Shown here one piece after another: positions 1-64,000 of a stretch of 64,000 nucleotides of DNA. The notes beneath the pieces are model-generated. The model was given only the letters and a program-made list of their open reading frames with translations. It was not told the DNA's origin and ran no database searches. The DNA is from Bacteroidales bacterium (GTDB taxonomy: Bacteria > Bacteroidota > Bacteroidia > Bacteroidales > FEN-979): NCBI GenBank assembly GCA_025355465.1, contig JANXZO010000034.1:1-64000 (forward strand), in the 5' to 3' direction. The position numbers and the translations under genes are program-made. Numbering within the stretch: the stretch's first letter is position 1; each line of letters starts with the position of its first letter.

Positions 1-209
1 TTTCATGGTTTTTGGTTTTTTTATTTTTTGTTTGGTTTATTTGCGTTTGGTTTGTCGTTGTTGATGAAGCAAAGATACGGCGACCGGCATGCCGTAAACA
101 ACCACCAATTTGTAAGTGTGCAGATAAACCATGGTTTTGTACCCGGTTAATAAGTAATTGATTCCGCACTCATCAAAATAAACTGAAATCGTTACTCCCG
201 GAAAACAAA
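1..209. other. A-rich leader; possible start of an off-window minus-strand gene
   Basis: No convincing gene lies in this stretch. Read on the minus strand, the first 60 bases are an A-rich, G-poor leader ending in ATG AAA at bases 6 to 1, which looks like the 5' untranslated region and first two codons of a gene that continues outside the window. Bases 60-205 hold only a short minus-strand open frame with no recognisable domain, which I discount. The call rests on leader composition alone. Confidence 0.3.
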
Positions 210-237
210 AAGGCCCCGGCAATTCTGCCAGGGCCTT
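210..237 (-). terminator. Rho-independent terminator of the 796-aa T9SS protein gene
   Basis: AAGGCCC pairs with GGGCCTT, extended after one mismatch by GGCA/TGCC around a four-base ATTC loop. On the minus strand the hairpin is followed by a T-rich run (complement of GAAAACAAAAA at 201-211). It starts 24 bases after the stop codon of the minus-strand gene ending at 261. A T-rich run on the plus side means it could also act in the other direction. Confidence 0.75.
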
Positions 238-260
238 TCTTTTGTCAGAGGATAATGCTG

Positions 261-2651
261 TTACTTGTTCACCAGGATACTCCTGATCAGCTGTCCTTTA
301 TCATTCCTGAGTACGATTGTATATACTCCGTTGGGAATGGGTCTGAGGTCGATATTGAGAAGTGTCGTACCGGAAATTGTTATTTCCCGTTGCTGATATA
401 TGCGTGCTCCAAGGTTATTGTAAGCCTCGATCGTGAATTTCGACTGGCCGGCGTGTTCTACCGTGATGGAGAAATGACCGTCATTGGGCACCGGGAAAAT
501 TTTCCAGTTCGTTGCTTCCAATTCGTTGATCCCGGTAACTATTACATAAACGCGGTTGGATTCAGGTGAAGAACATCCGCCCAGTGTTACCACAGACCAG
601 TACCAACCTGTTTCGGTAGCTACATGCGTTTGTGCAGTCGCACCGGGAACCAGGTTGCCGCTACCGCCTGAAGTGGCGGAGAAGTACCATTGATTGCCGC
701 TGGCTGCCGAACTGCTGACAGTATCAGACAGTGCCACAACCACCGGGGCTGCAGGGATGGGATTCACCGTTACAGCAAATGCGGGTGAAACGGATCCATT
801 GCCGCAGTTGTTGCTGCCAAACACAGTTATGTTTCCTGAGGAAGCCGTGTTGGAGAAGTTGACAGTAATCGTGTTTGTTGTGCCTCCCGAGATGATGGTG
901 GCGCCTGACGGTACTGTCCAGGTATAGTTTGTAGCGTTGGCAATGGCTGCGACCGCAAACACGATTCCGGTTGAGCCATTACAAACTTCGGACGGACCAG
1001 TGATGGTACCGGCGGCTGCCGGCATCGCGGTTACGGTTACCGGGAAGTTGGGTGATACAGCACCATTACCGCAGAGGTTGTTACCATATACTGTTATATT
1101 TCCGGATGAACCATTCGCTGCAAAGTTGACTGTAATGCTGTTGGTTCCGGTTCCGGAAGCGATGGTTGCACCAGTTGGCAAGGTCCACACGTAATAGGAG
1201 GCTCCGGCAATGGTGGCGCATGAATAAGCAACTCCCTGCGTACCGCCGCATACCGCAGCTGTACCGGAAATTACACCGGCTGCAGAGGGGACAGAATTTA
1301 CCGTAACCGGATAAACCGTAGGTACGACGGAAGAGCATCCTGCACCATTGGTGTAAACAACACTAACCGACTGATTCCCTCCAACTGTCCAGTTTACCAT
1401 TACCGCATTGGTTCCTTGTCCACCGGTAATGGTTCCGCCGGCAGAGGTTGACCAGGTGTAGCCGGTCATTCCCGGTTCAGTGGTATAGGTGATGTACCCG
1501 GAGTTGGCACAGATGGAATTCTGACCTGTGATGGTCGGCACCGGGAGGGCCAGAACAGTGACATTTTTCACACTGGGGGTAGCCGCGGTGCAACCGATTC
1601 CATTGGTATAGTTAACAGAGACAGTCTGGGCCCCGAGGGAGCTCCATGTCACCGTAACGGTGTTGGAAGTGGCTGTTCCTCCGGCAGTAATGGTTCCTCC
1701 GGCAGAAACACTCCACACGTAGGTGGTCATACCTGCCTCGGTAGTGTAAACATTTCCGGTGGCACCCGAACAAACTGACCCGTTGCCTGCCAGCGTTGGT
1801 GTTACAGTAACAGTAGTGATCACGGCGCTGCCGGTCATCATGTTTGTAATGTAGGTCGCTTTTCTGTAGGCAGTAACAGTATATGTTCCGACTGTCTGAA
1901 GTCCGAATGAAAGCGCTGCCCCGGTTCCGGGAATATAGGATCCCACACCGGTACCATTTTTTATGAGCCGGTACATTACACCTGTTTGAGAACCACTGAG
2001 GCCAACCGTTAATCCCGTACCGCTGGCACAATAACTTCCCGTGCCGGTCACATTGAACGCTGTAACCGGGCCATTCAGAATCGGGTCGGCAAAATTTGTT
2101 GTATGAAAGGTCATATTCGAAATCTCTACAACTGTCCCAGTAGGGGCCGGAGGGACGATGCCATAAACATAGGTGGTGGCAGGCGTGGCATCCCACCAGA
2201 TCATACCGGGGTTAAGCTGTCCGTAGTCATTGGTATTGGTAAGGCGGAAGCTCCCAATTTTCAGGCCAGTAACAGGTATGAGGGTGCCGTTTGAAGTTGA
2301 CGGACAACCGTTTATTCTCGCCTCCAGCGTTCCGCCTACATTGAAAACGGAGACACCACCGGGCAGGAAAGCAACCGGCAGGGCTGAAGAACCTGCAACG
2401 TAAGAACCGGTGACAGTCCCCCCGTTAAGTATTCCTGCCGTATTGTTGATTTTAAAAGAGAGCTGAAAATTGTTCATGTAGAACAACGTGGTACCCGTTC
2501 GGTAAATATAGACGTCGAACTGATAAATTTTCGATGTGACCAGCGTATCGGCTGTTGCCACACAGGAATAAGTGGGCGTCTGGGCAATGGAATGAAATGC
2601 CGGCACGAGAAAAATTACCAGGGCTGCTGCAATCTTAAAAAATCGTTTCAT
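261..2651 (-). CDS. T9SS-secreted protein with cohesin-like module and PKD-like repeats
   Basis: A 796-residue protein, starting at the ATG at 2651 because this gives a clean signal peptide (MKRFFK, hydrophobic stretch, cut near SIA/Q at residue 23). An ATG 27 bases upstream would put extra polar residues in front of it. Residues about 27-190 form a beta-rich module that resembles the N-terminal half of the protein at 16839-19700 and looks cohesin-like. Residues about 284-635 hold four PKD-like repeats (G-x-x-x-VC...VYTTE...SAGGTI), the first two close to those of the neighbouring giant. An Ig-like segment follows, then a T9SS type A sorting domain at about 706-796 (WKIFPVPNDGHFSI, ending in IRSILVNK). 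Export by the Por machinery and surface attachment or release are inferred from that tail. No catalytic domain is visible; adhesion or scaffolding is likely. Confidence 0.85.
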   Translation of the reverse strand: MKRFFKIAAALVIFLVPAFHSIAQTPTYSCVATADTLVTSKIYQFDVYIYRTGTTLFYMNNFQLSFKINNTAGILNGGTVTGSYVAGSSALPVAFLPGGVSVFNVGGTLEARINGCPSTSNGTLIPVTGLKIGSFRLTNTNDYGQLNPGMIWWDATPATTYVYGIVPPAPTGTVVEISNMTFHTTNFADPILNGPVTAFNVTGTGSYCASGTGLTVGLSGSQTGVMYRLIKNGTGVGSYIPGTGAALSFGLQTVGTYTVTAYRKATYITNMMTGSAVITTVTVTPTLAGNGSVCSGATGNVYTTEAGMTTYVWSVSAGGTITAGGTATSNTVTVTWSSLGAQTVSVNYTNGIGCTAATPSVKNVTVLALPVPTITGQNSICANSGYITYTTEPGMTGYTWSTSAGGTITGGQGTNAVMVNWTVGGNQSVSVVYTNGAGCSSVVPTVYPVTVNSVPSAAGVISGTAAVCGGTQGVAYSCATIAGASYYVWTLPTGATIASGTGTNSITVNFAANGSSGNITVYGNNLCGNGAVSPNFPVTVTAMPAAAGTITGPSEVCNGSTGIVFAVAAIANATNYTWTVPSGATIISGGTTNTITVNFSNTASSGNITVFGSNNCGNGSVSPAFAVTVNPIPAAPVVVALSDTVSSSAASGNQWYFSATSGGSGNLVPGATAQTHVATETGWYWSVVTLGGCSSPESNRVYVIVTGINELEATNWKIFPVPNDGHFSITVEHAGQSKFTIEAYNNLGARIYQQREITISGTTLLNIDLRPIPNGVYTIVLRNDKGQLIRSILVNK

Positions 2652-2717
2652 GGCTGATTTATTTTGTACTTGTATCATCTTACTTATTATTTACTTTTCC
2701 CGGAAAAAATTTATCTG

Positions 2718-5700
2718 TTAAGGAGTCATTGCATAAATACCCAACAGGTAGTTGTCATAGTCCAGGTAGAGGTCGATAACGTCTACAACACCGTCTCCAT
2801 TCAAATCCGCAGGTGCATACCCAAGATCGCCGTTGAGGTAGGAGGGATAGATATAGTAAAGGTCAAGGATGTCAATGATCCCATCCTGAACCGGAGGGCT
2901 CGGATAGGGTGAGGAGAAGTCAGCAATATCTCCGACATAAATTGCAAAAACTCCACCTCCCATTGATTTCAGATTAGCCCCGAAGGCCTTGGTATTGGCA
3001 TTAGAGAAGTTATAGTTCAGCGCTGCTCCTGCAAAGGGTTGCGGAGTTGCACAAACAGTCTCAATGCTGTTACGGTGTTTCACGGTGATGTAGTAACTGC
3101 CATTCTTCAATGAAGGGATATTCACAACGGCTGTTCCATTGATATTCAGCGGAACATTGTTGATCACCTTGTAAATTGTCAGATAGGTCACGGCATCGTG
3201 GATCTCAACCGTGATGTGGTCGGCAATGGTCGGACCCCACTTGGGTCCGAATGTGATGTCGGTAGCTGTATTCATCAGTCCGCCTCCGGCATACAATCCC
3301 TGCAGATAAACAGTCAACGTGAGCGGGGTGTAGACGATGCTGCCGGTGAAGGTTCCGAAGGTGGTGAGGCCGTTGGCTGTGAGCTGGTGCGATACAATGT
3401 TTGCGGGATCGAAGGTGGTGGTGGGCGTTGGAACTTCCCTCACACAGTACACCTGGCCTGCAGGACCAAAGACATCCGTGGCAAGATAATTAAATACGGC
3501 GTTGCAGGTGAAGGCTGATATCCCGGTCTGACTTACGTTCCAGTATCTTTTCACATAAGCCAGGGTATTGGTATCGCCCGGATATTTCACGCCGGCAAGA
3601 TTCACACCGACATACGCCCCTCCGGCGAAACTGCCTCCGGTAAAGGTAAGTGTGGCAGGAGTGTATTTGCCTGTTACATTAAATTCACCAACCGGGAAGG
3701 TAAAGGCTCCGGCAGCGGTGAACATTTTGCGCAATTCACCGGTGCTGGTAGCTTCGACCATACTCGATGAGGATGGTGTTCCGGCAATGGTGGCCGCTGT
3801 TCCCAGGGTGAGGTAGTTCGTTCCAAGCGTGATCCGACCGTTTGTGAAAGTAAGAGCACCATTCACCTGCTGGCTGTTCGATAACGAAATACCTGCCGTG
3901 TTGTTCACGGTAAGTCCGCCGAATACAACCTGGCCACCGATCAACTGCAGCAAGGATCCGTTGAAGATAAAGGTTCCGTTTCCAAGTGCTGAAGGAGCTG
4001 CATTCTGATTGGTCAGGTTGCCCTGGATATTGAACGTTCCGGCATTGCTGATGGACGATCCGGCCTGCATGGTAACATCACCCGTAACGGTTATATTACA
4101 GGCTGCTGTAGCCAGGGTAAGAGATCCTCCGATAACCAGGTTGCCCGTAACTGTTGGCCAGTTTGGAACCCCCGCCGGAATCATCTTGTTTACTGCCGTT
4201 CCCGGGAAGAGGAAATCCTGCCAGTTTGTAGGATCGCTCCAATTGGTGGAGGTGGCACCTGTCCAGATACCCGGCGAACCTGCCCTGATGTAATCTGTTT
4301 TAGTTGTAGTGCCGGAGCAGGTAAGGCTGTTCGTAACCGTGAGGGTTACACTGTACAATCCTCCTGCGGTAAACTGAACCTGAGGATTCTGCGAAGTTGC
4401 CGTGGTGCCTCCAACGTAGGTGAAAGTTGCCGGTGCGATGCTCCATGTCCAGCCGGTAACTGTACCACCCACGCTCAGGTCGGTAAGGGTCACCGTTGTA
4501 TTGAGCGCCGGGGTAAGGTTGCTGGCTGAGAAGTCGGCCGCTGGCGATATGTTCACCGTCACAATAACGCTGTTGCTGTTGGTGCAACCTGAGGCAGTGA
4601 CAGTCTCAGTCACGGTGTAGGTTGTGGTCACCAGCGGAGTTACCGTCGGGTTAGCCGTAGTCGATGTGAACCCGGCCGGGACAGATACCCAGCTGTAGGT
4701 ATTTCCAACGACCGCCGTGGCGCCGATTTGTGTACTTGCGTTCAGACAGATGGCTCTGTTGGCTCCGGCAGCGGCAGCGGGTAGCGGATTGACCGTCACA
4801 ATCACGCTGTTGCTGTTGGTGCAACCAGTAGCAGTGACAATCTCAGTCACGGTGTAGGTTGTGGTCACCAGCGGAGTTACCGTCGGGTTAGCCGTGGTCG
4901 ATGTGAACCCTGCCGGGACAGATACCCAGCTGTAGGTACTTCCAACGACCGCCGTGGCGCCGATTTGTGTACTTGCGTTCAGACAGATGGCTCTGTTGGC
5001 TCCGGCCGCGGCAGCGGGTAGCGGATTAACTGTAACATTATAAACGGTAGGCGTTGTAGCATTACAACCGGCTGCGTTATTATAGTTCACACTTACAGAC
5101 TGCGCCCCGGATGTATTCCAGGTAACGGTAACTGTATTATCGGCAGATGTGCCTCCGGCGGTGATTGTGCCACCTGCAGAAACATTCCATACATAGTTCG
5201 TTCTCCCGGCTTGTGTGGTATACACGACACCGGATGTGCCAATACATAAACTATTGGTACCGGTGATGGTTGGAACAGGACGAGCGTTAACAGTGACGCT
5301 GTAACCTGTCGGGAACTGGGCGGTACATCCGCTTCCATTAACATAATTTACATTTACGGTCCTCACACCAGCTGTGTTCCAGGTTACCGTAATAGAGTTT
5401 GTACCTGAACCCGCAGTGATCGTACCACCGGTTGAGACTGACCATGCGTAACCGGTCATTGAAGCCTCGGTGGAATATACATTTCCGGCGGTGCCGGCAC
5501 ACACTGAGGTAGGCCCTGAAATTGTGGGAACAGGAAGTGCATTTACAGTTACATTGTAAACCGTTGGTGTTACTGCGAAGCAACCGCTTGCGTTTTTATA
5601 ATTCACACTTACGGTTCTTGCTCCTGCAGTGGTCCATGTGACAGTAACTGTACGGCTTGTTGCCGTTCCACCGGCGGTGATGGTTCCGCCAGCCGAAACA

Positions 5701-8700
5701 ACCCAGGTATAGTTCGAGAATCCTGCTTCTGTTGTATAAACATTACCTGTGGATCCGACACAAACGCTGTTATTTCCGGCAAGGGTCGGAACAGGTGCCG
5801 CATTTACAGTAACCGGATACGAGGTCGGAGACACTGCGGTACAACTGTTGGTATTGGTATAATTCACGCTGATACTCTGCGCCCCGGAGCCATTCCAGCT
5901 AACGGTTGCAGTATTATCTGTTGGTGTTCCTCCGGCGGTAATCATACCTCCGGCAGAAATCGTCCATGCATAAGCTGTCATCGCTGCCTGGGTCGTGTAT
6001 ACAATCCCTGTTGAACCCTGGCAAAGACTGGCTGTACCCGTGATCGAAGGAACAGGAAGAGCATTGACGGTAACTGGATATGAAGTTGGCGATGCAGCCG
6101 AACAGCCACCAGCGATGGTGTAGTTCGCGCTGACCGACTGAGCTCCTGCCGTGTTCCAGGTGATTGTGGCGGTATTGTCAGTGGTGGTACCACCTGAAGT
6201 AATTGTACCTCCTGCTGAAACGGACCAAAGATAATTTGTAAATCCGGTTCCGGTAGAGTATACAATTCCTGTTGATCCGGCGCATAATGCGTTGGTTCCT
6301 GCGATGACAGGTACAGGTGCGGTTATCACATTAACTGAATAGACTATAGGGCTTGCAGCGCTACATCCGCCGGCATTGGTGTAATTTACGCTTACCGACT
6401 GGGCCCCGGCAGTATTCCAGGTAATGGTTACTGTGTTGTCGGTTGCTGTTCCGCCGGCTGTTATGGTACCTCCGGCCGAAACAGTCCAGGCATAGGCTGT
6501 TTGTCCTGCAAGCGTTGAATATACATGGCCTGTAGTAGTTGCGCAGGCTGTTGCGCTGCCTGAAATTACCGGTGTAGGAATGGCTAGTACATTTACCGGG
6601 TAAGAAGTTGCTGAAATTGCCGAACATCCGAATGAATTGGCATAATTGACACTGACGGATTGTGCACCAAGTGTACTCCAGGTCACGGTCACCGTATTAT
6701 CCGTTGATGTCCCTCCGGCAGTGATCGTTCCTCCTGCTGAAACTACCCAGACATAACTTGATTTTCCAACTTCGGTTGTGTAAACATTCCCTGTGGAAGC
6801 TGTACAAACCGTGGCATTGCCTGCAAGGCCCGGCACCGGCAGTATATTTATTGTCACCGGATAAACTGTTGCCGTTGCGGCTGTACAACCGAAAGAATTG
6901 CTGTAGTTCACACTAACACTTTGCGGCCCGGCCGTATTCCATGTAACCGTGACGGTATTGTCGGTGGCAGTGCCTCCGGCCGTAATAGTGCCACCGGCAG
7001 AAACTGTCCACACGTAGGCTGTCATGCCGACTGCAGTGCTGTAAATGACTCCTGTTGTGCCCTGGCATAATGCATTGTTCCCTGTGATAACTGGTACGGG
7101 CAGCGGATTGACTGTTACATTGTAAACGGTAGGCGTTGTAGCATTACAACCGGCTGCGTTATTATAGTTCACACTTACAGACTGCGCCCCGGATGTATTC
7201 CAGGTAACGGTAACTGTATTGTCGGCAGCCGTTCCGCCGGATGTTATGGTGCCTCCGGCCGACACAGACCATGCGTAGGCTGTTTTGGCCGACTGTGTCG
7301 TATAAACCACGCCTGCCGTTGCCGCACAAAGGTTGTTGTTTCCCGTAATGGTTGGTATAGGAAGGGAATTCACAGTAACATTATACGAAACCGGTGCAGC
7401 AGCCTTGCATCCGAATGAATTGGCGTAATTAACGCTTACTGTTTGGGCGCCGGCTGTATTCCAGGTAACCGTAACAGTATTATCGGCGGCGGTACCACCT
7501 GAAGTAATTGTGCCACCTGCCGATACAGTCCAGGCATAGGCTGACTTGCCAGCTTCAGTGGAATAAACATTTGAAGTTGAGCCTGCACAAACGCTGTTGT
7601 TGCCGCCAATCGTCGGCACAGGAAGCACGTTTACTGTCACCGCATAAACGGTGGGAGAAACGGCAGTACAAAGATTTGCATTGGCATAATTAACGCTGAC
7701 ACTCTGCGCTCCGGCAGTATTCCAGGTGATGGTTGCAGTATTATCTGCGGATGTGCCACCGGCGGTGATTGTACCACCCGCCGAAACACTCCATACATAC
7801 GCGCTCATCCCGGTTTCGGAAGTGTACACATTCCCGGTTGATCCGATACAAGCAGAAGCGTTTCCGGTAATACCAGGTATTGGCAGCGCAATAACGGTAA
7901 CATTATACACGGTAGGAGAGGGCGCCGATACACCCACGGAATTTTGGAAATTCACGGATACTGTTTGTGCTCCCGCTGTTCCCCAGGTTACGGTAACGGT
8001 GTTGTCTGTAGCGGTTCCACCTGCAGTGATTGTTCCACCTGCCGAAACAGCCCACACATAATTGGATTTACCTGACTGGGTTGTATACACGTTTCCGGTT
8101 GTACTCTGACAAATTGTGGCCGGACCTGTGATGGTGGGAGAAGGAACCAGGTCAAAGGTCATATCGAGACCATAAACCACTTCTGCAGAGGTCGTCGACG
8201 CACCCTTGATCCGGTAGTGATACAGGCTGTTTGGTGTCAGTCCGGTCAGCGCTGCGCTGGTTGCGGTCAGACTTGTTGAGCGAATCGGTGAGATGGCTCC
8301 TACTGCTGCACTGCCGTAGGCATTTGTAAGTCCGTATTCGAAGGTCATTGCCACAACCTCGTTGTTGGTGCTGATGTTCCCGTTAACGGTTGCACCTGTC
8401 TGACCAATAGCAGTAGCAGCCAGTGTGTTGATCGCAGTGATTGGCAAAGTGAATTCATAGACACCGATATCCGGCGGATTGGTTCTGGTAGCATTTGCAA
8501 GGTCGGTGGTAATCCCGGTGACAGCTACCCCGAGGTTGTTAAAAGCCTGAACGGTTGTATGAAGATCAGTATTTGAAGTAAATGTCGGGTTAACATTCAG
8601 GGAACCCAAATCCATCGGTATGGCCTGCCATGCGGCGAAATTTGCCTTGGCAACACCGTAGAAACCGAAAGCAGTTCCTGCAGTATAGAAGTTGTTCAGG

Positions 8701-11700
8701 TTTGATACAAAAGACCCTGCAGTTGCTACATATATCGAATAATGCGACCCGGTTCCACCGGTTCTAAGGTTAGAGAGAATATTGTTGTTGACAATATAGC
8801 CAGTGGTTGCGCTTGTCCTGTAAAATGCATATGTTGAGGTAGCACCTATCGCTGAACCATAGAGATTAATGGAGTTGAAATAAAATCCTGAAGTACCTGC
8901 AGTGGCTGAGGCATCATAAAAACCATACAGGGTGGGGTTGGTTGCTGCACCGCCGTTAAGAGCAATGAGGTTGTTTGAATATTCGTTGGTGGCATATCCG
9001 CCGGCATTGTATATCCCATAGATGGCCGGAGTAACCGCTGCAGTTAAAACACCGATACTGAAAATCTTGTTTTGCCTTACGTTTCCGCCAAATGATTGGA
9101 TAGCCCTGATACTCGGGCTGCCGCTGGCGGCACTCAAGGTCATGTTGGCAATAATGTTCTGATCAATGTTGCATGCTCCTGTGGGAGTTGCATTATAGAT
9201 TCCATATGAAGTTCCTGAGGTTCCCCACACCTGAATTGAGTTTGCGGTTGAGGCGCTTCCGATGGTATTACCGGTAATGTTAGCAACACCGCTGACGTTC
9301 TGTATTCCAATGAAACCGGTAAAACTGGATGTGAGATTAAAGCTGGCAATGGTATTTCCAGAGATCGTGCTGGCCGGAGCCGTACCACCCGAAAAATAGA
9401 TACCCACGCTTGAATAGGAGGTACTAAGGGTTCCCGCCCATGTGCCGGTACAGTTCGGTCCTGACCCCCCGATGAAGTTACCGGAAATATTATGGCCGCT
9501 TCCACCGATTATATAGATCATATTATGGGCGCAAATGGGATTTTGCCCGGTTTCCATGTAAAAACTGTTGCCTGTAATCACGCAACCGTTGGCAACGGCA
9601 CCGAGATAGATCCCGTAACTTGCCGGGTCGGAGGCAAAACCTGTTTTGAAGTTGTAGAAGTTGTTGTTGGTAATAGTCAGACTGTTTGTGGCTGTGTTCG
9701 AATACACCCCTGCTCTCAGGGCACCCGGGTTTGTACCGCGGTTGTCCCTGAAATCATTACCGGAAATGGTAAGCGAATTCGTTCCCGTGCCTGCTACGAC
9801 TTCAGCAGCAAACCAGGCATAAGAATTGGATTCAAAGATCGAATTCTTAACCGTACAATTCAGTGAGCCGTTATCAAACTGTATAACTGGACCGCATCCG
9901 TTGATGGCCGCGTATGAATTGCGGAAGGTGAGGAGTTTAGCTCCTCCGTCAAAGGTGACCCTCGAGGCTCCGTGGATAAGAATCAGCGGTATTGTGTACG
10001 CGGTAGTTGAGCCTGAAACCACATGGGCCACGCCGTCACCCTGGATGGTGACCGTGAGGGTACCGGCATTGGGACCTTCTTCAATTATTTTATTTAAACC
10101 CGTTGTACCCGGTTCAACAAGGTCGGTCTTTATTGTAGCTACTACATTGGTGGTTATTACGCCGGCATTGATGGCTGCAAAAAGTCCGCCTGATGCCAGG
10201 CTGCCGGTGAGCGAAGTAAATGTGTATCCTGTTCCGACATTCACTGCAGAGGCGATTGTGGGTGCAATGTTGTAGCTGTTGGGGGTTGTAGGAGCGGTCA
10301 TCCCTGTTGGACCTACACTCGCTCCGATAGCGCCAACAGGCGGACTAAACGAAACGTTCGGCGTTGTGGCCATATCCTGTGCAACTACGAAATACTGAAT
10401 CACGTCGCCAACAACAACAACTCCTCCATTGATGATCGAATAGTCGATAGTGAAGTCAAAGGGTGAAGCACTATTGTTCGCCTCAACCCATTTCCAGCCA
10501 TTGTCAGTGCTTGTATTTCCGACAAAAGCATTGGCATCGGTCGATTTTTTAAAGTAAAACCTGGGCTTTGTCCCGGCCGTGGTATTAACACCGCTGTAAT
10601 AATCGGAAATTGTGGCAAAGCTAACCGTTGTTCGATTAGTCGTATATCCTGTATTGAGCAGGTTGGTGTAGCTGATAAGCGGGAAGAAAATATCCTGCGT
10701 GGCTGTCGGCGGGGTGTAGTTACCGGCATAAGCGCCCATGTCGACAGGCGTGAGACCGCTTCTGGCAGTTCCTGTGAAGTCATCGGTTACAGCGGGAATG
10801 GCAACACCAGTTGCCTCCGCGGGAGTTAAATTTGCGGGGTGAAGATCCATGGTACCCAGTGCAGATGCCGGACTCACAAGTAAAGGGTCACCTAATCCTG
10901 AATGTGTTTCGAAACCGGGCAAAGCCAGCTGCAAAGCACCCATGCTAAGCTGATCCGTAGCATTTATAATGGCAAGTTTGCCATCTGTAGCAGATTTGTT
11001 GTAAATATTGTAATCGCTGTTGAAGTTGGTGGTCAGCGCTGTGGCAGGAAATTTCAGCACATAATGCTGGAGGTTTGCCACTGCATTGGTTCTGACATTG
11101 ATGAAGATATTGTTTCGGATGTCTTCTGTGCTGTGCGTATTCAGGTTAAAGGCATAGGTACTGACAGCACCGGCAGCCACATTCGAACCACCTATATATA
11201 CGGTATTGAAGTAGAAATTTCCGACACTGTTGGAATTCTTGTAAATACCATTGATCAGAGCAGTGGTAGTGATCGGATTTCCCAGTTTATCAATCCCCAG
11301 ACGAATAACATTATTCTGGAAATTGGCATATCCCACATTATGATAAAAACCGGTCTGCACGGCAGAAGGGGAGGAGGTGATAAAGCTGTGGATAAGGTTC
11401 CGGTCGATCTTATTGGTGGTCGTGGTGGAGGCATTGAAATAGATACCGATCACGTTGACAGCGGCAGAGGCTGCTGTATTTACCAGGTCATAAATAGTAT
11501 TACCTGTAACGTTCAGGGTGGTTGCACCAGTGGCGCCGATGTCGATCCCGTTCAGGTTGGCTACCCCTGTGGTCGGCTGGGCGGTCGACAGAGAATAGAC
11601 ATTATTTGTGGTGACGTTGATGGTCGTGCCAGTAGAGAGATAGATACCACGCATCGCGCCTCCCGAAGTGAAAGTCATCCCGCTGTTGATATTGGCAACT

Positions 11701-14700
11701 ATATTGCCGCTGATCGTCGGGGTGGCGCTGGTGGAAGAGATACCATAAACATTCTGGGCGTTAGCCGCTGTGCTTTCGTTGCCCGCATTGATACTGTTCG
11801 CCGTGGTTGTACTCCCGATCACGTTGCCTGAAATGGTAACAGTGGCAGCTGTGGTGTTGATACCGGTAATGCTGGTTCCGATGGCCGTGGTACCGCTAAG
11901 CAGGGCGGTAATGGAGCCGATATTGTTGTTCTCAATGCGGACGGTGGTCCCGGCAGTTGTAATACCGAATATCTGCGCTACCCCGCTGGTGGTGTAATAG
12001 GTAACCTTGATATTGTCATTGCCTGTATTGGTTCCAATCAGGTTTGCGCCGTCGGTGCCGATGTTGAGGTTTCCGGCTACCCCGTTGATGCCGGTAAATG
12101 TCGACAAAAGCGATTTCCAGTCAAAATTCTGCACTTTGTTGTTAAATACCCTGCTGATGACAGTAGTACCCGCACTCAGGTAGATCCCGGTGAAGTTATA
12201 GGCTGCCGGTGTGGTGGCCGATACCGTCCATGTTCCGGTAATATTCGGACCGCTGCCGCCGATGTTGTTCCCTGAGATCTGGTAGTTGTTGAGGGTTCCG
12301 GCTACATAAATGCCGTAAGTTGTTCCTGCTGTTCCGATATAGGTTGTTGTCTGGTAAAAGCTATTCCCGGTAATTATCGCCGCATCCGAACCGCTGGCCA
12401 AATAAATACCACCGCCGAACTTATAGTCGTAGAAATTGTTATTGGTGATGGTAGCACCGTTGGCTACTCCGGTGGTGTAAATACAATTACTTGCCGAAAC
12501 CGATCCGTCGAAATTACAGTTACTTACGGTCAGGTTGTTATTTCCTGTTGTTGGTGCGCTCAAGGCCAGGATACCGCTTGCTGCCGTGGTGTTGGAGCCC
12601 TTGATTGCGCAGTACAGGAACTGGTTGTTCTGGGCATCGCCTGTAAGGCTAATTGTTGGGGTCGTAGTTGCGGTGTTTGTAAACTGCAGGAGCCGGCTTG
12701 ACCCTGCTCCGCCAGCGCGACCGTCGAAGATTACATAATCCGCCCCGGTATTTGTAAGTACCGTACCGGCCAGGGAGAAGGTGATCGGCAAGGTCACCAG
12801 GGGTGAGGGCCTGAAGGTGACGGTTCCCGCGACATTGCTGACCATGTAGGGAGAAATGGTTACCGGAAGAACCTCCACCGAAGGAAGGTAATCATCCTGG
12901 AATTCGAAGATCACATTGCCTGAAAGGGTAACATCCGAAGCCGCGTCAGCAGCGTTCTGGAATGTTGGATACCATCCGGCATAACCGGCATAAGGACCGT
13001 TGGGGCCAATGGCATAGATCCCCGGGGTGAAGGCACCCTGGGTTCCGATGCGGAAATAGGTTCCTGTTGCAAGGTTCGAATAATCAATCACAGTACGTGA
13101 CGAGATGGTTCCGGTTCCGAGAACACCCCCGACAGAATTGTAAGGGCCCGAAAAATTGTTTGCCTGCCCGATACGGTTGGCAGCGAGCATCCCGGCTTCG
13201 GTGATCCTGACCACCGAATTGGTAACAGTAACGGTGTTCAGGTTTCCGTTGATTTCCCACATTTTATCCGTGTTGATCGTGGCAAGGCCTAACCCTGCAG
13301 TGCCCGGGTAAGGACCTGCATCGAAGGCCTCTGCCGTGAAAGTGGCCGTTCCGGTTCCGCCGGTTGTTATACTCTGGAATTCAAAAAGGCGGTAGGCGCT
13401 CTTCCCGATCGGGAACTTATAGTTGGCCGCTGCCGCATTATTGGGCAAATAGCGGGTGAGCGCCCCGTTCACATAGGCTGTGGCACTGCCGCCTGTGATA
13501 TTTGCAACCCCTGTACCCGTTACTGTGATGCTGTTGGTGGGGGTGACGTTCAAGATACCGGCAGTAAGAGCAAGGGTCGTACATGTTACGGCCTTGTCCA
13601 ACGTAAGTCCCAATGCATTATTGACCGCAAATGTCCCCAACTGTGTGGCTGCAGGCAGTTCAATGTCTGTTGAATAGGCTGCGGCAGGAGTGGGAGCATT
13701 ATAGGTGTAATTGATCGTTGTGACGCCGCCGAGTGCAAATACCGGTGTGACTCCGAGCGATCCGTTTGATTTGGTTAGACCGAACGTCGTGTGTGATGCC
13801 GAGCGGCCGATCGTAAGTGCTGAAGCATTGGTTGTTCCTAAAGTTCCGTTGTTCAGGTTCAGGGAAGAGGAGACCGAGACCGGGATCTGGAAATCAACAG
13901 AAGGGGTGGCCCCCGAAGTGTTGTTGATGGTGATATTGGCCAGGTTACCATTGGTAAAACTGCCGGCTCCCGAAACTACCTGTTGGGTGGAACCTGCAAA
14001 GATCAGTGTGCCGGAAGCATCTCCGGTGATAGTCCCTGCATTGCTGATGTTTCCCGAAAGGATCGCAGTGCCGTTGAGGATGTTAAAAGTTCCGGCATTG
14101 GTGATGTTCCCCAACATGGTCAGTGTATAGCCGTTAATAAAAAACTGGTTTGCCGTTCCTGAATTGATGGTGAGCAGCGTATTGAGCGTGAGGGCACTGC
14201 CAAGCCTTACTCCACGGGTGGTAAGGACAGAAGTCGGACTGTTATTCACAACAATAGTTCCCAGGGGCAGGTTACTTGTAATTGAATAGCCGTTCGCAGT
14301 TCCCGCTTTATCACTAACGCCATTCCCAAAGCGGAATGTAGTACCGGAGACGTTGAACGTTCCGTTTGTTAAAGCAATATTTACTGACGACTGGGTCGAA
14401 TTTGGCGGGTCAACGATGGTAATTGTACCACCGGTGAGCTGTGTGTTTGTTGTAACCAAGAAATAACTTTCCAAGGCAAGGCAAGGATAGCCGGCTGCAG
14501 AGCTGCCGGTAACCTGAGGATAGATATTGAAATTCCCCGCACTCATGATGAAATTGGTGCTGTAGGCAATCTGTGCAGCACCGTAAAGATTTAGGGTCGC
14601 TGATGCACCTTCGAGTATCAGCCAGGGTGATGAGTTCCCGAAGGAATGAATGTCTGCACCAGATCCGAAACTGAAGGTTCCGGCGGTGATCTGCAGTCTC

Positions 14701-16448
14701 CCGCTTGTGACCATCAGCCGACCTGCACCGGTTGTAGTACCGGCACCTACGCTGGCAACGGTAGCTCCGGCATTATTCAACCATAATCTTCCGGTGGCGC
14801 CAAGCAGTGTGATACCTCCGTAATATGGGGTCAATGTGGAAGCGCTTGAAAGTTTGAAAGAACCGGTGGTGATTGTGAGACGCTGTCCTGGCGAAGCTGG
14901 AGGCGCAATGGTAATCACAGATGTCACATCCAGGATAGAGGTGTAGTCAATCCCTTTGTTTACAGTGAGTGTGTAAAAATTGATTGTTGTTCCTGTTCCG
15001 GAAATAGCGTTGTTTGAAGTTCCTAAAAAGGTAACCGCTACACCTGCCGTCGAGAAGGCATTCATGTTAAAAATACCATTCACCACGAGGTCCCCGCCAA
15101 CACCAGCTGCAGTGGATCCCCCGATATTCAGGGCGTGAGTGGTTACCGTACCCGAGGCTGGGGAGGTAAAACTTCCAGTTCCGCTTACAGTCACTGTTCC
15201 GCTCACCGTTAAAGCACTTACTGTTGTGGCGTGGTAGGTAAGCGAACCATTTACGGTCACTGTTTTAGCTGCCAGTCCGGGCGCATCAATGGTTACCGTA
15301 TGCGGGGCTGCGATTATTACATCATCGGTCGATGACGGAACCTGACCAACGTCCCAGGTAGCGGCAGCACTCCAGTTGCCCGTGGCAACAGAGGTGAATG
15401 TCATGGTGGCGGTGGTCGACAGGCTGTTTACTATGGTAAAGGTGGGGGGAGCACCTTCGTTGACGGCAGCCAGCTTCCAAAAATAGGTGGTACCAGGGGT
15501 GAGGCCGGAAGCAACATAGGAGGTGGTATTGGGCGCCGCTGTGGTTACCAGGGTAAAGTTGACATTATCGGTTGAATTGTAAATCAGAAACCCTGTTTCA
15601 TTGCTCGAATTGTCGACCCAGTTCAACTTCATCGTCGAGGTGGTAGCGTTCGTGATCGGGGTGGCTGCCCAGGCCACAGCCGTGGGAGCTGCCGGAGGAG
15701 TAAATGAAAATACCCTGCGCGAACCGTCGGCGGCACTGTTCAGGTTGGTAATAGCAGAAGTGGCAGCGAAAGTAGTAGTCGTAAGCGGAACTGAAGTATT
15801 ATAGGTTGGTGTTGTTATTATGGTACCAATCCAGCCAACTGTAGTTGCTGTATTACTTGATGAAGAGAAAATGTTCCCTGCAACCGCAACACTGTTGTTG
15901 TACATCGCTCCATAAACGTATTCAATTTTTCCGTTAGCTTCATACAACAGGACCTGCATTCTTGAAAAAGTGCCAACTGTGTTTGAAGCAGGAATACGCA
16001 AGTCGAGCCACTCAACGATTAAAATCTGGTTTGGGGTAGTGCCGGTTACTTTAAAGTGAACTTTCCCCGTGGTTTGTATTGAGTTGGCCCCACAGCTTAT
16101 GGGAGCGAGCAATGCTGTTGAGGCTGCCGGCAACTGAGCCGTTCCGGCTATCACTGTTCCACCCAACCTCATCTGTCCGTTTGAGTTGATACTGAACTGG
16201 GTGTATGGCACACCCATGTAATAAAAGGTAAAACCGAGATTGGCCACAGTGGAAGCCACATTGGCCCTGTATGTACCCGTCGCCAGCAAATCGGTGGTTC
16301 CGCTGCTCATATTGGTAAGTGAACCATTGGTGACAGTGGCATAGGTGTAATTTGCCGTGCTCTGCCCAAATCCTGAAACGGAACAAAGAATAATAAGAAA
16401 CATGGCGGCCAACGAAAGGCGGCGTCTGAGCGAGGAAATCTTTTTCAT
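2718..16448 (-). CDS. Giant 4576-aa secreted repeat protein with dockerin-like C-terminus
   Basis: The signal peptide spans residues 1-29 (MKKISSLRRRLS, hydrophobic core, ends GFGQ). A fibronectin type III domain follows at about 253-350. Long beta-structured stretches and parallel-beta-helix regions rich in asparagine ladders (TITNNNFYDYKFGGGIYLAS type) fill about 350-2650. Twelve PKD-like repeats of about 86 residues occupy 2769-3808, then two nearly identical Ig-like repeats, one PKD domain near 3970-4060 and a further beta segment. The last 70 residues resemble dockerin/EF-hand modules: DGIIDILDLYYI and the canonical loop DLNGDGVVDVIDLY. The protein stops at GIYAMTP with no T9SS sorting domain, unlike both large neighbours. 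It is probably a cell-surface adhesin or stalk; no enzyme domain was recognised. Retention through the dockerin-like end is inference. Confidence 0.85.
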   Translation of the reverse strand: MKKISSLRRRLSLAAMFLIILCSVSGFGQSTANYTYATVTNGSLTNMSSGTTDLLATGTYRANVASTVANLGFTFYYMGVPYTQFSINSNGQMRLGGTVIAGTAQLPAASTALLAPISCGANSIQTTGKVHFKVTGTTPNQILIVEWLDLRIPASNTVGTFSRMQVLLYEANGKIEYVYGAMYNNSVAVAGNIFSSSSNTATTVGWIGTIITTPTYNTSVPLTTTTFAATSAITNLNSAADGSRRVFSFTPPAAPTAVAWAATPITNATTSTMKLNWVDNSSNETGFLIYNSTDNVNFTLVTTAAPNTTSYVASGLTPGTTYFWKLAAVNEGAPPTFTIVNSLSTTATMTFTSVATGNWSAAATWDVGQVPSSTDDVIIAAPHTVTIDAPGLAAKTVTVNGSLTYHATTVSALTVSGTVTVSGTGSFTSPASGTVTTHALNIGGSTAAGVGGDLVVNGIFNMNAFSTAGVAVTFLGTSNNAISGTGTTINFYTLTVNKGIDYTSILDVTSVITIAPPASPGQRLTITTGSFKLSSASTLTPYYGGITLLGATGRLWLNNAGATVASVGAGTTTGAGRLMVTSGRLQITAGTFSFGSGADIHSFGNSSPWLILEGASATLNLYGAAQIAYSTNFIMSAGNFNIYPQVTGSSAAGYPCLALESYFLVTTNTQLTGGTITIVDPPNSTQSSVNIALTNGTFNVSGTTFRFGNGVSDKAGTANGYSITSNLPLGTIVVNNSPTSVLTTRGVRLGSALTLNTLLTINSGTANQFFINGYTLTMLGNITNAGTFNILNGTAILSGNISNAGTITGDASGTLIFAGSTQQVVSGAGSFTNGNLANITINNTSGATPSVDFQIPVSVSSSLNLNNGTLGTTNASALTIGRSASHTTFGLTKSNGSLGVTPVFALGGVTTINYTYNAPTPAAAYSTDIELPAATQLGTFAVNNALGLTLDKAVTCTTLALTAGILNVTPTNSITVTGTGVANITGGSATAYVNGALTRYLPNNAAAANYKFPIGKSAYRLFEFQSITTGGTGTATFTAEAFDAGPYPGTAGLGLATINTDKMWEINGNLNTVTVTNSVVRITEAGMLAANRIGQANNFSGPYNSVGGVLGTGTISSRTVIDYSNLATGTYFRIGTQGAFTPGIYAIGPNGPYAGYAGWYPTFQNAADAASDVTLSGNVIFEFQDDYLPSVEVLPVTISPYMVSNVAGTVTFRPSPLVTLPITFSLAGTVLTNTGADYVIFDGRAGGAGSSRLLQFTNTATTTPTISLTGDAQNNQFLYCAIKGSNTTAASGILALSAPTTGNNNLTVSNCNFDGSVSASNCIYTTGVANGATITNNNFYDYKFGGGIYLASGSDAAIITGNSFYQTTTYIGTAGTTYGIYVAGTLNNYQISGNNIGGSGPNITGTWTVSATTPAAYNFTGIYLSAGTTVISRVFNNKVQNFDWKSLLSTFTGINGVAGNLNIGTDGANLIGTNTGNDNIKVTYYTTSGVAQIFGITTAGTTVRIENNNIGSITALLSGTTAIGTSITGINTTAATVTISGNVIGSTTTANSINAGNESTAANAQNVYGISSTSATPTISGNIVANINSGMTFTSGGAMRGIYLSTGTTINVTTNNVYSLSTAQPTTGVANLNGIDIGATGATTLNVTGNTIYDLVNTAASAAVNVIGIYFNASTTTTNKIDRNLIHSFITSSPSAVQTGFYHNVGYANFQNNVIRLGIDKLGNPITTTALINGIYKNSNSVGNFYFNTVYIGGSNVAAGAVSTYAFNLNTHSTEDIRNNIFINVRTNAVANLQHYVLKFPATALTTNFNSDYNIYNKSATDGKLAIINATDQLSMGALQLALPGFETHSGLGDPLLVSPASALGTMDLHPANLTPAEATGVAIPAVTDDFTGTARSGLTPVDMGAYAGNYTPPTATQDIFFPLISYTNLLNTGYTTNRTTVSFATISDYYSGVNTTAGTKPRFYFKKSTDANAFVGNTSTDNGWKWVEANNSASPFDFTIDYSIINGGVVVVGDVIQYFVVAQDMATTPNVSFSPPVGAIGASVGPTGMTAPTTPNSYNIAPTIASAVNVGTGYTFTSLTGSLASGGLFAAINAGVITTNVVATIKTDLVEPGTTGLNKIIEEGPNAGTLTVTIQGDGVAHVVSGSTTAYTIPLILIHGASRVTFDGGAKLLTFRNSYAAINGCGPVIQFDNGSLNCTVKNSIFESNSYAWFAAEVVAGTGTNSLTISGNDFRDNRGTNPGALRAGVYSNTATNSLTITNNNFYNFKTGFASDPASYGIYLGAVANGCVITGNSFYMETGQNPICAHNMIYIIGGSGHNISGNFIGGSGPNCTGTWAGTLSTSYSSVGIYFSGGTAPASTISGNTIASFNLTSSFTGFIGIQNVSGVANITGNTIGSASTANSIQVWGTSGTSYGIYNATPTGACNIDQNIIANMTLSAASGSPSIRAIQSFGGNVRQNKIFSIGVLTAAVTPAIYGIYNAGGYATNEYSNNLIALNGGAATNPTLYGFYDASATAGTSGFYFNSINLYGSAIGATSTYAFYRTSATTGYIVNNNILSNLRTGGTGSHYSIYVATAGSFVSNLNNFYTAGTAFGFYGVAKANFAAWQAIPMDLGSLNVNPTFTSNTDLHTTVQAFNNLGVAVTGITTDLANATRTNPPDIGVYEFTLPITAINTLAATAIGQTGATVNGNISTNNEVVAMTFEYGLTNAYGSAAVGAISPIRSTSLTATSAALTGLTPNSLYHYRIKGASTTSAEVVYGLDMTFDLVPSPTITGPATICQSTTGNVYTTQSGKSNYVWAVSAGGTITAGGTATDNTVTVTWGTAGAQTVSVNFQNSVGVSAPSPTVYNVTVIALPIPGITGNASACIGSTGNVYTSETGMSAYVWSVSAGGTITAGGTSADNTATITWNTAGAQSVSVNYANANLCTAVSPTVYAVTVNVLPVPTIGGNNSVCAGSTSNVYSTEAGKSAYAWTVSAGGTITSGGTAADNTVTVTWNTAGAQTVSVNYANSFGCKAAAPVSYNVTVNSLPIPTITGNNNLCAATAGVVYTTQSAKTAYAWSVSAGGTITSGGTAADNTVTVTWNTSGAQSVSVNYNNAAGCNATTPTVYNVTVNPLPVPVITGNNALCQGTTGVIYSTAVGMTAYVWTVSAGGTITAGGTATDNTVTVTWNTAGPQSVSVNYSNSFGCTAATATVYPVTINILPVPGLAGNATVCTASTGNVYTTEVGKSSYVWVVSAGGTITAGGTSTDNTVTVTWSTLGAQSVSVNYANSFGCSAISATSYPVNVLAIPTPVISGSATACATTTGHVYSTLAGQTAYAWTVSAGGTITAGGTATDNTVTITWNTAGAQSVSVNYTNAGGCSAASPIVYSVNVITAPVPVIAGTNALCAGSTGIVYSTGTGFTNYLWSVSAGGTITSGGTTTDNTATITWNTAGAQSVSANYTIAGGCSAASPTSYPVTVNALPVPSITGTASLCQGSTGIVYTTQAAMTAYAWTISAGGMITAGGTPTDNTATVSWNGSGAQSISVNYTNTNSCTAVSPTSYPVTVNAAPVPTLAGNNSVCVGSTGNVYTTEAGFSNYTWVVSAGGTITAGGTATSRTVTVTWTTAGARTVSVNYKNASGCFAVTPTVYNVTVNALPVPTISGPTSVCAGTAGNVYSTEASMTGYAWSVSTGGTITAGSGTNSITVTWNTAGVRTVNVNYVNGSGCTAQFPTGYSVTVNARPVPTITGTNSLCIGTSGVVYTTQAGRTNYVWNVSAGGTITAGGTSADNTVTVTWNTSGAQSVSVNYNNAAGCNATTPTVYNVTVNPLPAAAAGANRAICLNASTQIGATAVVGSTYSWVSVPAGFTSTTANPTVTPLVTTTYTVTEIVTATGCTNSNSVIVTVNPLPAAAAGANRAICLNASTQIGATAVVGNTYSWVSVPAGFTSTTANPTVTPLVTTTYTVTETVTASGCTNSNSVIVTVNISPAADFSASNLTPALNTTVTLTDLSVGGTVTGWTWSIAPATFTYVGGTTATSQNPQVQFTAGGLYSVTLTVTNSLTCSGTTTKTDYIRAGSPGIWTGATSTNWSDPTNWQDFLFPGTAVNKMIPAGVPNWPTVTGNLVIGGSLTLATAACNITVTGDVTMQAGSSISNAGTFNIQGNLTNQNAAPSALGNGTFIFNGSLLQLIGGQVVFGGLTVNNTAGISLSNSQQVNGALTFTNGRITLGTNYLTLGTAATIAGTPSSSSMVEATSTGELRKMFTAAGAFTFPVGEFNVTGKYTPATLTFTGGSFAGGAYVGVNLAGVKYPGDTNTLAYVKRYWNVSQTGISAFTCNAVFNYLATDVFGPAGQVYCVREVPTPTTTFDPANIVSHQLTANGLTTFGTFTGSIVYTPLTLTVYLQGLYAGGGLMNTATDITFGPKWGPTIADHITVEIHDAVTYLTIYKVINNVPLNINGTAVVNIPSLKNGSYYITVKHRNSIETVCATPQPFAGAALNYNFSNANTKAFGANLKSMGGGVFAIYVGDIADFSSPYPSPPVQDGIIDILDLYYIYPSYLNGDLGYAPADLNGDGVVDVIDLYLDYDNYLLGIYAMTP
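4545..5027 (-). repeat. Two near-identical tandem Ig-like repeats (about 243 bp each)
   Basis: Two consecutive copies inside the giant gene encode the same Ig-like unit (GANRAICLNASTQIGATAVV and following). By eye only about ten bases differ over roughly 240, so the duplication is recent or kept uniform by gene conversion. The unit differs from the twelve PKD-like repeats that precede it in the protein. Confidence 0.85.
5027..8150 (-). repeat. Twelve tandem PKD-like repeats (about 260 bp each)
   Basis: Each unit encodes a pattern beginning P-x-P-x-I-x-G-N, then a conserved cysteine, VYTT, YxWxVSAGGTITAGGT, NTVTVTW, AGAQSVSVNY, a second cysteine and VTVNxLP. Units 4 and 12 share a nearly identical block of about 115 bases (around 7104-7230 and 5030-5150). 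The other units are clearly diverged, which suggests local copying between distant repeats. Confidence 0.85.
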
Positions 16449-16585
16449 ACGGTATTGTTTAAAATGGTAGTGTTTTTCAGGTCAAAATAGAAACAACAAT
16501 CCTAATATGGAGCGGATAAATACCACTCCCGGTCATAATATGGCCAGTAAATCAATAATATATAAATAACCCTGTGAGCGGGGTA

Positions 16586-16825
16586 TTATTCGGTAATCTC
16601 TTCCTCTTTCTTCGCCTTCCTGGCGCTGTAGAGCTTCTTCGCCCCATAGGTAGCCCCCATGGCCAGCAAGATACCCAGTCCGCCGTCGATCGGAGCGCCA
16701 ACGGGACCACCGCCACCGCCGCCTGTGCTTGGATTACCCGGAGGAGGGGGAGGGCCATCTGCCAAAGCTGCAACACTGAAACAAAGTAAGGCTGTAATCG
16801 CAAAAATGCTGAATAACTTTTTCAT
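16586..16825 (-). CDS. Small exported protein with PIDGG/transmembrane/basic sorting-like tail
   Basis: A 79-residue protein. Residues 1-22 are a signal peptide (MKKLFSIF, ends SVAALA). Residues 24-44 are a proline- and glycine-rich spacer. PIDGG at 45-49 precedes a short hydrophobic helix (about 50-62), then GAKKLYSARKAKKE and an acidic end. The order of short motif, transmembrane segment and basic tail matches the PID-CTERM-like small proteins common in Bacteroidota, which are thought to be processed or anchored by a dedicated system; the processing partner is not visible here. It lies between the giant gene and the 953-aa T9SS protein, 13 bases after the latter's start-side neighbour, which suggests co-expression. 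Several other open frames overlap the same bases, but only this one has a signal peptide and a normal start. Confidence 0.75.
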   Translation of the reverse strand: MKKLFSIFAITALLCFSVAALADGPPPPPGNPSTGGGGGGPVGAPIDGGLGILLAMGATYGAKKLYSARKAKKEEEITE

Positions 16826-16838
16826 ATATGCTGATTTA

Positions 16839-19700
16839 TTATTTGTTTAAGACTTTGGTGATAAAATGGTTGGTCGACGACGATGCATGAACGACAAACA
16901 CGCCGCTGTTCTGTGGTGCATCGATCCGTGCAATGCCGTTCAGGGTTACCTTTTCAGAATGGAGCAGTTGTCCGAGGGTGTTATAAATTGAGATCTCTGT
17001 GGTTTGTCCAATCATGGTGGGTACATCAATAAACAAGCTGCCATTGCTGATAAAGGCATTGCCTTCAACCGCTGTGAGGTCATTCATCCCAATGGTGCCG
17101 GCAAAGTGAAGTTTGAAGCGGTCGGCAGGTTGCGAAGGATCGTGGCTAAATGTATAAACCGGGCTGGTGCGCAGATTAACCAGCTTTTTAAGGGTTACGT
17201 CTTCGAGGTAGATGGGAGTATTGACATCAAATGATTCCATTCCACTGGCGATAAATGTCGAATTCGTTGATGCATTTAAAGTGTAGTTTAAATTTACCAC
17301 AATTTCGCTTCCAGTGAATGGAAGGCTATTTATACTCAACTCGATTTCATCCGATGTCAAAGAGCTCAATTGAGGGGCTTCAATTTGTCCTGTCATTTTA
17401 ATCGCCTCAATAGGTTTATCATACCCAGTTGTTGCATCGTCCCTGAATTGAATTACAATCTCATCTCCAAAATTATTTGCATTAACTTTTAAACTAAATG
17501 TGTTTGGAACATTATCAGAATTTTTTAGAAATCCCTGTGAGGAATTATGTACCCTTGCGGCCGGGTCTACGGTTAGGTTGCCACTTGCTGATGCCTCTAC
17601 AAAGAATGCCTGACCCTCAGGAATAATATTGCTAACGCTATTCGTATTAGCTCCGTTACGGATATGTGACCCGTAATTTCCTAATGTTGAGTTCCAGAAC
17701 CAAATTTTATTAGAGATAACCCCACCACCCCAATGTGCGGCGTTTAAATCGAAATCCAGTGCACTAGTGTAAAGGTTAGGGACCAGATTGTACCCAGCAT
17801 AGAGACCTGTTCCAGTTTTTGTAACTGGAATTGTTGAAACACCAGTTTGAAGCGTCCCAGTATGCGAATAGAGCTTTGATGCAGCAGGATAATATATCAT
17901 ATAGCCTTTGGTTGCAAGCAAAGAGGTAGTGGTACTAGTCCCGTTTGGAATCCAGTTTCCTATTGTTTCATCACAATCAAATAAATAAGAATCCATCCAC
18001 ACTCCTGATAAATAATTTCCGGAAAACGGATGACTCACCAGATGATATTTTGTCGCTCCATCTTGGACCGGAGCACCCGTTATATACCTCTCAATATTTA
18101 CATTCGCAAGTCCACTAACTGTTCCAGTGATAGTACCATTATTGATAAAGGAACCGGTCCCACCGCTGGCAGATTTAATTACCAAAGGACTTGATGCCGT
18201 GGTGCCAAGCCAAAGGTTCCCAGACACTGTTAAACCCCCATCTGAACTGATTGTTGTTTGAGCACCATCTTCAATGTACAAAGTGTTACAAGCGCGGTCC
18301 ATGGCTATTGATACAACAGGATAATTTGTAATCCCACTTCCGGTACCGGGAATATAAGCATTAACAGTGGAAGTTGGAACAGCTGCAGTCGCTGTTGGAT
18401 TCATCGTCCAATTTGCAGCAGTATTCCAGTCAGTACTGGAGATGCCATTCCAGTTGGCAGCATTAAGCGCTGAATTGTCTGCTGCAGATGTATGCTGATA
18501 TATGTTTGTAATTAATACCCTAGTTCCAGTACCTCCTGGAGGAACAATGGCATAAATATATGTTTTTGCAATAAAGTCGTCGTCTCGCTCTATTCTCATC
18601 GGGATCGATCCAAATGCTTTTGGCGTGGTATGAGTAGCATCTGTCCAATTTTTCAGTTGAAATGTTCCGATGCATGTGCCAGGGTCACTGGCTGATATCA
18701 GATACCCATTGCTTGTAGGAGGTGTTCCATTGATCCGGACATCCATATGATTATACAAGTGACCGGAGGTCCCGCTTGCCTGGTAGGCAACTGTGACGCC
18801 GCCAGGGGTCAACCCGGGAATTCCATCACCGATATAGGCACCGGTCATATATGTATCTTGCAGCCAGTCAGAATTGTTTGTCTCCATACCTATTTGAAAA
18901 TTATTCAGGTATAGCAAGGTACCACCGGTTTGCATTATATATACCTTAAACTGAAATGTAAAGGCATCCACTTGCTGAAAATCCCGCATTTTACAGCTAT
19001 ATGTTACAGGAGCAGTACTGCCGGGTATAAATGGGATTACTTCACCATATTGTTTGACTCCGCCAATAGTCACGTAGCCGCAGGCGTAATAGACAGTACC
19101 GGTAACTAAAGTTCCGGTGGTCTTATAATACGTTCCGGTATCTGTAATGGTTTGACTGGGAACACCTCCGGAGCTATGCCACCCGGTCGATCCTTCACTT
19201 CCTGGAGGTGTATCAACGGTACCATACCAAATTCCCCGATCGGTAAAAGACCCAACTCCTCTGGCAGTGTAGTAAACATCTCCAGTGGTAGCGGTAATAT
19301 TCTGTACGTTATTCGTTGAAACACCATTATCCGTAGTAAATGAACTGCCAGTACCATATGAGGTGCCAGCAGAGTTGACTGCAGCAATCCTGTAATAATA
19401 TACGGTATTTGGGGCTAATCCCACAAGCGTTGCGGAAACCGAAGTCGCACCGCTCCCGGCGGTGATAGTATAAGGTGTTCCTATTACATTAGAACCATAA
19501 CCCGACGTCTTTCCATATTCAAAATAGATAGATGTGACGTTAGCACCGTTTGGATCAACAGTGGCATTTAAAGTTGCTCCGCTCATTGTTGGTGTGCTTG
19601 ATCCGGTTACAACTATAGGTGCTGCAGCCATCACTCTCCCCCCCGCCATCACAAGCAACAGGAGAACAAAAGTCATTTTCAATTTGTATACGTTTTTCAT
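16839..19700 (-). CDS. T9SS-secreted protein with FN3-like and cohesin-like modules
   Basis: A 953-residue protein. The signal peptide covers about residues 1-26 (MKNVYKLKMTFVLLLLVMAG, ends VMAA). A fibronectin-III-like domain follows at 27-125 (FEYGKTSGYGS, YYYRIAAVNSAGTSYG). A module at about 232-410 (TYSCKMRD, LYLNNFQIG, YIYAIVPPGGTGT) is the counterpart of residues 27-190 of the 796-aa neighbour. Then comes a beta region containing HLVSHPFSGNYLSGVW, and a T9SS type A sorting domain at about 872-953 (EISIYNTLGQLLHSEKV, ending HFITKVLNK). It is predicted to cross the outer membrane by T9SS. The central third is much more AT-rich than the sorting-domain part. No catalytic residues were recognised; an adhesive or scaffold role is likely. 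Confidence 0.85.
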   Translation of the reverse strand: MKNVYKLKMTFVLLLLVMAGGRVMAAAPIVVTGSSTPTMSGATLNATVDPNGANVTSIYFEYGKTSGYGSNVIGTPYTITAGSGATSVSATLVGLAPNTVYYYRIAAVNSAGTSYGTGSSFTTDNGVSTNNVQNITATTGDVYYTARGVGSFTDRGIWYGTVDTPPGSEGSTGWHSSGGVPSQTITDTGTYYKTTGTLVTGTVYYACGYVTIGGVKQYGEVIPFIPGSTAPVTYSCKMRDFQQVDAFTFQFKVYIMQTGGTLLYLNNFQIGMETNNSDWLQDTYMTGAYIGDGIPGLTPGGVTVAYQASGTSGHLYNHMDVRINGTPPTSNGYLISASDPGTCIGTFQLKNWTDATHTTPKAFGSIPMRIERDDDFIAKTYIYAIVPPGGTGTRVLITNIYQHTSAADNSALNAANWNGISSTDWNTAANWTMNPTATAAVPTSTVNAYIPGTGSGITNYPVVSIAMDRACNTLYIEDGAQTTISSDGGLTVSGNLWLGTTASSPLVIKSASGGTGSFINNGTITGTVSGLANVNIERYITGAPVQDGATKYHLVSHPFSGNYLSGVWMDSYLFDCDETIGNWIPNGTSTTTSLLATKGYMIYYPAASKLYSHTGTLQTGVSTIPVTKTGTGLYAGYNLVPNLYTSALDFDLNAAHWGGGVISNKIWFWNSTLGNYGSHIRNGANTNSVSNIIPEGQAFFVEASASGNLTVDPAARVHNSSQGFLKNSDNVPNTFSLKVNANNFGDEIVIQFRDDATTGYDKPIEAIKMTGQIEAPQLSSLTSDEIELSINSLPFTGSEIVVNLNYTLNASTNSTFIASGMESFDVNTPIYLEDVTLKKLVNLRTSPVYTFSHDPSQPADRFKLHFAGTIGMNDLTAVEGNAFISNGSLFIDVPTMIGQTTEISIYNTLGQLLHSEKVTLNGIARIDAPQNSGVFVVHASSSTNHFITKVLNK

Positions 19701-19997
19701 ATTGTATTTGTTTTGTGTTTCAAAATAGATTTTGGAAAAATATGGTTAAGATCTTTTCAGGAAGCGGGTTGGAGCGGGGTGCACGGAGAATGCACAAACG
19801 GGCCGCAGGGTGAAGTAGCGGCCGTATTGGAAATTTGTGTTGGGAAGGAAGGGGAGGGGGTAGGTTTGTTGCATGTAAAACAGTTAGGTTTATATATTGT
19901 TCAGCTGCTGCGAAAAATAAAGGTACAACAAATTATTGAATTCTGATCAGGAGCAAAATTATTTGTTAAATATTTTAAATACAAGCGATGAATTACC

Positions 19998-20090
19998 GAA
20001 TTTGTGTCGGTTTTTTCCGCACATATTGTGTGTTTGTACTTGGATTGTATACGTATATTTACGTGAAAGGATTCAGGGTGGGAGGTGAAA
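19998..20090. repeat. Direct repeat copy 1 (about 90 bp)
   Basis: Begins GAATTTGTGTCGG and ends near AGGATTCAGGGTGGGAGG. It aligns along its whole length with 20990-21080, with roughly ten or so differences and one single-base gap. Its origin is not known: it may be a fragment of a duplicated promoter region of an ORF6N-type gene or the scar of a mobile element. Confidence 0.8.
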
Positions 20091-20218
20091 TTTACAATTG
20101 CACAGGATGGACGACCGAAAGACGAACGATAGACGGTTGAACCCTTAATGTCAACCGGGCAAGTTTTTTATCTGAAAAAAGCGATATGACTGGAATGGAC
20201 GGGAAAATCAAGGCAAGT

Positions 20219-20293
20219 TCTCGCAGATTTTCGCAGATGTATTCGCAGATTTCCACAGTTTTTTTTATTTCGCCATTTCGCCATTTCGCCTTT
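20219..20293. repeat. Short tandem repeats (TCGCAGAT and ATTTCGCC units)
   Basis: TCGCAGAT occurs three times at 12-14 base spacing between 20219 and 20256. It is followed by three perfect ATTTCGCC units at 20268-20290. The second unit is the same 8-mer found in the arrays near 46.97, 47.95 and 49.33 kb. Confidence 0.75.
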
Positions 20294-20334
20294 TTTTTCA
20301 CTATGTCACCAAGTCACCAAGTGAAATAGAATTG

Positions 20335-21015
20335 CTACTTCCCAAACACCCTCTTCAGCAACTCTGTAGTCTGCTGGGCTGGATTCTGGCGGATCTTCGC
20401 CTCCTCTTTGGCGATCATGGTAAAGAGTCCGACGATGGCCTTGTCGGTAACGTAGGCGGTGAGGTCGGGGTTTTGTTTGGAAACGAAAGGGAGCTGGTTG
20501 TAAGCGTTGATGAGGTCGGCCCAGAGTCGCGTGGCATCCACCTTGTCGAGGGAGGACTTGATGACCGGCGAGAATTTCTCTTTCAGGGCAGGGGTGGTGG
20601 TTCGTGACAGGTACTGTGTGGCGGCATCGTTGCCCCCCTTCACGATCTGGATGGCATCGGAGATGTTGATCCCGGTGACAGCATTCACGAAGATCGTCTG
20701 GGCCTCTTTGGCGGCATCCTCTGCTGCGCGGTTCACGGCCAACACCACTTCATCCACCTGGCTTCCCAGTCCGATGGCCCGAAGCTTTGTCTCAATGGTG
20801 CGGGCCTCCTCGGGAAATGGGATCTTGATCTGGGGGTTGGAAAAGTAGCCGTCGGGCTTCGATACCAGCGCCACCGCCTGGCCGGTACCCTTCACCAGCG
20901 CCTCCCTGATACCACCTGCCGCATCCTTCTCGGTAAGACCGCCGCTGTTCTGGTTCACGATCTTCATGGCATCCTGGAAGTACTGGGCGGAATTTGGGTC
21001 GGTTTTTCCGCACAA
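20335..21015 (-). pseudogene. 5'-truncated DUF4197-family gene
   Basis: Residues from about 36 onward match the DUF4197 family (REALVKGTGQAV, NRAAEDAAKEAQTIFVNAV, NPDLTAYVTDKAIVGLFTMI, ending LLKRVFGK). Family members normally start with a signal peptide or lipoprotein signal. Here the frame opens with a TTG codon giving CGKTDPNSAQYF, and those first codons lie inside the 90-bp repeat at 20990-21080. The export signal has therefore been cut off at the repeat junction. Everything downstream is intact with no internal stop. The fragment may still be translated from an internal or alternative start, but it would stay in the cytoplasm, so I call it a probable pseudogene. The normal function of the family is unknown. 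Confidence 0.65.
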
Positions 21016-21080
21016 ATTGTGTATTTGTACTCGAATTGTATATGTATATTTACATGAAAGGATTCAGGGAGAGGAAGAAA
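20990..21080. repeat. Direct repeat copy 2 (about 90 bp)
   Basis: Partner of 19998-20090, in the same orientation, with the DUF4197 remnant between the two copies. It contains the near-palindrome CACAAATTGTG and several TGTAT/TATATTTAC words. It overlaps the first codons of the DUF4197 remnant and lies 94 bases before the ORF6N reading frame. Confidence 0.8.
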
Positions 21081-21173
21081 ATTTTCGGTTGATGAAAAAA
21101 GGTCACAGGGTCACATTTTTTCACCTTCCGCTTTACCTTTTCGCTTTTTCCCGATTAAGCATAAAAGCGAACT

Positions 21174-21697
21174 ATGAAATCCGAGGTGCAAATTCAGGTG
21201 GAATATGTTTCCGGACTGATCCATTTTATCAGAGGAGAAAAAGTAATTCTCGACTATGACCTTGCAACGCTGTATAGGGTTGAAGTAAAACGATTAAAAC
21301 AGGCCGTAAGAAGGAATATCAAAAGGTTTCCAATTGATTTCCTTTTTGAACTAACTCCGGCTGAGCAGAAAATCTTGAGGACACAATTTGTGACCTCAAG
21401 TTGGGGTGGGTCACGTTATCAAATATTTGCCTTCACTGAACAAGGTGTTGCGATGCTTTCAGGTATACTTAATTCCGAAAGGGCTATCCATGTAAACATA
21501 GCCTTATGAGAACTTTTGTTCAGCTCCGAAAATTTTTAGAAGAAAACAAGAAAATAATCGAAAAGATAGATGAGCTGGAGAAAACTATCTCAATCCATGA
21601 TGAAAATATTCAATTGATCTTCGAAACCATCAGGCAATTGATTGAAAAAAAGAGTGAACACAGAAAGCCGGTGGGATTTAAAATTGCAAAAAAGTAA
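21174..21697 (+). pseudogene. ORF6N-domain protein gene with single-base frameshift
   Basis: The first frame (21174-21509) encodes an ORF6N domain: VEYVSGLIHFIRGEKVILDY, LATLYRVEVKRLKQAVRRN, RFPIDFLFELT and FAFTEQGVAMLSGILNSERA. It ends at TGA in the sequence GCCTTATGAGA. The next frame begins right there with MRTFVQLRKFLEENKK and continues with the coiled-coil second half typical of this family, to GFKIAKK at 21697. Restoring one A (GCC ATT ATG AGA) rejoins the two halves into one protein of about 174 residues. ORF6N proteins are phage- and mobile-element-associated putative DNA-binding proteins, widespread in Bacteroidota. The break is either a genuine inactivating deletion or a sequencing error. 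Confidence 0.8.
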
Positions 21698-21767
21698 CAG
21701 GGTCATAGGGTCACAAGGGCAAGTTTTTACGGTAAAGAGGCCGGGGAGGGGTAATAGAGATCCGGAA

Positions 21768-22979
21768 TCATTTCGTCGCGCTCCATACCAGGTTCCAGCT
21801 GATAAACCGGGTTACGGGTCCGCCGGGGGGGAATGAACCTGAGGGGAAGTTTCCGCCAGAAGCTACCCAGGTGCTGTTTGCGATTCCGGGGTCGAGGCTG
21901 TTGGAGAGGGTACGGCCATCGGAACTAACATTCAGGTTTCCCGGACTGTTGCTGGTCATGATGGTTGATCCGTTGGGGAACATGACTACGATACCTTGGC
22001 CTGATGCTGAGGGATTCGAAGGGTTGGCGGGCGGACTTGCAGGCAGTGTGGCCACCGAAGGCATGACAGGGGTGCAGCCACCCAGCTGACAACCGAAAGC
22101 GGGATCGGAACAGTTGGCATGGGTAATGTTAAGCACGGTACTTCCGCCTGCCGTTGCCAGACATTTCAGGGTAACCGTAAGCTGCAGGCTGCCCAGCACG
22201 GGAGAATAACTGCCATCCTGCCCCTTTACAAAATATTCATATTTGAATTGTCCGATATAATTTCCGTCGTACATGGAGGGACATCCGATAACGCCACCGC
22301 CGCCACCACCGCCGCCTCCGATGGGCACAGGTGCGTTCACGGCGAACAGGGCCGACATGGGTGAACCACTCGCCTCGTTGCCGTTCGCATCTGTCAGGCT
22401 GATGGTGATGGAGGAGCTGGAAGCCGCGGTAGGGGAACCGCTGATCACGCCGGTGGCGGGATCATACGTAACGCCGGCGGGCAATCCGCTGATGGTGAAG
22501 TGCCAGGGCAGCGCTCCCCCCTGCACAAAGAACTGGTACCCGGCATCTTGGTTTTGTCCGTAGGCGGGGATCTCGGGGGTAAGGATCATAAAAGGAACCG
22601 ATCCGGTGGTGCCGATCTTCTGGGTAAAGTTGCCTTTCGCCGTTGCGCCTTTTGCGTCCTTTACCTGGAGCGTGTAGGTGTAGTCGCCGGTAGCGTTGGG
22701 CGTACCGCTTACCCTGCCGGAGCTTTCAACCACAAGTCCCGGGGGAGGCGACCCGGAAACCAGGCTCCAGATGTAGGGAGGGCGACCTCCGCGGGCGGGA
22801 AGCTGTCTGACGAATGACTGCCCCTGAACGGCTGAGGGAACACTGGTGTAACCGAGGATTTGCAGGGGTACGGTTGTTACTGTGTATTGGGTCTCTTCGG
22901 CTGTATCTTTTTTGCAGCCAATGACCAGCAGAACAAGCAGTACAAAGGGGATCAGGAGATTTGCGACGATATTTTTCAT
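21768..22979 (-). CDS. Lipoprotein with two putative Ig (He_PIG-type) domains
   Basis: A 403-residue protein. The start at 22979 gives a lipoprotein signal: MKNIVANLLIPFVLLVLLVI followed by GCKKD, with the lipobox cysteine at residue 22. An upstream ATG would place a non-signal extension in front. Residues about 45-125 and 130-215 are two He_PIG-type Ig domains (PPYIWSLVSGSPPPGL..SGRVSGTPNATGDY and LPAGVTYDPATGVISGSP). A run of nine glycines then leads into a C-terminal domain of about 175 residues that I do not recognise, with several cysteines (CPSMYDG, CLATAG, ANCSDPAFGCQLGGC). It is probably anchored in the outer membrane and binds or structures something at the surface. It is transcribed alone, on the opposite strand from the two-component system beyond it. 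Confidence 0.8.
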   Translation of the reverse strand: MKNIVANLLIPFVLLVLLVIGCKKDTAEETQYTVTTVPLQILGYTSVPSAVQGQSFVRQLPARGGRPPYIWSLVSGSPPPGLVVESSGRVSGTPNATGDYTYTLQVKDAKGATAKGNFTQKIGTTGSVPFMILTPEIPAYGQNQDAGYQFFVQGGALPWHFTISGLPAGVTYDPATGVISGSPTAASSSSITISLTDANGNEASGSPMSALFAVNAPVPIGGGGGGGGGVIGCPSMYDGNYIGQFKYEYFVKGQDGSYSPVLGSLQLTVTLKCLATAGGSTVLNITHANCSDPAFGCQLGGCTPVMPSVATLPASPPANPSNPSASGQGIVVMFPNGSTIMTSNSPGNLNVSSDGRTLSNSLDPGIANSTWVASGGNFPSGSFPPGGPVTRFISWNLVWSATK

Positions 22980-23147
22980 GACCGTAGGGATTAGTTGTGC
23001 AGCAGGGAAACAACAATTGTTACGGTAAAAATAATACAAAAGTTGGTTTGCAACAAGGAAATTATCAAAATTTTGTAATGGTTTGTGGTGCGACCATGGT
23101 TACACTGATGTGAAAGCAGTTTGATGCAACCTGCATCCAAAAAGTTG

Positions 23148-23155
23148 TATATTTG
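23148..23155 (+). promoter_or_regulatory. Bacteroidota -7 box of the two-component operon
   Basis: TATATTTG fits the TAnnTTTG consensus exactly and lies 20 bases before the ATG of the response regulator gene. A TTTG at 23120-23123 could be the -33 element, though the spacing is a little long. Confidence 0.55.
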
Positions 23156-23175
23156 AGCCGCAAAACCAAGGTAAT

Positions 23176-23853
23176 ATGGGTGGAAGCAATATCCGGGTGA
23201 TGATCGTGGAGGATCACACCATATTCAGGGAGGGTCTTAAAAAGGTCCTGGATGAGATCGGGGGAATCGAAGTGGTGGGAGAGGCGCCCAACGGCCGGGT
23301 GTTTCTGGAAATGCTGAAAACGGAGATACCCGACATTGTGCTGATGGACGTTAAGATGCCGGAGATGGACGGGGTGGAGGCGACCGGTCAGGCGCTTCAG
23401 ATGTACCCCGACCTGAAGATCATTGTGTTGTCGATGTTCGGAGAGGAGGAGTACCTCTATTCGATGGTGATGAAGGGAGTTCAGGGATATCTGCTTAAAA
23501 CCACGAGCATGAATAACCTGGAGCGCGCTATCGGGATGGTCCATGCCGGACAGCAGTACTTTTCGCCCGAGCTCAACGGGTTGCTGGCCAACCGGATTCG
23601 CCAGTACTCATCACACGAATTCGTGAATTTCACCGGTAAGGAGGATGAGGTATTGCGACTTATCTGCAAAGGGCTCTCCACCGAAGAGATGGCAGATCAA
23701 CTGAATATAAGCAAACGCACCGTGGAGGGATACCGTGCCAAGCTCCTGCAGAAAACCGGATTGAAAAGCACCATCAACCTGGTCATTTATGCGATCCGGA
23801 ACAAGCTGGTAACCATCGAAGAGCTTGAATCGGGCAAAGAGACCGGACGATGA
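23176..23853 (+). CDS. NarL/FixJ-family response regulator
   Basis: A 225-residue two-domain regulator. The receiver domain (about 5-125) has the acidic pair E12-D13, phosphoacceptor D58 (VLMDVKMPEMDG), switch residue S86 and K108 (GYLLKTT). The output domain (about 158-220) is a LuxR-type helix-turn-helix (GLSTEEMADQLNISKRTVEG). It is the first gene of a two-gene operon: its stop overlaps the start of the sensor kinase gene by four bases (ATGA), so the two are translationally coupled and form a cognate pair. Expected role: DNA-binding transcription factor activated by phosphorylation. The target genes are not evident; both flanking genes encode surface or sensory proteins. Confidence 0.93.
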   Translation: MGGSNIRVMIVEDHTIFREGLKKVLDEIGGIEVVGEAPNGRVFLEMLKTEIPDIVLMDVKMPEMDGVEATGQALQMYPDLKIIVLSMFGEEEYLYSMVMKGVQGYLLKTTSMNNLERAIGMVHAGQQYFSPELNGLLANRIRQYSSHEFVNFTGKEDEVLRLICKGLSTEEMADQLNISKRTVEGYRAKLLQKTGLKSTINLVIYAIRNKLVTIEELESGKETGR

Positions 23854-24938
23854 GCGATCTTTTTCGAATTCCTGAGTTTGAACCGATTTCACAATTTGTC
23901 AATACCTTGCCACTGCCGGTTTGGGTGAAGGATGACCAGCACCGGCACGTGTTGGTAAACCATGCCTTTCTCAGGTTTTTCGACCTTGCGCCCGATGCGG
24001 TGCTTGGTAAAGCCACGATGCCGTTGTATGCCGGCGGACAGACGGAGAAGATCCTTTCAGCCGAAAGGCAGTTGCTCACAACAGGGATCACCTACGAAAC
24101 ACGAACGCTCATTCCGGCGCCCGACGGAAAATCACAAAGTGTGTTGATCATTAAGAACCGGTTTATTTCCAGACCGGGGCAGATTTTTATCGTTGCCGCA
24201 CTGTTTGATATTACAGGAAGGGATAGCAGTCCCGGCACAAAGGTGGTGATCGCCAGCGACGCCATATTTTCCTACTTCGTCGACATCACCGAGCAGAAAA
24301 ACCTCGAACAGTACCTGTTTAACCGCATCATCGAAACGGAAGAGAAGAACCGCAGGCAGTTTGCCAGTGATCTTCACGACGACCTGGGGCCCATGCTTTC
24401 GGCCATCAAACTTCAGCTGGGGTTGCTGTATGGCAGTGCCGGTGAACCCAAACGTATCGAGACCCTCAGGCTGTGTGAGGATCTGTTGTCTGAGGCCATC
24501 GGGAAGATGCGTTCGGTGGCCAATAACCTGATGCCGCGGCTTATCGAAAGCTATGGTCTGGAGACAGCCCTGCAGTCTTTTTTCCAAACGATTCAGAATG
24601 AGAAGGCATTTGTGATCGATTTTACCAGCAACCTGCTCGACCGGAGGCTTGCCGCCGAAAAGGAGTTGCACCTATACCGGATCGTCTCCGAACTCATCAC
24701 CAATACCCGCAAGCATTCTGCAGCCACGGCGGCGTTGCTCTCCCTTTACGTTACCGGCGATCATCTTACGGTTACCTATTCCGATAACGGGTCGGGCTAT
24801 TCGCCGATTGATCCTGTTACCAAGATGCAGGGAATGGGTTTGCAGAATATCATCCGGCGGGTGGTGGTGATCGGCGGGACTATTGAATTCCTGGAGAGTG
24901 ACAGGCGCACCTCGGTGGTGATCCGCCTGAATATCTGA
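23850..24938 (+). CDS. PAS-domain sensor histidine kinase (HisKA_3/NarX type)
   Basis: A 362-residue soluble kinase without membrane segments. PAS-like sensing regions cover about 15-150 (PLPVWVKDDQHRHVLVNHAF, FVDITEQKNLEQ). The dimerisation/phosphoacceptor motif is at 169-180 (RQFASDLHDDLGP) with histidine 176. The HATPase_c domain follows, with the N-box ELITNTRKHS and G-boxes YSDNGSGYS and GMGLQNI. This architecture pairs with LuxR-type regulators, and the partner is the overlapping upstream gene. The lack of membrane segments suggests a cytoplasmic signal, possibly redox or a small ligand, but no cofactor-binding residues are identifiable by eye. Confidence 0.93.
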   Translation: MSDLFRIPEFEPISQFVNTLPLPVWVKDDQHRHVLVNHAFLRFFDLAPDAVLGKATMPLYAGGQTEKILSAERQLLTTGITYETRTLIPAPDGKSQSVLIIKNRFISRPGQIFIVAALFDITGRDSSPGTKVVIASDAIFSYFVDITEQKNLEQYLFNRIIETEEKNRRQFASDLHDDLGPMLSAIKLQLGLLYGSAGEPKRIETLRLCEDLLSEAIGKMRSVANNLMPRLIESYGLETALQSFFQTIQNEKAFVIDFTSNLLDRRLAAEKELHLYRIVSELITNTRKHSAATAALLSLYVTGDHLTVTYSDNGSGYSPIDPVTKMQGMGLQNIIRRVVVIGGTIEFLESDRRTSVVIRLNI

Positions 24939-24948
24939 TCAGTTACGA

Positions 24949-26427
24949 TCAACGGGAGAGGATCCCCTGCAGTCGCTTGAGTTCAAACTCCGTCTTTTTT
25001 CTTTCGGTGATGTCTGAAATGGTGATCACGACGCCATACCCTGCGAGGGGCACCGGTGCGGCGGTAACCTGAAGCCATGTGATGACGCAGCCATCTTTCA
25101 CCACGCCCATCTCCACGTTTTCGACCCTGCATTTGTTTTTCAGGGCGATCACCGAAGGGAATTCCTCAGGTGGCATAGGGGTACGGTCGGGCCGGATGAT
25201 GGTCCACTCTTCGCCGGTAATATCCAGTCCGGCAGCTTCGTTTTGCGTCAGCCCCACGAGGTTGCATGCCGCGGCGTTCGCTTCGAGGATCTTTCCGGCT
25301 TCATCGGTGATGAACACCCCCAGCGGGAAGGTCTCAAACAATGCCTTGAATTTTACCAGGTTCATTTCAAGCTTCTCCGAATTTTCGCGGTACTCCAGCT
25401 CGGCGCCGGCACGCGGTCCCACCAGTTTTAGCAGCGATTCGGCCAGTTGCGGGTTGTTCATCGGTTTGCGGCTGATCACCGCAATGAGTCCGATGGGTTT
25501 TCCCTTGCTGTTCCAAAGCGTGGTCCCTGCATAGCTTTCCGCAACCATATCCTGCAAGGCCTTGTCGTGTGGGAAAAGGTGCCGTACATTCTGCCGGTAA
25601 CAACATACACTGCGATCGAGAACTACTCCGCAGGGGGTATCGGCCAGAGTATAAACCTGGTTGTCTTCAAACTTACCGTCGAAAAAGATGGACAGTGTTT
25701 CGGCCGAGAGGCCATCGCCAGCAAGGCGGTCTATGCATACATAATCCATCTCCAGCGCATTGGCCAGGTACCGTGCCAGAGCGCTGAAGAAATACTCGCC
25801 CGAAAGGGTCCATTCCGATTTGATCAAAAAATTACGTGCATCTTCCAGCCGCTTGGGTTCGGTAATGTCGAGCATCAGCCCGTCAATGATGGTATCTTCT
25901 CCACTCACACTGGTGGTGGCCAAGCCATTGAACCACTTCAGCAGGCCATCCAGCTGGATCAGCCGTCCTTCAAAATTCCAGGAACCGGTGAGGGTGGCCC
26001 GGGCCAGAGAGACGATAAAACCCTGCCGGTCGTCGGCATGTATGTAATTGATTATGTCCCATCCCGGCTCTTCAAAATTGACCGGAATACCAAACAACGC
26101 TTCGGCTTTCGGACTCAGGTAGGTGAATTTATTGTGTCCCCCGGGCAAAATTCTCATCTGGAATACGGTACCGGGAATGTTTCGTACGATCTCGAAAAAT
26201 TTGCGTTCACTCTCCCGCTGTGCTTCATCAGCCCGGCGCCGGTCCGATATCTCCGACGCCAGCTTCATCCGGTTGGCCTGCAGATCGAGATTATTATCTT
26301 TCTGACTGATGTCGCACTGACAGAGATCTTCCCGGCATTCATTCAGTTCGCCGGTCAGCAAGTCAATGGTCTTGTGACAATTCGCTAATTCCTGCCTCAG
26401 GGCTTCATATTCAGGGATAGGGGTCAT
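24949..26427 (-). CDS. PAS-GAF-PAS sensory protein lacking an output domain
   Basis: A 492-residue protein from the ATG at 26427 (MTPIPEYEALRQEL). A longer frame adds 18 hydrophobic residues and is less likely. A coiled coil covers about 5-65, a PAS_3-type domain about 70-200 (PGTVFQMRILPGGHNKFTYL), a GAF-like domain about 205-350 with cysteines in TPCGVVLDRSVCCYR, and a second PAS about 360-480 (FETFPLGVFITDEAGKILEA, ISDITERKKTEFELKRL). It ends at LKRLQGILSR. In many relatives that linker leads straight into a further domain, often LQGILPIC-type. No kinase, cyclase or phosphatase domain is present, so it may signal by partner binding or be truncated. It converges with the kinase gene, 10 bases away. 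Confidence 0.85.
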   Translation of the reverse strand: MTPIPEYEALRQELANCHKTIDLLTGELNECREDLCQCDISQKDNNLDLQANRMKLASEISDRRRADEAQRESERKFFEIVRNIPGTVFQMRILPGGHNKFTYLSPKAEALFGIPVNFEEPGWDIINYIHADDRQGFIVSLARATLTGSWNFEGRLIQLDGLLKWFNGLATTSVSGEDTIIDGLMLDITEPKRLEDARNFLIKSEWTLSGEYFFSALARYLANALEMDYVCIDRLAGDGLSAETLSIFFDGKFEDNQVYTLADTPCGVVLDRSVCCYRQNVRHLFPHDKALQDMVAESYAGTTLWNSKGKPIGLIAVISRKPMNNPQLAESLLKLVGPRAGAELEYRENSEKLEMNLVKFKALFETFPLGVFITDEAGKILEANAAACNLVGLTQNEAAGLDITGEEWTIIRPDRTPMPPEEFPSVIALKNKCRVENVEMGVVKDGCVITWLQVTAAPVPLAGYGVVITISDITERKKTEFELKRLQGILSR

Positions 26428-26687
26428 GTTTGGAGCAGTATAAAGGCAGGAGAGGATAAAAACACGCAAATGTAATTCCATACAGTTGTCATGGCAAGCG
26501 TGTATTTACCCGAAATCAGCACGTGTTTTTACTTTTTTTTCAACCACTTTGGCAATTTTTACCTGTCAGCACATTTTTCTCGTATCGGGGCAGGCAGAAA
26601 ATAAATTTTTGCGAAAGAGTTTTTGTATCGTGGAAATTTATAATTTCGGCAGCCAAATGAGAAATAACCATTTAAAATAAGCCAATT

Positions 26688-26978
26688 ATGACCAAAGCAG
26701 AGATTGTAAGCGACATTGTTGAAAAAACCGGAATCGAGAAGGTTACTGTGGAAGCAACTGTTGAAGCCATCATGGAGACGATCAAGAGCTCGATGACCAA
26801 AGGTGAAAATATATACCTTCGGGGCTTCGGAACCTTCCTGTTGAAAAAGCGTGCTGAGAAAACCGGTCGCAACATCTCCAAGAAAACTGCGGTCAAGATT
26901 CCCGCCCACATGGTTCCTGCATTCAAACCCTCCAAGGAGTTTGTATCGGACGTTAAAGTCCGCGTTAAGGTAAAATAA
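26688..26978 (+). CDS. HU/IHF-family DNA-binding protein
   Basis: A 96-residue histone-like protein. The N-terminal helices (MTKAEIVSDIVEKTGIEKVT), the beta-arm segment (GENIYLRGFGTFLLKKRAEK) and the tail (KIPAHMVPAFKPSKEFVSDV) fit the HU/IHF family. The family's DNA-intercalating arm has a proline, here within KIPAHMVPAFKPSK. It should act as a dimer that bends and compacts DNA. It is a stand-alone gene; an A/T-rich region with TTTTTG near 26620 and a TAATTTCG word near 26641 could be its promoter. It is convergent with the hybrid kinase gene, 11 bases away. Confidence 0.95.
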   Translation: MTKAEIVSDIVEKTGIEKVTVEATVEAIMETIKSSMTKGENIYLRGFGTFLLKKRAEKTGRNISKKTAVKIPAHMVPAFKPSKEFVSDVKVRVKVK

Positions 26979-26989
26979 TAACGTTGCAA

Positions 26990-29900
26990 TCAGGTCCAGT
27001 TCTTCACCATCTCCACCAGCAGGTCGGGATCGAAGGGCTTTGAGATATAATCATTGCAACCGGACATGAGATACTTCTCACGGTCATCTTTCATCGCATG
27101 TGCAGTGAGGGCAATCACAGGAATATGGTTTCTTGACGGGTTCTCCCGGATTCTTCGCAGAACGGTAAGTCCATCCATTTTAGGCAGCCCCATATCCAGA
27201 AGGATGAGGTCGGGGTTGACTTTTTCCAGCAGTTCGAGGGCAGCCTGTCCGTCGGAAGCTTCCACCAGGCGGCACACTCCGCCAATCACAGCCCTTACGG
27301 TTACCTGGTTGTCGGGATTGTCTTCAATGAGCATTACGGTCGGCATAGTTCCGGTTCCGGGTTTACCGGCTGCTTTGGTTTTGCCGGCAACGGGTTTGGC
27401 CGGTTCAGCCACCGCCACTTCGGCAGCAGGGGCGGGATTATCCCGGGTGATCATGTGCTGAACTTTTGCGAGCAACTCCTGCCGGTCGATGTCTCCTTTG
27501 TGAAGCAGCTGTTTGATGTTGTTCGATTTCAACCGTGCAAGGTCTTCACGTGTCAGGTTCTTGGCGGTTAAAATCAGCACCGGAATGTTGCATGTTGCCG
27601 GCGCACTGCGGATGGAATCAAGCACCATGAATCCATCTACCTTCGGCATCATCAGGTCGAGAATGATACCATCCGGCACATGGGTTTTGGTATACTGAAG
27701 CGCCTCCTCCCCTCCGTGGGCCACATCAACCTGGTAGCCGGCGGGTTCAAGCACCGATCTGATCTGAAGGATAACGATCTCATTGTCGTCAACTATCAGT
27801 ATCCTGGGTTTGTTGCCAATTGGATAATAACGGGTCTCTTCAAGGTCTTTCAGCAGCCGGGTCAACTCCCCGAGGACCTTTTCCGAGTCGGTGCTGCCTT
27901 TAACCAGGAAGGAGCTGATTTTACCCTGGAGTTCAGCTTTTTCATTGGTGGACAGGTCCTTTGCCGAGATAATGATCACCGGGATGTTTAGGGTTCGCGG
28001 GTCGTTGCGTAACAATTTGAGCAGTTCAAAGCCATCCATGCCCGGCATCACCAGATCGAGCAGGATCAGGTCGGGCATATCATTGCGCAACAACTCCATC
28101 GCTCCGTACCCATTCTCTGCCTCAAGAACCTGGTAATCCTGCGATTTCACAAGGCGAACCACCTCTGAACGTTCAATAATATTATCGTCGACCACCATGA
28201 TTGTTTTGGCTCCGGATGGTCTGACCCGCTGTATTTCGCGGAGGAGTATTTCCGGCCTTATCGGCTTCATCAGGTATCCCGAAGCCCCCAGTGCAAAACC
28301 GGTATCCTGATCGGGAGAAACCGAGATCATGATCACAGGTATATGGCTGGTATGCTGGTTTTGTTTCAGGGTTTGAAGAATTTTCCACCCGTCTATTTCC
28401 GGCATCAGCACATCCAGCGTAATGGCGTAGGGCTGCATCTGTTCAGCCATCTTTACGGCTTCACTGCTTTTCAGACAGGCAACGGTGCGGTATCCTTCTC
28501 GGGCCAGACTAGCAGCCACGAGGTTGATCACGGCAGGTTCATCGTCTACGATAAGGATGGTACGGTCTTTCTGTTCATTTCTTACCGCTACAAACGGGTC
28601 GCGTGGCAAAGGCAGGTTTGATTCTCCTTCATACTTCAGCGGAAGCAGGATAGTGAACGCTGACCCTTTGCCAGGTTCGCTCTCGGCATATATCCTGCCG
28701 CCCAGCAGCATGGCCAGTCTTCTGGCAATGGCCAGTCCCAGTCCGGATCCCTCGAAGGAGCGGCTGGAGGAACCGTCAACCTGCCTGAATTCATCGAAAA
28801 TGGTGGGCAGGTCTTGTTTCGAAATCCCGATGCCGGTATCGGTGATGGTTATGGTTACATGGGTTGAGTCGGCCTTTCCGGCAATGGTGATTTTTCCTTT
28901 GCTGGTGAACTTCACCGCATTGCCGGCAATGTTCTGTACGATCTGGTAAACTTTCTTTTCATCGCTCTGGATCCGGGGAAAATTTTCGGGAAAGGAGCAG
29001 TCAATGTCGATGGACTTATTTACGCAGATCGGCCGGAGTCCGGCAACGATCTGGTCGGCGATTTCGGGCAGGGAGATATCCCTTACGGAGATGTCCATCT
29101 TGCCGGCTTCGATGCGGGAGAGATCGAGGATGTCGTTGATGAGGGACAAAAGCAGCTTGCCGTTGCGTTCGATGATATCGAGATAATTGAGCTCATCGCT
29201 GGTGAGTTTATCCTTGGCTTGCATGTTGAGCACCCTGGAGAGCGCCATGATGCTGTTTAGCGGTGTTCTAAGTTCGTGGCTCATGTTCGACAAAAACTCG
29301 CTCTTCATCCGGTTTGCGTCATCCACCTGCTTTTTCTGCATCTCCAGTTCCACATTCTGGGCCTGCAGTTCCGTGGACTGATGCTGCAGCTCTTCCGTTT
29401 GTGTCTGCAACTCTTCGGCCTGCGCCTGCAGCCTTTCCGATTGGGTCTGAAGTTCTGTGTTACGCAACTCCAGCTCTGTTGCAAGCAGCCTGATCCTGAG
29501 GTTCGATTGGAGGTTGGCAAAGGCGGTGTTGATGGCGATCTGAGTGTTTTTCACAATGGTGAGGGTCTCTTCCGAAAATTCAGACAAGGTACCCAGAACA
29601 ACCATGGCGGTAAGTTCTTTGCCGAGTGACAGGGGAATATAGAGTAACTCCCGGGGCATGGTTTCGCCAAGCACATTCCTGTAGGTAAACATGCTGTCGG
29701 GCGGGAGCTTCTGAATAAGCAGGATATCCCGCTTTAAAATTACTTCACCCATATCACCTTCCATACTTTCGATGTCGTACGGCCTCAGCGCCTCCTTGTT
29801 GATGCCGATGGAGACCAGCGGAACCAGCTCCTTGTGGTCGCTGCTTACAACATACACCAGCCCTACGGAAGATTTCGAAAGCTCAATAAGTTTTTGCAGC

Positions 29901-31102
29901 AGTCCGGTCGAGAAGGTGTCCATATCCTGTGCATGGATCATGGTAGAAGAGATAACCCCCTCACCATGCTGAACGAGGATACGGCTCTGGAGGGCATCGG
30001 CTGTTTTATTGATTGTTTTGGCGAGGAATCCGAATTCGTCGTCGCGGGTTTTTTCGATGCGGCTCCCAAAGTCGCCATTCATGATCTTCTGTGCGATGTC
30101 AACCATGTTCTTTATTGGTTTGCCCATGTTCCGGGCAATCGCCAGGGCCATGATCACAACCGCAACAATGCTGAGAAGTGTGATGATGGCGAAGAAAGTG
30201 TACATCCTGTCGATGGCCGACATCATGTCTTTTACGTCGCGTTTCACGATCAAACCCCATTTCATTACCGGAATCGGCGCATAGGCAGCGATGACCGGTT
30301 CGCCGCGATAGTCCTTGGTTTCCGCTGTATTGGTAATTCCCCGTGAGGATTCGGTGGCAGGCCGGGTTTTTAACATAACCTCCAGGATGGCGCCCGGTTT
30401 ATGGCGCAGTTCGCTGAGTACATAACCTTCCCGGTTTACGATCAGCGATTCTCCGGTGGTTCCCAAGCCGATACGGTTCATCAGCAGCGGATACAACACA
30501 TTTTCAAGCGAGATCCGGAGAACCACCACGGCGATCAGTTTATCCGGCTTTTGAAGAGAGAATACCGGCATGGCGAAGGCCATGGAAGGCCTCTTCTCAA
30601 TAGAGGAGAGGTAGACATCTTTCAGGAAAAGATTCCGGGTAGCTTTGGTCACGGTGAAGTAGGGATCTTCGGATTTGTTTAAACCTTCCTGCGACCGGTT
30701 GCTCGAAATCACAATGTTGCCATCGCTGCCATCCAGAAGGAATATTTCGATGTAGTCCTTGGTGTTTTTCACCCATTCGTTGAAATACTGACGTGCCTCT
30801 TTAATGAGACGCTGCTGATTTTCGCCCTTTTTGTTGTCGAAATAGCCGCTTCTGTCAAGGTTTCGCAGAACAGGGCTCCGGGAAATCGTAAAAGCGTCAC
30901 CCTGGCGGTCAAGGAGCCAGGTATTGACCTGCATGACCTTAAGATCGCGGATGGCCAGCAGTTTCTCCATTTCCGACTCGTGGATGTGAGCGGTGAAATA
31001 GAGAATGATCGCGACGAACGAAGTGAAGAGGGGAATCAGTGAGATGACAAGAAACCAGAATATGAACCGCGATTTGATGGTTTTGAAACTAAATTTTTTC
31101 AT
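26990..31102 (-). CDS. Hybrid sensor histidine kinase with four receiver domains
   Basis: A 1370-residue membrane protein. A transmembrane helix at about 13-38, an extracytoplasmic Cache-like sensor at 45-295, a second helix near 298-320 and HAMP at 320-372 come first. A GAF-like domain (about 395-530) and a glutamine/glutamate-rich coiled coil follow. The HisKA domain has H609 in SNMSHELRTPLN. The HATPase_c domain has DTGIGISKQDL and GSGLGLAI. Four receiver domains end the protein, each with a DD/ED pocket and an aspartate: TLDVLMPEIDG, LLDLVMPGMDG, ILDLMMPKVDG and LLDMGLPKMDG. An alanine/proline/lysine linker separates the third from the fourth. No DNA-binding output is present, so the protein is likely a phosphorelay hub. 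It overlaps the CheR gene by four bases. Confidence 0.93.
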   Translation of the reverse strand: MKKFSFKTIKSRFIFWFLVISLIPLFTSFVAIILYFTAHIHESEMEKLLAIRDLKVMQVNTWLLDRQGDAFTISRSPVLRNLDRSGYFDNKKGENQQRLIKEARQYFNEWVKNTKDYIEIFLLDGSDGNIVISSNRSQEGLNKSEDPYFTVTKATRNLFLKDVYLSSIEKRPSMAFAMPVFSLQKPDKLIAVVVLRISLENVLYPLLMNRIGLGTTGESLIVNREGYVLSELRHKPGAILEVMLKTRPATESSRGITNTAETKDYRGEPVIAAYAPIPVMKWGLIVKRDVKDMMSAIDRMYTFFAIITLLSIVAVVIMALAIARNMGKPIKNMVDIAQKIMNGDFGSRIEKTRDDEFGFLAKTINKTADALQSRILVQHGEGVISSTMIHAQDMDTFSTGLLQKLIELSKSSVGLVYVVSSDHKELVPLVSIGINKEALRPYDIESMEGDMGEVILKRDILLIQKLPPDSMFTYRNVLGETMPRELLYIPLSLGKELTAMVVLGTLSEFSEETLTIVKNTQIAINTAFANLQSNLRIRLLATELELRNTELQTQSERLQAQAEELQTQTEELQHQSTELQAQNVELEMQKKQVDDANRMKSEFLSNMSHELRTPLNSIMALSRVLNMQAKDKLTSDELNYLDIIERNGKLLLSLINDILDLSRIEAGKMDISVRDISLPEIADQIVAGLRPICVNKSIDIDCSFPENFPRIQSDEKKVYQIVQNIAGNAVKFTSKGKITIAGKADSTHVTITITDTGIGISKQDLPTIFDEFRQVDGSSSRSFEGSGLGLAIARRLAMLLGGRIYAESEPGKGSAFTILLPLKYEGESNLPLPRDPFVAVRNEQKDRTILIVDDEPAVINLVAASLAREGYRTVACLKSSEAVKMAEQMQPYAITLDVLMPEIDGWKILQTLKQNQHTSHIPVIMISVSPDQDTGFALGASGYLMKPIRPEILLREIQRVRPSGAKTIMVVDDNIIERSEVVRLVKSQDYQVLEAENGYGAMELLRNDMPDLILLDLVMPGMDGFELLKLLRNDPRTLNIPVIIISAKDLSTNEKAELQGKISSFLVKGSTDSEKVLGELTRLLKDLEETRYYPIGNKPRILIVDDNEIVILQIRSVLEPAGYQVDVAHGGEEALQYTKTHVPDGIILDLMMPKVDGFMVLDSIRSAPATCNIPVLILTAKNLTREDLARLKSNNIKQLLHKGDIDRQELLAKVQHMITRDNPAPAAEVAVAEPAKPVAGKTKAAGKPGTGTMPTVMLIEDNPDNQVTVRAVIGGVCRLVEASDGQAALELLEKVNPDLILLDMGLPKMDGLTVLRRIRENPSRNHIPVIALTAHAMKDDREKYLMSGCNDYISKPFDPDLLVEMVKNWT

Positions 31103-31932
31103 AGCTGCATTTTTTGAAAAACTTTGGCGATTCGGTTAATTTCCCTGAAGGCGTTACTGTATTTAGCATGTATGCTTTCTGACTCCCCGAGAACAAGGTA
31201 TCCGCCGGGGCTGAGAGAACGGAATATTTTGTAGAAGATTTTTTCCTGGTATTCCGGATTGAAGTAGATGAGGACATTCCGGCACAGGACCATGTCGAAC
31301 ATCCCGAATACACTTTCGGGCGGTGCAAAGTTGGTTGGATCGAGCAGGTCGTACCGGGAAAAACTTACCATGCTCTTTACCGCTTTGGAAATTTTGTAAA
31401 ATTCTCCATCCTGTTTGAAATATTTGTTGAGATAACCAAACTTGACTTCATTCATGGTGGCAGCTCCATAAATTCCTTTTTTCGCGAACCGGATTGCTTT
31501 TTCATCCATGTCGGTGGCGAAAATGGTACTTTCGAATGGCTGACTCTCCCGGCTAAAGGTGTCTGAAAGAATGATGGACAAGCTGTAAGGCTCCTCACCT
31601 GTTGCGCAGCCCGCCGACCAGATCCGGAATTCATGGTTTCCGGAAGTGATTTTACTGTGAAGCAAGGCAGGCAGAAGCTGTTGTGAAATTATTTCGAAGG
31701 TGAGCGAATTTCGAAAAAACATGCTTACCGAAATTGTCAGTGTTTCGATCAGTTTTTCGGCTTCACCCGGTGTGCTTTGCAGCAGACGGGAGTAATCGCT
31801 GATGTTGCCGGCATGGGTCTCCTCCACACGCACCATGATCCTTCGCAGAAGCATTGATGGGTAGTGCCCGGCATAGTCATAACCGCACTCCTTATTCAGA
31901 AAGTTGATTATATCGGTGATGGTTTTTTTCAA
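31099..31932 (-). CDS. CheR-type protein-glutamate O-methyltransferase
   Basis: A 277-residue protein with the CheR N-terminal helical domain (SMLLRRIMVRVEETHAGNIS, TISVSMFFRNSLTFE) and a SAM-dependent methyltransferase domain. The glycine-rich SAM motif is at 105-117 (WSAGCATGEEPYS), with the acidic FATDMDEKAI and catalytic-region FDMVLCRNVLIYF further on. The family methylates glutamates on chemoreceptors using S-adenosylmethionine. No chemoreceptor, CheA, CheB or CheW gene is present here. The four-base overlap with the hybrid kinase downstream suggests a dedicated partner role in that signalling pathway, with methylation of the kinase's long glutamate-rich coiled coil as a plausible but untested idea. 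Confidence 0.93.
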   Translation of the reverse strand: MKKTITDIINFLNKECGYDYAGHYPSMLLRRIMVRVEETHAGNISDYSRLLQSTPGEAEKLIETLTISVSMFFRNSLTFEIISQQLLPALLHSKITSGNHEFRIWSAGCATGEEPYSLSIILSDTFSRESQPFESTIFATDMDEKAIRFAKKGIYGAATMNEVKFGYLNKYFKQDGEFYKISKAVKSMVSFSRYDLLDPTNFAPPESVFGMFDMVLCRNVLIYFNPEYQEKIFYKIFRSLSPGGYLVLGESESIHAKYSNAFREINRIAKVFQKMQL

Positions 31933-31961
31933 GATTGGGTAAAGATATGCAAAAGATGCAT

Positions 31962-32753
31962 CTATTCCCGTTTCCAGGAGGTAAAAAGTTTGAGGAACTC
32001 CCGGTGGATACTTTTGTTTGTGGCAATGATCTGTTTTCCGAAGATATAACCGGCGTTGCCTGTAAAGTCACTGACCTGTCCGCCGGCGTTCATAACAAGC
32101 AAGGCGCCCGCTGAAACGTCCCATGGGCTAAGTCCGTATTCGTAGAAGCCGTCGTACCTGCCGCAGGCTGTATAGGCAAGGTCGGCGGCAGCCGATCCCA
32201 GCCGGCGTGCACCACGGCTGTGCTGAAGCAGGTGTTTGAAGATGGCCAGGTAGTCGTCGAGATGTCCGTAATCGTAATAGGGGAAACCGGTGGCAAACAA
32301 CGAATGCGCGATCGACTCCGTTTGCGAAACCCTGATCTCCGAGCCATTCAGCCAGGAGGAGGCGTTTTTCCAGGTGTAAAAGCACTCCTTCAGGTTTACT
32401 TCGTATACCACCCCCAGGATGGTTTCATCGCCTTGCATCAGTCCGATGCTTATGCAATACATCGGTACGCCGTGAATAAAATTGGTGGTTCCGTCGAGCG
32501 GATCGATCACCCAGGTATATTTGGCAGGCAGGAGTTCGGGACTCTCTTCGGCAATAAACCCGCTTCCGGGAAGCAAAAGGCTCAACCGTTGCATGATACG
32601 GCGCTCCGATTCCTTGTCAACCCAGGTTACATAATTATGAATGCCTTTGTGCTGGATATCTGCGGAAGAGAGGTTGGTTACCTCGTGGCGCAGGAATTCG
32701 CCCACCTCGCGGACAAGGTTGCATACATCGTGGGTCAGGGTTTCGAGATTCAT
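31962..32753 (-). CDS. Inositol-monophosphatase-family protein
   Basis: A 263-residue member of the lithium-sensitive phosphatase superfamily. Metal-binding motifs are intact: GFIAEESPELL, WVIDPLDGTTNFIHG and LSPWDVSAGALLVMNAGG. The family removes phosphate from sugar or inositol phosphates, or from 3'-phosphoadenosine phosphates, with Mg2+. Motif spacing fits the SuhB-like group better than CysQ, but substrate cannot be fixed by eye. Its start overlaps the stop of mtaB by four bases, so it is translated together with it, and CheR follows 29 bases downstream. Confidence 0.92.
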   Translation of the reverse strand: MNLETLTHDVCNLVREVGEFLRHEVTNLSSADIQHKGIHNYVTWVDKESERRIMQRLSLLLPGSGFIAEESPELLPAKYTWVIDPLDGTTNFIHGVPMYCISIGLMQGDETILGVVYEVNLKECFYTWKNASSWLNGSEIRVSQTESIAHSLFATGFPYYDYGHLDDYLAIFKHLLQHSRGARRLGSAAADLAYTACGRYDGFYEYGLSPWDVSAGALLVMNAGGQVSDFTGNAGYIFGKQIIATNKSIHREFLKLFTSWKRE

Positions 32754-34045
32754 GCGGGTGTTGTTTTTGGAGAGACAGATTGATCAAACAAGGTCACCTC
32801 CACGATCTGGTTTATCAGTTCAGGATTGAACGGGGTCTTTACCTTGATGTAGTTTTCCGTAAACCCATGCATATACCCATTGGCGTTGTCTGATTCGAAG
32901 AGGACCCTGGCAGTTTTGCCGGAATTCTGCTGGTAGAAGGCACGTTTTTTCTCCTCCGACAACTGATGAAGCACCTCGCTCCGGTGTTTCCGGGTGGTTT
33001 CATCCACCGGGTCGGGCATACGCGCAGCGAGGGTGTTGTCGCGTTTCGAGTAGGTGAAAACGTGCAGGTAGGAGATCTCAAGATTTTGCAGGAAGAGACG
33101 GGTCTCCTCAAAATCCCCGGCTGTTTCGCCGGGAAAGCCTACAATCACGTCGGCGGCAATACATGCATCCGGCATCAGCGAGCGGATCATTGCCACACGG
33201 CCGGCATAGAGTTCGCGGTCATATTTCCGGTGCATGGCCTTGAGGATTTTATTGTTTCCACTCTGCAACGGAAGATGGAAATGGGGGAGGAACTTCGCGG
33301 AGGCGGCTACCTGCGCTATGATCCCGTCGCTGAGCAGGTCGGGCTCAATGGAGGAGATCCTGATCCTCGAAATCCCCTCCAACGATTCAAGTGCCTGAAT
33401 AAGACCGGTGAAAGTCTCTCCGTTCTGCCGGCCAAAGTCGCCAATGTTGACACCGGTCAGCACAATTTCCCGGATGCCTTTTCCGGCAATCTCCCGGGCG
33501 TTTTTCAACACATTTTCGATGGTGTCGCTGCGGCTTTTACCACGTGCCAGCGGAATGGTGCAATAGGTGCAATAGTAATCGCAGCCATCCTGAATTTTGA
33601 GAAATGAGCGGGTACGGTCGCCATAGGAGTAGGAGGGAACAAACGCCGCTTTTTCCGATTTTTCGCGTTCCTGTGTTCCGCCGTGGTAAGGTGTACTTTG
33701 ACTGAGGTGCTCCAGTTCATCGAGAAGGTTGAATTTGCCTTCGTGTCCCAACACCAGATCAACCCCATCCATTTGCGCAATTTCACCCGGTTTCAGCTCC
33801 GAAAAACAGCCGATCACGGCGATCTTTGCTCCCGGGTTGAGTTTATGGGCCCGGCGGATCGCAGCCCGGCACTTTTTCTCGGCTACGGCGGTAACCACAC
33901 ACGTGCTGATCACGTAGATATCGGCCTGGTCGTTAAAGTCCTTCAGCTCAAAGCCTTTTTCTTTGAATTGCCGCGACAGTGCAGATGCTTCCGCGAAGTT
34001 GACCTTGCAGCCGAAATGATGGAAAGCGACGGATTTGGAATTCAT
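32750..34045 (-). CDS. mtaB: tRNA N6-threonylcarbamoyladenosine methylthiotransferase MtaB
   Basis: A 431-residue radical-SAM methylthiotransferase. I place the start at 34045 (MNSKSVAFHHFGCKVNF) because the preceding residues are not conserved family sequence. The N-terminal UPF0004 domain supplies the first cluster cysteines (GCKVN, STCVVTAVAEKKC, VIGCFSE). The radical-SAM cluster motif is CDYYCTYC followed by TIPLARGKSRS. A TRAM-like C-terminal domain follows. The GCKVN signature and the C-terminal layout favour MtaB, which converts t6A37 to ms2t6A37 in tRNA, over MiaB or RimO. It lies in a minus-strand run between a DMT transporter (17 bases upstream) and the phosphatase gene. Confidence 0.92.
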   Translation of the reverse strand: MNSKSVAFHHFGCKVNFAEASALSRQFKEKGFELKDFNDQADIYVISTCVVTAVAEKKCRAAIRRAHKLNPGAKIAVIGCFSELKPGEIAQMDGVDLVLGHEGKFNLLDELEHLSQSTPYHGGTQEREKSEKAAFVPSYSYGDRTRSFLKIQDGCDYYCTYCTIPLARGKSRSDTIENVLKNAREIAGKGIREIVLTGVNIGDFGRQNGETFTGLIQALESLEGISRIRISSIEPDLLSDGIIAQVAASAKFLPHFHLPLQSGNNKILKAMHRKYDRELYAGRVAMIRSLMPDACIAADVIVGFPGETAGDFEETRLFLQNLEISYLHVFTYSKRDNTLAARMPDPVDETTRKHRSEVLHQLSEEKKRAFYQQNSGKTARVLFESDNANGYMHGFTENYIKVKTPFNPELINQIVEVTLFDQSVSPKTTPA

Positions 34046-34062
34046 CCGGCAAAGATACAAAG

Positions 34063-34941
34063 TTACCGCTTAAGATACTGCTGCAGGACAATCCCGGTAA
34101 CGATGAAAACGAGTCCCGTTACCGTAGACAGCAGGATGGTTTCGCCTACCAAAAAATGGATGATGAGTAGGGAGAAAAACGGGGAGAGGTAGATCAGGTT
34201 AGATACTTTGGCTGTGGTGGTGGAGAATTTCAGGGCGTTGAGCCAGAGCACGAAGGTGATTCCCATCTCGAACAGGCCGATATAAACGGCGCCGGCTACT
34301 CCCTCCCATACCGGTACGCTAAACCCCCGTGTTATGGCGATGGCGATCAGCGTGTAAAGAAATCCGAAGCAAAAATTGAGAAAAAGTTTGGTTACCGCCT
34401 CCCGGTTGTCTTTCAGACTGAATATCCAGTAGAGCGCCCAGAACAGGGCACTGCCGACGGCAAGCAGAACCCCGGCAGGGTTTGAGAAGGTCAGGGAAAA
34501 TATCCGTCCCCGGGTTGAAATGATAAGGATGCCAAGGAAGCTGATGAGGATGGCTCCGACACTCCACAGGCTGATCTTCTGTTTCAGCAGCGGGATTGAA
34601 AGCAGCACGAGCACCAGCGGCCAGATGTAGTTCAGTGTGCCTGCCTCCTGCGCCTGCAGCATGTCATAGGCCTTGAGCAGCACCACGTAGTAAAGAAAGG
34701 GATTTAGCAACCCGAGCCAGGCAGAGGTGAAAATTTCCCTGGGCGTAACGGCCTTCAGCAGGGGGAGTTTGCGCTGGTACAGGAGGATGCCGAGCAATAC
34801 GATGCAGGCCACAGCCGACGAATACAGGAGCAATCCGAGCGGGTCGAGGTAGCGCAGCGAGAGTTTAAATGCCGAGCCGATGGTCGACCAGAAGCCGATG
34901 GCCGCAAGTGCAAACAGATAGGCTTTTTTCTGCATGTTCAT
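34063..34941 (-). CDS. EamA/DMT-family transporter (first copy)
   Basis: About 292 residues with ten predicted membrane helices in two EamA repeats (FALAAIGFWSTIGSAFKLSL, LNYIWPLVLVLLSIPLL, VGSALFWALYWIFSL, ISPFFSLLIIHFLVGE-like end). Start chosen at the ATG at 34941 or the one six bases further in; a longer frame would overlap the divergent carbamate kinase promoter. The family exports or imports small metabolites such as amino acids or nucleotide-type compounds; substrate unknown. It is divergent from the carbamate kinase gene and precedes mtaB by 17 bases. Confidence 0.88.
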   Translation of the reverse strand: MNMQKKAYLFALAAIGFWSTIGSAFKLSLRYLDPLGLLLYSSAVACIVLLGILLYQRKLPLLKAVTPREIFTSAWLGLLNPFLYYVVLLKAYDMLQAQEAGTLNYIWPLVLVLLSIPLLKQKISLWSVGAILISFLGILIISTRGRIFSLTFSNPAGVLLAVGSALFWALYWIFSLKDNREAVTKLFLNFCFGFLYTLIAIAITRGFSVPVWEGVAGAVYIGLFEMGITFVLWLNALKFSTTTAKVSNLIYLSPFFSLLIIHFLVGETILLSTVTGLVFIVTGIVLQQYLKR

Positions 34942-34979
34942 AGGCGCGGCGAAGTTAGTGAAAGATGACAAAAAAGTGC

Positions 34980-34987
34980 TATTTTTG
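34980..34987 (+). promoter_or_regulatory. -7 box of the carbamate kinase gene
   Basis: TATTTTTG fits TAnnTTTG and ends 22 bases before the ATG at 35010. No clear -33 element was seen. Confidence 0.5.
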
Positions 34988-35009
34988 CCCCTGCTTAACC
35001 TTACAATCC

Positions 35010-35954
35010 ATGAAGAAACTTGCTGTTGTTGCCCTCGGAGGTAACGCACTCCTCCGCTCTGATCAGAAAGGCACCATCGACGAACAGGAGGCCAATGCCT
35101 ACGCCACCGGCGAAAGCCTTGTAAAACTCATCAAACGAGATTATAATATTGTTATTACCCATGGGAATGGTCCCCAGGTCGGCAACATCATGCTGGCCAA
35201 TTCGGCCGGGTACAAGATGTTCGGCATCCCGGAAATGCCATTGGATATCTGTGTGGCATACTCCCAGGGATTTATCGGTTACATCATCGAACAGCAGCTG
35301 AAAAATGTGCTTGAACTGCACGACATGGAGCGCGACATCATGACCATTGCCACGCGGGTGCTGGTTAACAAGGACGATCCTGCCTTTGCCAATCCTACCA
35401 AGCCGGTCGGACCCTATTACACGCGGGAAGAGGCCGACAAATCGACAGCCGATACCGGTGCGGTATTCAGGGAGGATCCGCGGGGACGGGGGTGGCGGAA
35501 AGTGGTAGCCTCTCCGCGTCCGCTGGTCATCCTCAACAAGAAATCCATCGAAAAAATTGCCCGGGAGGGTCAGATCGTGATTGCCGTGGGCGGCGGCGGT
35601 ATTCCGGTATTTTACGTGGAACCCAATAAACTGCAGGGGATCGATGCCGTTATCGACAAGGACCTTGCTTCGGCGCTGCTGGCTTCACAGATCAATGCCG
35701 ACAAGTTTTTTATTCTCACCGATGTGCCCAAGGTCTGCATCAACTTCAACACGCCTCAGGAGAAAAACCTCGACCGTTTGTCTATTTTTGAAGCCAAGAG
35801 ATACCTGGAGGAGGGTCAGTTCCCGGAAGGAAGCATGGGGCCGAAAATTCGGGCAGCCATTCATTTCGTTGAAAATTCGGGCAAAGATACCATCATCACC
35901 AAGACCACAATGCTGGGTATCGACAATGGTGGAACACGAATTACCTTAGTGTAA
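35010..35954 (+). CDS. arcC: Carbamate kinase
   Basis: A 314-residue amino-acid kinase family protein. The start at 35010 (MKKLAVVALGGNALLRSDQ) is at the family's typical N-terminus; a longer frame has 15 unrelated residues. Motifs: GGNALL, THGNGPQVGN, GYIIEQQLKN, PVGPYYTREEADK, VVASPRPLVIL, AVGGGGIPV and FVENSGKDTIIT at the end. The enzyme interconverts carbamoyl phosphate plus ADP with carbamate plus ATP. No arginine deiminase or ornithine carbamoyltransferase gene is near, so it may work in agmatine, purine or other carbamoyl-phosphate catabolism, or for supply. It converges with the TM1266-like gene, which ends one base away. Confidence 0.94.
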   Translation: MKKLAVVALGGNALLRSDQKGTIDEQEANAYATGESLVKLIKRDYNIVITHGNGPQVGNIMLANSAGYKMFGIPEMPLDICVAYSQGFIGYIIEQQLKNVLELHDMERDIMTIATRVLVNKDDPAFANPTKPVGPYYTREEADKSTADTGAVFREDPRGRGWRKVVASPRPLVILNKKSIEKIAREGQIVIAVGGGGIPVFYVEPNKLQGIDAVIDKDLASALLASQINADKFFILTDVPKVCINFNTPQEKNLDRLSIFEAKRYLEEGQFPEGSMGPKIRAAIHFVENSGKDTIITKTTMLGIDNGGTRITLV

Positions 35955-35955
35955 A

Positions 35956-36213
35956 TTACCCCGGAAACACCATCTTCTTGACGTCGAGTCCGTCGATCTT
36001 CAGCAGTTCGTTCTCGAGCTTGTAAAACTCTTCCTCGTTACCGGTCAGTTCAAGCAGCACAATGCCGCAGGAAGCGTTATGTCCCTCCTTCAGGTCATGC
36101 AGTCCGAGTCGGGTTTTGATGGTGCATCCGAATTTGGAAAGAACTGCCTGTACCGCTGATACATCCTTGGTGCGGTTGGTTATGTGAAGTCCGAGAATCC
36201 AGGTTTCGTTCAT
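35956..36213 (-). CDS. TM1266-like small regulator, distal copy
   Basis: An 85-residue ferredoxin-like/ACT-type protein. Features shared with the copy at 37910-38167: an ILGLHITNR start, LSKFGCTIKTRLGLHD, a cysteine followed by GIVLLELTGNEEE, and a GLDVKKMVFPG end. This matches the TM1266 group, often annotated as iron-only hydrogenase system putative regulator. The four-base ATGA overlap with the kinase gene upstream shows it belongs to the hydG operon. It has a conserved-looking cysteine (CGIV) where the other copy has CSRVGVI. Ligand and output are unknown; a metabolite or metal sensor is the family guess. Confidence 0.8.
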   Translation of the reverse strand: MNETWILGLHITNRTKDVSAVQAVLSKFGCTIKTRLGLHDLKEGHNASCGIVLLELTGNEEEFYKLENELLKIDGLDVKKMVFPG

Positions 36214-37898
36214 GACTGTGGGGTATGTTGGCTGAAATTTGTGTTCGGGATCAGATTTCGGAACTGCATGGTAAACGAGGTGCCGTGATCGTTCCGGTGA
36301 ACGATTTTCGCGTCGAGTTGCTCCACCAGCAGGCGAATGATGAACATACCGAGCGAGGTCTGGGTTTCCATGTTGAAATTTTCCGGCAGCCCTATGCCAT
36401 TGTCTGTCACCGTAAGGGTCAGGCTGTCTCCTTCCCCTTTACGCAACCGAATGGTGATCTCACCCTGGTGTTGGATGGGGAATGCATATTTGAAGGCATT
36501 GGTAAGCAGTTCGTTGGTGATGAGGCCGAGGGGGAGCGCCGTTTCGATACTTACTTCGGCAGGATCGAGATCGGTGATGAGATTTACCTTGTGTCCGCTG
36601 AAGGTTCCCATGATAATGGAGGCCAGCGAACGTAAGTAGCTGTCGAGCGGGATCCGGTCGAGGTTGTCTGAGCGGTAAAGATGTTCATGGATCAGCGCCA
36701 TCGACCGGATGCGCATCTCGATATCCCTGATGATGCGTCGCAGTTCAGGATCGGAATTGTTGCGGAGTTGCAGGTTCAGCAAGCTTACCACAATGGCGAG
36801 ATTGTTTTTGACGCGGTGGTGTATTTCGCGAAGCAGCGTCTCTTTCTGATCGATGTTTTTCTGCTTCAGCTCCTCGATCTCTTTTTCCTTCGACCGGTTT
36901 CTCATGATGATCATGACCTGGATCACTTCATTGTCACGGAAAATGGGAACCTTGCGGGTCTCCCCGTAAATGGTCCTGTCGCGCAGGAAAAGCTGCTGTT
37001 CTCCAATCAGGATCTCACCGGTTTTGAACACGTGGTTTATCTCGTCCAGTGTTGTAGCGGGGATGTAAGGATAAACTTTGTTGATTTTCTTACCGATGCA
37101 GTTGATGGGAAAACCCTGCCGGAGATGTTCCTCCTCAAGGAAGGAGTTGAGCATGACGAATTTCATCTCCTTGTCGAGCACATATATCCAGTCGGGAATT
37201 GAATCGAGGGTCTGATGATACTGGTGTTCAGAACTGCGAAGGGCCTCCACCGCATCTTTTCGCTCCCGGGTTTCAGCCAGCAGCTTTTTGTAATTCTCTG
37301 AAAGCGTACGTTTATGAATGAAGTTTTTCCAGTTAAGCTTTTCGATGGTGAAAGCCATAAAAAAGCCGAGCGAATATACCGCGATCACGAAAAAGAGGTT
37401 GCTGTGGAAAGCGTAGCTGTTGCCAGCCAGGGTTCCGTTGATGATCGTGGCGAGAGTATAGGAAAGAACCATCAGGGCGCCGATCACGGTGAGTGTGCGG
37501 AAACGCAAACGATGAAAGGTGAAGAACCCGATAATCACCAGCATCACCCACGAAGAATAGTGCTGATAACCCGGTTGCGACAGTGTGGCCGACTGACCTA
37601 CATAGAATATAACTCCACAAGTGGTGAGGTTCAAAACGATAAAAATGGTAGACAGAAATCGCTTCAGTGCCGGAATGTAAATTGCAACCACTGCCGTCAC
37701 GATGAAGGGTCCGATCAGTCCGAATCGCAGGTAAAATTTTGTCTCCGGCAGACCGGGATACATCACCCGGTTGAAAACGGCAAAGAGGATGAAGAGCGCC
37801 AGGGTAATGATCAGGCCAACCTTCATCAAAGGCAGCGAAGAGGAGAGGTAAAACTGTAAAAATTCCCTGTTCAGATCATTTTTCGGAACCTTGCTCAT
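36210..37898 (-). CDS. Membrane PAS histidine kinase (HisKA_2 type) in the hydG operon
   Basis: A 562-residue kinase. Residues about 20-190 contain around six membrane helices (LMKVGLIITLALFILFAVFN, VAIYIPALKR, VIIGFFTFHRLR, FFVIAVYSLGFFMAFTIE). A coiled linker leads to a PAS domain at about 225-335 (LDSIPDWIYVLDKEMKFVML). The phosphoacceptor motif is EIHHRVKNN with H360-H361. The HATPase_c part has LITNELLTNAFKYAF and TVTDNGIGLP. HisKA_2 kinases usually pair with a stand-alone regulator, and none is present in this operon. It starts 11 bases after one TM1266-like gene and overlaps the second by four bases, so all are probably one transcript. Confidence 0.9.
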   Translation of the reverse strand: MSKVPKNDLNREFLQFYLSSSLPLMKVGLIITLALFILFAVFNRVMYPGLPETKFYLRFGLIGPFIVTAVVAIYIPALKRFLSTIFIVLNLTTCGVIFYVGQSATLSQPGYQHYSSWVMLVIIGFFTFHRLRFRTLTVIGALMVLSYTLATIINGTLAGNSYAFHSNLFFVIAVYSLGFFMAFTIEKLNWKNFIHKRTLSENYKKLLAETRERKDAVEALRSSEHQYHQTLDSIPDWIYVLDKEMKFVMLNSFLEEEHLRQGFPINCIGKKINKVYPYIPATTLDEINHVFKTGEILIGEQQLFLRDRTIYGETRKVPIFRDNEVIQVMIIMRNRSKEKEIEELKQKNIDQKETLLREIHHRVKNNLAIVVSLLNLQLRNNSDPELRRIIRDIEMRIRSMALIHEHLYRSDNLDRIPLDSYLRSLASIIMGTFSGHKVNLITDLDPAEVSIETALPLGLITNELLTNAFKYAFPIQHQGEITIRLRKGEGDSLTLTVTDNGIGLPENFNMETQTSLGMFIIRLLVEQLDAKIVHRNDHGTSFTMQFRNLIPNTNFSQHTPQS

Positions 37899-37909
37899 CC
37901 TGAATGCTT

Positions 37910-38167
37910 TTACAGCGTGAATACCATATGCTGGAGTTCAAGTCCACCTATTTGTCTGAGCTCTTCTTCCAGTCTCAGACACTCCTCTTTATCTCCGGCA
38001 AGCTGAAGTATGATCACGCCAACACGGCTGCACACATCTTCGGTTACTTCATGGAATCCGAGCCTCGATTTGATTACGTGGGCAAATTTCGACAAAAGCT
38101 GCTGGGTTCTGCCGGCCTCTTTGATCCGGTCGGTGATGAGCAAGCCAAGGATCCTGATATCTTTCAT
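37910..38167 (-). CDS. TM1266-like small regulator, hydG-proximal copy
   Basis: An 85-residue protein when started at 38167 (MKDIRILGLLITDRIKEAG). A start 39 bases further up would overlap hydG and add unconserved residues. Shared with the copy at 35956-36213: LLSKFAHVIKSRLGFHEV, GVIILQLAGDKEE, GLELQHMVFTL. Proteins of the TM1266 group are regularly found next to hydrogenase maturation genes. It lies 16 bases after the hydG stop. Having two same-length copies on either side of a kinase gene suggests a heteromeric sensor or one regulator per output; that is inference. Confidence 0.8.
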   Translation of the reverse strand: MKDIRILGLLITDRIKEAGRTQQLLSKFAHVIKSRLGFHEVTEDVCSRVGVIILQLAGDKEECLRLEEELRQIGGLELQHMVFTL

Positions 38168-38183
38168 CGGGCTGATATTTGAA

Positions 38184-39644
38184 TTAAAAATAGAGGTCGC
38201 GCGCACCCTCCTTTATTTTTCTGAGGTTCGCTTCAAGTTTGTCTTTCAGGGTTTTGTCATCAATCTCATCGAGTTTCTCCTGCAACATGGCATAACCTTT
38301 GATTTTCGTCTCGGGTGGTGCATAATCTTCCAGGTATTCGGCCATGGTCATCAGCGCATTGGGCTGACAGTAGCGTTTTATAAAGCCCGGCACCGAAAAT
38401 TCCATAAAGTGTTCGCCGGTGCGTCCAAGCCGGTAACATGCCGTGCAAAACGAGGGGATGTATTTCTGATCGATGAGCTCTTCCATGATCTCGTTCAGAC
38501 TGCGGTTGTCGCTGATCTGAAATTGCTCACGGTCGATGTTCTGTTTTGCCGAAGATTGTTTATCGGCTGCCTGCGGTTCCGTAGCGCCATCCTTGGTATA
38601 ACCGCCGATTTCGATGTTGGTGCCGCCATCGATCTGCGACACACCGAACTGCATGATCTCGTTCCTGATGGCGGCAGGTTCACGGGCGGTAAGAATAAGT
38701 CCGGTATAGGGCACAGCCAGCCGGAGAATGGCAACCAGCCGGGTAAACGCTTCGTCACTTACGGTATGGTCGGCGCTTATCTTCATCTCGGAGGCATGCT
38801 GAATGCGCGGAAAGGAGATCGTGTGCGGACCGACATTGTACACCGCCTCAAAATGGTTGGTGTGGCGTACCAGTCCCATCACCTCAAACCGCCAGTCGTA
38901 CAATCCGAACAGTGCCCCGATGCCCACATCATCGATACCGGCCTCCTGGGCACGGTCGAGGGCTGTAAGCCGCCAGTCGTAATTTCGCTTCACCCCGCTG
39001 AGGTGAACTTTCATATAGGTCTCCTCGTGGTATGTCTCCTGAAAGATCTGAAAGGTTCCGATGCCTGCATCTTTCACGGTCCTGAAGCCGTCAATGTCGA
39101 GCGGAGCGGCATTGATGTTCACGCGACGGATCTCACCCGGACCGCTCTTTACCGAGTAAACCGTTCTCACCGTATCGGCAATAAACTTTGCATTGTACCA
39201 GGGATGCTCCCCGTAAACCAGGATCAGCCGCTTCTGGCCTGCATCCTCCAAAGCTTTTACCTGGTCCACAAGGTCCTGGTTGTTCAGTGTAACCCGCTGG
39301 ATTTTTTTGTTGGAGGCTTTGAATCCGCAGTAACTGCAGTTGTTGGTGCACATATTGCCGATGTACAGCGGTGCGAAAAGGACGATGCGTTGTCCGTACA
39401 CTTTTTCTTTCAGCGCCTTGGCCCCCTGCTTTATCTCTTCAATTAGGTCGGGTTCGTCGGCATTGATAAGGATGGCCGTCTCCTGCAGCGTAAGCCTGTT
39501 CTTGTCGAGCGATTTGGCAATAATCTCGCGAACGCGTTCCTTTGTTGCCTTTGATTGTTTGAGGTAGCCCCAGAGTTCGTTCGCATCAATGAACGGCCTC
39601 ATGCGCTGATCCTTTATCTTGAGTTTTTCCGGAGTGAAAATCAT
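38184..39644 (-). CDS. hydG: [FeFe]-hydrogenase H-cluster radical-SAM maturase HydG
   Basis: A 486-residue protein. The N-terminal radical-SAM cluster motif is CTNNCSYC (CX3CX2C) after LFAPLYIGNM. The C-terminal auxiliary cluster motif is CTAC, 22 residues, then C (FCTACYRLGRTG to KRYCQ), the CX2CX22C pattern that separates HydG from the thiamine enzyme ThiH. HydG cleaves tyrosine to make the CO and CN- ligands of the H-cluster iron. Family hallmarks VYGEHPWYNAKFIADTV and GIGALFGLYDWRFEVMGLVR are present. hydE, hydF and the hydrogenase itself are not in this window. It is the first gene of a four-gene minus-strand operon with two TM1266-like proteins and a histidine kinase. Confidence 0.95.
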   Translation of the reverse strand: MIFTPEKLKIKDQRMRPFIDANELWGYLKQSKATKERVREIIAKSLDKNRLTLQETAILINADEPDLIEEIKQGAKALKEKVYGQRIVLFAPLYIGNMCTNNCSYCGFKASNKKIQRVTLNNQDLVDQVKALEDAGQKRLILVYGEHPWYNAKFIADTVRTVYSVKSGPGEIRRVNINAAPLDIDGFRTVKDAGIGTFQIFQETYHEETYMKVHLSGVKRNYDWRLTALDRAQEAGIDDVGIGALFGLYDWRFEVMGLVRHTNHFEAVYNVGPHTISFPRIQHASEMKISADHTVSDEAFTRLVAILRLAVPYTGLILTAREPAAIRNEIMQFGVSQIDGGTNIEIGGYTKDGATEPQAADKQSSAKQNIDREQFQISDNRSLNEIMEELIDQKYIPSFCTACYRLGRTGEHFMEFSVPGFIKRYCQPNALMTMAEYLEDYAPPETKIKGYAMLQEKLDEIDDKTLKDKLEANLRKIKEGARDLYF

Positions 39645-39670
39645 AGGACTGTTAATAAGTAACAGGAACG

Positions 39671-39678
39671 CAAAAGTA
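39671..39678 (-). promoter_or_regulatory. -7 box of the hydG operon
   Basis: On the minus strand this reads TACTTTTG, an exact TAnnTTTG match, 26 bases before the hydG start. It implies the hydG operon has its own promoter in the 50-base gap after the second DMT transporter gene. Confidence 0.5.
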
Positions 39679-39694
39679 CAAATTAAATTGCCAG

Positions 39695-40588
39695 TTAGAT
39701 TTCAGCACGGCCTTTCGTTCGTTCTGAGAGATATACTCCGCCAATTACCAAAAATGTTCCGACTATCTTTCTGATACTGAACGATTCAGACATGAGAAAG
39801 TAGGAGAAGAATGCCGTGAATACCGGAATGAGATTTGAGTAAATATTGGATTTACTGACTCCGATGAGTTTTATGGAATGGGCAAAAAAGACAAAGGCTA
39901 CAGAAGAGGCGAAAACTGAAAGAAAAACGAAGGAGCGGATGATCTCTGAATTGACGGGTACCTGTATCGCTGTTTTTGCTTCAAAGACCAGAAACAATGG
40001 CAGGAACAGCACGATGCCGGCGAGGTTTTGCCAGGCAACCAGCAGCAGGGCCGAATACTTGTGGGTAAGTTTCCGTAGCAAAACGGAGAAAAAGAGGGCC
40101 GACAACACAGCGCCGAAAAGGAAGAGCACACCGCGCAGATCCGTATCCAGCGCAAAGTCGTGGCCGATCAGCATAACGAGTACCCCGAGAAATGATACAG
40201 CGATTCCCATCTGGCTTAACCCTGTTAGTCGCTCCCTGATCAGAATAAATGCAATCACCGGCGAAAAGACCGGGATCGTGGCGATGATTACCGCTGCAAC
40301 GGTGGGTGAAGAGTATTTAAGTCCGTAATTTTCACACAGGAAATAGAGGAATGGGTTGAAGAAGGCGCTCAGGATCAGAAGCCCGTAATCATTTTTTGCT
40401 ATTTTTTCGGCACGAAATAAAAAATGGTGGATGGCAAACAACAGCGCGCTTGAAATGACCAGCCGCACAAAAATGATGGTCACCGGCTGATAATATTTCA
40501 GCAGCTGAGCAGACCATATGAACGATAGTCCCCAGAAGAGCATTGCAACAAGTGCATAGAAGTGTGCCGGTAAATGAAATTTTTTCAA
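39695..40588 (-). CDS. EamA/DMT-family transporter (second copy)
   Basis: A 297-residue protein with about ten membrane helices in two EamA units (FYALVAMLFWGLSFIWSAQL, TVAAVIIATIPVFSPVIAFI, NIYSNLIPVFTAFFSYFLMS). It is a different subgroup from the transporter at 34063-34941. It probably moves a small organic metabolite; direction and substrate are unknown. It lies 50 bases upstream of hydG on the same strand, but hydG appears to have its own -7 box, so co-transcription is uncertain. It is divergent from the GIN-domain lipoprotein gene. Confidence 0.88.
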   Translation of the reverse strand: MKKFHLPAHFYALVAMLFWGLSFIWSAQLLKYYQPVTIIFVRLVISSALLFAIHHFLFRAEKIAKNDYGLLILSAFFNPFLYFLCENYGLKYSSPTVAAVIIATIPVFSPVIAFILIRERLTGLSQMGIAVSFLGVLVMLIGHDFALDTDLRGVLFLFGAVLSALFFSVLLRKLTHKYSALLLVAWQNLAGIVLFLPLFLVFEAKTAIQVPVNSEIIRSFVFLSVFASSVAFVFFAHSIKLIGVSKSNIYSNLIPVFTAFFSYFLMSESFSIRKIVGTFLVIGGVYLSERTKGRAEI

Positions 40589-40748
40589 AGGATGACAAAA
40601 TTAACTTTTTTATGTTATTTTTATGGTGCGGCTTAAACATTCTGAAAAATTTGTCTCCCGGATATCGCCATGTAACTTTTTTACAGGAAAGGAGTCTAAC
40701 CATTCGTTTTCAATTCTCAAATTCAATTTTCCACTAAACCTTCGCCTT

Positions 40749-41483
40749 ATGAAATTAACAAAGATATTTACTGCCTTTTTAATTGCAACCCTGTACCTGG
40801 GTTTGTCGAGTCTGTTTGCCGGTTGCCATTACCTCGCCGGAACCCATGGAGATGGGAACGTTGTGAAGGAAACACGGGTGGTCCCTACATTCGACGCCAT
40901 CGATCTTTCAGGTGCATGGGATGTAACCCTGAAACAGGGTGCAAACCAGGAGCTGACGGTGGAGGCCGATGCCAACATCATGCCGATGGTACGCACAGAA
41001 GTCGTCAACGGGGTACTCCGGATCGATATCAAGCACCCGGTGGGGCATACCACTAAAATGGCGCTCTACATCACTGTTAAGGCTCTTAAAAACATTGATG
41101 CCAGTGGAGTTGTTGATATTCACACCGAGACGCGCATTGCAGTTCCCGAACTTGCCATCGATGCGAGCGGTGCCACGGATGCCAAACTCGAGCTTGCGGT
41201 GCAGAAGCTGAGCCTGGATTGCAGCGGCGCCAGCAAAATAAAACTGAGCGGAACGGCCGTCGGTGTAAGGATGGATTTATCGGGAGCATCTGATATTTTT
41301 GCGTACGAACTCCTGTCAGAAAGCTGCGACCTGCAGATCAGCGGTGCCGGAAATGCACAGGTGAACGTTTCGAAAAAGCTGGCAGCCGAAGTGTCGGGCG
41401 CAGGAAGCATACTTTACAAAGGGTCACCGACTGATGTCAGCCAGAATGTGTCCGGCGCCGGTTCTGTCAGGAAAGCAGATTAA
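40749..41483 (+). CDS. GIN-domain (DUF2807) lipoprotein
   Basis: A 244-residue protein. The start at 40749 gives MKLTKIFTAF, a hydrophobic stretch and lipobox SLFAGC with the cysteine near residue 25; the longer frame has 42 residues with no signal-like character. The rest is a beta-solenoid of short repeats (IDLSGAWDV, IDASGVVDI, IDASGATDA, LDCSGASKI, MDLSGASDI, QISGAGNAQ, EVSGAGSI), the signature of the GIN/DUF2807 'putative auto-transporter adhesin head' family that is common in Bacteroidota. It is probably anchored to a membrane on the periplasmic or outer face. Function is not known. It is a single gene between a divergent transporter and the convergent ligA. Confidence 0.88.
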   Translation: MKLTKIFTAFLIATLYLGLSSLFAGCHYLAGTHGDGNVVKETRVVPTFDAIDLSGAWDVTLKQGANQELTVEADANIMPMVRTEVVNGVLRIDIKHPVGHTTKMALYITVKALKNIDASGVVDIHTETRIAVPELAIDASGATDAKLELAVQKLSLDCSGASKIKLSGTAVGVRMDLSGASDIFAYELLSESCDLQISGAGNAQVNVSKKLAAEVSGAGSILYKGSPTDVSQNVSGAGSVRKAD

Positions 41484-41508
41484 CGCACGAGGGTGGAGGG
41501 GCGACCTG

Positions 41509-44292
<2,784 letters not shown>

Positions 44293-44296
<4 letters not shown>

Positions 44297-45417
44297 TCGC
44301 CAGCTATTTCAATACAACCAAGCAGTGATTCGGCGATGAATTTGATCTCTTCCCGGGTGAGCCCAACATAGGTTGGCAGACTGATGCCCTCCTGCGATAT
44401 GGCAAAGGAATGGATCAATTCTCCCGGGGTATAGATGGCATCATGGTAAAACGGCATAAGGCTGATAGGATAAAACACCGGCCGGGAATCGATACAAAGA
44501 TCTTTCAGCATATCCATGATGGCATCTCTGCGGTCGAAGGTCATGCCGGTAATTCTTACTGTGAACATCCAGTTTACATTGCGCTGGCCGTTTACATCCT
44601 GGAGACGTACCACGGAACTGGCGCCAAGTTCACTGCAATACGCCTGGTATATTTCATCACGGGCTGCAATCAGTTTATCGACCTGCTCCATTTGAGCCAG
44701 CCCAAGTGCCGCCTGCATATTCGTCATCCGGTAGTTGAACCCCGGGTGGTCATACCAGTATTTTTTGTTCCTGTTCATTCCGTGATCCCGGAGGATCCGC
44801 ATGCGTTCGGCGAGTTCATCGTTGTTGGTGATACACATCCCGCCTTCACCGGTAGTGATGATCTTGTTGCCGAAGAAGCTGAAACATCCGATGTCGCCGA
44901 ACGTTCCGACTTTTCTTTCCTGGTAAAGCGCGCCAAGCGCTTCCGCGCAATCTTCGATAACCAGGAGGTTGTGCTCACCGGCAATCTCCATGATCTCTTT
45001 CATGGCGGCAGGATTGCCGTAAAGATGTACGGGAAGAATTGCCTTGGTTGCCGGAGTGATGGCCTTCCGTACTTCCTCCGGACTGATATTCCAGTCGCCG
45101 GGCGAAACGTCGGTGAGGATGGGTGTTGCATGGCAGTACCGGACACTGTTGGCGGTAGCGATGAAGGTGAGGTCTGGAACAATGACCTCATCGCCTTCGC
45201 CTATACCGCTGGCGGCCAGGGCAAGATGCAGGGCGATGGTTCCGTTGTGGGTGGCAATGGCATGTTTAGCTCCATGGTATGCGGCAAAAGATTTTTCAAA
45301 ACTATCGATGTAGGGTCCGATCGAACTTACCCAACCCGAATCCAACGCATCAAGAACATATTTTCTCTCGTTGCCCAGAAATGTTGGGCGGGCTATATTT
45401 ATTTGCTTATTCCCCAT
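44293..45417 (-). CDS. DegT/DnrJ/EryC1/StrS-family sugar aminotransferase
   Basis: A 374-residue PLP enzyme. Family motifs: ATHNGTIALHLALAASGIGE, LTFIATANSVRY, HLYGNPAAM, VIEDCAEALGA and the PLP lysine K185 in FFGNKIITTGEGG. The group aminates keto-sugars attached to nucleotides, for example making amino- or perosamine-type sugars for O-antigen and related glycans. It overlaps the glycosyltransferase gene downstream by four bases and follows the GT-C gene by two bases, which points to a glycan-assembly operon. The exact sugar cannot be deduced. Confidence 0.92.
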
Positions 45418-45419
45418 GC

Positions 45420-46958
45420 TTAATTGACTTGTTTTGGAAAGAATTCAGTGTTCCTGTAGATTATTACGCGGCGGTTTTTATTGATCGGGTTGAGCCGGTG
45501 AACCAGCCAGTCAACAAATCCGGGCTCAATGGTAGTTTCATAAACAAGGCCCGGATATTGTTTCGTTGCCTTGGCAATCAATGTGTTGAGGTCCGCCTCT
45601 CCGGTGAAGAGAATGAATCGCGGCTGGTTTTCAGTTTTGTCCCGGGAATAACGCGACAGCAGGGTGTCGGGGTTGGAACCTCCAACATCATCACTGCCAA
45701 TATGAGGCCACTGACCAAGATAGAATTTGGGTTGCTGTTCCGGACAATACTCCGCATCGAATACTGCCAACTCATGGATGTTCTGATATCTTGAGAGATA
45801 GGTCATGCTTTCGACCCTGGCTTTTTTTGAGTAGGTGAAGGTGAAAAGCAGCAGGGCGAGGGTATTCAGAATCCAGAAAAACAGCCATCCTCCTTTCAGA
45901 AGTCCCGGTCGCCGGCTCCAGAAACCCGAAGTGGCGACAAATTCACTCCAGCCAACAGAACCGACAAGGATAAGCACCGGTATCATGGGGAGGATAAACC
46001 GTTCCTGTTTGTTGGGAAAATAGGAGTGAAACAGGAAAAACAGAAGGACGGGAATAAAAAAGACCAGGTACCGCTTCCACAATCGCACAAATCCAAAGAA
46101 AAGGAAAAAACTCACCGGCGGTATCAGGAGGGCGAAGATGGTTAAAAAATAGTTGTACCAAGGCAGGCTTATGTAATCGTTTCGTTCGGTAACGCACACC
46201 CGGATATAACCAATGATCTCGGCAAAGGGGTAATCCCAGATCACCGCATCAATCAATCCCTGGATGATCAGCACCGGGATAACTGTGCCGAGTGTGAGTG
46301 CGAAGAGTTTTTTCCATTCCAACCCAAAGAGGAGCAAGGCCACGATCCCGAATGGAAAAAAAACGGTTTGGGGACGGATGTTAAAAGCCAATCCGAAAAA
46401 GATCCCGGCGAGGAAGAAAGAGAGGAATACCTGCAAGGCGGCCTTTTCCCGAAGCATCATCCAATAACCGAGTACGACCAGCGGCACGCAGGTCATTTCA
46501 ACCAGGTTACGTACACTCATCCATGGCATAAACCACATGACGGCAAGCAGCAGTCCGGCAAGCCTGGCTGATCGTTTCCCACCCAGCGTTTCTGCAATCC
46601 TGTAACCAAAATACACGGTGAACAGGGAGAACCCGGCGTGAAGCAGTCTGACGATAAACATCTTCCACTGCGGATCAACCAGTCCAAACCATTTCAGGAA
46701 GGAAAATAGCAGAAAGTGTATGCCCGGATAGAACCAGTTGTGCCCGGTCGGACCCGCATTGCCCGGCGATCCGGGGAGCCATGCGTTATAATCAGTACCG
46801 TCAACCCACGACTGGGCAGATTCAATGACGATGAAATGGTCGTCGAACATCCCCCAGCCTTTGGCGAAAATTGCAGCCAGCAGCCTGAAAACGATCGCCA
46901 ACCCCATGATTATTACCAAAGGCCTCTCCTCCCAACTCAACCTCAACCGCTCAGCCAT
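45420..46958 (-). CDS. GT-C fold membrane glycosyltransferase
   Basis: A 512-residue protein with about ten membrane helices (LVIIMGLAIVFRLLAAIFAK, LAGLLLAVMWFMPWMSV, LTLGTVIPVLIIQGLIDAVI, FFLFFGFVRL). The N-terminal loop holds the GT-C catalytic-type acidic motif GMFDDHFIVIE. Other hints are SYFPNKQERFILPMIPVLIL, which resembles the HKEXRFLxP segment of GPI/Alg9-type mannosyltransferases. It probably transfers a sugar from a lipid-phosphate donor to a periplasmic acceptor. It is first in the run with the aminotransferase and DPM1-like genes, so the donor could come from the latter. An 8-bp tandem array fills the gap directly upstream. Confidence 0.85.
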   Translation of the reverse strand: MAERLRLSWEERPLVIIMGLAIVFRLLAAIFAKGWGMFDDHFIVIESAQSWVDGTDYNAWLPGSPGNAGPTGHNWFYPGIHFLLFSFLKWFGLVDPQWKMFIVRLLHAGFSLFTVYFGYRIAETLGGKRSARLAGLLLAVMWFMPWMSVRNLVEMTCVPLVVLGYWMMLREKAALQVFLSFFLAGIFFGLAFNIRPQTVFFPFGIVALLLFGLEWKKLFALTLGTVIPVLIIQGLIDAVIWDYPFAEIIGYIRVCVTERNDYISLPWYNYFLTIFALLIPPVSFFLFFGFVRLWKRYLVFFIPVLLFFLFHSYFPNKQERFILPMIPVLILVGSVGWSEFVATSGFWSRRPGLLKGGWLFFWILNTLALLLFTFTYSKKARVESMTYLSRYQNIHELAVFDAEYCPEQQPKFYLGQWPHIGSDDVGGSNPDTLLSRYSRDKTENQPRFILFTGEADLNTLIAKATKQYPGLVYETTIEPGFVDWLVHRLNPINKNRRVIIYRNTEFFPKQVN

Positions 46959-46964
46959 AAATTG

Positions 46965-47019
46965 CTATTTCGCCATTTCACCATTTCACCATTTCGCCAT
47001 TTCGCCATTTCACCATTTA
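46965..47019. repeat. 8-bp tandem array (TTCRCCAT), about 6 units
   Basis: Units alternate TTCGCCAT and TTCACCAT (minus strand: ATGGCGAA, ATGGTGAA). The array fills the whole gap between the start of the GT-C gene and the stop codon of the Usp gene. Confidence 0.85.
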
Positions 47020-47901
47020 TTATGCCAGCATGCTCCACTCGTAATACATATAACCCAGTTGAATGGGATTAACGGCCATGATGGGGATCTGCGCCTCGTT
47101 AAACATCAGGCGCTCATTCCACGCCGACAAACTGAATCCGGGAACCTCTGTGTTGGGCTGAGTCATGATCATAATAAGATCGGCACGATTGTAAACGCTG
47201 AACGACATGATCTGGGTGGTGAAGTCGCCCGGCTTTTCGGCCTTGGTTACTTCGTAAGGGATCTTCTCGGCATCAAACACATCGGTGATCTGGCGGGTGA
47301 TGATACTTATCTTGCCGTTCAGGGCTGCCTCCTTTTCTACTGCCTGGAAGAGGTGAATGGTGGCGTTGAATAGTTTGGCCATCAGTTTAACCCACTGCAC
47401 TTCCTGACGCGGATCAACGTCGTAGCTTACCGGGAACACAATATTATTGTATCCCTCTTTGAAGGAACGTTTCTGAACCACTACAACAGGTACCGGCGAT
47501 TCGAGTACCACCTTCAGCGCATAACTTCCGAACACATGCTGAAGCCCTTTTTTGCCGTGGGTTCCGAGAACCATCAGGTTAGCTTTGATCTGTGTCGCCA
47601 CATCGTTTATTGTACTGAAAATACTGCCCTCCACTGCCATCGTGTCAACCGTAACGGAATATTTCTTTTCATAATACTTCTTGTACTCCTTCAGGCGCCA
47701 GTCTATGTAATCCGGACCGACATTCTTTTTCTTCAGCGCTGCTTTTGTCTCCTTGTTGATTACATGGAGTACGCAAACTTTATACCCAAGGAACTGGGCA
47801 AGTTTCACACCATGGGAGATGGCGTTGCCACATACATCCGAAAAATCGGTCGGAATCAGCACAATGCTGTTGTACTTTTTTTCTTCTTTTACCTTTGACA
47901 T
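47020..47901 (-). CDS. Two-domain universal stress protein (UspA family)
   Basis: A 293-residue protein with tandem Usp folds. Domain one (about 10-150) has VLIPTDFSDVCGNAISHGV-like start and the ATP-binding loop VLGTHGKKGLQHVFGS (G-x2-G-x-n-GS), ending in VPVVVVQKRSF. Domain two (about 155-290) lacks the full glycine loop (ADLIMIMTQPNTEVPG..), so only the first domain is expected to bind ATP. Such proteins are linked to stress survival and persistence; the specific partner is unknown. It is a single gene bordered on both sides by 8-bp tandem arrays. Confidence 0.92.
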   Translation of the reverse strand: MSKVKEEKKYNSIVLIPTDFSDVCGNAISHGVKLAQFLGYKVCVLHVINKETKAALKKKNVGPDYIDWRLKEYKKYYEKKYSVTVDTMAVEGSIFSTINDVATQIKANLMVLGTHGKKGLQHVFGSYALKVVLESPVPVVVVQKRSFKEGYNNIVFPVSYDVDPRQEVQWVKLMAKLFNATIHLFQAVEKEAALNGKISIITRQITDVFDAEKIPYEVTKAEKPGDFTTQIMSFSVYNRADLIMIMTQPNTEVPGFSLSAWNERLMFNEAQIPIMAVNPIQLGYMYYEWSMLA

Positions 47902-47941
47902 GGAAGTTGGATTTTTAATTTACGATATATTTAATTTTGTT

Positions 47942-47993
47942 TTCGCCATTTCGCTATTTCACCATTTCGCCATTTCACTATTTCGCCATTTCG
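47942..47993. repeat. 8-bp tandem array overlapping the end of the HD-domain gene
   Basis: About six units of TTCGCCAT/TTCACCAT/TTCACTAT. The first part lies between the Usp start and the HD gene stop. Bases 47978-47993 also encode the last residues (EMAK) and the stop codon of the HD protein, so the array extends into the coding sequence. Confidence 0.85.
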
Positions 47994-48559
47994 TTTATCT
48001 CCTTCAGATTCTTTGCCTTGATTTTACCTCTGAGGTCTCGGGCTGATATCGTGAAATAATCATGCTCCGAAAGGAATTTTACCTGCACCTTCAGCCACTC
48101 TGTAAGGTTGGTTTTAAGGACATTGTTCATTTCCCATTCCAGTTTCAGCTGAAAGGAGTGAATGAAAAAATCATCCCGTCCCAGGTAGTCAAGGTCGGCA
48201 TCGCAAAGAATCTGTTCCTCGATGGTGACTGCCTTTTGAGGGAGCTTCGTGATCCTGATCAGGTTCACCACCGCGTCAATATCATCCGCCGTGTAACCAA
48301 ACCCGGGGAGTGTCTGACAGGCAATATCCACGGAGGCTTCTTCATGATCGGCATACCGGATGAGCATACCGGCGTCATGATACAGCGCTGCAGTTTCGAG
48401 TAGTTTTGCAGCGTGGTCTTTGATGTTCTCGAGCGCGTTCAACCGGCGCGTCGCTTCACAAACATCAAGTGTGTGCTCAACACAATGGTAGTAAAGTTCG
48501 GGAGGTAACTCCCTGCGAAGCAGGGAAATGATGTGTGTTTTGGCCCCGTTAAAATCCAT
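47978..48559 (-). CDS. HD-domain metal-dependent phosphohydrolase-like protein
   Basis: A 193-residue protein with HD-superfamily metal ligands: YYHCVEHTLDVCEATRRL, AALYHDAGMLIRYADHEEAS and a late ILCDADLDYLGRDDF. The layout (H..HD..D) fits small HD hydrolases acting on nucleotides or related phosphates; no second domain such as GGDEF or RelA is present. Substrate unknown. The C-terminus (NEMAK) is encoded by an 8-bp tandem array, so the length of the tail may vary between strains. It is a single gene between usp and rpe. Confidence 0.85.
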   Translation of the reverse strand: MDFNGAKTHIISLLRRELPPELYYHCVEHTLDVCEATRRLNALENIKDHAAKLLETAALYHDAGMLIRYADHEEASVDIACQTLPGFGYTADDIDAVVNLIRITKLPQKAVTIEEQILCDADLDYLGRDDFFIHSFQLKLEWEMNNVLKTNLTEWLKVQVKFLSEHDYFTISARDLRGKIKAKNLKEINEMAK

Positions 48560-48639
48560 TTTGCCTTATTGAAGCGTAAAAATAGCAAAAAACAGGATAC
48601 TATCAAACCAACATTTAAGGGTATTTATTGGTTGTTGTT

Positions 48640-49293
48640 TTATGCGATTTGCTTCAACTGGCGAATTGTTGCCATCGGATCAGCAGCGGTGAAGATGGTG
48701 TTTCCGGCTACCAGTACATCAACGCCGGCGGCAACCAGTTTCGGGGCATTTTCAAGATCTATGCCGCCATCAACCTCAATCAGAGAATCTGACCCGGTGG
48801 AAAGAATAAGTTCCTTTAGCAGGCGACACTTTTCGTATGTATGGGTAATGAACTTTTGTCCGCCGAAACCCGGGTTTACCGACATCAGCAGCACGAGGTC
48901 AACATCACGGATGATGTCCGAAAGCAGATGTACCGGTGTATGCGGATTCAGCACCACCCCGGCTTTCGCACCGGAATTGCGAATGGCATGTACTGTGCGG
49001 TGAAGGTTATTACAGGTTTCATAATGCACCGAGATCCGGTCGGCTCCCGCCTTCCGGAATCGTTCAATGTACCGGTCGGGATCAACAATCATAAGGTGCA
49101 CATCGAGCGGTTTTTCTGCACACTGCGCAATCTTTTCTGTCACGGGAAATCCAAAGGAGATATTCGGGACAAAAACACCATCCATCACATCCAGGTGAAA
49201 CCAGTCGGCTTCACTCCGGTTGACCATGTCAATCTCCGTTCTTAAATTCAGAAAATCTGCGGAAAGAAGCGAAGGTGCGATTATGGGAGACAC
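48640..49293 (-). CDS. rpe: Ribulose-phosphate 3-epimerase
   Basis: A 217-residue TIM-barrel enzyme. The start is a GTG at 49293, which gives MSPIIAPSLLSADF, the standard family beginning. Metal-binding and catalytic motifs: HLDVMDGVFVPNISFG (H33, D35), HLMIVDPDRYIE, LMSVNPGFGGQKF and EVDGGIDLENA. It interconverts ribulose 5-phosphate and xylulose 5-phosphate in the pentose phosphate pathway. It is upstream of the HD gene on the same strand with an 80-base gap, and downstream of rpoD with an 8-bp array between. Confidence 0.96.
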   Translation of the reverse strand: MSPIIAPSLLSADFLNLRTEIDMVNRSEADWFHLDVMDGVFVPNISFGFPVTEKIAQCAEKPLDVHLMIVDPDRYIERFRKAGADRISVHYETCNNLHRTVHAIRNSGAKAGVVLNPHTPVHLLSDIIRDVDLVLLMSVNPGFGGQKFITHTYEKCRLLKELILSTGSDSLIEVDGGIDLENAPKLVAAGVDVLVAGNTIFTAADPMATIRQLKQIA

Positions 49294-49326
49294 AGGAAAT
49301 TTACGATTTACGATTTCTGATTTACA

Positions 49327-49376
49327 ATTTCACCATTTCACCATTTCACCATCTCACCATTTCACCATTTTTCCAT
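49327..49376. repeat. 8-bp tandem array (TTCACCAT), about 6 units
   Basis: Five to six units of TTCACCAT, one changed to CTCACCAT, preceded by three ATTTACG-like words. It fills the last part of the 84-base gap between the rpe start and the rpoD stop codon. Confidence 0.85.
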
Positions 49377-49377
49377 G

Positions 49378-50241
49378 TCACCCAAGATAGGTTTTAAGGA
49401 TCTTACTTCTGCTGGTATGCTTCAGCCGGCGAATGGCCTTTTCCTTGATCTGGCGCACGCGTTCACGGGTGAGGTCGAATTTTTCGCCGATCTCTTCCAA
49501 TGTCATCGGGTGACTGCCGTTCAGGCCGAAATAGAGACGGATCACATCAGCTTCACGCTGGGTAAGTGTGGAAACGGCGCGCTCAATCTCCCGTTTCAGC
49601 GATTCATAAAGTAATCCGTTGTCGGGGGTGGTATTCTCCTCGCTGCGGAGCACATCATACATGGTGTTGTCTTCGTCCTGGATCAGCGGGGCATCCATGG
49701 AAACGTGACGGCCTGAATTGCGCATCGATTCCTTTACTTCATTCTCAGAAACCTCGAGAAGGATTGCAATCTCACCCGCATTGGGCTCTCGCTCATACTG
49801 CTGTTCAAGTTGTGCGTAGGCTTTGTTGATCTTGTTGATGGAACCGATCTTGTTCAGCGGGAGGCGCACAATACGTGATTGTTCGGCAAGGGCCTGCAGA
49901 ATAGACTGGCGGATCCACCATACCGCATAGGAGATGAATTTAAAACCACGGGTTTCGTCGAAACGCTGTGCAGCCTTGATCAATCCGAGATTGCCTTCGT
50001 TGATGAGGTCGGGCAGACTAAGACCCTGGTTCTGATATTGTTTAGAAACGGAAACCACAAAACGGAGGTTGGCCTTGGTCAGCTTCTCAAGGGCTGCCAT
50101 ATCGCCCTGCTTAATGCGCTGTGCGAGGGCTACTTCCTCATCGGCGGTGATCAGTTCCACCTTGCCGATCTCCTGGAGGTATTTGTCCAGTGATGCGGTT
50201 TCGCGATTGGTAACCTGTTTTGTGATTTTAAGCTGCCTCAT
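49378..50241 (-). CDS. rpoD: Primary RNA polymerase sigma factor (RpoD/SigA, short Bacteroidota form)
   Basis: A 287-residue sigma-70. Region 1.2 ([16 protein letters not shown]), region 2 ([40 protein letters not shown]), region 3 and region 4.2 ([19 protein letters not shown]) are complete. Region 1.1 is absent, as usual for the phylum's housekeeping sigma factor, which reads TAnnTTTG promoters such as those seen in this window. It follows pnp by about 100 bases on the same strand. The rpsO-pnp-rpoD order may be one transcription unit with internal promoters. Confidence 0.96.
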
Positions 50242-50343
50242 GCGATCGCCTTTTTTATTAACTGTGAATACGGGACTGTTTACGAAAAACGGGAAGTAAA
50301 GTTACATAATTTTTACCTGATTATGCAACCCTTTCAGAAAGCG

Positions 50344-52596
50344 CTACCTTCTTGGACCACGATGGTCACGATCGCCTCCGCGTCCCCGGTCACGGTCACG
50401 GTCACGGTCACCTCCCCGCTCTCCGCGATCACCACGGTCGGGGCGGCCGCCACGGGGTTCCGGTTTGCGTTCAACGTAACCTTCCGGCTTGGGTAAAAGC
50501 ACCCTGCGCGAAAGTTTCAGTTTTCCGGTTTTAGGATCCACTTCGATCAGTTTTACTTCAACTTCGTCGCCAACCTTCAGCGCATCTTCAACTTTTTCGA
50601 GGCGCTCCCAGGCAATTTCCGAAATGTGAAGGAGGCCGTCCTGGTTGGGAATGATCTCAACAAATGCGCCGAAAGACTGGATGTTCTTTACTTTCCCCTT
50701 GTAGATTTCGCCTACTTCAGGAATGGCAACAATGCGTTTGATCTTATCCAGAACCTTGTCGCGGGCTTCGAGGTTGTCGGCCACAATGTCAACAACACCG
50801 AATTCGCCAACCTCTTCGATAACGATCGTCGTTCCCGTTTCGCGCTGCATCTCCTGGATAACCTTCCCGCCGGGACCAATGATGGCGCCGATAAATTCCT
50901 TGGGTACTTTGATCTGGGTGATGCGCGGTACAAATGCTTTGTAATCTTCGCGCGGCTCGGTGATGGTCTTGGCCATTTCACCAAGGATGTGCATGCGTCC
51001 GCGGCGTGCCTGTTCCAACGCCTCTTTCAGGATGACGAAGGAAAGTCCGTCCACCTTGATGTCCATCTGGCAGGCGGTGATACCGTCACGTGTTCCGCAG
51101 ACTTTGAAGTCCATGTCGCCGAGGTGATCTTCGTCGCCAAGGATGTCGGAGAGTACGACATAACGTTTGTTGTCGGTAATGAGGCCCATGGCGATTCCGG
51201 AAACCGGCTTGATGATCTTGACGCCTGCATCCATCAGTGCCATGGTGCCGGCACAGACAGTGGCCATGGAAGAGGAGCCATTGGACTCCAGAATGTCGGA
51301 AACAACGCGGATGGTGTAGAGGTTATCGGGGCCTTGAGGAATCATGGTCTTCAGGGCACGGAGGGCCAGGTTTCCATGGCCGATTTCGCGGCGTCCGGTG
51401 CTGCGGATTGGTTTTACTTCACCCGTGGCGAACGAGGGAAAGTTATAGTGCAGGATAAAGTTGATCTTTTCTTCAATCACGGCGCCATCGATCATCTGTG
51501 CATCCATCTTGGTGCCAAGGGTTACGGTGGTGAGTGACTGGGTTTCGCCGCGGCTGAAAATAGCCGAGCCATGGGCTGCCGGCAAATAATCGATTTCGCT
51601 CCAGATGGGGCGGATCTCGTCAAGTTTACGTCCGTCGACACGCTGACGGATATCCATGGTGGCATTGCGGATGGCTTCCTTCTCAACGTCATGATAATAA
51701 CGACCGATGAGCGCCTTTTTTTCGGCTTTTTCTTCGTCCGTGAGGGTGGCTACAAAAGCATCCTTTATCTCACCGAGGATACGCTTACGTTCTGCCTTGT
51801 TGGCGATGCCTGATTTCGACATGTCATACACCTGCTGATAGGTGGCTTCATGAACACGCAGTTTGAAATCAGGATCGTTGTTTTCGTGGCAATAGGTGCG
51901 CTTCGTTTTCGATTTCTCGATCATGGCAGCCAGTTCCAGCTGAGCTGTACATTGCACTTTGATGGCTTCGTGCCCAACGCGGATGGCTTCTATCATATCA
52001 TCTTCGGAAACCTCTTTCATTTCGCCTTCTACCATCACGATATTATCCATGGAGGCGGCTACAATGATGTCGATGTCCGACTGCGGCATCACGTCGAGGG
52101 CGGGGTTCACCACGAACTCACCGTTGATGCGGGCAACGCGCACCTCGGAGATCGGACCGTTGAAAGGGATATCGGAAACGGCAAGGGCTGATGAAGCTGC
52201 CAGACAGGCCAGTGCATCCGGCAGGAAATTCTTATCGGCCGAAATCAGGGTCACCTGAACCTGTACTTCAGCGTGGAAATCATCCGGGAAAAGCGGACGC
52301 AGTGCCCGGTCCACCAGCCGTGAGATCAGTACTTCGTAGTCTGACGGACGTGCTTCGCGTTTAAAGAAACCTCCCGGAAACCTGCCGGCGGCGGCATATT
52401 TTTCGCGATATTCCACCGACAACGGCATGAAGTCGACATTCTCTTTCGCCTCCTGCATGGCCACAACCGTGGCGAGCAACATGGTGTCGCCCAGTTTCAC
52501 AACAACTGAACCGTCGGCCTGCTTGGCCAGTTTCCCGGTTTCAATAGATACTTCCCGGCCATCGGGCAGGGTAAAAGTTTTGGTAATTCCAATCAT
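50344..52596 (-). CDS. pnp: Polyribonucleotide nucleotidyltransferase (PNPase)
   Basis: A 750-residue protein with two RNase PH domains ([37 protein letters not shown]), a helical linker, a KH domain ([20 protein letters not shown]) and an S1 domain ([20 protein letters not shown]). It degrades RNA 3' to 5' with phosphate. The C-terminal 45 residues are an unusual disordered tail rich in arginine, glycine and aspartate ([20 protein letters not shown]). The tail is encoded by CGGTCA-like repeats at 50375-50440. rpsO lies directly upstream, as in many bacteria, with a strong hairpin between. Confidence 0.96.
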
Positions 52597-52618
52597 GTGT
52601 TAGTTTCTTTCAGATATT

Positions 52619-52648
52619 AAAAGAGGCAATTAGGAAATTGCCTCTTTT
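52619..52648 (-). terminator. rpsO-pnp intergenic hairpin (terminator or attenuator)
   Basis: AAAAGAGGCAATT pairs with AATTGCCTCTTTT around a short loop; the minus-strand transcript ends in U-rich sequence. It lies 25 bases after the rpsO stop and 22 bases before the pnp start. It may terminate part of the transcription from rpsO, or serve as a processing site for the rpsO-pnp message. Confidence 0.75.
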
Positions 52649-52673
52649 GGATTTAAAACTGGAAATGTATTCT

Positions 52674-52943
52674 TTATTTTCTGATGCCAAGTTTCTTGAT
52701 GATGGCACGGTAACGCTCAATATCTTTGCCTTTGAGGTAATCCAGAAGTTTTCTCCGTTTTCCTACCATGATCACAAGCGAGCGCTCGGTAACCATGTCT
52801 TTCTTGTTCACCTTGAGGTGTTCTGTAAGGTGCTGGATCTTCATGGTGAACATGGCCACCTGGGCCTCCGTTGAACCACTGTCAAATTCTGATTTACCGT
52901 AATCTACAAATGCTTTTTTCTTTACTTCAGGCGCTAAATTCAT
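52674..52943 (-). CDS. rpsO: 30S ribosomal protein S15
   Basis: An 89-residue protein of normal length. Family motifs: FDSGSTEAQVAMFTMKIQHL, TEHLKVNKKDMVTERSLVIM and the tail RYRAIIKKLGIRK. It binds 16S rRNA at the central domain junction during subunit assembly. It is first in the rpsO-pnp(-rpoD) run and has a well-formed promoter 55 bases upstream. Confidence 0.97.
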   Translation of the reverse strand: MNLAPEVKKKAFVDYGKSEFDSGSTEAQVAMFTMKIQHLTEHLKVNKKDMVTERSLVIMVGKRRKLLDYLKGKDIERYRAIIKKLGIRK

Positions 52944-52997
52944 CTTTTTGTATTGTTTCTGTTAAACTGTTTTATTAGAGCTTTTTAAAATGGGCTG

Positions 52998-53029
52998 CAA
53001 AAATACCAAATTCTTTTGTAAGAACCAAA
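52998..53029 (-). promoter_or_regulatory. Bacteroidota-type promoter of rpsO
   Basis: On the minus strand, TTTG at 53029-53026 and TATTTTTG at 53005-52998 match the -33 and -7 consensus with 20 bases between them. The -7 box is 54 bases before the rpsO start. This is the best complete promoter I found in the window. Confidence 0.65.
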
Positions 53030-53126
53030 TAAATCTTCCGTCCGGATTTATTTTCGGCTCGACCGGAAAATTGCTAATTTTGAGGAGAATCCGTGCAAAG
53101 ATAAATTATTTGTACGATCTCCTTTC

Positions 53127-53240
53127 ATGGTTAAGTTACTCCCCTTCACAAAAGGGATACTCCCTGCCCGCTGGTTCGATGTGGTAGCCGGAAGGTGGTT
53201 TGGCATCTATAAATCGATGGAAGACTTTAAAGGACATTAA
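53127..53240 (+). CDS. Possible 37-aa small protein
   Basis: ATG to TAA encoding MVKLLPFTKGILPARWFDVV and then a tail containing GRWFGIYKSMEDFKGH. The aromatic, membrane-neutral composition looks protein-like rather than random. I do not recognise it and see no ribosome-binding site. It precedes the aldehyde dehydrogenase gene by 64 bases with the GC-rich palindromic element between. Conservation would be needed to accept it. Confidence 0.35.
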   Translation: MVKLLPFTKGILPARWFDVVAGRWFGIYKSMEDFKGH

Positions 53241-53249
53241 TCTACCCGC

Positions 53250-53298
53250 CCCAAACCCCTCCCTGCAGTTAGCGAGGGGCAGGGGAGGGTAAAAAAAA
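53250..53298. repeat. GC-rich palindromic element, copy 1
   Basis: CCAAACCCCTCCCTGC, an eight-base loop, GAGGGGCAGGGGAGGG, then TAAAAAAAA. The inverted arms pair imperfectly. It matches 54693-54739 in sequence and position: both stand directly before a start codon. Copy 1 ends seven bases before the aldehyde dehydrogenase ATG. Confidence 0.8.
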
Positions 53299-53304
53299 TA
53301 GACC

Positions 53305-54681
53305 ATGATAAACAATATACAATCGGCCTTAGAGAGGCAGCGGGAATTTTTCTCAACACATCAGACCAGGGAGGTCAGTTTCAGGATCGCCACGCTTAAA
53401 ACATTAAAGAAGGCCATCCTGGTTTATGAAAAGAGGATCTGCGAAGCCTTATGGAAAGACCTGCATAAATCGGAGTTCGAGGCGTATGCGACGGAAATCG
53501 GACTGGTTCTTGAGGAGATCGGAACCCACCTGCGGAAACTGCACTCCTGGGCAAAACCACAACGTGTGGGTACCAACCAGCTGATTCACTTCTGGTCCCG
53601 GAGCAAAATCTACAAGGAACCCTATGGCGTTGTGCTTATCATGTCGCCGTGGAATTACCCTTTTCAGCTGCTGGTCAATCCGCTGGTAGGCGCAATTTCC
53701 GCCGGTAACTGCGCCATCCTGAAGCCTTCCGAATACGCCCCGTTTACAGCTGACGTGATGGGGCAGATGATCGGCGAATTCTTCCCGGAAAATTATATCA
53801 CACTTTTTCCCGGGGGATTGGAAGAGAACCGTGCCCTGCTTGCGCAACAGTGGGATTACATTTTTTTTACCGGCAGTCCGATGGTGGGCAAAGTAGTGAT
53901 GGAGGCGGCGGCAAAAAACCTCACGCCGGTGTCGCTTGAACTTGGTGGTAAAAGTCCATGCATCGTTGATAAGGATGCCGATCTGAAGGTCGCTGCCGCG
54001 CGCATTGCCTGGGGGAAATTCATCAATGCCGGGCAAACATGTATCGCCCCGGATTATCTTTTTGTTCACAGATCCGTGAAAACCGAAATGCTGGAGCACC
54101 TGAAAGCATGCATTACACGGTACTTTGGGGCGAACCCGGAACAAAGTCCCGATTTTGCAAGGATTGCCACCATCGCCAAAACGGAACGGCTGGCGCTGTT
54201 CCTTAAATCGGCAGAGGTATATACGGGCGGGGGCATCGATATCCCGCAAAAATATATTGCCCCAACAATCCTCGTAAACGTCAACCCTGCCGATGACATC
54301 ATGCAGGAAGAGATATTCGGCCCCATCCTGCCGGTTTTGGAATTTGATGACATTACGGAGGTCATCAGATTTGTTAACTCCCGCCCGAAACCACTGGCCT
54401 TTTATTATTTTTCCAAAGACCCCGCGAAACAAAGACAAGTCGTGCATCAGACCTCCTCGGGAGGAGGTTGTATCAACGAAGTGGTGATGCACATCGGCAA
54501 CGCCAGGATGCCATTTGGAGGTGTCGGGCACAGCGGTATCGGAAATTATCACGGCAAATACAGTTTCGATACTTTCTCCCATACCCGGTCAATTCTAAAA
54601 AAGTCGAACCTCATAGATATTCCTTTGCGCTACCCGCCTTATGGAAATAAGTTGAAAATCATTAAGATGGTGATGAAATAG
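53305..54681 (+). CDS. Class-3-type aldehyde dehydrogenase
   Basis: A 458-residue NAD(P)-dependent aldehyde dehydrogenase. The catalytic glutamate lies in VSLELGGKSPCIV and the catalytic cysteine in INAGQTCIAPDYLFVH. The Rossmann loop is FFTGSPMVGKVV, with the ternary SPWNYPFQLLVNPLVGAI. Length and the tail (YPPYGNKLKIIKMVMK) fit the class 3/fatty aldehyde group, which oxidises medium- or long-chain and aromatic aldehydes to acids. A membrane anchor is not evident. It is followed by the DUF4342 gene; both are preceded by copies of the same palindromic element. Confidence 0.94.
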   Translation: MINNIQSALERQREFFSTHQTREVSFRIATLKTLKKAILVYEKRICEALWKDLHKSEFEAYATEIGLVLEEIGTHLRKLHSWAKPQRVGTNQLIHFWSRSKIYKEPYGVVLIMSPWNYPFQLLVNPLVGAISAGNCAILKPSEYAPFTADVMGQMIGEFFPENYITLFPGGLEENRALLAQQWDYIFFTGSPMVGKVVMEAAAKNLTPVSLELGGKSPCIVDKDADLKVAAARIAWGKFINAGQTCIAPDYLFVHRSVKTEMLEHLKACITRYFGANPEQSPDFARIATIAKTERLALFLKSAEVYTGGGIDIPQKYIAPTILVNVNPADDIMQEEIFGPILPVLEFDDITEVIRFVNSRPKPLAFYYFSKDPAKQRQVVHQTSSGGGCINEVVMHIGNARMPFGGVGHSGIGNYHGKYSFDTFSHTRSILKKSNLIDIPLRYPPYGNKLKIIKMVMK

Positions 54682-54692
54682 CCGCTTCCTAT

Positions 54693-54739
54693 TCCAAACC
54701 CCTCCCTGCTGGCAGGGAGGGGCAGGGTAGGTAAAAAAA
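54693..54739. repeat. GC-rich palindromic element, copy 2
   Basis: A perfect 11-bp stem, CCCCTCCCTGC at 54699-54709 and GCAGGGAGGGG at 54712-54722, with a two-base loop, followed by CAGGGTAGGTAAAAAAA. It lies between the aldehyde dehydrogenase stop and the DUF4342 start. It could act as a terminator-like or mRNA-stability hairpin, or be a small non-autonomous mobile repeat. Confidence 0.85.
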
Positions 54740-54755
54740 TGAATAAAATCAGACT

Positions 54756-55028
54756 ATGGAAAACATAAAAGAAGAATTCAGGGTAAAAGGTGAAGAGTTG
54801 GTTGAAAAGGTCAAACAACTCATCAACGAAGGTAATGTCAGAAGGGTGATCATAAAAGACAACAGTGGCAAGGTTTACCTGGAAATTCCGCTGACCTTTG
54901 GTGTGATCGGTGCCTTTGTTGCGCCCTGGCTGGCAGCTGTTGGCGCAATTGCAGCCATGGTGGCCGATTTGAAGATCGAAGTGGTGCGGAATGAGGAGCC
55001 AGGCGATCCGCCGGCATCCGGTTCCTAA
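54756..55028 (+). CDS. DUF4342-family small protein
   Basis: A 90-residue protein. An amphipathic helical start (MENIKEEFRVKGEELVEKVK) is followed by VRRVIIKDNSGKVYLEIPLT and a hydrophobic segment (FGVIGAFVAPWLAAVGAIAA), the DUF4342 pattern. In this family a UBA-like helical region is coupled to a membrane-associated stretch; function unknown. It follows the aldehyde dehydrogenase on the same strand and ends inside the convergent aroE gene (four-base overlap). Confidence 0.82.
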   Translation: MENIKEEFRVKGEELVEKVKQLINEGNVRRVIIKDNSGKVYLEIPLTFGVIGAFVAPWLAAVGAIAAMVADLKIEVVRNEEPGDPPASGS

Positions 55029-55768
55029 CCGTTGTTGAATATTCGCCACGCGGCCTCTGCCTGACCAACAAGCATCCGGAGTCCGTTTATTGTGTGCGCC
55101 CCGTTCTCTCTGCCTTTGCGCAGGAACAGGGTCTCTTTCGGATTATATACCAGGTCGTACAGCAGATGATCGGTGGTAAGTGTTTCGTACTGTAACAGGG
55201 GACAAGCATTTACTTTTGGGAACATGCCAACCGGTGTTGTGTTGATGATAAGGGTGTACTCCTGGAGAATTTCGCGGGTGATCTCCTGGTAGCTGATAAA
55301 CCCACTGCCCTGCGACAACCGGGAAACCATCAGAAACTTAACGCCTGATTTTTTTAACGCCCAGGCAACGGCCTTTGAGCCTCCTCCGGTGCCCAGGATC
55401 AATGCGTTTTGGTGGTGAAAAGGCGACGGCAGACTATTCAGAAACCCTTCGGCATCGGTATTGAATCCTTTAAGCCGGATATGTTCTCCATCACGGATAA
55501 CCTTCACCGTGTTCACAGCACCGATCTCCCGCGCAATGGCATCGGTTTCGTTGAGAAATGGAAGGATGCTGACTTTATATGGAATGGTAACATTAAACCC
55601 GCCCAGCTCAGGATTATCCTTCAAAAAACCTTTCAGGGCTTTGATTTGCGGCAAGGGGAACAGACGGTACTCCGCGCCGGGAATGCCCTCTTTTTCAAAT
55701 TTATCTTTGAAGTATTGTGCAGACCAGGAGTGAGTGAGCGGAAATCCAATCAGACCAAAAACCTTCAT
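55025..55768 (-). CDS. aroE: Shikimate dehydrogenase
   Basis: A 247-residue protein. Substrate-binding motif FPLTHSWSAQYF, catalytic lysine in FNVTIPYKVSILPFL, the NADP-binding loop ALILGTGGGSKAVAWAL and the end NGLRMLVGQAEAAWRIF. It reduces 3-dehydroshikimate to shikimate in aromatic amino acid synthesis. It is slightly short for the family but complete. It lies 22 bases downstream of the phosphosulfolactate synthase homologue in a minus-strand run with the TPR gene. Confidence 0.94.
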   Translation of the reverse strand: MKVFGLIGFPLTHSWSAQYFKDKFEKEGIPGAEYRLFPLPQIKALKGFLKDNPELGGFNVTIPYKVSILPFLNETDAIAREIGAVNTVKVIRDGEHIRLKGFNTDAEGFLNSLPSPFHHQNALILGTGGGSKAVAWALKKSGVKFLMVSRLSQGSGFISYQEITREILQEYTLIINTTPVGMFPKVNACPLLQYETLTTDHLLYDLVYNPKETLFLRKGRENGAHTINGLRMLVGQAEAAWRIFNNG

Positions 55769-55790
55769 GACTTTCGCTGTTTTACCATTT

Positions 55791-56576
55791 TTACGGTTGA
55801 AATTTCTTCAGCTTAGTCGGCAGGAATTGAAAAAACGTATCTCCACGCAGTCCGAGCCGCAGGGTTTCGAGCGCGATTACTTCGGCAGGGGGGATGTTTC
55901 CCAGGTTAACATTGGCGCCGAAATGGCTGATGAACCAGGCTTGTTGCGATTTCAGCGGAGCTTCCCAGAGGATGTCGTTTGCCTCCACCTTGCTCAGGAT
56001 CTTGTTGATAAGGGCAACATGGGCTTTCCCTGTGGGGCGGTAAATTCCTACGTTTCCCCCTTCTCTTGCTTCGCCGATCACCTTAAAAGCACCGGCCGCG
56101 AGCTCCGACTCCATCATTTCGATCCAGCGGCCCGGAGCAATAAGTATCCCCGACTCTTTGGATCCTACCTCTGAAAGTACGGTATAATTTTTTGCCAGTG
56201 TGAAAATATATTCACATTTCGCATGATGGTCCATTACCATCGATCCATCCGAAATCTCAACCGTGTCGAGCCCCAGTGCATCGATGTACTTCACATATTC
56301 ATCAAACATGCCACGCACGGCAAACGCTTCAAAGAGCGTTCCGCCGGCATAGACCTTAATGTTCGCCTTGTGATAAACCTTCACTTTCTCTTTTACCCCT
56401 TTCGATACCACCGAAGTGCCGAAGCCAAGTTTTACGAAATCGGTCAGGTGGCCGGCAACAGCGGTAAAGTCTTCGGCTTCACGAACGCTGAGGCCTTTGT
56501 CCATGACCATGACAATACCGGCATTGCGCGGTTTTTCGGGACGATCTGGAAGAAACGGGAGGAGCGGTTGTGTCAT
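55791..56576 (-). CDS. Phosphosulfolactate synthase (ComA) homologue
   Basis: A 261-residue TIM-barrel protein: GIVMVMDKGLSVREAEDF, DFVKLGFGTSVVSKGVKEKV, KVYAGGTLFEAF, VEISDGSMVM and VLSEVGSKESGILI. These match the ComA family, which adds sulfite to phosphoenolpyruvate to make (2R)-phospho-3-sulfolactate, first step of coenzyme M synthesis in methanogens. Homologues are frequent in Bacteroidota and spore-formers, where the product may be sulfolactate or the enzyme may have a different role. No comB, comC or sulfonolipid gene is seen here. It follows the TPR gene by three bases. Confidence 0.88.
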   Translation of the reverse strand: MTQPLLPFLPDRPEKPRNAGIVMVMDKGLSVREAEDFTAVAGHLTDFVKLGFGTSVVSKGVKEKVKVYHKANIKVYAGGTLFEAFAVRGMFDEYVKYIDALGLDTVEISDGSMVMDHHAKCEYIFTLAKNYTVLSEVGSKESGILIAPGRWIEMMESELAAGAFKVIGEAREGGNVGIYRPTGKAHVALINKILSKVEANDILWEAPLKSQQAWFISHFGANVNLGNIPPAEVIALETLRLGLRGDTFFQFLPTKLKKFQP

Positions 56577-56579
56577 AGG

Positions 56580-57986
56580 TCAGAGTTTTCTATAGCTTGC
56601 AATAATCTCCACAACCTTTGGGTGGTTCCGTGCCTCAGGAAAGGTTGTGAACAATCTTTTGTGGCCCTCATAATCCATGTCGAGCGCCTTGGCGAAAATT
56701 TCGTTGGCTTCCTGGTGCCGGCCCATCAGGAAAAGGTAATAGGCCATGCCATATTGAAAGTCGGCATGCGTTTCGTGGAAATGCAACCCGCTGAGCAGGG
56801 TATGGTATGCCTCTTCATAATTTTTACGGTCGGCATAAACGACAGAAAGGTCGAGCCATATATCGGCATCCTCAGGATCGAGTTCAATCACTTTTCGGTA
56901 GGAGGCGATCCCCTCTTCCGTTTTCGAAAGTTTGATCTGGAGGTCGCCGAGGATAAACCAGTATTCAGGAACTGCCGGACTGAGTTTTATCGCTTTGTTT
57001 ACATAAGGGAGTGCCTTCAGCGGTTGTCCGAGTTCATCCCATGAAATTCCGATCCCAAGCCATGCATCGCCAAACTCAGGGTCGAGTTCTACAGCTTTCT
57101 GGTAGTATTCGATGGCAGATTCGAAATTCTTTATTTTCTCATAACACTCGGCGATATAATAATGTGTTATGGCTTCAGGATCTTCGTAGTAAAACGTTTC
57201 GAGGTAGGTTTCAATGGCCTTATCGTACCGGCTGATATTGGCATAACAGTTGGCTTTGTTGAAATAGGCAGACGAAAATGTTTCATCGATTGCCAAAACG
57301 AAATCATAGGCATCTATCGCTTTTTCAAACAGTTCGAGGTTGCTGTACGCAATTCCAAGGTTAAACCAGGCCGCGTTTGAATAGGGATTGCTATCCAGAA
57401 ATCCGGTAAGAAATTTAATGCTCCGTTCCGTTTGCTGAGAAACTTCGAAACAAAAGGCAAGTTCGAACAGCACGGCATCGTTGTCGGAATTGATCTCGAT
57501 GGCTTTCAGCAGAAATTCAATGGCTTTATCGTATTTCCCGAGATTTTCGTATTCAAAGGCAATGCTTGAATAGATGTCATCAGTAAAATCAGCACCCTGG
57601 AGTGCGCGTTTGTATTCTTCGATCGCCTTGTCAGGTTTCTCCAGCTGGCTATACAGGTTTCCTTTGGCAATAAAAAGCTCATAATCACAACCTTCTGTAA
57701 GATCAGCATCCTTAAGAATCCTGAATGCTTCATGATCTTTATTGGCGTTTACACAATACTGAGCCAGTTTAAGCTGCAGTCCGGTATTTCCCGGATGCTG
57801 TTCAAGGCCCTGCTGAATGCTGATGTGGGCTTTACGCTGATCGTTTTTGAAAAAATAATATTCTATGATCTCCTCATATTCGTCAACATCAAAGAATCCA
57901 TGCTGGTCCTGTTGCAGGGTTTTCTCAAACCGTTTTACCAGGGCCAGTGTTTCTCTGTCGAAATGGGATTCAAAAGGTTCTTCCAT
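56580..57986 (-). CDS. Tetratricopeptide-repeat protein
   Basis: A 468-residue protein made almost wholly of TPR motifs, around eleven, with consensus positions such as YDKAIEFLLKAIEINSDN, AWFNLGIAYSNLELFEKAID, FESAIEYYQKAVELDPEFGD and ADIWLDLSVVYADRKNYEEA. No signal peptide or membrane segment, so it is cytoplasmic and likely a protein-interaction scaffold. Its gene is first in the minus-strand run with the ComA homologue (three-base gap) and aroE. A -7 box sits 41 bases upstream. Partner proteins are unknown. Confidence 0.92.
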   Translation of the reverse strand: MEEPFESHFDRETLALVKRFEKTLQQDQHGFFDVDEYEEIIEYYFFKNDQRKAHISIQQGLEQHPGNTGLQLKLAQYCVNANKDHEAFRILKDADLTEGCDYELFIAKGNLYSQLEKPDKAIEEYKRALQGADFTDDIYSSIAFEYENLGKYDKAIEFLLKAIEINSDNDAVLFELAFCFEVSQQTERSIKFLTGFLDSNPYSNAAWFNLGIAYSNLELFEKAIDAYDFVLAIDETFSSAYFNKANCYANISRYDKAIETYLETFYYEDPEAITHYYIAECYEKIKNFESAIEYYQKAVELDPEFGDAWLGIGISWDELGQPLKALPYVNKAIKLSPAVPEYWFILGDLQIKLSKTEEGIASYRKVIELDPEDADIWLDLSVVYADRKNYEEAYHTLLSGLHFHETHADFQYGMAYYLFLMGRHQEANEIFAKALDMDYEGHKRLFTTFPEARNHPKVVEIIASYRKL

Positions 57987-58026
57987 TCAATTGCAGGGTT
58001 AGTTTCCCTTTGTTCAATAACCGCTG

Positions 58027-58034
58027 CAAAATTA
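58027..58034 (-). promoter_or_regulatory. -7 box upstream of the TPR gene
   Basis: Minus strand TAATTTTG fits TAnnTTTG and lies 40 bases before the TPR protein start. Confidence 0.45.
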
Positions 58035-58116
58035 CGAAAAATAACGAGACTGGGACCCATGTCAGACTGAGATTTTACTTTTTTCAACACAACGGTTTCG
58101 ATACAAAGAAAAACTT

Positions 58117-58124
58117 TACATTTG
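58117..58124 (+). promoter_or_regulatory. -7 box of the phosphohexomutase operon
   Basis: TACATTTG fits TAnnTTTG and ends 15 bases before the ATG at 58140. A TTTCG at 58096-58100 is a weak -33 candidate. Confidence 0.5.
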
Positions 58125-58139
58125 CCTAAAAACAAGCTC

Positions 58140-59534
58140 ATGGCTCTGATAAAATCTATATCCGGAATTCGTGGCACGATTGGCGGAAAGGCCGGTGAGG
58201 GCCTGAGTCCGGTCGATATCGTAAGGTTCACATCTGCTTATACAGCGTTCCTTAAGCTCAGCCACCCGAAGGAAAAATTACGTGTGATTCTTGGCCGCGA
58301 TGCCCGCATTTCCGGTGTTATGGTTAATAACCTTGTGGCCGGTGCTTTGATGGGCATGGGTGCTGATGTTCTTGACATCGGTCTGACCACCACACCCACA
58401 GCCGAAATTGCCGTAGTGGAATCGGGCGCTCACGGAGGAATCATCCTTACCGCAAGTCACAATCCCAAACAGTGGAATGCGCTCAAGTTGCTGAACAGCA
58501 AAGGGGAGTTCCTTTCCGCAACAGATGGGGAACAGGTGCTCAGCCTGGCCGATTCGGCCAGTTACAAATTTGCCGAGGTGATGGACCTTGGAAAGTATGA
58601 AACCGACAACACATTCATTCGTAAGCATATTGAAAAGGTTCTTGCCCTGCCGCTGGTTGATGTTGATGCAATCAAAGCCGCACGCTTCCGGGTGGCAGTT
58701 GATGCCGTGAACAGCACCGGGGGTATTGCTATTCCTGAGCTGCTGAAAGCGCTTGGGGTAAGTAAAATATTTGCGCTTTACTGCGATCCTACCGGAGATT
58801 TCCCGCATAATCCGGAACCGCTGCCCGAGCACCTGCGCGACATCTGCGAATATGTGGTAACCAACAAGGCCGACGTGGGGTTTGTAGTCGATCCCGACGT
58901 GGACCGGCTGGCTATCATCAACGAAGTGGGCGAAACTTTTGGTGAGGAGTATACGCTTGTGGCCATAGCCGATTATGTACTTCAGCACAACAAAGGGAAC
59001 ACGGTATCGAACCTCTCCTCCACGCAAGCGCTGAAGGTGATTACCGAAAAGGCCGGGGGAAAATATTACGCTTCGGCCGTCGGAGAAGTGAATGTAGTGG
59101 AACTTATGAAGGCTAACCACGCAGTTATCGGAGGAGAAGGTAACGGTGGAGTGATCTATCCCGAAATTCATTATGGCCGTGATGCACTTGTCGGCATTGC
59201 CCTGTTTCTCACCCACCTGGCTAAATCCGGAAAAAAGTGTTCCGCCCTGCGCGACAGCTACCCCAATTATTTTATCTCCAAGAACAAGATCGAATTCAGT
59301 CCCGACATGGATGTCGATGCCATTTTGAAAAAGATCGTCGAAAAATACAAAAAGCAACAGATCACCGACATTGATGGCATTAAGATCCATTTCGACAATG
59401 AATGGGTGCATATGAGGCGCTCAAACACCGAACCGATCGTGCGGATTTATGCCGAAAGTGATATGCTGGCCAAAGCTGATAACCTGGCTAAGAAAATCCT
59501 CAACGATTTCAAGGACATCCTGAACAACCGCTGA
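58140..59534 (+). CDS. glmM: Phosphohexomutase (phosphoglucosamine mutase/phosphomannomutase family)
   Basis: A 464-residue alpha-D-phosphohexomutase. The start at 58140 gives MALIKSISGIRGTIGG; the frame opens 18 bases earlier within the promoter. The phosphoserine is S106 (LTASHNPKQWN), the metal loop is DPDVDRLAI, the sugar loop is GEGNGGVI and the phosphate-binding end is RRSNTEPIVRIYAE. In this phylum such enzymes make glucosamine 1-phosphate for cell walls or mannose 1-phosphate. The GEGNGG loop is more often seen in phosphomannomutases, so the glmM symbol is tentative. A small lysine-rich gene follows after five bases. Confidence 0.88.
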   Translation: MALIKSISGIRGTIGGKAGEGLSPVDIVRFTSAYTAFLKLSHPKEKLRVILGRDARISGVMVNNLVAGALMGMGADVLDIGLTTTPTAEIAVVESGAHGGIILTASHNPKQWNALKLLNSKGEFLSATDGEQVLSLADSASYKFAEVMDLGKYETDNTFIRKHIEKVLALPLVDVDAIKAARFRVAVDAVNSTGGIAIPELLKALGVSKIFALYCDPTGDFPHNPEPLPEHLRDICEYVVTNKADVGFVVDPDVDRLAIINEVGETFGEEYTLVAIADYVLQHNKGNTVSNLSSTQALKVITEKAGGKYYASAVGEVNVVELMKANHAVIGGEGNGGVIYPEIHYGRDALVGIALFLTHLAKSGKKCSALRDSYPNYFISKNKIEFSPDMDVDAILKKIVEKYKKQQITDIDGIKIHFDNEWVHMRRSNTEPIVRIYAESDMLAKADNLAKKILNDFKDILNNR

Positions 59535-59539
59535 TTGCC

Positions 59540-59773
59540 ATGCCACGCAAGAAATCAAAAAAAAGCAGGAAGCCGACCAAATTCAAGACCATCACCATCA
59601 AGGTAACGGCCAAACAGAAGAAGTCGCTGGTCAACTTCGCCAAATCCAGGCGGACTACAACAAATAAAGTCATCAAAAAGGCGATTCGTCCGTTGCTGCA
59701 AAATTATGCCGGGCTGGAGGTAACTTCAACTTCCACAAAGGTTAACCAGTTGGCATTGTTCGAGCAGGAGTAG
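59540..59773 (+). CDS. Small lysine-rich protein, possible ribbon-helix-helix
   Basis: A 77-residue protein. The first 25 residues are very basic (MPRKKSKKSRKPTKFKTITI), followed by KVTAKQKKSLVNFAKSRRTT and NKVIKKAIRPLLQNY. The arrangement of a strand (FKTITIKV) and two helices resembles ribbon-helix-helix DNA-binding proteins, but I cannot assign a family. It sits five bases after the phosphohexomutase stop and three bases before the convergent recR stop. Nucleic acid binding is the likely activity. Confidence 0.7.
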   Translation: MPRKKSKKSRKPTKFKTITIKVTAKQKKSLVNFAKSRRTTTNKVIKKAIRPLLQNYAGLEVTSTSTKVNQLALFEQE

Positions 59774-59775
59774 TT

Positions 59776-60405
59776 TCAGGACTGTTTTCGCGAAATGATC
59801 GATTCGTAAGGAGTGCGGTTCAGGATCGATCGTCCGAGGGTTACTTCGTCTGTGTGTTCCAGTTCATCTCCGATCGAAATACCCCGTGCAATGGCAGATA
59901 CGGTAATCCCGAAATTCATGATTCTGCGGTAAAGGTAAAAGTTGGTGGTGTCGCCTTCGATGGTGGTAGGCAGTGCGAGTATCACCTCGCGGATAACTCC
60001 GCTGTCCATCCTGCTGATCATGGAGGCTATATTGAGGTCCTGCGGGCCAATCCCCTCCATGGGTGAGATGATGCCGCCGAGAACATGGTAAACGCCATCG
60101 AACTGCCCCGTATTTTCAATGGCCATCACATCCCGGATGTCTTCTACAATGCAAACCAGTCCTTTGTCGCGCTTCGGATTGGAACAGATGGCGCACACCT
60201 CCTGGTCGGAGATATTTTTACACTCCCTGCAATAATTCACCTCATTGCGCATTTTAATTACCGAAGTGCCCAGGGCCTCCACTTCTGCCGGATGGCGTTT
60301 AAGCAGGTTCAACGCCATGCGTAACGCGGTTTTACGACCAATTCCCGGAAGTTTTGCCAGTTCGTTTACGGCACTTTCAAGCAGCCTTGAAGGATAGTTT
60401 TGCAA
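59776..60405 (-). CDS. recR: Recombination protein RecR
   Basis: A 209-residue protein of normal length: N-terminal helix-hairpin-helix ([18 protein letters not shown]), four-cysteine zinc finger ([19 protein letters not shown]) and a Toprim domain ([34 protein letters not shown]), ending in [19 protein letters not shown]. It works with RecF and RecO in loading RecA at gaps. A single gene, with its own -7 box, divergent from the MORN-like gene. Confidence 0.96.
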
Positions 60406-60418
60406 GAAGATTATTGTT

Positions 60419-60434
60419 TAGCTTTGCAAAAGTA
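60419..60434. promoter_or_regulatory. Divergent, abutting -7 boxes of recR and the MORN-like gene
   Basis: Plus strand TAGCTTTG at 60419-60426 faces the MORN-like gene (ATG at 60450), with TTTTG at 60398-60402 as possible -33. Minus strand TACTTTTG at 60434-60427 faces recR (start 60405). The two -7 boxes touch, so polymerase binding at one should exclude the other. Confidence 0.5.
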
Positions 60435-60449
60435 CTTTTTTAACCGATC

Positions 60450-61142
60450 ATGACCCGTATTTTCCTCGTCGTTTTTTACATTCTTTCAGCCTGTTATTTA
60501 TTTGGACAGGATGCTGTCAACCGTACCGGTGCCAAGGGAGAAAAACAGGGCTTCTGGCGAAAGGAGGATTCCCTGCACCGCAAAATCTACGAAGGCAATT
60601 TCAAGGATGGGGTTCCCTGCGGCGAATTCAGATATTATTATTCCGACGGCAAGCTGAAAACCGTTTCATTGGTTTCAAAACATGGAAAACAGGCTGAAAC
60701 GACTACCTATTTTCCAAACGGGAAAAAGATGGCCTCAGGAAGGTATCTTAACGAGAAAAAAGACAGCACCTGGCAGTTTTTTAGCGAAGAAGACGGGGTT
60801 CTGGTGTCAGAAGAAAATTATCAAGCAGGGAAAAAGTCGGGCATATCACAGGCCTATTTCTCCAACGGAAAAGTTTCTGAATTAATTACCTTTCTTGCAG
60901 GCATTCGGTATGGATTATGGGAACAGTATTACTCCGACGGAAAAATCCGCCTTCGGAGTGCTTATCTCAACGACCAGAAAAGCGGCCCTTTCAAAACCTT
61001 TTATAACTCAGGTCAGCCCATGATGAACGGCGCCTATGTCAATGGCCGGATGGATGGCACTTGGATCTATTACGACGAAAAGGGAAAAGTGACCAAAAAG
61101 GAGATCTACAGCAACGGTGTTCTGATTAAGAAGGAGTTGTAA
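60450..61142 (+). CDS. Exported MORN-like repeat protein (YwqK-type)
   Basis: A 230-residue protein. Residues 1-20 are a signal peptide (MTRIFLVVFYILSACYLFGQ). The rest is about seven MORN-like beta-hairpin repeats with the pattern YYSDGKLK, YFPNGKKMASG, YFSNGKVSE, YYSDGKIRL, YNSGQPMMNGAYVNG and YDEKGKVTK. NCBI-style names for this family ('toxin-antitoxin system YwqK antitoxin') come from a distant Bacillus member; there is no toxin gene next to it, so I would not infer that role. It is likely periplasmic or surface-exposed and involved in binding. It is convergent with the clpB remnant. Confidence 0.86.
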   Translation: MTRIFLVVFYILSACYLFGQDAVNRTGAKGEKQGFWRKEDSLHRKIYEGNFKDGVPCGEFRYYYSDGKLKTVSLVSKHGKQAETTTYFPNGKKMASGRYLNEKKDSTWQFFSEEDGVLVSEENYQAGKKSGISQAYFSNGKVSELITFLAGIRYGLWEQYYSDGKIRLRSAYLNDQKSGPFKTFYNSGQPMMNGAYVNGRMDGTWIYYDEKGKVTKKEIYSNGVLIKKEL

Positions 61143-61183
61143 TCCCACGCCGGTTGATCTTCTGATCCTGATCCGCTCCGGAA

Positions 61184-63067
61184 TTATTCGTTGCGAAAGG
61201 TCAGTTTTCCATCTTGTTCATCCAGCACGATGACATCCTCTTTTCCACCTTGTCTGCCAGGATCATCTTGGAAAGTTCGTTCAGAACTTCGCGTTGTATG
61301 ACACGTTTGATGGGCCGGGCGCCATATTGCGGGTCGAATCCCAGCGTGGCGATTTGCTCGATGGCCTTTTTTGTAGCCGTGAGTCGAATGTCGTTTTTTG
61401 CCAGCATCTGCTGCACGGCTCCGAGCTGAAGTTCGACCACCCGGGTGATCTCGGTTTTCGTGAGCGGTTCGAACATGATGATCTCATCAACGCGGTTCAG
61501 GAATTCCGGGGGGATGCTCTTTTTCAGCAAATCGAAGACCTCATGACGGGTTTTGTTCAGCAGATATTCCCGGTTTTTGTCATTCACCTTCTCCATGTTC
61601 TCCTGGATGATGTGCGATCCGATGTTGGAGGTCATGATGATGATCGTGTTCTTGAAATCTACCGTACGGCCTTTGTTGTCGGTGAGCCGTCCGTCGTCGA
61701 GTACCTGAAGCAGGATGTTGAACACGTCCGGGTGGGCTTTTTCAATCTCGTCGAGAAGCACTACGGAGTAGGGTTTCCGGCGAACCGCTTCGGTCAGTTG
61801 CCCGCTCTCCTCATAACCTACATATCCCGGCGGCGCCCCGATCAGGCGTGAAACGGTATGCCGTTCCTGGTATTCCGACATGTCTATACGCACCATGCTG
61901 TTCTCGTTGTTGAACAGGAATTCTGCCAGGGCTTTGGCCAGTTCCGTTTTGCCAACACCAGTGGTTCCCAGGAAGATAAAAGAGCCGATGGCTTCCTCCT
62001 GTCCTACAACCCGTGTGTGAAGTTCGGCCTCGAGGTCGAGGAGCTTCTGCCGCTCACTCTGAAGCAGCCTGGTTTCGTCGCTTTCACGCTTGATGGCTTC
62101 CCGTTCGATCTCCATCTGACGGATCCTGCGTTCAATTTTTTCAAGTTCTTCCGGCAGGGAATTGATCTCAAGTCTCAATTTGGAAGCAGCCTCATCAATC
62201 AGGTCGATGGCTTTGTCGGGGAGGAAACGTTCGGTAATGTAACGCTGGCTCAATTCCACAGCGGCAATGATCGCTTCATCTTTGATCCGTACATGGTGAT
62301 GCGTTTCGTATCTCTCTTTCAGCCCGCGCAGAATGGCGATGGCATCGAGCGTGTCGGGTTCGTTGACCAGAACCGGCTGAAACCGGCGCTCGAGCGCTTT
62401 GTCCTTCTCAAAATATTTCTGGTACTCCTTCAGGGTGGTTGCCCCGATGGCTCGCAGGTCGCCCCGGGCCAGGGCCGGTTTCAGGATGTTGGCTGCGTCC
62501 ATGGCTCCCTCGCTTGCACCTGCCCCGACAAGGGTATGTATCTCATCGATAAAGAGTACGATCGCTCCATTGGATACCATTACCTCCTTAACCACGCTCT
62601 TAGGCCGCTCCTCGAACTCTCCTTTGTATTTGGCACCGGCGATCAGCGAACCCATATCAAGCGAATAGATCTGCTTGGTTTTGAGATTTTCGGGCACGTC
62701 GCCGTCAATGATACGGTGGGCAAGTCCTTCGGCAATGGCGGTTTTGCCTACCCCGGGTTCCCCAATCAGGATGGGGTTGTTCTTGGTACGTCTGGTAAGT
62801 CTCTTCCGCATTCTGACCGGTTACCGCACTGCCCTGGCGAAGTTGACGGATCGCCGTCGTCAGGTCCTTCTCGGTAACTCCATTGTCTTTGAACAGCCGG
62901 GAAGCCTGTCCTTTGGTTGTGAGCAGCCCCAGAATCATATGCTCGATCGTGACAAATTCGTCTTTCATCTCTTTGGATATGGTATCGGCTTTCTGCAGTG
63001 CCTGGGCAATCTCCTGGCCTTTCTGCACTGCCTCCTGGGCTTTGATTGTGAAGTTGTTGAAATTCAT
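61184..63067 (-). pseudogene. clpB: clpB disaggregase gene with internal deletions and two frameshifts
   Basis: The frame starting at 63067 ([20 protein letters not shown]) is the ClpB N-domain, but goes from GQEIAQ straight to [12 protein letters not shown], losing roughly 55 residues. Near 62792 TYQ should lead into about 37 linker residues; instead the sequence jumps, in another frame, to [22 protein letters not shown]1 is otherwise whole ([14 protein letters not shown]). Around 62075 the middle coiled-coil domain (about 115 residues) is missing between ESDE and TRLLQSERQ. Near 61990 GQEEA joins [16 protein letters not shown], losing about 21. A lost base in an A-run near 61241 breaks the end; the original stop was at 61184. 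ClpB is normally an 860-residue ring ATPase that rescues aggregates with DnaK. Sequencing or assembly error is possible. Confidence 0.85.
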
Positions 63068-63253
63068 ATAATTTATTGCTTTTTAATTTGTTTACTGTGA
63101 TTTGGTACGTATCTATTTCATCCTTCCTTATTGCATCTGTGCATTCGTGCATTCGTGCGTCGGACCATTCACACAAGCCTCCTGCCAACCCTGAAAACAG
63201 GCATTTTTGTCATAAAAATTACCATATTCCGGTCGTTTTGACTGTTTTTCTGT

Positions 63254-63261
63254 TACTTTTG
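63254..63261 (+). promoter_or_regulatory. -7 box of the CoA-binding protein gene
   Basis: TACTTTTG fits TAnnTTTG and ends 26 bases before the ATG at 63288. TTTTG at 63236-63240 is a -33 candidate but closely spaced. Confidence 0.45.
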
Positions 63262-63287
63262 CCATTAAATTGTGAATTAATTAACAC

Positions 63288-63650
63288 ATGATCAAAAAGA
63301 CGCTGGTACTCGGTGCCAGCACTAACCCTGAACGGTTTTCGTACCTTGCCGTACGAAAGCTGAAATTCAACAATATCCCGGTTGTAGCTTTGGGATTGAG
63401 GGAAGGGGAGATCGCCGGGGTTAAGGTGGAAAAACCCTTTCCCAAGTATGAAGACATCCATACGGTTACCTTGTATATCGGACCCAAAAATCTGCCTCCG
63501 TTTTACGATTATATTCTGGGGCTTAAACCTCAGCGGGTTATTTTTAATCCGGGTACCGAAAATCCCGAATTTGGCGAGATTTTAAAGCGTGAACACATTG
63601 AAGTAATGCATGCCTGTACTCTGATCATGCTCACCAACGGGCTTTACTGA
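63288..63650 (+). CDS. CoA-binding (Rossmann-fold) protein
   Basis: A 120-residue single-domain protein: MIKKTLVLGASTNPERFSYL, AVRKLKFNNIPVVALGLREG, IHTVTLYIGP and RVIFNPGTENPEFGEILKRE. These match the CoA-binding domain family related to succinyl-CoA synthetase alpha N-termini and YccU. Relatives bind CoA or nucleotides; no enzyme activity is established. The family's conserved C-terminal cysteine may correspond to HACTLIML. It is a single gene, divergent from clpB. Confidence 0.9.
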   Translation: MIKKTLVLGASTNPERFSYLAVRKLKFNNIPVVALGLREGEIAGVKVEKPFPKYEDIHTVTLYIGPKNLPPFYDYILGLKPQRVIFNPGTENPEFGEILKREHIEVMHACTLIMLTNGLY

Positions 63651-63782
63651 TGCACTAAAGGGTAATCTCCTGCGTTATTATCATGTCCTGTTGAGGCGGT
63701 CATCCGGCCTTGTATTGATGTGGTACCGCGGTGGGAAATAATTCAAATATTTTCGTAATTTTACAACCGAATTCTACCCTGG

Positions 63783-64000
63783 ATGAGATTATTCCCGTTT
63801 ATTATCTTGTTTTTGACCAGTTTGTCCGGCATGGGACAGATGCATGTCGTAATTGCACCTACAGATACGATTGCCTGTTTCCGCGACAGTGTTGCCTGCA
63901 CGGTAACCATAACCAATGCCGGACCGGGAGCTGACACTTCGTATGTCTGGCAAAAGAACGGCATCATCTTCTCCTGGAAAGACACCTCCTTGTTTTACAT
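63783..64000 (+). CDS. Secreted Ig-like domain protein, 5' part only
   Basis: The gene is cut by the window edge after 72 codons. The start at 63783 gives a signal peptide (MRLFPFIILFLTSLSGMGQ). Mature sequence IAPTDTIACFRDSVACTVTI and YVWQKNGIIFSWKDTSLFY resembles the first strands of an Ig-like domain found in Bacteroidota surface proteins. It is likely a T9SS cargo or adhesin like those at the left end, but the part that would show this lies outside. Spotted directly from the DNA as the open frame runs off the end. Confidence 0.7.
   Translation, partial: MRLFPFIILFLTSLSGMGQMHVVIAPTDTIACFRDSVACTVTITNAGPGADTSYVWQKNGIIFSWKDTSLFY

Follow-up and report, generated by a model that had tools for sequence, protein, structure and literature searches.

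A sensor histidine kinase gene between two tandem small genes downstream of hydG in one family of Bacteroidales

HydG is an enzyme that helps to build the catalytic core of hydrogenases. In the 64 000-nucleotide stretch of Bacteroidales DNA analysed here (the window), hydG is followed on the minus strand by a small gene (tmA), a sensor histidine kinase gene and a second small gene (tmB), with spacings of 16, 11 and -4 bases, the last being an overlap; a sequence-only reading of the window had described this order and these gaps correctly. The same order was found in 26 of the 43 genomes surveyed from the family of the window, in five genera (g1, g152, g153, g154 and g157), a recurrence that is far beyond chance. 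The explanation that we prefer, with about as much belief as doubt, is that a hydG-linked sensor kinase was recruited into this operon and acts through a regulator encoded elsewhere, while the small proteins form a separate, older accessory unit. The features of the locus are as follows.

38184..39644, minus strand: hydG, radical SAM H-cluster maturase (TIGR03955; Radical_SAM and BATS domains)
37910..38167, minus strand: tmA, first-position small protein of the CPF_0552/TM1266 type, 85 aa (NF052672; model compared with 2NZC and the NikR C-domain)
36210..37898, minus strand: sensor histidine kinase, 562 aa (Pfam; invariant H-, N- and G-box residues; structure model)
37314..37898, minus strand: predicted six-helix membrane sensor domain of the kinase (model; relatives on other kinases of the order)
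36885..37208, minus strand: PAS_4 domain of the kinase (Pfam)
35956..36213, minus strand: tmB, second-position small protein of the CPF_0552/TM1266 type, 85 aa (NF052672; overlaps the kinase stop by 4 bases)
39671..39678, minus strand: Bacteroidota -7 promoter box TACTTTTG (TAnnTTTG), 34 bases before the hydG start
34965..35954, plus strand: carbamate kinase, convergent (TIGR00746, over the cut-off); syntenic right edge, outside the operon
39695..40588, minus strand: EamA-type transporter upstream of hydG (PF00892); syntenic left edge

The hydG product, which a genome-wide search found as a single copy, scored 504.6 bits in the TIGR03955 profile search (cut-off 312.15) over residues 14-486 and is, by this match, a true and full-length HydG. 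A TAnnTTTG box was located 13-42 bases before hydG in 37 of the 39 family genomes with readable upstream sequence, while the family-wide gaps were 9-19 bp between tmA and the kinase gene and -4 to 22 bp between the kinase gene and tmB. Since the inner gaps leave no room for a promoter and the box precedes hydG, a hydG-led operon is the natural inference, and the four genes would be expressed as one transcript from the hydG promoter. No Rfam elements were found near the operon, and a putative inverted repeat upstream of hydG was present in the window but not conserved. At the edges, the EamA transporter is a conserved neighbour in the family, and the carbamate kinase is 82-90% identical and holds the same position throughout it. 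Elsewhere in the window (26990-31932) there is a 1370-residue hybrid histidine kinase, apparently with several receiver domains, which is adjoined by a gene for a CheR-like methyltransferase.

The kinase of the operon consists of membrane helices at residues ~6-190, followed by PAS_4 (231-338), HisKA_2 (358-430; PF07568, 90.9 bits) and HATPase_c (456-546; PF02518, 49.9 bits), and the earlier description of a membrane PAS/HisKA_2 kinase was thus borne out. His360, the phospho-acceptor, together with Asn462, Asn467, Asp499, Gly501 and Gly503, was invariant in 20 kinase orthologues; with both domains, the phospho-acceptor and the N and G boxes present, the protein is classed on its sequence as a HisKA_2 histidine kinase. 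The kinase gene is under purifying selection (dN/dS 0.06-0.10) similar to that on tmA and tmB. The structure model showed the N-terminal membrane region as six helices. PAS_4 is deleted in both orthologues from genus g154 (kinases of 431 aa), which makes the membrane domain the constant sensor part of the kinase. Relatives of this domain, at 20-28% identity, are carried by other kinases of the order, which often adjoin receiver-domain genes; none had hydG beside it in the fetched flanks. A fold search with the kinase matched only other kinases and PAS proteins, so that the membrane domain was not identified in this way. Kinases sharing the C-terminal, catalytic half (52-58% identical) are encoded at other places, where their neighbours are non-hydrogenase genes and no obvious regulator adjoined them in the loci read. 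Named genomes gave nothing when scanned with this one kinase sequence; an alignment-based scan returned 22 loci, and the titles of almost all of them name metagenome-assembled genomes of Bacteroidales or Bacteroidetes.

The two small proteins, which are 44% identical to each other, aligned over the whole of the NF052672 (CPF_0552) profile with 88.4 bits for TmB and 78.2 bits for TmA (cut-off 85). Against TIGR03959, the profile of TM1266 proper, they scored 26.0 and 25.6 bits, below the cut-off of 60.8; they were thus not accepted as TM1266 sensu stricto, NF052672 fitting far better, and the label "TM1266-like" given to them beforehand is valid at superfamily level only. An AlphaFold model of TmA (pLDDT 92) found TM1266 (2NZC) as its best match in the PDB, with a TM-score of 0.80-0.81, followed by PII-like proteins and NikR C-domains, and TmA is accordingly modelled with a TM1266-type fold. 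The equal length of 85 residues, correctly reported before, is the family norm: apart from one truncated copy, every TmA has 85-86 aa, and TmB has 85-88 aa with one outlier. Arg14, Arg35 and Gly37 were invariant in 39 small-protein sequences, His39 was nearly so, and a cysteine near position 47 was common; TM1266 itself is without the loop that bears this His and Cys. From the fold resemblance and the conserved residues, a NikR-like role for the pair in sensing a metal or ligand may be envisaged. Family genomes carried two small-gene copies in 35 cases, none in seven and one in one, and this mostly all-or-none distribution suggests that TmA and TmB act together; it shows that a genome usually retains both members of the pair or neither, and that hydG can be retained without them. 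In a tree that is weak, being built on 85-residue sequences, the first-position proteins form one group across families (support 93) and the A and B labels need one change among paired genes. The single tmA group and the fixed labels indicate that the paralogues are old, with an ancient duplication and a fixed order.

The family survey concerned one syntenic site, between the EamA transporter and the convergent carbamate kinase, in 43 genomes, 42 of which have hydG. Among the 26 genomes with the full order, two of them split over contig ends, the kinases were roughly 43-62% identical to that of the window. In three genomes from three genera (G204, G208 and G222) the kinase gene directly follows hydG and no small gene was found anywhere in the assemblies, that of G222 being only 69% complete. 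The reverse arrangement, hydG-tmA-tmB without the kinase, was seen in eight genomes (five of genus g2, plus G230, G236 and G207). In G202 an alkaline phosphatase gene occupies the kinase slot between tmA and tmB (L141:772-2241), with a 4-base overlap with tmA, and two genomes (G200 and G211) have hydG alone. The locus of G221 is cut at a contig end, and G219, at 83% completeness, has no hydG. G201 retains tmB alone at the old site (L150:5103-5366) and has a divergent hydG, of 40% identity, elsewhere (L187:1855-3264). Each of the 29 kinase orthologues is next to either hydG or tmA.

Some of the kinase-free loci carry traces of a former kinase. The translated gap of G207 (L145:5829-5934) contains a remnant, SFTINFPLTPIRKPFNK, that matches the kinase C-terminus; the gap of G211 (L149:6639-6755) contains remnants of the kinase tail and of the start of tmB, and that of G236 (L144:5324-5446) a G2-box-like stretch of the kinase. 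Each of these three scored above all 60 shuffles, G200 being marginal, and they show secondary loss rather than primitive absence. The HydG tree required six changes of kinase state and four of small-gene state, with support too low to tell kinase loss in genus g2 from its original absence.

Profile matches to the small genes were surveyed in 198 genomes of the order. Outside the family, both small genes shared a contig in 24 genomes, and in every one of these the matches were no more than 139 bases apart, leaving no kinase between them; elsewhere in the phylum, outside the order, the matches were single copies. Thus, at the level of the order the kinase is absent from most relatives that have hydG and the small genes, but within the family it is not. 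In other families of the order the genes for a hydrogenase-sensor kinase, REC proteins and Rex often closely precede hydG-tmA-tmB, suggesting that the family of the window moved hydG away from such a cluster. Loci in which hydG-tmA(-tmB) lies a few kb downstream of the sensor kinase, REC and Rex genes were L251, L254, L257, L267-L272, L275, L280, L284-L286 and L290.

In the genome of the window (3.54 Mb, 98.8% complete), no hydE, hydF, hydA or response regulator gene was found in the neighbourhood of the hydG operon, and their reported lack is correct in this local sense. It does not extend to the whole genome, in which hydE is on contig C41, hydF on C1 and five Fe-hydrogenase-domain (HydA-type) genes on C40, so that the maturation set is complete but scattered. 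Contig C40 (L131:13337-19538, L132:1895-14533) encodes three large HydA-type hydrogenases in a Nuo-like layout, two sensor-type proteins with Fe-hydrogenase domains, one of them fused to HisKA/HATPase, and also REC proteins, a SpoIIE-type phosphatase and Rex, without hydG; rex lies with the hydrogenase cluster, on a different contig from hydG. On C41 (L134:7949-9923) a LytTR response regulator gene is divergent from hydE. Counting the window genome, 20 genomes of the family have a full-length LytTR orthologue; in 19 of them it is a neighbour of hydE, and in the twentieth (G219) the flank that was fetched showed no hydE. Many LytTR-hydE genomes have a GCTAAnnTATTAA-like element between the promoter box and the hydE start.

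On the reading that we prefer, one Bacteroidales family would have recruited a membrane sensor histidine kinase into its hydG operon, the insertion point being the junction of an ancient tandem pair of small genes that normally stand side by side. The kinase would read a signal through its six-helix membrane domain, PAS being dispensable in one genus, and would phosphorylate a regulator encoded elsewhere; co-expression with hydG would make its level follow the demand for HydG. TmA and TmB, probably a heteromer of TM1266/NikR-C-type fold, would be a separate and optional accessory unit of H-cluster maturation rather than an obligate partner of the kinase. Because genomes exist that lost either the kinase or the small pair, the data suggest separate units rather than one sensing machine. 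Three observations count against this account: a response regulator was neither found in the operon nor picked out by co-occurrence, the kinase has been lost repeatedly while hydG stays, which would make its role optional, and the alkaline phosphatase of G202 shows that the tmA/tmB junction can take unrelated genes. The strongest rival, which we regard as unlikely, is that the junction is a permissive insertion site and the kinase a passenger, co-transcribed with hydG and serving an unrelated pathway. The phosphatase with its 4-base overlap, the scars of lost kinases in several genomes that retain hydG and the kinases with the same catalytic half beside non-hydrogenase genes would all fit a passenger. 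However, a passenger would not be expected to stay beside hydG in 29 of 29 orthologues, to follow hydG directly in three genera although both small genes are gone, or to be under purifying selection similar to that on tmA and tmB.

The sequence-only reading had proposed that the four genes look like a dedicated sensing unit tied to H-cluster assembly. Its first half survives, as a conserved hydG-linked operon (26 of 43 genomes, with every kinase orthologue beside hydG, a promoter box and purifying selection). The other half, that kinase and small proteins form one unit, in which TmA and TmB bind a HydG product or a cluster intermediate and control the kinase directly, we find quite improbable. 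It would account for the tight co-location conserved in 26 genomes, for a TM1266/NikR-C/PII-like fold typical of ligand-binding regulators, and for the near-invariant Arg14, Arg35 and His39 and the common Cys47. It is opposed by the kinase without the pair in three genomes, the pair without the kinase in eight, the phosphatase in the slot in one, and the adjacency of the kinase-free pair in all same-contig cases outside the family; moreover, the sensor part of the kinase is made of membrane helices, and the cytoplasmic PAS is deleted in g154. More doubtful again is a split two-component system, in which the LytTR regulator next to hydE would receive the signal of the kinase and control the maturation genes. 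The position of this regulator, whose gene diverges from hydE in the genome of the window and neighbours it in 19 of 20, would suit such a role, but kinase and LytTR were both present in 16 genomes, the kinase only in 11, LytTR only in four and neither in seven (Fisher p = 0.29, with too few independent pairs on the tree), and nine g153 genomes and both g152 genomes that have the kinase are without LytTR. As its presence does not follow that of the kinase, LytTR is not supported as the obligate partner; no cognate response regulator was found in the operon and none was identified by co-occurrence.

Parts of this arrangement have counterparts in known systems. The TM1266/TIGR03959 and NF052672 proteins, annotated as 'iron-only hydrogenase system putative regulator', share with TmA and TmB the 2NZC fold and the link to hydG. 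In contrast to TM1266, TmA and TmB have an extra loop holding the conserved His and the common Cys, and their genes are split by a kinase gene; in contrast to other Bacteroidota outside the order, which have one copy, the family of the window has two ordered paralogues. In Thermotoga neapolitana a gene with this annotation is induced together with hydG and hydE (PMC7039931), and in Caldicellulosiruptor bescii Rex represses an operon that joins hydG to a 'CopG family' regulator (PMC6391272); both agree with a HydG link of the small proteins. It is a lead that the C. bescii partner may belong to the same family as TmA and TmB. The likeness extends to Rex, whose gene closely precedes hydG in many families of the order; the C. 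bescii operon has no kinase, and the rex gene of the window genome is on another contig with the hydrogenase cluster. The openly accessible literature yielded reports of co-expression and of control by Rex, but no paper that addresses the function of TM1266. Two-component proteins are also known from hydrogenase-linked sensor modules (a HydA-like sensor fused to a HisKA kinase, REC and Rex), which occur here on C40 and, in other families, upstream of hydG-tmA-tmB; their kinases are of the HisKA type with an Fe-hydrogenase domain, whereas the kinase described here has a membrane domain, is of the HisKA_2 type and is encoded on the downstream side of hydG. Its catalytic half matches HisKA_2/HWE kinases such as the blue-light-activated EL346 (4R3A), from which it differs in having a six-helix membrane sensor and PAS_4 instead of a LOV domain and in being an orphan.

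An operon led by hydG, with the kinase and the older pair evolving separately, is thus a family-level variant. It is conceivable, if rather improbable, that H-cluster maturation has its own two-component control in this lineage, in which a membrane kinase made together with HydG would report H2, redox state or the diatomic products of HydG (CO, cyanide) to a regulator, encoded next to hydE or at another place, and would tune maturation separately from hydrogenase expression. Beyond their annotation as putative regulators of hydrogenase, TM1266-type proteins have no known function. The different states of a single syntenic site in this family amount to a natural experiment: hydG is found by itself, with only the kinase, with only the pair, or with both. 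The survey names the genomes in which the roles of kinase and pair can be separated, and the kinase is a candidate dedicated sensor for hydrogenase maturation.
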